A stretch of DNA of 26,133 bases from a virus, in IMG/VR virus record IMGVR_UViG_3300047453_000114, positions 1-26,133 of that record, one strand, 5' to 3'. A program made the position numbers and the translations under genes. How positions within the stretch are numbered: the stretch's first letter is position 1; every line of letters starts with the position of its first letter. Below the pieces are notes generated by a model. It worked only from the letters and a program-made list of their open reading frames with translations, was not told the DNA's origin and ran no database searches. Below, piece by piece: positions 1 through 26,133 of the stretch.

Positions 1-618
1 GCTAGTAATAATAGCACGACCACCTGTTGCTAGTGTAGGTGATATTGATGTCCAAAACTCTTCTGCGATGTTAGGTTGCACAAATGCAAACTCGTCACAG
101 TATAGTAATGATATGGACATACCACGTCCAGTGTTTCCAGTAGTTGTTTGTGATACAATTCTACTGCCGTTTTCAAATTCAATTGAGCCTTTGTTATATG
201 ATGTAACACCTGCACGTATATGATCTTCACACGTTTCATATATGTAACGTATACGTGCCATAATCTCTTGAGCACCTGTGTATTTGTGTGCCGCAATTAG
301 TATAGTTTGATCAGGTACAAACATTGCATACCATGCAAGGTATATTGCCGCACAAGTAGTTTTACCTGTTTGTCTAGGCATCATGTTTATATTAAAACGA
401 TAACTGTGATATGAATGCATCAAACGTGTTTGATACTCATAAGGATCAAACAACAACTTACCTTGTACAGGATGTTGTATAAAAGCAAACTTCTTGGCAA
501 AGTACATATACCCTGTGTCAGGATCTGTACATGCTAACAAGTCAGCAATTTGTGCTTCGCTAAATGATTCTTTTTGATTGGCCTTTTTAGTAAGGACACC
601 GTCTAAACTCTTGCTCAT
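1..618 (-). CDS. 17: Terminase large subunit (gp17-like), N-terminal part, cut by window edge
   Basis: This is the ATPase that packages DNA into the prohead. The 206 visible residues are the N-terminal ATPase domain: a Walker A loop PRQTGKTT at residues 81-88, a Walker B motif LLYCDE at 171-176, and a following AIITS segment (202-206) at the place of the family's coupling motif. The nuclease domain, and so the stop codon, lie off the left edge. The start ATG at 618 is supported by the protein start and by a TAAATA box four bases upstream; there is no Shine-Dalgarno sequence. In T4 gene 17 follows gene 16 directly; here two unassigned genes and a terminator lie between them. Identification is seen directly from the motifs; the gp17 name follows from family and context. 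Confidence 0.93.
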   Translation of the reverse strand, partial: MSKSLDGVLTKKANQKESFSEAQIADLLACTDPDTGYMYFAKKFAFIQHPVQGKLLFDPYEYQTRLMHSYHSYRFNINMMPRQTGKTTCAAIYLAWYAMFVPDQTILIAAHKYTGAQEIMARIRYIYETCEDHIRAGVTSYNKGSIEFENGSRIVSQTTTGNTGRGMSISLLYCDEFAFVQPNIAEEFWTSISPTLATGGRAIITS

Positions 619-622
619 ACTG

Positions 623-628
623 TATTTA
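623..628 (-). promoter_or_regulatory. Late-type promoter box of terminase gene
   Basis: The minus strand reads GAGTAAATACAGT followed by ATG. TAAATA matches the core of the T4 late promoter (TATAAATA). Only four bases separate it from the start codon, so a transcript starting at the usual distance would begin at about the ATG. Confidence 0.55.
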
Positions 629-631
629 CTC

Positions 632-658
632 AAAAAAATAGGGCCCGGAAGCCCTATT
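632..658 (-). terminator. Rho-independent terminator after the 230-residue gene
   Basis: On the minus strand AATAGGGC pairs perfectly with GCCCTATT around a six-base loop (TTCCGG), and a run of T follows at once. It lies between the stop of the 230-residue gene and the promoter of the terminase gene, so it should end the upstream message and leave gp17 to its own promoter. Confidence 0.8.
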
Positions 659-672
659 GAATTTTGTGTATT

Positions 673-1365
673 TTAACTACAGCCGCAAGAGCTACAAGCC
701 ATTAACTTTGTTTTGCCTGGAGCGCCGCATTCTGGACAATCATGTTCTTCGCCTTCTTCATGATCGTGGTCGCCTGCTTCTTCTACATCGCCAGCCATTA
801 ACTCTTTAAGTCTAGCCGCTAATTTTTCTTTAATTTCGTCTTGTAACGCCATTGGATTGTCGCCACCCTGTGTTGCAGGATATGCCGCTTTAGACTTATG
901 TAAATCATCGCCTGAATTAATTACATCGTCTATTGCACTGTATTTTTCATCTGGCTCGTTAGCATATGCTTCGTCTGCAACTGCTTCGTCATCCATTTCA
1001 ATGTCATCATTACAACTACTTGCACCAACATGTTGCTTACCGCAATTATCACATGGCTCATCTTGCATGCCTGGTTTAAGATCATCCATGTCTTTTTCCA
1101 TGTCTGGACCTTTAACTATATCACGTAGTCTTTCCATATCTCTACGCATTGGCATAATGTCAGCGTCAACTTCTTTTGCGCCTTCCATGCCTGCGTTTTT
1201 CATCATATCAATTAAATCTGCAACATGTTCTTTGCCGCTTGCATTCATTGATACATTCATTGTTACTGGGTTACCTTTGTCCATCTCAGGTGCTGTACTA
1301 GGCATAGGCATTGGTAAGCCTTCCTGTGCAACATCAATCGACTCTATTAACTTTTTCATATTCAT
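673..1365 (-). CDS. Acidic, Met-rich protein with zinc-ribbon-like C-terminus
   Basis: I do not recognise a function. The 230-residue product is strongly acidic and carries 20 methionines. It has two cysteine clusters: C105-x2-C108 with C118, and C210-x2-C213 paired with C224-x2-C227-x-C229 at the extreme C-terminus, which looks like a zinc ribbon. A His/Asp/Glu-rich stretch (about 196-209) precedes the second cluster. The start overlaps the stop of the upstream gene by one base (TAATG), with GGAG eight bases before the ATG, so translation is probably coupled. Position between the two terminase subunits suggests a head or packaging role, but that is inference. Proteins of this general look occur at similar places in marine T4-like phages. 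Confidence 0.75.
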   Translation of the reverse strand: MNMKKLIESIDVAQEGLPMPMPSTAPEMDKGNPVTMNVSMNASGKEHVADLIDMMKNAGMEGAKEVDADIMPMRRDMERLRDIVKGPDMEKDMDDLKPGMQDEPCDNCGKQHVGASSCNDDIEMDDEAVADEAYANEPDEKYSAIDDVINSGDDLHKSKAAYPATQGGDNPMALQDEIKEKLAARLKELMAGDVEEAGDHDHEEGEEHDCPECGAPGKTKLMACSSCGCS

Positions 1366-1886
1366 TAGTTTGTCTCCGATACCGCCGCACTTGGATCGTG
1401 CTCACGTTCTGTTTTTACTTTTTCAAGTTCTTTCAATAATTCCATTACTCTGTTTTCACCAACTGAGTCTTGTGCGCTTTCGCCACCCATGTCTTCTGTT
1501 GTTAACTTTGCTTGATATACATTGTCCTCAGGCATTTCCTGATATTTCTCTTGCATCTCTAATGGATTTCTTACAATAATATGTGCTTGGTCTATGCTAC
1601 AGCACTGTCCAATATACTCTTGTAAAACTTGTTGTGTGGAAGGATAGTTAAGTTCGACTTCAAAGTAAGTAACTTCCATGTTTTCCAACTGTGGAAAATC
1701 TAATGGACGCTCTGTAATAGGTGTCTTTTTACCTTTGCTCATACTAGCAACATCATACTTTTGTAAGCATGTTTTGATGCTTTCTTCGCAACCTTCAGGC
1801 AAAACACCTGCAATACCTATTTTAAATGCATAAGTCTTTTTAGACTCGTTTAGCAATTCTTGAAATCGTGTTTCCATATTATCCAT
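1365..1886 (-). CDS. Conserved phage protein of unknown function next to gp16
   Basis: A 173-residue protein without a motif I can name. The first 125 residues look like a compact alpha/beta domain (the region around FKIGIAGVLPEGCEES and a beta-rich part around residues 70-80). The tail, about 130-173, is polar and probably flexible or helical. Four cysteines include a C-C pair at about 94-95. It is coupled to the downstream acidic gene by a TAATG overlap. The start is uncertain: an internal ATG at 1877 (residue 4) has AGGA at normal spacing, while the first ATG touches that same AGGA. I recall related proteins in marine T4-like phages beside packaging genes, but no assigned role. Confidence 0.78.
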   Translation of the reverse strand: MDNMETRFQELLNESKKTYAFKIGIAGVLPEGCEESIKTCLQKYDVASMSKGKKTPITERPLDFPQLENMEVTYFEVELNYPSTQQVLQEYIGQCCSIDQAHIIVRNPLEMQEKYQEMPEDNVYQAKLTTEDMGGESAQDSVGENRVMELLKELEKVKTEREHDPSAAVSETN

Positions 1887-1896
1887 CCTATATAAG

Positions 1897-1905
1897 TTAT
1901 TTATC
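1897..1905 (-). promoter_or_regulatory. Late-type promoter box overlapping the gp16 stop codon
   Basis: The minus strand reads GATAAATAA. The last three bases are the TAA stop of the small terminase gene, and the box lies about 11 bases before the next start. It matches the T4 late core TAAATA. Confidence 0.5.
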
Positions 1906-2397
1906 CTTATCGAGTCCTTTGAGCTTTTCTAAGAGGCTATTGCGATCTGTTACAACATAGCCTTCTCCAGTAATCATACCGTCTTCACTAATGCCACCGT
2001 CTTTATCTTGCTTTTCTTTTCTAAGTTGTAGTTCAACCATTTTTAACTTATTATTAAGTTTTGCTACTTTTGCATCTAGTCCTGTTTTAAGCAGTCCGCC
2101 TGCAACTTCAAATACTCTACCACTGTAACGGCTTTCTACATTCATACCAAGATTCATTAAATCGTCATATGCTTCAAGTGCTTTATCTGCTATTTCATTT
2201 AACTCACTATCTGCTTTATCACCTAAGCCTTTAACAGCTGGTAATGCGCTTGTAATTTTATCAAACTCTGCTATATCACGAAAGCTATCTTCATGAGCTA
2301 CTTCGTGTTTTGTTTGTGCTTTTTCTTGTTTCTCTGCCTGTTGTATAATTTCTTTTGAATCAGGCATGTTGAGTAAATCTTCTAGTTTTTTGGTCAT
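1897..2397 (-). CDS. 16: Terminase small subunit (gp16-like)
   Basis: Small terminase subunits recognise the viral DNA and regulate the gp17 motor. The product has 166 residues, close to T4 gp16 (about 164), and has the expected build: a polar N-terminus, a central helical hairpin (about residues 60-130, around the segment AYDDLMNLGMNVESRYSGRV and the following GGLLKTGL) suited to ring assembly, and a flexible C-terminus. The order gp4, gp16, two genes, gp17 supports the call. An AGGA lies just before the ATG, and a TAAATA box lies further upstream. The family diverges fast, so the call rests on length, helical pattern and context more than on an exact motif. Confidence 0.7.
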   Translation of the reverse strand: MTKKLEDLLNMPDSKEIIQQAEKQEKAQTKHEVAHEDSFRDIAEFDKITSALPAVKGLGDKADSELNEIADKALEAYDDLMNLGMNVESRYSGRVFEVAGGLLKTGLDAKVAKLNNKLKMVELQLRKEKQDKDGGISEDGMITGEGYVVTDRNSLLEKLKGLDKDK

Positions 2398-2420
2398 GTG
2401 TCCTATACCATTATATGCTA

Positions 2421-2432
2421 CTATTATTTATC
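2421..2432 (-). promoter_or_regulatory. Late-type promoter box overlapping the gp4 stop codon
   Basis: The minus strand reads GATAAATAATAG. The TAA of TAAATA is the stop codon of the head-completion gene. It sits 23 bases before the gp16 start, which leaves room for a normal leader with an AGGA ribosome site. Confidence 0.55.
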
Positions 2433-2865
2433 GTCTTTTACCGGTGTGGAATATATCTTTTTCTGTTATGACTCTAAAGAATATACCTTTTTGTTTACAG
2501 TATGCCCTTGCGGCTTCCCATTTTGCTTGGTTAACTACCCAAGAAGCCTGGTTATGTTTACTACGGCCTAGTTTTTCTTTTACTGCTTGATTCTCTGGCT
2601 TTACTTCTATTAGTTCTACACGTTGCTTTCCTTTACGGTCTGCGTATGCAATAAAGAAGTCCGGAACATATATTGTATGCTTTCCGGTTAATGGATTCTT
2701 ATATGGAATTTTAATTGCTTCACTTGCCCATTTAGCAACACTTGGGTGTTCGTCGCAAAATCGCATAAACGTAAACTCCCAACTACTTCTATAAGTTGGT
2801 GTCTTTGTACCTATATACTTCTCAGGATTTTTGAGACTATATTTTCCCTGTGCAAATCTTCCCAT
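2428..2865 (-). CDS. 4: Head completion protein (gp4-like), PD-(D/E)xK nuclease fold
   Basis: T4 gp4 is needed to finish DNA-filled heads before tail joining. The 145 residues follow the T4 pattern: an N-terminal GKY...NPEKYIG segment, the conserved RSSWE (26-30), then WASEAIKIPY, then PDF (68-70) and IEVKP (86-90). D69 with E87-x-K89 forms a PD-(D/E)xK nuclease-like core, with E30 as a possible further acidic ligand. Length matches T4 (about 150). The gene starts six bases after the stop of the preceding gene, so it probably shares its message. Residues are seen; nuclease activity is known only as a fold relation. Confidence 0.85.
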   Translation of the reverse strand: MGRFAQGKYSLKNPEKYIGTKTPTYRSSWEFTFMRFCDEHPSVAKWASEAIKIPYKNPLTGKHTIYVPDFFIAYADRKGKQRVELIEVKPENQAVKEKLGRSKHNQASWVVNQAKWEAARAYCKQKGIFFRVITEKDIFHTGKRR

Positions 2866-2871
2866 GGCATT

Positions 2872-3240
2872 TTAGTATATGATGTTTCGCTTTTCAATTT
2901 TTTCGTAATTTGAAGTTACTTTAAATCCAAGTGTGCTTGTTTTTTCTCTACTGTAGTTTAGTACGTTAGCAATGATATCACTCATCTGTGTTGAGTTAAT
3001 ACCTTTTAGTGTATCAATAAGTTCAAACACATTTATGTCATCTACTTTTGCTTGATTTAAGATTGCTGTACCTACTGCAATAGCACTTGATTTTTCGAAA
3101 CCTCTATTTTCAAAAAAGCCTATTACTGCGTCAACATCATTTGCCGGATAAGAAGTTTTTTCTGTTAAGTATTGATTGAAAAATTCTTTAACTTCTGCAC
3201 CGCTATCTTGTGCTGGAACTGCTGGTAAATTGTTTGCCAT
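2872..3240 (-). CDS. Small conserved virion-region protein, function unknown
   Basis: A 122-residue, mostly helical protein. The central part, about 35-105 (DAVIGFFENRGFEKSSA, AILNQAKVDDINVFELIDTL, then IIANVLNYSREKTSTLGF), looks like a compact helical bundle. I recall similar small proteins next to tail-tube-like genes in marine T4-like phages but no firm function. It starts one base after the stop of the 471-residue tube-like gene and ends six bases before gp4, so the three form one message. A role in baseplate, tail or head completion is possible; in T4, gp4 neighbours the baseplate gene 53, but I cannot show homology. Confidence 0.75.
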   Translation of the reverse strand: MANNLPAVPAQDSGAEVKEFFNQYLTEKTSYPANDVDAVIGFFENRGFEKSSAIAVGTAILNQAKVDDINVFELIDTLKGINSTQMSDIIANVLNYSREKTSTLGFKVTSNYEKIEKRNIIY

Positions 3241-3241
3241 A

Positions 3242-4657
3242 TTATACGTTTCCTAATGGATTCTTTTGTGCGGCAATAGTACTACTGCCTGCTTGTGACT
3301 CTCTGTATTTAGTGACTATGGAGTTGGTAATGGATAACATCTTGGGATCTTCATTAGATAGTAATTGATCAACTTCTGTTTTAACTATTGTTTTTTCGTT
3401 TACAGTAAGGTTATCGTACGCTCCAAGTCCTGCGGCATTACCTATATTATACCCTGCTAGTGTACTTACTGCACCAATTGCAACAGCTCTTTCTGCAACT
3501 AAGTCTTTTAGTTCTGCATTATTGTCTAGTGCTGTTTGTAATTCTGCTGTATCTATTTGTTTGTTTTGCTTAACAGTTGTAATTGCTTTTGCTTCAGTTG
3601 TTTGTGTACCATTGCCACCAGATTTTGGAAAACTAGTATTAGCAAGTCCACTTACGTTAGTTCCTGTTGCTGTTCTAATAGTTTGTCCTGCAACTTGATA
3701 TGCTTCGTTACGCAAACCTTCTTTAGTAAGTTTCTTAGCGTTTTTAACTGTACGTGCCGCTGTAAGTAATGTACCTAAGTCTGCTTTACCGCCTGCTAAA
3801 TCTCCTAGCACACTAACACCGCCTGCTAGTACACCCGAGCTACCAAATAGGCTTCCGCCACTACCTGCGGCAATTGGACTAGGTGTTGAATCATAATGTT
3901 CTGTTGCAAACCCTTTAGGTGTTGATCCTTCTACAACAGCACCGTCTGCATAAAATACACTTTCGTATGCTACTGTCATTGTATTCTGCACAGGCTCAGC
4001 ACTTGCTGAATTATCAAGTGTATCGTGTGACCATTTTTCAATAATTGGGTTTACTAATGTTAGCGTAAGATATTGATGTCTTGCTAACTGTGATATTTGT
4101 ATACTTGTAAAAAACGGTTCGTATTGATTGTTATCTAAACCAAAGCGGTCACCGTTCTGTGTACTACCTTTGTACGTATTAAATCTATCATATGGTCTTG
4201 CACTTTGATTTGGTGCTCCTGCGCCATCTCTGCTACCATATGTACCGTCTCTAAACATATAGTTATAGTATGCTGTCCATAACTGTGTTGTTATGCTATT
4301 GTTATCATCGTGGAATACAATATTTACAGGTGAATAATCTATACGTGTTTGTACATTCTTTTTACGATTGTATTTGTTCTTAGTTTCAGTTGTTATATCA
4401 TAACTAGGCATAGTTACACTTTTAACAAGCATATTAACTTCATTAGTATGTCTGCCAACCCAACCTGGTAATACTTTGTTTACTACGTTGTCATTTAAAT
4501 TAAGTGTTACATGATATAGAAACTTTTGTTTGGGAGCTAAACGAAAGTTGTCGTCTGTGAATAAACGTGCCGCATGTGAATAGTCGGCCATGTCGCCCTT
4601 TGGACTAAGTGCGCCGTTTACTAAGTTATCTAAGAATCCATTGAATATGTTCGCCAT
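3242..4657 (-). CDS. Second tail-tube-fold protein (gp48/gp54-type candidate)
   Basis: A 471-residue protein whose first 240 residues resemble phage tube-fold proteins: a strand near KFLYHVTLNL (44-53), a segment LVKSVTMPSYDI followed by a basic loop rich in K/R/N (about 76-105), PVNIVFHDDNN, and TVAYESVFY near 228-236. The tail tube gp19 in this window has the same order of elements. Residues from about 255 on are Gly/Ala/Thr-rich and look like an added domain or tail. In T4-like phages the tube-fold relatives of gp19 are the baseplate tube initiators gp48 and gp54, so that is the best guess. It has its own late-type box five bases before the ATG and a terminator upstream. Confidence 0.6.
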   Translation of the reverse strand: MANIFNGFLDNLVNGALSPKGDMADYSHAARLFTDDNFRLAPKQKFLYHVTLNLNDNVVNKVLPGWVGRHTNEVNMLVKSVTMPSYDITTETKNKYNRKKNVQTRIDYSPVNIVFHDDNNSITTQLWTAYYNYMFRDGTYGSRDGAGAPNQSARPYDRFNTYKGSTQNGDRFGLDNNQYEPFFTSIQISQLARHQYLTLTLVNPIIEKWSHDTLDNSASAEPVQNTMTVAYESVFYADGAVVEGSTPKGFATEHYDSTPSPIAAGSGGSLFGSSGVLAGGVSVLGDLAGGKADLGTLLTAARTVKNAKKLTKEGLRNEAYQVAGQTIRTATGTNVSGLANTSFPKSGGNGTQTTEAKAITTVKQNKQIDTAELQTALDNNAELKDLVAERAVAIGAVSTLAGYNIGNAAGLGAYDNLTVNEKTIVKTEVDQLLSNEDPKMLSITNSIVTKYRESQAGSSTIAAQKNPLGNV

Positions 4658-4660
4658 ACT

Positions 4661-4670
4661 AATATTTATC
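4661..4670 (-). promoter_or_regulatory. Late-type promoter box of the tube-like gene
   Basis: The minus strand reads GATAAATATTAGT followed by ATG. The box is a strong match to the T4 late core, with five bases between TAAATA and the start codon and no Shine-Dalgarno sequence, which predicts a leaderless or nearly leaderless message. Confidence 0.55.
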
Positions 4671-4695
4671 CAATGTTATTAACTGCGTATAAAAT

Positions 4696-4718
4696 GAAAA
4701 AGGGGCAATGAAGCCCCT
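4696..4718 (-). terminator. Rho-independent terminator after tail tube gene
   Basis: On the minus strand AGGGGC and GCCCCT form a six-pair stem with loop TTCATT, followed by a T run. It lies 29 bases after the gp19 stop and just before a late-type promoter, so it marks the end of the tube transcript. Confidence 0.8.
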
Positions 4719-4747
4719 AATCCTAATTTGTTGTACTATTAAGTAAC

Positions 4748-5386
4748 TTAGCTTGCGCCAGTTGTACTTGCTATAGCCGCTACTGATCTTCCAATAGCAG
4801 TACCTACTCCACCACCGCTTGCGCCTGATGTTTGGATAGCATTGTCGTACTTAACTGTTAATGCAACTGTTACTGGTTCGTTAGCACTGTATGCTAATGA
4901 ATTGTAATTTGCACTTTCTAAGTAACAACCGTATAGTTCAAAAGTTTCTAATGTTTCTGGTGCGTAGTTACCGTTACCACCGTCTAGAATTTCAATTCTA
5001 GTTACAAACTTATAATCAATTCCGCTTGCCGCACTTGACTGTTCCATAAAATCGAACTGTCTTTGTAGTTGTTCACCAACTAGTTTTTGTACAGCACCAG
5101 TAGCATCGTCTCTTAAAGTAAGTGTAATAGCTTCCCAGGTATGTTTACCTGCAAGATAAACTCTTGAGTTGTATACGTCAACAGTCATTGTCTCGAAGCT
5201 TACGTTTGGTCTAGTAACATCCTGAACCTGTTTTGTTAGTTCAGTAACTTCGCCTGCACTTACACCAAAGTTTTCCAGTGACACTCTAAAGCGATACTGG
5301 AGTTTTGGCATAAGTAACCCTTGGGTAGAGTTACTTGCATCCGAAGCTAATGGAACTGTGATTTTTGATAATGATGAAATAGCCAT
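4748..5386 (-). CDS. 19: Tail tube protein (gp19-like)
   Basis: gp19 stacks in rings to form the inner tube of the contractile tail. The 212-residue product has the expected two-layer beta fold: a strand YRFRVSLENF (31-40), a VTELTKQVQDVTRPNVSFET block (43-62), the hairpin VYLAGKHTWEAITLTLRDD, and a closing strand EPVTVALTVKYDNAIQ. T4 gp19 is shorter (about 163), and the extra length is mostly a Gly/Ala/Ser C-terminal tail. A clear AGGAG lies upstream of the ATG. It follows the sheath gene by 38 bases containing a late-type box and ends before a terminator, as expected for an abundant protein. Confidence 0.88.
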   Translation of the reverse strand: MAISSLSKITVPLASDASNSTQGLLMPKLQYRFRVSLENFGVSAGEVTELTKQVQDVTRPNVSFETMTVDVYNSRVYLAGKHTWEAITLTLRDDATGAVQKLVGEQLQRQFDFMEQSSAASGIDYKFVTRIEILDGGNGNYAPETLETFELYGCYLESANYNSLAYSANEPVTVALTVKYDNAIQTSGASGGGVGTAIGRSVAAIASTTGAS

Positions 5387-5410
5387 TTACTTTGCTCCTA
5401 ATTTGTTATA

Positions 5411-5420
5411 TATATTTATC
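5411..5420 (-). promoter_or_regulatory. Late-type promoter box of tail tube gene
   Basis: The minus strand reads GATAAATATATATAAC, in the short gap between the sheath stop and the tube start. It is followed at normal distance by AGGAG and the ATG, so this gene has a conventional leader. Confidence 0.55.
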
Positions 5421-5424
5421 ATCT

Positions 5425-8400
5425 TTACAAGCCTGCTATCTCACCAGTATTTTTCAAACGTAGTGGAATGTAAACAAACTCTACTGCTTTGACTGGTTCT
5501 ATCGCTATATCTAAGTAAAGCTCGTTACGATCAATTCTAGCTGGAGTGTTGTTGCTTTCGTCACATACAACTAAGAAGTCATATAATGCTCTTGCACCAA
5601 CTAACTCTAAACATAAGCTCTCTGCGGCCTGTTTGATCTGATCACGTGTGATCTTATCATTTGGTTCAAAGATATATGGTTTAGCTAATTTGTTTAACTG
5701 TCCACGTAAGTAAATTACCAAACGTGCTACGTTAATTCTATCTAATGAGCTTGCACCTCTTGCACGAGTCTTTTGACCATATGCAACTAAGCCTGCGCCG
5801 TTAATGAATGTAATTGGGTTAACGCTTACTGCATAAAGTGTATCACGTTGTCCTTCGTTTAATGCTATTGAATTAAATTCGCCTTCGTTATCAATAAACC
5901 CTGTTGCTGTAGCATTTGTAATGCCGCCACGTCTTGTACCTGCTGGTGCAAACCATGGATAGCTAACTTGGTCACTTAGCGCAATAGTTCTTAGCATCAT
6001 GTGACTTGGTGGAACAACTACATTGTTACCTGCGTTGTCGCTTGTAAAGCCCCATGGATAAAATACACCTAAGTATTCATCTCTGCTTACAAGTCCGTCA
6101 TCGTTATCTTCAACTGCTAATGCAACGTTCTGACCCCATTCATTTAATGAAGTAGCGTCTGATGTTAATCTTGCTGGTGAATCACCTACGATGAATGCAC
6201 TTAATCCTCTATCAAAGTTTAGTGAAACCATTTCACCAATTAGCTCTGGATAACCTGGAGTTGCCATCAAGTTAAAGATTCTTGATTCGTCATCTCTAAT
6301 GTCATCGTTACTATTCATTGTAGCCTGTAACTGTTGTACAACAACTTTACGCTGTGCTTTACGTCCAAAGCTACCTGAACCATCTTCTTGGTTAGCTGAC
6401 TCTGTTTGCCATCTGTGTGGATAGTAACTTGCCATTGATGCATCACCTGCTCTTGCGTTATCAGCAGTAACATCAATTGCGTTACGTACAAATTTCTTAA
6501 CGTTAAAGCCGCTTCTGCGTGTGTTCCAAAGTAGCATACCACGTGGGTAAAGTGCTGGATCTGGAGCATCTGGGTCTAAGTAGTCACTTGTTAATAAGTC
6601 TGTAATAGTACCTGTTGGAGCAACTGTTGTTGTTCCGCCTGTTGTACCATAACGTGCATCTGCAAACAATACACCATCTTCAGTAGTTTGATCTGATTTG
6701 TCAACTAACTGCCATTCTTGAGCACCATTGTTCCAACGGTAAATTGTTGGATAGTTTTCTAAGTCTGATGTGTCAACCCAAAGATCCTGATCTGCTGGAG
6801 TACTTGGTTGTGTTGCTGATACTGTTGTACCGTTACTTGAACCGTATAATGTTTTATAACCAACCCATGTTGTACCATTGTGTACCATCATGTCAACTTC
6901 GTCAATAACACTGCTGTACCATAATGTACCATCTGCTGTTGTGCTTGTTGGTGCGTTAGCTGATGCTACGTACACTTGTGAAGCACTTGATGTTACTGGC
7001 ATCCAGTTTGAAGCAACTAGTTCATTAGTTGAATCACCTGTTGGAGCGTCATATACGTTAGTTGCCGCGTTAGTTAAACCTACTAATGTAAGTGGGCTTG
7101 TACCTGAACCATTGTCAAGTCTAAAGTCGCCACCTAATTTGTGTTCAATTACAACTTTGTTAGTTGAATCTACTGAAGCAACAATATTAGTAAAGCCTGC
7201 GCTGTTAATACCGTCTGCCATTTCGTCGGCGTCAGTACTTGCACCTGTTGCAGTAAATGCTACTTCTCTTGCTGTTGCTAATGCCGCACTACCTACAACA
7301 CTTTCTGCTATTTTAAATGTATATGCAACTGCTGAAAGTTGAGTTGCTATTTCTGCAGTTTTAATTGTAGTTGCACCTGCCGCCGCTCTTTTAAATAATA
7401 CAAAATCACCTAATTTGCTTGATGCTTCTGTAAAGTTAGATTGTACGTACAATGCGTCTTTTGCTAAGTTAGCGCCGCCGCCTGCTTTATCTAATGCATA
7501 TAATGCACTTTGATTTGAAGCGTATATTGGTGCGTCTACTAAGTCCCAAAGTGCTGTGTCTGCATTGTAAGATTTTACTCTCCATCTTGCACCACTGTTT
7601 GGTTCTGTAGTTTTTAGCCATACACTTCCACTTGGACGAGCAACTTGACCTGAGCCTGTTGACTTCCATTGTGGAACACTTGTATGTGGATCAATTGCTA
7701 ATGCTGGAATATCAAAGTTTCCAACTGTAAAGCCTAATTTCTCTGCAAGTCCTGGAGAACCAGCACCTTCTGCAAGAGTAATTTGTGTGTCTACTGAACC
7801 ATCATTGTAAATTACTAATTGACTGTTAAGGTTTGCTACACTAACACCTGTACCTGAAAGTACTGTGTTACTGTTTGAAACTATATCATCTAATGAAGTA
7901 GCTGATCCACCGCTGGTCGCCGCTGTTAGTGTATAGTTAGAACCACCTATATCAAGTACTAAAGTATCGGAATCTAATAATGTTGTACCGCCTGTTACAA
8001 CAACTGATCCAGTTGCACTTGGTGTAGTTCCTGTCCATGTAGATGAACCAACTTGTACCCAGTTACCTGAAGTGTTTTTGTACCATACTCTGTAAATTGT
8101 TGATAAGCCAGCAGTTATAGCATAGTCGCCTATTGCGCCTACTGAACCTTTTGGTGTATATGGAGTTGAGCCGCTTGTTTTTGTTGCGTCTGTTATTACA
8201 ATAGGAGTTTTAACTGCAAAGCTCTGTCCGCCTGTTGTCGATGCTGCCGCACCATTCCATTCAAAAATACCAAATGCTGTTGATGCAGTATCTGTCCAAA
8301 GTGCGCCATCTGCTGGTGCACCGCTTGGGGCATCTGCTGTTGCTTGTAAAGCGCCTAAGTCAACATCTGCTCTTACAATAAATGCTCTGTTGCTTACACC

Positions 8401-8703
8401 TAATAATGAGTAAGCCGCTTGCAAACCATATTCGTTAAGTTCGCCTGCATGTATTGGATTGTTATTTGTATCAGTATAAAATACTGGGTCTCCAAATGTC
8501 TCTGTAAGGTCACGCTGTGATGTTAGTAAGTAAGGCTTACCTGCGTTTGCTTTCAGTGATCCTGGAGCAATACCCGTACCAGCGCCATTTGTTTTATTTG
8601 CGGCGGTGGCAACGAATATCATTGGTACTGTACCTGGTTCAGCGGGTGTGTAAAAACTTTCGTCTACTACGCTAACCTGTACTCCTGGTGATGTTAGTGC
8701 CAT
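5425..8703 (-). CDS. 18: Contractile tail sheath protein (gp18-like) with a large central insertion
   Basis: The sheath surrounds the tube and contracts at infection. Residues 1-118 (starting MALTSPGVQVSVVDES) and about 715-1092 (including RINVARLVIYLRGQLNKLAK and the ending LRLKNTGEIAGL) are typical of gp18. At 1092 residues it is much longer than T4 gp18 (659). The extra part, about residues 120-705, is a Thr/Ser/Ala/Gly-rich insertion with repeated modules of the form D-G-x-L-W ... W-x-x-V near 131-150, 358-388, 590-614 and 637-668, plus two further beta domains (about 235-330 and 455-550). The insertion would sit on the outer surface. AGGAG precedes the ATG, with a TAAATA box upstream. 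Confidence 0.9.
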   Translation of the reverse strand: MALTSPGVQVSVVDESFYTPAEPGTVPMIFVATAANKTNGAGTGIAPGSLKANAGKPYLLTSQRDLTETFGDPVFYTDTNNNPIHAGELNEYGLQAAYSLLGVSNRAFIVRADVDLGALQATADAPSGAPADGALWTDTASTAFGIFEWNGAAASTTGGQSFAVKTPIVITDATKTSGSTPYTPKGSVGAIGDYAITAGLSTIYRVWYKNTSGNWVQVGSSTWTGTTPSATGSVVVTGGTTLLDSDTLVLDIGGSNYTLTAATSGGSATSLDDIVSNSNTVLSGTGVSVANLNSQLVIYNDGSVDTQITLAEGAGSPGLAEKLGFTVGNFDIPALAIDPHTSVPQWKSTGSGQVARPSGSVWLKTTEPNSGARWRVKSYNADTALWDLVDAPIYASNQSALYALDKAGGGANLAKDALYVQSNFTEASSKLGDFVLFKRAAAGATTIKTAEIATQLSAVAYTFKIAESVVGSAALATAREVAFTATGASTDADEMADGINSAGFTNIVASVDSTNKVVIEHKLGGDFRLDNGSGTSPLTLVGLTNAATNVYDAPTGDSTNELVASNWMPVTSSASQVYVASANAPTSTTADGTLWYSSVIDEVDMMVHNGTTWVGYKTLYGSSNGTTVSATQPSTPADQDLWVDTSDLENYPTIYRWNNGAQEWQLVDKSDQTTEDGVLFADARYGTTGGTTTVAPTGTITDLLTSDYLDPDAPDPALYPRGMLLWNTRRSGFNVKKFVRNAIDVTADNARAGDASMASYYPHRWQTESANQEDGSGSFGRKAQRKVVVQQLQATMNSNDDIRDDESRIFNLMATPGYPELIGEMVSLNFDRGLSAFIVGDSPARLTSDATSLNEWGQNVALAVEDNDDGLVSRDEYLGVFYPWGFTSDNAGNNVVVPPSHMMLRTIALSDQVSYPWFAPAGTRRGGITNATATGFIDNEGEFNSIALNEGQRDTLYAVSVNPITFINGAGLVAYGQKTRARGASSLDRINVARLVIYLRGQLNKLAKPYIFEPNDKITRDQIKQAAESLCLELVGARALYDFLVVCDESNNTPARIDRNELYLDIAIEPVKAVEFVYIPLRLKNTGEIAGL

Positions 8704-8740
8704 TATATTTCTCCTATTAATAATGAATGAGTCTTTGTTA

Positions 8741-8752
8741 TAGTTATTTAGC
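8741..8752 (-). promoter_or_regulatory. Late-type promoter box of tail sheath gene
   Basis: The minus strand reads GCTAAATAACTATAAC, about 41 bases before the sheath start. The 116-base gap between the sheath and HNH genes holds this box and, on the other strand, the HNH gene box. Confidence 0.5.
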
Positions 8753-8808
8753 AGTTTAAGAATAATTCACCTGTAATATACCCTAAAAAAAGGTACCGAA
8801 AAGGTGAG

Positions 8809-8819
8809 GTAAATACAGT
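8809..8819 (+). promoter_or_regulatory. Late-type promoter box of HNH gene
   Basis: GTAAATACAGT lies directly before the ATG, with four bases between TAAATA and the start. Together with the start codon it forms a 16-base stretch identical to that of the terminase gene (614-629, minus strand). There is no Shine-Dalgarno sequence. Confidence 0.5.
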
Positions 8820-9155
8820 ATGAGACCTTTATGCAAATGCGGACAGCGTCCTGCGGCTATAAACTATAAAAAAGATGATAGAACTTACTATAGATCATTG
8901 TGTGAGCGTTGCTTACGTAATGGAGCAGGCCACGGAATACCTAAGTGGAAACAAAGAGGTTATGAAAAAAAGAGTAGTTGTGAGAAGTGTAATTATAAAT
9001 CTAAACACTCAGAACAATTTAATGTGTTTCATATAGACGGAAATTTAGAAAACTGCCGTCCACAAAACTTAAAAACAATATGTGCTAACTGTCAGAGAAT
9101 TCTGCAAAAAGAGGGAGTTGTGTGGAAGCAGGGTGACTTAGTCCCCGATTTTTAA
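8820..9155 (+). CDS. HNH-type zinc-finger endonuclease-like protein
   Basis: A 111-residue protein with four cysteine pairs: C5-x-C7 with C28-x2-C31, and C54-x2-C57 with C88-x2-C91. Between the last pairs lies an HNH-like core: H71-I-D-G-N75, then N78 and N83, leading into C88-A-N-C91. The usual last histidine after the second CxxC is Gln here, so catalysis is uncertain. Similar short proteins are common in marine T4-like phages, often annotated HNH endonuclease; a homing role, or a structural or DNA-processing role, is possible. It stands alone on the plus strand between minus-strand genes, and its last 71 bases overlap the end of the kinase gene in antisense. This isolated position fits a mobile or accessory gene. 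Confidence 0.75.
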   Translation: MRPLCKCGQRPAAINYKKDDRTYYRSLCERCLRNGAGHGIPKWKQRGYEKKSSCEKCNYKSKHSEQFNVFHIDGNLENCRPQNLKTICANCQRILQKEGVVWKQGDLVPDF

Positions 9156-9645
9156 ATATTGTTTTAATAAGCACATCAACATTTTTTTGTAGCCTATCTA
9201 GTGTGCCATTATTATCAATAGTGTAGTCACACATCCATTGTTCAATACTCATAGACTTATAATTTTCTAAAGGCAAATGATCTGTTCTATCTACCCAAAT
9301 AGCGTGGTCAAATATTTGTTCATTTTGCATTGCAAAGAATTCACGCTTGTTACGTAGTCCACAGTAGATATCATGTTGATCAAATAAGTTACGCCCTAAA
9401 CGAGCCAAGTCTTTGCTACAATAGTTGTGTATCATATCATACCATTCAGTACGATGGTTATGCCTATCTGCATAGCACTCTTCTTCGTCAGCGTATCCGT
9501 ACTGATCTTTCAAATCATTATAGATAAAAAGTTCTGAACAAAATTTACTTGATGATTGAAATGTATATCCGTATGCTTCTAACATTTCACATACAGTATC
9601 TTTGCCGTGACGACCATGCCCAACAACTAGTAATTTAGGTAACAC
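9085..9645 (-). CDS. P-loop kinase, dNMP-kinase-like
   Basis: The 186-residue product begins with a P-loop: strand LPKLLVVGH, then G9-x4-G14-K15-D16-T17. GKDT instead of GKS/T is typical of deoxynucleoside monophosphate kinases such as T4 gp1, which feed phage DNA synthesis. An internal strand HAIWVDR (about 114-120) and the ending LQKNVDVLIKTI fit this fold. It is shorter than T4 gp1 (241). The start is GTG at 9645, supported by AAAGGAG upstream. Unlike its neighbours it has a good sigma70-type promoter. Its last 23 residues are encoded opposite the 3' end of the HNH gene. Substrate is inferred; another P-loop kinase is possible. Confidence 0.72.
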   Translation of the reverse strand: MLPKLLVVGHGRHGKDTVCEMLEAYGYTFQSSSKFCSELFIYNDLKDQYGYADEEECYADRHNHRTEWYDMIHNYCSKDLARLGRNLFDQHDIYCGLRNKREFFAMQNEQIFDHAIWVDRTDHLPLENYKSMSIEQWMCDYTIDNNGTLDRLQKNVDVLIKTIFKNRGLSHPASTQLPLFAEFSDS

Positions 9646-9673
9646 TAATATAAACTCCTTTAAGTATCTTTAA

Positions 9674-9702
9674 AGTATATACTCTATATTAGTGCTTGTC
9701 AA
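9674..9702 (-). promoter_or_regulatory. Sigma70-type promoter of the kinase gene
   Basis: The minus strand has TTGACA (9702-9697), a 17-base spacer and TATACT (9679-9674), which is a perfect -35 and a five-of-six -10. Transcription should start near 9667, about 20 bases before the GTG start, keeping the AAAGGAG ribosome site. It is unlike the late boxes elsewhere in the window and suggests early or host-polymerase expression. Confidence 0.7.
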
Positions 9703-9704
9703 CC

Positions 9705-9950
9705 TTAATCGTAACCTAAATTGGCAACTGACTTCATTTCTTCTGATAATATTTCAGCTTCACGAGCTTTATATGCGGCTTCAAAACCTGTAGCGCCGTA
9801 TTGTGCTCTTTCGTTATTGCCCCAAAGTCTTTTAAAATATGAATCGTAGGTTCTTTCAACTTCTTGATCGCTCCAGGATCTATCAATAAGTTTTCCTTTA
9901 ATTAACCAGTTAAGACGGTTAGCCTCTTTACGTACAAATGGTGAACACAT
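9705..9950 (-). CDS. Small helical protein, function unknown
   Basis: An 81-residue protein that I do not recognise. It is rich in charged and aromatic residues (KEANRLNWLIKGKL, WSDQEVERTYDSYFKRLW) and predicted mostly helical, with no signal peptide, membrane segment or metal motif. The ATG has AGGAG at good spacing, and a late-type box lies further upstream. It sits between the gp13-like neck gene and the kinase. Strong ribosome site, promoter and codon use in keeping with the neighbours support a real gene. Confidence 0.7.
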   Translation of the reverse strand: MCSPFVRKEANRLNWLIKGKLIDRSWSDQEVERTYDSYFKRLWGNNERAQYGATGFEAAYKAREAEILSEEMKSVANLGYD

Positions 9951-9972
9951 GACTTCTCCTTGTTACATATTG

Positions 9973-9978
9973 TATTTA
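9973..9978 (-). promoter_or_regulatory. Late-type promoter box of the 81-residue gene
   Basis: The minus strand reads GTAAATACAATATGTAA. It resembles the terminase and HNH start element (GTAAATACAGTATG), but its ATG is followed at once by TAA. The true start, with AGGAG, is about 22 bases downstream. Confidence 0.5.
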
Positions 9979-10016
9979 CAAGGAACCAAAATCGTTAGCG
10001 TTAACTTGGGGGGTTT

Positions 10017-11003
10017 TTAGCCTATTGTGAATCCGTAACCTACGCCACCAGCAACTTGGTTAATTACATCCATTTCAAGTTTTTCCATTTCAGCCGCGGC
10101 CTCTGCTTTTAATGCATCACCGTTAAGTGCTGAACCGCCTTGTGGTCCTGCGATTGTAGCAAATTTACTACGTGCTTCGCCTAGCATGTATTTGCAACTT
10201 GCTAGTGTATAATCTTTGATCCATTGATTGGCAAGATAGTCACTAAGTAGTTCACTATCTGGTCTATGGTTGTATGCGTAAATTAATATTTCTTCTTCGG
10301 CTCTTGGACGTTGTAGTAATGTTAATTTTTTACTTGTAGTATTCCATTTAAATTCTATAAACGAACCAAACATTCTGCCTACTAATTCTTGGTACTGACT
10401 AAACATATCGTATGTTGCTAGTCCGCCCATGTTTGAACTTGATAATAGGTATGCATTTGTGTATGCTAAGTTAAACGGTTCAAACAATGATCCGCCGCCT
10501 GCTTCTCCTGATTCATATAATTCTATTCCAACAACAGCACCAACTGCTAGTGCAGAGTTAAAAGTTATTGTTCTAGTTACGTAATCAATTGCATAATCAG
10601 TAGTTGCTTCACCATTTACTTTTACAACAACAGTTGCAATAGAATTTAAATTATAGTTTGTAGCAAATGTTTGATTTTTTGAAACTGTAGCAACATGTGA
10701 TGTAGTAAAGATAGGACCACCTGATGCAGATGTAGCAGGTCTTGAACCAATGCTTCTGCGAAACAGTTTACGTACTTCAACTACTTCATTTGGTAGTACA
10801 TATTCGTTTTGATCAACTACAGTGGGCATAAACAAGTAAGATTCTTCAACTGAATTATCAGACCTTTGTCTAAATTTACTAAGTGCTTTAGATAAAGCAG
10901 TTTCGTAGTGGATTGGATCCAGTTCTACATCAACCATACCGCCGCCCAGAAAGGCGTTTACATAGTCAAATATTGCTTGTTTTTGTGTTTGGTTAACTGC
11001 CAT
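10017..11003 (-). CDS. Neck protein, gp13-like
   Basis: gp13 and gp14 join the filled head to the tail in T4-like phages. The 328 residues have a pattern I associate with marine gp13-type proteins: VDVELDPIHYETALSKAL with a following RQRS near the N-terminus, LPNEVVEVRKLFRR (70-83), then near the C-terminus IYAYNHRPD, WIKDYTLASCKYMLGEARSKF and an LNGDAL-to-EKLE helix. A beta module of fibre type, about 109-163, is inserted in the middle. CGGAG lies before the ATG. The gene is divergent from the gp14-like gene, with the promoter region shared. The T4 name is probable, not certain; it could be a paralogous connector protein. Confidence 0.6.
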   Translation of the reverse strand: MAVNQTQKQAIFDYVNAFLGGGMVDVELDPIHYETALSKALSKFRQRSDNSVEESYLFMPTVVDQNEYVLPNEVVEVRKLFRRSIGSRPATSASGGPIFTTSHVATVSKNQTFATNYNLNSIATVVVKVNGEATTDYAIDYVTRTITFNSALAVGAVVGIELYESGEAGGGSLFEPFNLAYTNAYLLSSSNMGGLATYDMFSQYQELVGRMFGSFIEFKWNTTSKKLTLLQRPRAEEEILIYAYNHRPDSELLSDYLANQWIKDYTLASCKYMLGEARSKFATIAGPQGGSALNGDALKAEAAAEMEKLEMDVINQVAGGVGYGFTIG

Positions 11004-11022
11004 TATAGTTTCTCCGTCATAG

Positions 11023-11055
11023 TATTTATCGTAGTTACTATCGTTACGATAAATA
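11023..11055. promoter_or_regulatory. Divergent late promoters arranged as a perfect inverted repeat
   Basis: TATTTATCGTA (11023-11033) and TACGATAAATA (11045-11055) are perfect reverse complements separated by 11 bases. Each arm carries a TAAATA box pointing outward: leftward to the gp13-like gene (with a normal leader) and rightward to the gp14-like gene (box five bases before the ATG at 11061). Confidence 0.6.
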
Positions 11056-11060
11056 TGTAT

Positions 11061-12461
11061 ATGCCAAAGTTAAGTTTATATAAACCAGAACGCGGAAAAG
11101 ACTTTCAATTCTTAGACCGCCAGATAAATGAAATGTTCGATATTGGAGGGACAGACCTGTTTGTCCATAAGTATATCGGTACGAATGACGGAACAACAGA
11201 AAAGGATCATACACAGATCCAAGATATGTTGTTTTTAGAAAATAGAGATAGAAAGTATGATAAAGACATCTACACTATCAGAGGTATTTACAATGTACAG
11301 GACATTGACTTTGATCTAAGCCAATTTGGTTTGTTCTTAAGTAATGATACATTGTTTATGACTGTACATATTAATACGTCAGTACAAACAGTTGGGCGTA
11401 AACTTATGCCCGGCGATGTTATAGAACTTCCTCATTTAAAAGATGAATATGCAATGAATGATTTTAGTGTAGCACTAAAGCGTTTTTATGTTATTGAAGA
11501 TATTAATAGAGCCGCAGAAGGCTTTTCACCAACTTGGTATCCACACTTATATAGACTTAAATTAAAACAAATAGTAGACAGTCAAGAGTACAAAGATATA
11601 CTTGACTTACCAGCAAGTGAAGACTATCCAGAAGATGGTACATTACGTGATGTATTATCAACATTCGAAGCAGAAATGAATGTTAACAATGCTGTAGTTG
11701 CAGAAGCAAATACTAATACTCCTAAAAGCGGGTATGATACAGATACAGCATTATATACACTTGCAGTAGATGAAGATACAGGTAGAGCCGCAGTAGAACA
11801 GGTTGCTGATGATGGCAGTACAATAACTGACAAAGCAACACCTAGAGGACACGGATATGATGGACTATTAATAGGTGACGAATTTGCACCTAACGGAAGT
11901 CAATTTGGTAGTGGTATAAGTTTTCCAGTTAACTCTGTAGACGGTGACTATTTTATGCGAACAGACTTTTTACCTCAAAGGTTATTTAGATACGAAAAAA
12001 ATCGTTGGATAAAAGTACACGATGTTAAGAGAGCTCCAATGAATAACGGAACTAAAGATACACTAAGAGGATCGTTTATTAATGATGTAGACACTTATCT
12101 ATACGATACTCCAATAGCAACAGACTTTATGCAATTAACAGTTGGACAAACTGAGTTGCTAACAGACATTGCTGATATGTCAGCAAAATATATAAAAATA
12201 GAATATACTAGCGACAATAGAGATGGCAACGAAATGGTTAGTTATGCAGTTGTAGACTATCCAATGAATAGTGCTACTAACTATCCTGGAATACTAAAGC
12301 CATATACAAGTCAAGACGGCAGTACACAACTTGTAAAATTAACTTTACCAAGTGCTACTGCTATTAAAAATGCAGGACTGCACACAATAACACTTTACAA
12401 TGAAAGAACACAACAACGTCAAGCTCTTTCACAAGTATTAAAACCTAAGGCAGATAACTAA
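11061..12461 (+). CDS. Neck protein, gp14-like
   Basis: Partner of the gp13-type protein at the head-tail junction. With the ATG at 11061 (MPKLSLYKPERGKDF) the product has 466 residues. The first 200 carry the blocks I associate with marine gp14-type proteins: GGTDLFVHKYIG, MLFLENRDRKYDKDIYTIRG, VGRKLMPGDVIELPHLKDE, VALKRFYVIEDINRAAEGFS and WYPHLYRLKLK. The rest is larger than T4 gp14 (256 residues) and contains a module DGDYFMRTD...RLFRYEKNRWIKV similar to the sheath repeats, and a C-terminal beta domain. The ATG at 11055 is a possible alternative, but it lies inside the promoter box; an in-frame extension to 10908 runs into the gp13-like gene and is not credible. It overlaps the next gene by one base (TAATG). 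Confidence 0.62.
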   Translation: MPKLSLYKPERGKDFQFLDRQINEMFDIGGTDLFVHKYIGTNDGTTEKDHTQIQDMLFLENRDRKYDKDIYTIRGIYNVQDIDFDLSQFGLFLSNDTLFMTVHINTSVQTVGRKLMPGDVIELPHLKDEYAMNDFSVALKRFYVIEDINRAAEGFSPTWYPHLYRLKLKQIVDSQEYKDILDLPASEDYPEDGTLRDVLSTFEAEMNVNNAVVAEANTNTPKSGYDTDTALYTLAVDEDTGRAAVEQVADDGSTITDKATPRGHGYDGLLIGDEFAPNGSQFGSGISFPVNSVDGDYFMRTDFLPQRLFRYEKNRWIKVHDVKRAPMNNGTKDTLRGSFINDVDTYLYDTPIATDFMQLTVGQTELLTDIADMSAKYIKIEYTSDNRDGNEMVSYAVVDYPMNSATNYPGILKPYTSQDGSTQLVKLTLPSATAIKNAGLHTITLYNERTQQRQALSQVLKPKADN

Positions 12462-13978
12462 TGGCTGAACATTTTTATGACGGACAAATAAGAAAGTATC
12501 TTGTACAGATGATGCGTCTGTTCAGTAACTTTAGCTACCAAACAGGTGATGGTACTGAAAAGCAAGTACCTGTATTGTACGGAGATCTTACTAGACAAGT
12601 AGGCTCAATATTAAGAGACAATTCAGAAAATAAAATACCTAGTGCGCCACGTATGGCTGTTTATATTACAGGACTAGAACTAGATAGAGATCGTACTAGT
12701 GATTCTAGTTATGTAAACAAAAGACATATTAGAGAACGTGCAAAAGATGGTGCAGGCGACTATACTGATCAAGCAGGTAAACAATATACTGTAGAACGTT
12801 TAATGCCAACACCATATAGGCTAACTGTAAATGTTGATCTATGGTCAACAAACACAGATATGAAATTACAAATTATGGAGCAAATATTAATGCTCTTTAA
12901 TCCAAGTTTAGATATACAAACAACTGACAACTATTTAGACTGGACTAGTTTAACAACTATTATGCTTGATAGTGTTAACTTTAGTAGTCGTTCAATACCA
13001 ACAGGTGTTGACAGCGAAATAGATGTTGGATCAATGACATTTAGTACTCCAATTTATATTAGTCCTCCAGCAAAAGTAAAACGTTTAGGCGTTATTACAA
13101 ATATTGTTACTAGTATCTTTGACGGTGACGGATATGTTGATTTTGAACAGATGTTACAAGGTACTAATTTGTTTAGTATGGGCGGAATGACTGAAACTGT
13201 TGTACAAGATACATTAGATAACACTACTAATGTTGTTGATACAGGTGCGGCACCTAGTGACGGTGACGGTATAATGAATCCAAGAAAACAAAAAACTAGA
13301 CATGCTAAAGAAGTAGTAAAAAGTTATACACAACATAGAATATTAATTTTAAATGGACAAGCACAAATTCTTAAAAACGGATTGCCTAGTAATATAAAAT
13401 GGGGAGACCATTTTGATGCATTATTAGGATCTTATAGAGCAGGGTTAAGTATTGCATACTTTAGAAAGCCCGATATAAACGGAATGCTTGCAGGACGTAT
13501 TACTGTTAATCCATTAGACGAAACTAAACTTACAATTGACTTTGATAAAGATACATTGCCTAGTAACAGCACTGTACAAGGCCCTGCACGTAATGCAAAT
13601 CAACATTCAAGTATAGACTTTATTATTGATCCGTTACGTTATGACCCAACTACTGCTAAAGTAGCAGGACTAAGACTATTAATATTAGGTAGCATTGGTA
13701 GCACAACAAATACAGATGGTGCTGATGCTTGGAAAAATGCAAACGGAACAGACTTTGTTGCAAACTCCAATGATATTATTGAATGGGATGGCACTGCATG
13801 GCAAATAGTATTTGATGCAAGTGCTGATAAACTTATATACAACGATGAAGTAATTACTACTTTATATACTACAAATCTTAATACAGGTGTACAATACTAC
13901 TGGGACGGCGATCAATGGCTACTAAGTGTAGACGGTGAATATGCCAAAGGTGACTGGTCAATTAAACTAGACGGCTAA
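12461..13978 (+). CDS. 15: Tail completion / sheath stabiliser protein, gp15-like
   Basis: T4 gp15 caps the finished tail and binds the neck. Residues 1-245 match the marine gp15 pattern: a start with YLVQMMRLFSNFSYQTG, VPVLYGDLTRQVGSILRDNS, then RLMPTPYRLTVNVDLWSTNT, LFNPSLDIQTTDNYLDWTSL and ISPPAKVKRLGVI. At 505 residues it is nearly twice T4 gp15 (272). The extra C-terminal part, about 280-505, includes a beta domain and two W-D-G-x-x-W modules (EWDGTAWQIV, YWDGDQWLLS) like those in the sheath and fibres. It is translationally coupled to the gp14-like gene. Confidence 0.75.
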   Translation: MAEHFYDGQIRKYLVQMMRLFSNFSYQTGDGTEKQVPVLYGDLTRQVGSILRDNSENKIPSAPRMAVYITGLELDRDRTSDSSYVNKRHIRERAKDGAGDYTDQAGKQYTVERLMPTPYRLTVNVDLWSTNTDMKLQIMEQILMLFNPSLDIQTTDNYLDWTSLTTIMLDSVNFSSRSIPTGVDSEIDVGSMTFSTPIYISPPAKVKRLGVITNIVTSIFDGDGYVDFEQMLQGTNLFSMGGMTETVVQDTLDNTTNVVDTGAAPSDGDGIMNPRKQKTRHAKEVVKSYTQHRILILNGQAQILKNGLPSNIKWGDHFDALLGSYRAGLSIAYFRKPDINGMLAGRITVNPLDETKLTIDFDKDTLPSNSTVQGPARNANQHSSIDFIIDPLRYDPTTAKVAGLRLLILGSIGSTTNTDGADAWKNANGTDFVANSNDIIEWDGTAWQIVFDASADKLIYNDEVITTLYTTNLNTGVQYYWDGDQWLLSVDGEYAKGDWSIKLDG

Positions 13979-13986
13979 TTACTAGT

Positions 13987-14424
13987 ATGAACAAGATAAT
14001 TTGTAGTGGAGCACTATTCTATGCTCTTGACACTAAACGTTTTTTATTTTTACATAGAGCTGGTGGTAAGACTGCCGGTACTTGGGGACTTGTTGGCGGT
14101 GGTAGCGAAAACGGTGAAACACCATTTGAAGCCCTCAAAAGAGAGATTGCCGAAGAAGTAACTGAAACAACTCCTATTGTAAAAACTATTCCTTTAGAAA
14201 CTTTTGTATCTAATGATGCAAAGTTTAATTTTCATACATACCTTGTATGCTGTACAGGAGAGTTTATTCCTATTCTTAATCAAGAACACAGTGGGTATGC
14301 ATGGGTTGATTTTGGGTGTTGGCCAAAGACGTTACATCAAGGGCTACGTAATACACTACAAAATAAAACTAACCTTTCTAAATTAGAAACAGTATTTCAA
14401 GTTATAGATTTACTAGAGGAATAA
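13987..14424 (+). CDS. Nudix hydrolase
   Basis: Nudix enzymes cleave nucleoside diphosphate-linked compounds. The 145-residue protein has a nearly complete Nudix box: G38-x5-E44-x7-R52-E53-I-A-E56-E57, where the glutamates bind the catalytic metal. The glycine that usually follows two positions after EE is Thr. The preceding GTWGLVGGG is typical. The substrate cannot be read from sequence; an mRNA-cap, mutT-like or nucleotide-sugar role are all possible. It starts eight bases after the gp15-like stop and abuts the cupin gene, so it is in the neck operon. I see no good ribosome site, which suggests low or coupled translation. Confidence 0.85.
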   Translation: MNKIICSGALFYALDTKRFLFLHRAGGKTAGTWGLVGGGSENGETPFEALKREIAEEVTETTPIVKTIPLETFVSNDAKFNFHTYLVCCTGEFIPILNQEHSGYAWVDFGCWPKTLHQGLRNTLQNKTNLSKLETVFQVIDLLEE

Positions 14425-14799
14425 ATGACAGAAAATGTAAAACAAACATCCTATGGTTACGAAGCAACATGGGCTAAAACAGATTCATACTATAGTAAAA
14501 TTGTAGGCTTTAACAAACCTAATAAAACTAGTATGCACTTTCATAAAGTTAAAAATAAAAGTTGGTTTATTAATGATGGTAATTTTAAACTTAATTACAT
14601 TGATACTGCAACAGGCGCATTATTTGAATCAAATTTAAAAGAAGGACAAGTATTTAATATACCGGCACTTATGCCTGCAAGTATTGAATGTCTAAGTCCT
14701 AGTGGTAGTTTTACTGAAGTTGGCGACATTGACGATGATGCTGACATATATAACTTAACTCCAACAGGAGAAGAACTTGCGCACACTAGCACAGCATAA
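14425..14799 (+). CDS. Cupin-fold protein with degenerate metal site
   Basis: A 124-residue beta-rich protein resembling one cupin barrel: H38-F-H40 corresponds to the first cupin motif, followed by WFINDGNFKLNY, and EGQVFNIPALMPASIEC corresponds to the second. The glutamate expected after HxH and the histidine expected in motif two are absent, so a normal metal site is unlikely. Cupins of the phosphomannose-isomerase type are common in marine T4-like phages, where a structural or sugar-binding role has been assumed. Its ATG directly follows the Nudix stop, with AGAGGA inside the Nudix 3' end as ribosome site. Confidence 0.65.
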   Translation: MTENVKQTSYGYEATWAKTDSYYSKIVGFNKPNKTSMHFHKVKNKSWFINDGNFKLNYIDTATGALFESNLKEGQVFNIPALMPASIECLSPSGSFTEVGDIDDDADIYNLTPTGEELAHTSTA

Positions 14800-15031
14800 C
14801 GACTATGTAGAAGATATTCTGCGTTGGGAACAAGCAATTACACAAGTAACTAATTCAAAAGGAAAACTACATTGCGAACAGTTACTTGCAACTCTTAAAG
14901 ATAAAATAAAAAATATAGATACAGTACATTCGTCTAGTAGAGGACATGCTAAACTAGCTAATATTAATTCTCTTATTAAAGAAACTGTTGATCTAAGACG
15001 TGAGTTAAATAGTCTACTTAAATTTGACTAA
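14777..15031 (+). CDS. Small helical protein with TTG start
   Basis: An 84-residue, mostly helical protein of unknown function (YVEDILRWEQAITQV, then CEQLLATLKDKIKNIDTV, then IKETVDLRRELNSLLKF). The start is TTG at 14777, chosen because AGGAG lies six bases upstream, inside the end of the cupin gene, giving a 23-base overlap. The 3' end overlaps the converging fibre gene by 14 bases. Overlaps on both sides and the ribosome site support a real gene translated from the neck operon. Confidence 0.65.
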   Translation: MRTLAQHNDYVEDILRWEQAITQVTNSKGKLHCEQLLATLKDKIKNIDTVHSSSRGHAKLANINSLIKETVDLRRELNSLLKFD

Positions 15032-16664
15032 ATCTTTTTATTTGAATTGATCCAACCATAGCAGGGTGAGCAGTACACTGATATCTATAACCACCTGAAT
15101 AAGTTTCAGGTATTCTCCAATACAATACACCTTCTGATCTACCTTGTGCTAATGAGCCAGTAGTTTTATTACCATTAGTTTGTACATGGAAAATTTGTGT
15201 AGCATCTGTAATTGTAGTTCCTGTAGGATCTTGTATAGCAAATGGATGTCCTTGGGCTCCGTCTAATTTAAACGAAACTGTTGTACCTGACATTACATAT
15301 ATCGTTGGATTTTGTCCTGAATAGTGTGGAAAGAAATTATAAGACTGTGTACCTACATTACCAACTTGAAATTCTACTAATGTGTTTTCTGTAATCTTAT
15401 CAATAGTAGTACCTGTGTAGTTAATAAATGTACTACCAGTCCAACTTAATAACTGTCCTTTATTATCTAATGGTAAGTTACCAACCCAAGCAATAGTAAC
15501 ATCACTTAAATCGTTAATCTCAGTTGCGCCTGCCGCAGGTGGTGTATAAGTAAATGCTCCAGTAGTATTATCATACACAAGTGCGCCTGTACCGCTTGCC
15601 GCATTTGCTGTTACACTTAAATCTGTTAATGCAATACCGCCTGATCCTGCAGGAGATGTTGGTTCAAATCTACTGTTAGTATTGTTCCATGCTAACACTT
15701 CTCCGTTACCAACTCCAGTAAGATCAACATCACTAAGTGCGCCTACGCTAATAGCATTTAAGTCACTAGCAACTACAGTGTAGTCTGTAATATAACTGCC
15801 CAAGTCAGTAATTTGTGATTCTGTTACACTTAGTGCGGCTTGGTGTTGTGTAACACTTGATTGTGTAATATTTGCATCTGGTACATCGTCCCAAACAACT
15901 GCCGCTGATAAATCATTTACTTCTGCACTTAATGCTCCAATGCCGCCGGGCGTTGGTGGTGTATATCTAAACACACCTGTTGTATTATCATATTCAATAG
16001 CACCGTTACCGTCTGCTGTTCTTTCATTGCCTACACTAAAGTCTGATAGTGTAGCAACAGTTGGTGTATTGGTTAAGTTATTATAGTTTAAAAAGTAAGT
16101 ACTGTCAAATCCGTCAAAAGTATCTGCATCAGTACCGCCACCGCCTGTTGTAGAGTCAAAGCCTGGTGCCCATTGTGTGCCATCCCACTTTAATACTTGT
16201 CCAACTGCTGGTGCAGAAGTTGTTGTATCAACATCACTTAAAAAGTCAATACTGTGTGCATCTAAATCAATATGTAATTCGTTTGTATTAGTAGTAAGCT
16301 CTGTAGAAATATTTGTTCTACCTAAAATTTGTAAAGTAGCTTCTCCACTTGCTGTAAATGATCCGTCATCAGTAGTAACTGTTTTAATAACATCTGACGA
16401 GCCGCCTACTGCACTAGAATTAATAGTAAGTGTCTTTCCAACAATAGCAGTAGTTACGTTTGTTCCGCCAGCAACCGTTAATGCATCAGTTGTATTAGAT
16501 GCTGTTACTGTTCCTGTATCTGCATTAACTGTTGCAAACAAGTTTTGATCTGATGATGCCGCGCCTGCTTGTATGTTCCATACAGTGCCGTCATATACCC
16601 AGGTTACACTACCTTCAGTATAAGTATCGTCTGCATTAGGTGCGTCTGGAAAATTTAAAGCCAT
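15018..16664 (-). CDS. Repeat-rich fibre protein with C-terminal cupredoxin domain
   Basis: A 548-residue structural protein. The N-terminus has an FPDAPNADDTYTEGSVTW...VW attachment-like motif. Residues 140-420 contain repeats of two kinds: LSDV...GQVLKWDGTQWAPG (about 142-168, 310-334, 386-412) and SDF/TDLS...G-A-I/L-x-Y-DNTTG-x-F-x-YTPP (about 206-236, 347-376). These also occur in the 379-residue gene further upstream. Residues about 438-545 look like a cupredoxin: H473 in GHPFAI and C530-T-A-H533-P-A-M536 give the four type-1 copper ligands, with the C-x2-H-x2-M spacing of amicyanin. A late-type box and AAGGA precede the ATG. Location on the virion and copper binding are inferred. Confidence 0.8.
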   Translation of the reverse strand: MALNFPDAPNADDTYTEGSVTWVYDGTVWNIQAGAASSDQNLFATVNADTGTVTASNTTDALTVAGGTNVTTAIVGKTLTINSSAVGGSSDVIKTVTTDDGSFTASGEATLQILGRTNISTELTTNTNELHIDLDAHSIDFLSDVDTTTSAPAVGQVLKWDGTQWAPGFDSTTGGGGTDADTFDGFDSTYFLNYNNLTNTPTVATLSDFSVGNERTADGNGAIEYDNTTGVFRYTPPTPGGIGALSAEVNDLSAAVVWDDVPDANITQSSVTQHQAALSVTESQITDLGSYITDYTVVASDLNAISVGALSDVDLTGVGNGEVLAWNNTNSRFEPTSPAGSGGIALTDLSVTANAASGTGALVYDNTTGAFTYTPPAAGATEINDLSDVTIAWVGNLPLDNKGQLLSWTGSTFINYTGTTIDKITENTLVEFQVGNVGTQSYNFFPHYSGQNPTIYVMSGTTVSFKLDGAQGHPFAIQDPTGTTITDATQIFHVQTNGNKTTGSLAQGRSEGVLYWRIPETYSGGYRYQCTAHPAMVGSIQIKRFSQI

Positions 16665-16686
16665 ATATTAATCCTTGCTGTTACAA

Positions 16687-16693
16687 TATTTAT
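16687..16693 (-). promoter_or_regulatory. Late-type promoter box overlapping the subtilase stop codon
   Basis: The minus strand reads ATAAATATTGTAAC. The TAA within TAAATA is the stop of the subtilase gene. AAGGATT and the ATG of the cupredoxin-bearing fibre gene follow at normal spacing. Confidence 0.5.
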
Positions 16694-18519
16694 GCAATAA
16701 TGTTCAGCCCTTCTCCTACTTGAAATCCGAATGAGTTGTTAACGTCTAGTTCTAATACAGTTCCTGTGTTAGCACTTACAGCAGATACAGTTGTTGTAGC
16801 GCCGCTTAGACGTCCTTGTATATTAAATGGTGTTGCTGGGTTGCTTGCAAGTACAGCGTTAACTTGAATAGCAATTCCTGATACAATACTAGATACTGCT
16901 ACATTTGTACCATTGTCATCTAGCCAAGCATTAGTTTCTAATTGAGGTCCGTCTTCATTTAACACTGCTAGTGAATTGGTAAAAGTCATAGATCCATTTG
17001 TTCTGTACGGACGTTCTACGCCGTATCTACTAAACATCATTCTATTAGGTGAACCTAAAATACTTCTAGTATTATCATAATCTGAATCATTATTTGCTGT
17101 TTCATAAACTACACTTTTACTAACACTAGTCATTAATGTAACTAATTGTTCTGGTGTTTGTAATGAATTTGCTTGTAAGTGTAATGCCGCTAGTCCTGCT
17201 ATCTGAGGTGCCGCCATTGACGTACCGCTTATTTTCATAATTTTGTAACTACTGTTATCTGGATAATCATAAGTTGTATATCCAGAATCAGCTTCGTTGC
17301 TTGATGCACTCATTATTTCAGTACCAGGTGCCCATATGTTTACACCAGGTCCTTTTTTACTAGAATTTGCTGATTGATCAGTACCGCCATTAGTAACATA
17401 ACTAATATTACCAACATTAAATGCTCTGTCAGAATACGGTGAACTGGGTCTATGATATAGTCTTGATATTCCGCTTACAGAAACAAAGTTATTCCAATCA
17501 GTGCCTGTTGAAACATCTGCTTTGTAACTATCATTGCCTGCGGCAATAACAACATGAATTCCAGCATCGATCATATCTTCAACTTCTGCATCAGCAAAAG
17601 CATTTTGTGCAGGGAATGTTCTGTTACCATCTCCGTTAGGTGTAACTATACCGTAGTCTGTAAATAACTCTGCATCAGTTTGTGTTGTAAATGTCCACGG
17701 AGTTCCTCTGTATGTTCCGCTTGAAGGATCAACAGTTGAAGTATTTCTATATCCCCAACTCATGTTTACTACAGTTGGTTTGCCGCTTACTTTATTATTG
17801 TGCCATAATCTAATACTATCAAATGCATCTGCAACAGGAATACCAGTACCATCAGTAGCACCTATTAACTCTAATCCTGCTAATTTTTGTGAATATATAG
17901 TTGCATGTTTTGCCCAACCATATGTTTTACCTGCGGCAATACCTGCACAGTGTGTACCGTGTCCATCTCTATCTCTATAGTGGTTTGCATTTTGTGTTCC
18001 TGCTATTCCACTTACTCCATACCAATCATGTTGTACTAGTCTAGTAACACCGTTTTCATCTTCCCATTCAGGGTGTCCTGGCTGTATACCGCTATCTTGT
18101 ATTACAATATCAACGCCAGCACCTGTTAATGTATAAAGGTAGTCTCCGGATATTGTTGTACTTGTACCATATTGATTTGTTGCATCTATACAACGCCTAA
18201 GTCCCCAATTAAGATCATTAGCACTGTTAAATGTTCCTCTCCAATAATTACCTGCTTGTCTAGAATTAAGACCTATTTCAATATCGTCTCTTTGATCAGG
18301 TGGTATCTCTACTGCTAGTATTCTTGGATCTGTTGATAATTCGTTTGCTTCTTCATCAGTAAGCATAAAATGTGTTATACGAGTTGAACCAATTCTAGGG
18401 TTAGCAACTTCTACGCTTCTGTTAGGTATTGGACCACTTCCTGTAGAAGCAATAATATCAGCTTCTACTTCGCTAATATTTTGATCACGTCTAACTATGA
18501 CTGCGTATTCTTTTTCCAT
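16690..18519 (-). CDS. Subtilisin-like serine protease (S8 family) with prodomain-like N-terminus
   Basis: The 609-residue product has all subtilase catalytic signatures: D142 in QDSGIQPGH, H187 in DGHGTHCAG, oxyanion N329 in IAAGND, and S434 in SGTSMAAPQ. Residues 1-75 (YAVIVRR..., then THFMLTDEEANELSTDPRILAVE) look like an I9-type inhibitor prodomain, so it may be made as a zymogen. There is no signal peptide; residues about 490-609 form an extra beta-rich domain. Its start overlaps the upstream fibre gene stop by one base (TAATG) and its stop lies in the next fibre gene's promoter, so it is made together with virion proteins. Likely tasks are fibre maturation or digestion of the host surface; neither is shown. 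Confidence 0.92.
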   Translation of the reverse strand: MEKEYAVIVRRDQNISEVEADIIASTGSGPIPNRSVEVANPRIGSTRITHFMLTDEEANELSTDPRILAVEIPPDQRDDIEIGLNSRQAGNYWRGTFNSANDLNWGLRRCIDATNQYGTSTTISGDYLYTLTGAGVDIVIQDSGIQPGHPEWEDENGVTRLVQHDWYGVSGIAGTQNANHYRDRDGHGTHCAGIAAGKTYGWAKHATIYSQKLAGLELIGATDGTGIPVADAFDSIRLWHNNKVSGKPTVVNMSWGYRNTSTVDPSSGTYRGTPWTFTTQTDAELFTDYGIVTPNGDGNRTFPAQNAFADAEVEDMIDAGIHVVIAAGNDSYKADVSTGTDWNNFVSVSGISRLYHRPSSPYSDRAFNVGNISYVTNGGTDQSANSSKKGPGVNIWAPGTEIMSASSNEADSGYTTYDYPDNSSYKIMKISGTSMAAPQIAGLAALHLQANSLQTPEQLVTLMTSVSKSVVYETANNDSDYDNTRSILGSPNRMMFSRYGVERPYRTNGSMTFTNSLAVLNEDGPQLETNAWLDDNGTNVAVSSIVSGIAIQVNAVLASNPATPFNIQGRLSGATTTVSAVSANTGTVLELDVNNSFGFQVGEGLNIIA

Positions 18520-19658
18520 TATGCTAAGTTAGCCCACGCACCGTTTTCATACACTTGAGCTTTGTTAAGTGTACTATCGTATACCATATCACCGTTAACT
18601 GATGATTGAGCATTCTTTTGTGCTGTAGTAAAACTTGGCAATCTAAATGGACCGCTCTGCACTATAGTTCCGTCTGGAGCGTCTAGTGTAATAGTACTTG
18701 TACTTACTATCTCTGGTGTACCTGAACCGTTTGTAACTACGTTTCCTACTGTTAATGTATTGTTAATAGTTACTGCTTGTGCTGTAGTTGATCCTCTAGA
18801 AACAACATCATTTAAGCCTGATGTTTCTGAATAACTTGTTAGATAAGAAGTTAAGTCTGGTGGTGTATATGTAAACACACCTGTTGTATTATCATATGAT
18901 AGTGCGGCTGTTCCTACTGCATTTGCAGTAATACTAAAGTCTGAAAGTTGTACGCCGCCTGCGCCACCTACAAGATCACTTGCTAATTCCCATGCACTAT
19001 TTGATGTACTCCATTTTAATATTTGTCCATCTGACGGGCCTGTTGCTGTTACATCACTTAAACTATTAATATTAGTTGGAATAGTTGGTGTGTTAGTAAC
19101 GTTGTTATAGTCTAAATAATAACTTGCTGATTGTCCTGCAAGTGTAATAGCATTACTACTGCCACCGCCCCCGGTTGTTGCTGGTTCAATCCACTGTGTA
19201 CTTGTACCATCATCAATGTAAATGTATAATTTACCTGTAGCAGTGTTTAACCATAAGTTACCTGATGCTGGTGTTGTTGGTGCAGTTTCTGATACATCAA
19301 TAGATGAATTACCACCTGACAAGTCAGCATCTGTTGGTATAAATGCTTGATAAGTATCGTCCCAAGATAGTATTTGTCCTACTGTAGGTGTAGATACGTA
19401 ATTTACATCACTTAGTGCTGATACACTTGTAGTTGCTAAAGTAGATGTTTGTAAAAATGAAGTTAAGTCTACATTGTTTAAATCAGCTCTTGCTATTTCA
19501 AAGCCTGATACGTCTTTACCACTGTAAACTCTTAATGTGTTTGTGTCTCTTGAAAAGAATACTTCTCCACTAGAGCCAACGTTTCTATCAAGAAAGTCGT
19601 CTGCTCTTGGTATGATTCTTAATCTATCAACAATTGGTGCTGAACTTGATCCTGCCAC
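18519..19658 (-). CDS. Repeat-rich tail fibre / structural protein
   Basis: A 379-residue protein. The N-terminus, VDRLRIIPRADDFLDRNVG followed by SGEVFF...NTLRVYSG and FEIARADL, is a block I know from marine T4-like structural proteins and probably anchors it to the virion. The middle has LSDV...GQILSW/GQILKW repeats (about 82-106 and 203-228), a GNLWLNTATGKLYIY...W module, and a SDFS...DNTTGVFTYTPP repeat (about 237-270) nearly identical to ones in the cupredoxin-bearing gene. The end, LPSFTTAQ...GDMVYDSTLNKAQVYENGAW, is typical of fibre C-termini. The start is GTG at 19658 with TAGGAG upstream; a late-type box precedes it. Confidence 0.78.
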   Translation of the reverse strand: MAGSSSAPIVDRLRIIPRADDFLDRNVGSSGEVFFSRDTNTLRVYSGKDVSGFEIARADLNNVDLTSFLQTSTLATTSVSALSDVNYVSTPTVGQILSWDDTYQAFIPTDADLSGGNSSIDVSETAPTTPASGNLWLNTATGKLYIYIDDGTSTQWIEPATTGGGGSSNAITLAGQSASYYLDYNNVTNTPTIPTNINSLSDVTATGPSDGQILKWSTSNSAWELASDLVGGAGGVQLSDFSITANAVGTAALSYDNTTGVFTYTPPDLTSYLTSYSETSGLNDVVSRGSTTAQAVTINNTLTVGNVVTNGSGTPEIVSTSTITLDAPDGTIVQSGPFRLPSFTTAQKNAQSSVNGDMVYDSTLNKAQVYENGAWANLA

Positions 19659-19681
19659 TGTAATCTCCTAAACTTATATTG

Positions 19682-19691
19682 TATTTATTTA
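19682..19691 (-). promoter_or_regulatory. Late-type promoter box overlapping the methyltransferase stop codon
   Basis: The minus strand reads TAAATAAATACAATATAAG, two overlapping TAAATA boxes that include the TAA stop of the methyltransferase gene. The GTG start with TAGGAG follows about 24-28 bases downstream. Confidence 0.5.
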
Positions 19692-20275
19692 GAAAGTGAA
19701 GTACGAGAGACACCTAATATCAAAACTCCGTTCCACCAGCCCTCAGCATTTTCAGGCTCTTCTTCAAGTATAAGGCGTTCAAATGATATGTTAAAACCCT
19801 GCTCTTTAATTGCAGATTTAGCTCCTTGAACGCTACCTTCAAAATTAGCATCATCTACTACTATTATAGCTTGATCAGCTAGTACTGTTGCATAGTACTT
19901 TATAGCATTAAACGTCATTTCCGGGCCATGAGGACCATCATAAAAGAAAATATCAATAGGATCAATTTGGTCAAGATCTACATCAAACAAGTCTGAATCA
20001 AATACTTTAATTTTGTTTTCACCTCTATAGTATTTGATATTTTTAACAAAGTCTTCTTTACTATTCTCTGGCAAAGGCGGTAAATCATCTCTTAAGGGTT
20101 GTACTTGTTCTTCCCAATGATCTACAAAGTATGCTTTTAATTTATTACCGTCTAGTGCGGCAGCCGCTGTTGCACCTAAATAGCATCCTACTTCTAAATA
20201 AGATTGGCCGCAACGACATAACTGATTTAGTAGCATTTGTACTTTATGACTTGTTAGTCCGTGTATGCGCCACAT
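19685..20275 (-). CDS. Class I SAM-dependent methyltransferase
   Basis: The 196-residue product has a Rossmann methyltransferase core: motif I YLEVGCYLG (26-34) binds S-adenosylmethionine, FVDHW (50-54) gives the acidic residue after strand 2, FYDGPHG (about 110-116) lies at strand 4, and a strand AIIVVDDAN follows. The pattern is that of small-molecule or sugar-modifying methyltransferases (Methyltransf_24-like) more than DNA methylases; no NPPY-type motif is seen. It overlaps the upstream U32-like gene by 22 bases, so the two are coupled. A substrate on a phage or host surface glycan, or a protein, is possible but unproven. Confidence 0.78.
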   Translation of the reverse strand: MWRIHGLTSHKVQMLLNQLCRCGQSYLEVGCYLGATAAAALDGNKLKAYFVDHWEEQVQPLRDDLPPLPENSKEDFVKNIKYYRGENKIKVFDSDLFDVDLDQIDPIDIFFYDGPHGPEMTFNAIKYYATVLADQAIIVVDDANFEGSVQGAKSAIKEQGFNISFERLILEEEPENAEGWWNGVLILGVSRTSLSK

Positions 20276-21312
20276 ATCGACTCCACTATTATATTTTTAA
20301 TTGTTATTTGAGGCTTGCCATTTTTTGCTTCATATAAGTTATCGCATTTATTGCAATCCCAACAATCAAACTTACAATTCTTAATAAATTCTCTCCATGC
20401 TTGGATGGGCTTACCTTCTAAATTTTTATCGTAAATGTATTCATCAAAATCAGAAAATAATATTTCTTCTTCTTTTGCAAACTTCTTAACAATATCCATT
20501 GTAGAAAATAATTGTGCTACACTTTCTCTGCCATGCATTTTAATAACATCAACATAGTATAACATCTCTTTCCAGTCTTGTCTCCAAGGCGGAATGTTTG
20601 CTGTTTTTAATGCTGTTACTGGTTCTGTAATATCCCACTTAGGACAACTTATACGACTAATAGCATCATTAAAATATTGTGGACCTGTTGACGTTCTTGA
20701 ATTATTAAATTCAAAATGTTCTGGCATTACAGGACAACTACCTACACAACCTTCGTTGCCTAGTATTGCTATCTTAACATTATACTTTTCTTTAACTTGT
20801 TTTATTTTTCTTAAAGTATCTCTATCACGTACTAGATCTCTATCAATATTAATGTAATTAAACCCTGCTTCTGCTTGTTTTGCAACATCGGCGGCAGTGT
20901 TTACTTCACGTAATATAGTATTCTTAATCATTAATTGCGGGAACTCTTTTTGTATTTGCCCTGTCATAACCCAATGTGTATGTGGGATAGTAGCAGATCT
21001 AATACCTTTATGGTGATATAAACTTTTAAAGTTTTCAATCCATAAATCTAAGTTCTTTTGATCAGGACGCACAAGAGTATTGTTAAATGTAGCAGACACT
21101 GGAATGCCTAACTTGTCTTGAATAATGAGTGAGTTTTCAATCAAGTCATTCGGGTCATTTACAAAAATATCTCCCATCGCATCCTGATCAAAAGGAGGTA
21201 TACGAGTAGTTATGTATACATCGTATATTAAACTTTTATGATCAATCAGAAACTGATAGAATTCTTCAAACTGTTTCCGGTCCAGTTTTGGATTCAGGGG
21301 TATGCTGAACAT
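20254..21312 (-). CDS. Peptidase U32-like, cysteine-rich protein (possible Fe-S protein)
   Basis: A 352-residue protein with an apparent TIM-barrel pattern: VYITTRIPP, then GIPVSATFNNTLVR, ATIPHTHWV, NTILREVNTAADVAKQAEAG, FNYINIDRDLVRDRDTL, and IAILGNEGCVGSCPVMPEHF. The last two blocks resemble the U32 peptidase family (UbiU/UbiV/RlhA relatives), several members of which bind a 4Fe-4S cluster and act in RNA or quinone hydroxylation. Cysteines are at 189, 193, 223, 313, 317, 320, 323 and 347; the group 313-323 reads C-x3-C-x2-C-x2-C. It overlaps the preceding gene by 47 bases and the methyltransferase by 22, a coupled set. Exact family and activity are uncertain; a radical-SAM-like role is less likely because that motif is normally N-terminal. 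Confidence 0.62.
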   Translation of the reverse strand: MFSIPLNPKLDRKQFEEFYQFLIDHKSLIYDVYITTRIPPFDQDAMGDIFVNDPNDLIENSLIIQDKLGIPVSATFNNTLVRPDQKNLDLWIENFKSLYHHKGIRSATIPHTHWVMTGQIQKEFPQLMIKNTILREVNTAADVAKQAEAGFNYINIDRDLVRDRDTLRKIKQVKEKYNVKIAILGNEGCVGSCPVMPEHFEFNNSRTSTGPQYFNDAISRISCPKWDITEPVTALKTANIPPWRQDWKEMLYYVDVIKMHGRESVAQLFSTMDIVKKFAKEEEILFSDFDEYIYDKNLEGKPIQAWREFIKNCKFDCWDCNKCDNLYEAKNGKPQITIKNIIVESICGAYTD

Positions 21313-22138
21313 TTGATTCCTTGTCTTTGCCTTTGCCGCTTAAAATTTCTTTTGCCATTAACTTATCTGTTACACTTGGTACATCATAGTTTGGAATAGC
21401 ATTTTTATTTTCTAAAAGGCCTTCATTAACTGCACCTGCAATTTGTGCAAGTCCATTCTGTAATCTTTCATTATACTGTATAGTAGTTGCTAATGCTTCG
21501 ATTTGATCTTCCTCTGGCATCATAGCAATTGAATCCATGTTACCTGAGCCAATGCGTCCGTAGGATACCATGTCCATAGCCGCTTGTTTAGCCATACGTG
21601 TTACCCAATATTTTCTTTCTTCTTCATGGTCGTATGTCATTGCTTTGTCTAACAACTCGTCATCATCACCTGCAATTTTCTTTGTCAAGTTTAAGTATGT
21701 GTTTACTTCTTCTGCCGCTTGTTTAATTTTACGGTTCCATACTTTAACGTCATGCTCCATGTCTTCAATATCAACTGCAATTAGTTCTTTTTGTAGATCA
21801 TCTGGACATGCTTCGTAATCTCTTTTTGCAATCTTAACTTCAACTAGTTTACGTTTTAAACTGTTGTTGATATTATGCCAAGAGTGGTGTCTTGTTTCTA
21901 ATTCTAACAAACACTGTTTTAATTTTCTATATGGGGTAAGTTGCGAGTCAGCAACAAAATGCTCTGACTGATATGCTGACTGTCCACTGTTTAAGTTTAA
22001 CGCACCGTCCAGTATTTTACTGTCTTGGGCTGATAACTCAAAGAATTCTTCAAATCCATCGTATGGATTTACTCTTGTTTCTAATGCCATATGCGCATTG
22101 GCATTATTCTTCTCAGCATTATTTGCTTGTTCACTCAT
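21266..22138 (-). CDS. Coiled-coil protein of unknown function
   Basis: A 290-residue, highly charged, helical protein. Residues about 85-170 (from LKQCLLELETRHHSWHNI to EEVNTYLNLTKKI) are likely coiled coil. A conserved-looking block RKYWVTRMAKQAAMDMVSYGRIGSGNMDSI follows near 183-212, and the C-terminus is a disordered polar tail. I recall similar proteins in marine T4-like phages but no function. AGGAG precedes the ATG, and the leader holds a late-type box and a small hairpin. It leads the message that continues into the U32-like and methyltransferase genes. Confidence 0.75.
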   Translation of the reverse strand: MSEQANNAEKNNANAHMALETRVNPYDGFEEFFELSAQDSKILDGALNLNSGQSAYQSEHFVADSQLTPYRKLKQCLLELETRHHSWHNINNSLKRKLVEVKIAKRDYEACPDDLQKELIAVDIEDMEHDVKVWNRKIKQAAEEVNTYLNLTKKIAGDDDELLDKAMTYDHEEERKYWVTRMAKQAAMDMVSYGRIGSGNMDSIAMMPEEDQIEALATTIQYNERLQNGLAQIAGAVNEGLLENKNAIPNYDVPSVTDKLMAKEILSGKGKDKESNVQHTPESKTGPETV

Positions 22139-22159
22139 TTTTTTCTCCTAAGAAATAGT

Positions 22160-22183
22160 TAGTCTTTTGACTATACTTATTTA
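22160..22183 (-). promoter_or_regulatory. Late-type promoter box and leader hairpin of the coiled-coil gene
   Basis: The minus strand reads AGTAAATAAG (TAAATA at 22183-22178), then TAGTC-AAAA-GACTA (22173-22160), a five-pair stem with a four-base loop, then TAGGAG and the ATG. The hairpin would lie at the 5' end of the transcript and might stabilise it. Confidence 0.45.
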
Positions 22184-22204
22184 CTAAGAACTTACTTCTA
22201 AGAG

Positions 22205-23032
22205 TTAGAAATTGAGCTTGTTACCAAATTTCGGATTGTTCTGATCTACCATTGTTGCGCCAGTATCTGGATCTTCAAATATACGTACACCGCCTACATC
22301 CATAAGTCCCATTGACATAGCCTGTGCCGCTGGCATCATAATACCAAGGTATTTTTCGTATAATATGTTTATATTCCAAATACTACCTGAGTTTTTAAAC
22401 TGCTTAATAAGTGTTTGGTATTCAACTAGCATAGTAGATAATTTATCGTTGTACGATTCAGATTTTTCTAAAATTTTATTTGCAAGAGTAGTTTTATCCA
22501 TTGATCTTTGTACAGCAAGATAGTCAAGGAATGGTGTTATGTGTGCAGGATCATCAGCATAAGTTAACCACTCACGAGCTTCGTGTTTCTGTATTTCCCA
22601 ACTTGCTTGTTCTAGTTCAGTAGTATTGTGCAAGTGGCGGAATCTATAGTTGTATTCTGTTTCAATAATTTCTTTTGCAAAGCGATACATAAATGTACGT
22701 ATCATTTCCTTAATCTCGGGAGTAAGTGTAAAAGGAACTTTTTGATCTTCTGGAATATCAGCAGTTTCTGCCCAACCATATTCGTTATTCCAAATCTTAA
22801 CAGTGTCTCTTACTTCTGAGAAAAACAAAGTCCCGTACTTGGCTTCAGTTGCTGTTACTTCTTCATATCCTACTGGTATAGTTGGATATATTGTATCAAA
22901 TAATGGTTCTGCAATTTCTACACAACTTAAATCAAATAAGGTGTATAAGTCTTTGCAATACATGTTTGGATCGTTTTCAGACATACCAAAATATGGTCTC
23001 ATCGCTTCTGTCTTTGTAATTATATATTTCAT
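22205..23032 (-). CDS. Possible fibre-assembly or fibre-associated protein
   Basis: A 275-residue protein with no firm family. The block W...HEAREWLTYADDPAHITPFLDYLA followed by DKTTLANKILEK (about 144-190) resembles the C-terminal part of phage tail-fibre assembly proteins, where a W-rich helix is followed by T-P-x-L-D and a K-x-x-L-A-x-K-I segment. The N-terminal half is mixed alpha/beta. It starts one base after the last fibre gene's stop, with AGGA inside that gene, so it is expressed with the fibres; this position fits an assembly chaperone. It could also be a minor structural protein. Confidence 0.6.
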   Translation of the reverse strand: MKYIITKTEAMRPYFGMSENDPNMYCKDLYTLFDLSCVEIAEPLFDTIYPTIPVGYEEVTATEAKYGTLFFSEVRDTVKIWNNEYGWAETADIPEDQKVPFTLTPEIKEMIRTFMYRFAKEIIETEYNYRFRHLHNTTELEQASWEIQKHEAREWLTYADDPAHITPFLDYLAVQRSMDKTTLANKILEKSESYNDKLSTMLVEYQTLIKQFKNSGSIWNINILYEKYLGIMMPAAQAMSMGLMDVGGVRIFEDPDTGATMVDQNNPKFGNKLNF

Positions 23033-23033
23033 T

Positions 23034-24179
23034 TTAGAATCCTGCTCCCGCTATAACTGTGGCAGCTCCAGTGCTACATGCTCCTGAACTTTGACCGTAA
23101 TGCCCTTTAGGCATTGCCGCCGCTCCAAGCGTAGTCTGACTATCACTGCTATATGATTGTTTTACTGTATGATTGTTTTGTTGGCCATCATAATGACCCA
23201 TTACGTATCCCCAGTCCTGACCTTCCATGGAGTTTTCTTCTCCATAAGATCTAACCTTACTGAAGTTTGCTAATGTGGCGCCGTTTGCGTCACTAAATCT
23301 TGCAATACCTGATGTTACATTGTTACCTGTAAATGCGTAATGATGTCCCCATTTAGAACCTAAGTTCTTAGTTTGATAACTTGACTTACCGTAGTTACCA
23401 CCTTGGTCCCATCCGTTTACCCATGTTGTAGTTGACCAAGTTACATATTTGTATTGGTTACCGTTACCGTTAAAGTAACCGCGGTTTTCACCACTAACTG
23501 CATCACCACGTCCTGACATGCCTGAATCCCAACCAGTATACATAACTTCTGTTGGAAAGTGCATACGGTTAGTACTTGTATCGCCACCGCCTGATATCCA
23601 TCCGCTTTGGCCTTTCTGGTCTTCACATGCTAGTGCATCAACTCTGTTTACATTCATTTTCATACCACCTACGTGGTTACCAAAACCTGCTGTACCATAA
23701 CCTAGTCCTTGGTTTTTAGGATCGTTACCTACGTATCCATAACCAATACCAGATGATGAAAAACCATCCGATGTAAACATTCTAATTGATCCATTTGCTA
23801 GACTGTATGAACAAATTTGATCATGTGCATTATTGTAGCCGTTAGTTGAACAAATATATGCATGATAATCGCTCCAAAAGCCATTTGTATATGCACAATA
23901 GTTAGAAAGTTGTTCTCCACAATATACAGTAGTATCTGTATTATGCCATGTTTTGTTTACTGAACGCCACGGAGTTGAACCTTTATAACCACCTGCTAAG
24001 TATCCATGTGTAAATATAGATCTATATCTCCACTGAGCATTATCTAACCCTGTAAAGCCACTGCCCATATATCCCCAGCCAGCTCCTGTTGAACCGTCTG
24101 AAATAAGTTTAGCACCTGTATTTTCTGTAGTAGTTGCTGGTACTGGATTTACTTGATTTGCTCCTAAGAAAAACGCCAT
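23034..24179 (-). CDS. Tail fibre paralogue A
   Basis: A 381-residue member of a three-gene tandem family. The start is the MAFFLGANQ methionine, preceded by GGAGGAGGA; a longer in-frame version from 24221 would overlap the upstream gene and is rejected. Shared blocks, N to C: WGYMG, WRYRSI-THGYLAGGYKGS-PWRSVNKTW, YCGEQ, IRMFT-DGFSS, GYVGNDPKN, NHVGGM, RMHFPTEVMYTGWDSG, GENRGYF, YVTWS, KWGHHY, GNNVTSG, SKVRSYGEEN, GQDWGYVMGHYDGQQNNHT, and a C-terminal MPKGHYGQSSGAC. The Gly/Trp/Tyr-rich beta pattern suits a trimeric or propeller-like adhesin. Exact receptor and fold are unknown. Confidence 0.8.
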   Translation of the reverse strand: MAFFLGANQVNPVPATTTENTGAKLISDGSTGAGWGYMGSGFTGLDNAQWRYRSIFTHGYLAGGYKGSTPWRSVNKTWHNTDTTVYCGEQLSNYCAYTNGFWSDYHAYICSTNGYNNAHDQICSYSLANGSIRMFTSDGFSSSGIGYGYVGNDPKNQGLGYGTAGFGNHVGGMKMNVNRVDALACEDQKGQSGWISGGGDTSTNRMHFPTEVMYTGWDSGMSGRGDAVSGENRGYFNGNGNQYKYVTWSTTTWVNGWDQGGNYGKSSYQTKNLGSKWGHHYAFTGNNVTSGIARFSDANGATLANFSKVRSYGEENSMEGQDWGYVMGHYDGQQNNHTVKQSYSSDSQTTLGAAAMPKGHYGQSSGACSTGAATVIAGAGF

Positions 24180-25333
24180 TACATTCCTCCTCCAATAACC
24201 GTTGCCGACGCTGTTGAACACGCTCCGGAACTTTGTCCATAGTGTCCTTTAGGCATAGCGTTAGCGCCAAGTGTTACTTCTGAATCACTTGAGTGTGTTT
24301 GTTTAATAGTATGATTGTTTTGCTGTCCATCATAATGTCCCATGATGTAACCCCAATCTTGTCCGTCCATTGGATTGTCTTCGCCATAGGATCTAACTTT
24401 ACTAAAGTTTGCTAACGTAGCACCAGTTGCATCGCTAAAACGTGCTTTACCTGATGTAACATTATTTCCTGTACCAATGTAATGATGACCCCATTTTGTT
24501 GATTGTATTTTACAGTGGTTATCTTTACCCCAGCCGCCGCCTTGTGGCCAGTTAGTTGTCCAAGTGCTGTTACTCCAAGTTACATATTTGTAGTTAGTAC
24601 CACTCCATTGGAAATAACCGCGATTTTCGCCTGCGGCCGCTGTACCTCTTCCTGAGTTACCACTATCCCAACCAGTATACATAACCTCTGTTGGAAAATG
24701 CATACGGTGTGTTGTACTAGTACCGCCACCATTCATCCAACCACCTTGACCTTTAATGTCTTGTGTTCCTGCCGCATCAACTATTGATGTACTTAATCTC
24801 ATACCACCTACGTGATTTGTAAAACCACCACTACCGTATGTTAAGCCTTCATTCTTTGGATCGTTACCCTGGTAACCGTAACTTAGACCAGCTGATGAAA
24901 AACCATCTGCTGTAAACATACGTATAGTACCATTTGCTAATCCGTAACTTGCCATCCAATCGCCACCAGCGTTAAATGCTCTACCTGTAGGACCTGCTTG
25001 AATGTAACCATTATAGTCTGAATAAAAACCGTCACAGTATGATTGAGGTCCTGAAATTTGTTCTCCGCAATATAAAGTACTATCTGTTGCATGCCATGTT
25101 TTGTTTACTGAACGCCATGGGTTAGAACCTTTGTATCCTGCGGCCAAATAACCATGTGTGTATATGGATCTATATCTCCATGCTCCACCACCTTGTACAG
25201 AACCAGTTCCTGTGTAGCCCATATATCCCCAAAACGATCCATCTGAACCATTTGAAATAAGTTTTGCACCACGTGAACTATCAGTACCTTGAGGTACAAA
25301 TTCTAATTCTGTTGTCCCTGCAAAAAATGCCAT
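24179..25333 (-). CDS. Tail fibre paralogue B
   Basis: A 384-residue paralogue of A and C with the same ordered blocks from WGYMGYTG to MPKGHYGQSSGACSTA. It differs most in the first 15 residues after MAFF, in the YCGEQISGPQ region, and in the loop after GENRGYF. The start is MAFFAGTTE at 25333, which overlaps the stop of paralogue C by one base (TAATG); the stop overlaps paralogue A's ATG in the same way. An extended start at 25375 is rejected. The GACST cysteine near the end and the YCGEQ cysteine are kept in A and B. The variable loops are candidates for receptor contact. Confidence 0.8.
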   Translation of the reverse strand: MAFFAGTTELEFVPQGTDSSRGAKLISNGSDGSFWGYMGYTGTGSVQGGGAWRYRSIYTHGYLAAGYKGSNPWRSVNKTWHATDSTLYCGEQISGPQSYCDGFYSDYNGYIQAGPTGRAFNAGGDWMASYGLANGTIRMFTADGFSSAGLSYGYQGNDPKNEGLTYGSGGFTNHVGGMRLSTSIVDAAGTQDIKGQGGWMNGGGTSTTHRMHFPTEVMYTGWDSGNSGRGTAAAGENRGYFQWSGTNYKYVTWSNSTWTTNWPQGGGWGKDNHCKIQSTKWGHHYIGTGNNVTSGKARFSDATGATLANFSKVRSYGEDNPMDGQDWGYIMGHYDGQQNNHTIKQTHSSDSEVTLGANAMPKGHYGQSSGACSTASATVIGGGM

Positions 25334-26133
25334 TATCCTATACCCCCTAAAACACCTGCCGCGCCTGTTGCACATGCACCCGAACTCTGTCCATAATGCC
25401 CTTTAGGCATTGCGTTAGCACCAAGTGTTATTTCTGAATCACTGGAGTGTGTTTGTTTAATAGTGTGATTGTTTTGTTGACCGTCAAAGTGTCCCATAAT
25501 ATATCCGTGATCTTGACCGTCTTCTGAATTATCTTCTCCGTAACTTCTTACTTTGTTAAAGTTTGCTACAGTTGAACCTGTTGCATCACTAAATCTTGCC
25601 TTACCAGCTGTTACGTTGTTACCTGTACCAATATAATGGTGTCCCCATTTTGTTGATTGTATTTTACAATGTCTATCTTTTGAATATCCGCCCCATGATC
25701 CTGTTCCTGACCATGTTGAGTTTGCCCATGTTACATATCTATATGTAGATGTCCAAGCAAAGTATCCTCTATTTTCTCCGTGTCCGCCACAGCCGTATCC
25801 ATCTGTACCTGAATTCCATCCACTGTACATAACTTCTGTTGGAAAGTGCATACGTGATGTATCTGAACTACCGCCGCCGTTAATCCAACCACTTTGTCCT
25901 TTAATATCATTTGCCGCAGGAAAGTCATAACGGTTAACGTGCATTCTCATACCACCTACGTGGTTACCATATCCTGTTGTACCATAACCTAGTCCTTCGT
26001 TCTTTGGATCATTTCCTACATAGCCGTAACTAACACCACTAGATGAAAAACCATCTGCTGTAAACATTCTAATTGAACCGTTTGCTAAACTATAACTTGA
26101 TATTGCTGAACTAGTACCACTAAAGCCGCCACC
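25333..26133 (-). CDS. Tail fibre paralogue C, C-terminal part, cut by window edge
   Basis: The reading frame stays open to the right edge, giving 266 residues of the C-terminal part; the N-terminus lies outside. The internal methionine at 26067 is not the start: the codons above it read ANGSIRMFTADGF, matching the middle of paralogues A and B. The same blocks follow (GYVGNDPKNEG, RMHFPTEVMYSGW, KWGHHYIGTGNNVT, GHFDGQQNNHT, MPKGHYGQSSGACAT). It is closer to B than to A over much of its length (for example HCKIQSTKWGHHYIGTGNNV in both). Confidence 0.8.
   Translation of the reverse strand, partial: GGGFSGTSSAISSYSLANGSIRMFTADGFSSSGVSYGYVGNDPKNEGLGYGTTGYGNHVGGMRMHVNRYDFPAANDIKGQSGWINGGGSSDTSRMHFPTEVMYSGWNSGTDGYGCGGHGENRGYFAWTSTYRYVTWANSTWSGTGSWGGYSKDRHCKIQSTKWGHHYIGTGNNVTAGKARFSDATGSTVANFNKVRSYGEDNSEDGQDHGYIMGHFDGQQNNHTIKQTHSSDSEITLGANAMPKGHYGQSSGACATGAAGVLGGIG

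Follow-up and report, generated by a model that had tools for sequence, protein, structure and literature searches.

Structure modeling and profile comparisons showed that the last ~115 residues of a viral adsorption-apparatus protein form a predicted cupredoxin domain with a complete set of candidate type-1 copper ligands. The protein is encoded in the window, the whole 26,133-base stretch of an uncultured virus that we analyzed, by a minus-strand ORF that starts at an ATG, spans positions 15018..16664 and yields a tail fiber or baseplate-connector-like product of 548 residues. The domain occupies residues 429-543 (15036..15380, minus strand). Counts across homologs showed that its ligands are conserved jointly, and database searches showed that the module is spread well beyond this virus.

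An AlphaFold2 model of residues 419-548, built from an alignment of 28 domains (A1), had a mean pLDDT of 91.4 and a pTM of 0.84, with strands spanning residues 429 to 543. All 50 listed Foldseek matches in the PDB were cupredoxins or cupredoxin-domain enzymes, the best being copper nitrite reductase (E 3.2e-5) and rusticyanin (7.1e-5), with two-domain laccases and amicyanin also present, at TM-scores on the query of just about 0.4-0.5 and large rmsd values. VIA-align paired the model with the nitrite reductase (NirK) of Geobacillus (Z 10.7, rmsd 2.4, 108 residues aligned), with the three-domain NirK 2dv6 (Z 10.0, rmsd 2.2, 95 aligned, 21% identity) and with two-domain laccases (Z about 10). 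The predicted fold thus matches the cupredoxin sandwich, with Z up to 10.7, and the C-terminal cupredoxin proposed by the sequence-only reading was borne out by both the model and its solved counterparts. That reading had allotted ~105 residues (15018-15350) to the domain; the C-terminal location stood, and the extent was slightly short of the modeled strands.

Profile searches gave a concordant picture. The A1 profile matched the PDB sequences of copper nitrite reductase (1.2e-7), plastocyanin (8.5e-6) and amicyanin (1.9e-5), and it also reached pseudoazurin and rusticyanin. The window sequence alone remained below significance (Pfam Copper-bind E 0.084; best PDB phmmer E 0.066) and missed the PF00127 Copper-bind gathering cut-off of 21.2 bits, with 13.7 bits for the whole protein and 17.5 for the domain alone. 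As single-sequence searches were weak, the significant cupredoxin matches came solely from family profiles. PF00127 matched 18/28 rows of A1 at E ≤ 0.1, and its cut-off was passed, with 25.2 bits, by a relative on a Flavobacteriaceae contig (locus L134). The rows of A1 were picked by hand and degenerate copies were omitted, and its “invariant” columns are no fair count of conservation.

The candidate ligands were read directly from the minus-strand codons, which placed all four exactly where they had been claimed: H473 in GHPFAI (CAT, 15246..15248), C530 (TGT, 15075..15077), H533 (CAC, 15066..15068) and the candidate axial ligand M536 (ATG, 15057..15059). The candidate H/C/H/M set is complete, and the C-x2-H-x2-M spacing is indeed that of the amicyanin loop. 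In 5/5 printed profile alignments, C530, H533 and M536 align on the copper loops of NirK, plastocyanin and amicyanin. For H473 these alignments disagreed. Four of the five put Pro474 on the Pro preceding the ligand His, leaving H473 two residues short, and a His-on-His alignment was obtained among the five solely with P52G amicyanin (2gb2). By ungapped count, H473 lies 13 residues past a conserved Gly, a spacing identical in amicyanin and plastocyanin, and the Gly-to-His distance is 12 to 15 in 116/120 other copies counted. Because this count offsets the disagreeing alignments, we read H473 as the probable equivalent of the first ligand His. The residue that follows this His is Pro in 123/125 copies (Pro474 here) and Asn in 2/125. 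Plastocyanin and amicyanin have Asn directly past the first ligand His in the aligned rows, in keeping with their family rule; this mark is absent from the window domain, and with Pro474 in its place we did not file the domain in either subfamily.

To avoid circularity, we determined conservation with a profile in which the four ligand columns were masked, and we searched the ORFs of all fetched loci. This search yielded 117/136 copies with HCHM, 3/136 with HCHQ and 16 with a ligand changed or a residue unaligned. The 136 also contain the same domain from truncated ORFs, together with partial matches, some with E values of 0.2 to 2.3. A single LCHM copy probably carries its His two residues further on. 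Clustering at 70% identity gave 44/52 clusters with HCHM and 2/52 with HCHQ, and clustering at 50% gave 19/25 and 1/25, respectively; these HCHM fractions lean upwards, since the loci had been fetched partly with Cys/His-motif patterns (1/6 in one search, the sole pattern in others). The six other clusters at 70% read HSSV, ACHM, HC--, A---, ESNY and H---. Among residues present in the 52 clusters, conservation of the ligand columns was 94% for the first His, 96% for Cys, 96% for the second His and 92% for Met, whereas the median over 101 columns was 43% and cluster pairs shared a median of 32% identity. Outside the ligands, five columns (two Tyr, two Gly and one Pro) were equally strict, at 94-98%. 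Thus, H, C, H and M are conserved together, as the earlier reading required, and most homologs retain rather than lose them.

A less biased sample came from searching the whole genomes of 21 named phages with the A1 profile, which itself carries the ligands. The domain was found in 13/21. All 15 full copies that were printed for the 13 phages read HCHM, weaker matches in the whole-genome searches having been read for ligands in part. In cyanophage syn9, the next gene holds one domain copy that shows H, C, H and M and another that does not.

Copies that lost ligands (HSSV, ESNY, ACHM, HC-- and others) indicate that the fold can serve without a metal site. Some blue copper proteins use Gln as their axial ligand. 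A model of the Gln-type copies (alignment A2, four rows) had a pLDDT of only 72. Its top Foldseek match was the cupredoxin AcoP at E 1.3e-3, with unrelated chains also among the matches and none reaching E 0.001; its best Z of 7.7 was graded middling, and the A2 profile matched no solved structure at E ≤ 1. The reading of these copies as putative Gln-axial copper sites thus leans chiefly on where the ligands lie and less on the fold. As a separate observation, a 722-residue ORF at position 1383 of another fetched locus (L043) contains two cupredoxin-like domains, one of them Gln-type, and a YHYH domain (PF14240).

C530 is the sole Cys of the 548-residue protein, compared with 4.4 expected from the 25 window ORFs counted (66 Cys in 8183 residues). 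Among the other window ORFs, 5 of the 25 counted are devoid of Cys, three of these five being tail-type by PHROG, so Cys poverty is not special by itself; the retention of exactly the ligand Cys is notable. Similarly, 15/41 HCHM cluster representatives of at least 300 residues have exactly one Cys, the ligand, and the other 26/41 have more than one.

PHROG 677, the “baseplate wedge tail fiber protein connector” family, matched the protein that carries the domain at E 1.6e-43; the best stretch pairs residues 303-545 with profile positions 177-411 of 412 and includes the cupredoxin domain. The protein also matched PHROGs 9729 and 9627. The cupredoxin domain is thus part of the stretch common to the window protein and the cyanophage gp9-gp10 connectors, and the PHROG 677 family name makes no mention of copper or cupredoxin. 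No T4 gp10-type N-terminal anchor was detected in the window protein: its fiber region, residues 1-421 (15402..16664, minus strand), had no PDB sequence match at E ≤ 1 in phmmer searches, which also left it without a detected T4 gp9 anchor. By contrast, the beginning of the syn9 homolog corresponds to the N-terminal part of T4 gp10 (E 1.6e-7). Of 51 cluster representatives, some with ORFs cut by contig ends, 18 carry the domain at the C-terminus, 20 internally and 13 in the N-terminal third. The domain had been described as the tip of a fiber. Its nearest named relatives are gp9/gp10-type connectors, its position varies among the 51 representatives, and the syn9 relative opens with a T4 gp10-type anchor; we therefore dropped the fiber tip as a general statement.

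The domain-bearing protein SSCSM1_231 of phage S-SCSM1 is annotated “(virion protein)” in its record. For this phage, 45 virion proteins identified by mass spectrometry are reported in passages of PMC9602691, and the record annotation makes SSCSM1_231 a probable member of that set. We also considered a host-derived plastocyanin gene (petE). This candidate was rejected because the domain lies inside long structural ORFs, whereas petE is listed as a separate gene of cyanophages in passages of PMC3037559.

The domain is far from confined to this one fiber protein. A tblastn search of 50,697 phage records with the domain returned 224 records at E ≤ 1e-3, of which 223 are named Synechococcus, Cyanophage or Prochlorococcus and one “Marine”. 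The usual names among the 60 matches listed were baseplate wedge tail fiber connector, baseplate wedge subunit and tail pin, and gp9. The actinobacterial lake phage DSL-LC01 gave a tblastn match at E ≤ 1, and its domain was confirmed by whole-record profile search. That search found the domain at E ≤ 0.01 in 20/28 records; those with no match were T4, KVP40, HTVC008M, phiM12, Atu_ph07, Phosso, PA5oct and S-PM2. Viral structure models with a cupredoxin fold include cyanophage connectors, one proximal tail fiber and S8 peptidases. Together, these computations showed a large family of cupredoxin modules that reside in adsorption-apparatus proteins (gp9/gp10-type connectors, tail fibers and subtilases of the fiber locus), for the most part in marine T4-like phages. 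The domain also occurs on nine MAG contigs. In two contigs titled Flavobacteriaceae (L134:1704-5240 and L131:3300-5243), large repeat proteins have the domain at their end, preceded by DUF285 and other surface-type repeats.

Directly upstream of the fiber gene lies a subtilase (S8) gene (16690..18519, minus strand), identified by PF00082 (E 7.5e-30), the DSG, HGTH and GTSMA motifs and a match to PHROG 9158. The sequence-only reading had made no mention of this neighbor, which is linked to the cupredoxin domain in other phages. The end of the PHROG 9158 profile (positions 589-695 of 696) matches the same cupredoxin domain, whereas protease and cupredoxin are two adjacent genes in the window. 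A subtilase-cupredoxin fusion is present in six ORFs of the fetched loci, two of them nearly identical. When the 46 HCHM/HCHQ clusters were sorted by their relation to a subtilase, in a count in which one ORF of locus L117 and one of P-SSM2 each enter as two clusters, five were fused, 10 adjacent, four in the same locus and 27 neither; for the 32 clusters with at least 1,500 bases upstream, the corresponding numbers were four, nine, four and 15. A subtilase match was present in 9/20 whole records with the cupredoxin and in 2/8 without a cupredoxin match at E ≤ 0.01. In 8/9 of the former, the two lie less than 2 kb apart, and in S-SCSM1 the distance is 7.4 kb. The computed link between subtilase and module is thus partial. 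It suggests that protease and cupredoxin module work in one tail part; alternatively, both may simply belong to the fiber locus. Subtilase matches were also seen in the jumbo phages Atu_ph07 and Phosso, which had no cupredoxin match.

The domain has the fold and ligand order of amicyanin, plastocyanin and rusticyanin. Unlike these free carriers, it is part of a structural protein, and its copper site is predicted. Copper nitrite reductase is its top match by both fold and profile, with two-domain laccases close in fold. In contrast to these enzymes, the phage protein has a single cupredoxin domain, and no enzyme domain was recognized in it. Metal sites in phage fibers have been reported or proposed for the HxH motifs of T4 gp37 and alterophage R22Y, according to passages of PMC11705849. 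Those are His sites for iron in trimeric fibers, whereas the window protein has a predicted folded domain of the type-1 copper type.

With moderate confidence, we propose that the domain binds copper at a type-1 site and serves the adsorption apparatus as a docking or assembly module. From ligands, fold and conservation, we infer copper binding, the identity of the metal and the role of the module. The site, with H473, C530 and H533 as equatorial ligands and M536 as the axial one, would bind a single copper ion picked up from the lysate or from seawater. The bound copper would stiffen the ligand-loop end of the domain, and the stiffened end could serve as a docking surface for a partner protein in the baseplate or fiber network, or for the host surface. 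The joint retention of the ligands over great sequence divergence, the Met-to-Gln replacements in some copies and the lone ligand Cys in part of the family argue that selection maintains a metal site. That the domain occurs in such varied host proteins and positions points to a binding or assembly role rather than to a fixed electron path, and electron transfer is probably not the main task of the domain. We prefer docking to a redox function for one reason, namely that no redox partner was seen nearby.

The copper site itself could be illusory, in that the domain might be a rigid beta-sandwich that is metal-free or holds another metal such as Zn, its ligands persisting for packing or by recent descent. 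Such a domain would be consistent with the copies that keep the domain signature after losing at least two ligands (HSSV and ESNY), with the presence of the module in varied virion proteins and with the five non-ligand columns that equal the ligands in conservation. The scarcity of free copper in seawater and in the host cytosol would also favor a sandwich without copper. Recent descent fits poorly with a median identity of 32% next to ligand columns at 92-96%. Moreover, the axial Met is nearly as strict as Cys and His and changes mostly to Gln in full copies, and the ligand Cys is the sole Cys of 15/41 representatives. We consider this explanation unlikely, albeit one to be taken seriously. 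That the resemblance arose by chance, from an Ig-like domain that merely happens to contain H, C, H and M, has a negligible probability: although the window sequence alone falls below significance in Pfam and PDB searches, the profile and fold matches and the family-wide joint conservation of the ligands contradict it.

Two other explanations accept the copper and differ from docking in its use. A redox-active blue-copper site could exchange electrons with a surface or periplasmic protein of the host, or sense redox state or copper, and thereby gate adsorption or the neighboring protease. The complete type-1 ligand set with its amicyanin-like loop, the many electron-transfer domains among the closest folds and the fusion or adjacency to a subtilase in 15/46 clusters are in line with such a function. 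Among the window ORFs scanned, however, no electron donor or acceptor was recognized, the domain also sits inside long fiber-type proteins, and nothing indicates redox control of the subtilase; we thus regard a redox role as quite improbable. The copper might instead be a bait, a “cuprojan horse” by which a copper-loaded domain mimics a host cupredoxin and binds an outer-membrane copper-uptake receptor. Precedents exist for the cupredoxin-receptor pair, as azurin binds OprC, a TonB-dependent copper transporter (passages of PMC6907878), and for a metal bait, as the iron Trojan or Ferrojan horse idea has been advanced for marine phage fibers (passages of PMC11705849). Nevertheless, no host or receptor is known for the window virus, and the module is often found in baseplate connectors or inside fiber-type proteins rather than in identified receptor-binding tips, making a bait very doubtful. 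A more general version, in which marine T4-like phages including cyanophages would unlock the host surface in a copper- or redox-dependent way with a copper-loaded virion domain that often neighbors a protease (as a copper-receptor bait or a trigger), appears improbable to us.

Cupredoxins and the PHROG families are already known, and what appears new is that a structural protein of the adsorption apparatus of phages carries a set of type-1 copper ligands. Among the matches listed in an open-access literature search, we found no paper on cupredoxins in phage tails, and in the same literature none linking cyanophage, subtilase and tail fiber. Should the site bind copper, common marine phages would carry a blue-copper site on the virion, copper would join the iron story of phage tails with a bearing on marine copper chemistry, and the study of cyanophage adsorption would gain a handle. 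Even without copper, the analysis provides a fold and a family name for a module annotated either as “baseplate wedge tail fiber connector” or as “hypothetical”, and it links this module to the subtilase of the fiber locus.

Other genes of the window virus show mosaic affinities, jumbo-phage-like for the sheath and cyanophage-like for a PHROG 1458 protein. The 1092-residue sheath protein (5425-8703, minus strand) is nearest to those of Phosso, Atu_ph07 and PA5oct, which are rhizobial and Pseudomonas jumbo phages, with 46-49% identity over 62-72% of its length. The PHROG 1458 protein (20254-21312, minus strand) is nearest to that of cyanophage S-CAM4 (52%). Three neighboring minus-strand ORFs (23034-24221, 24179-25375 and 25333-26067) all match PHROG 1417, a family of unknown function. 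Adjoining the tail genes on the plus strand, a cysteine-dioxygenase-like gene (14425-14799, PHROG 7851) lies beside a NUDIX hydrolase gene (13987-14424, PHROG 1198).
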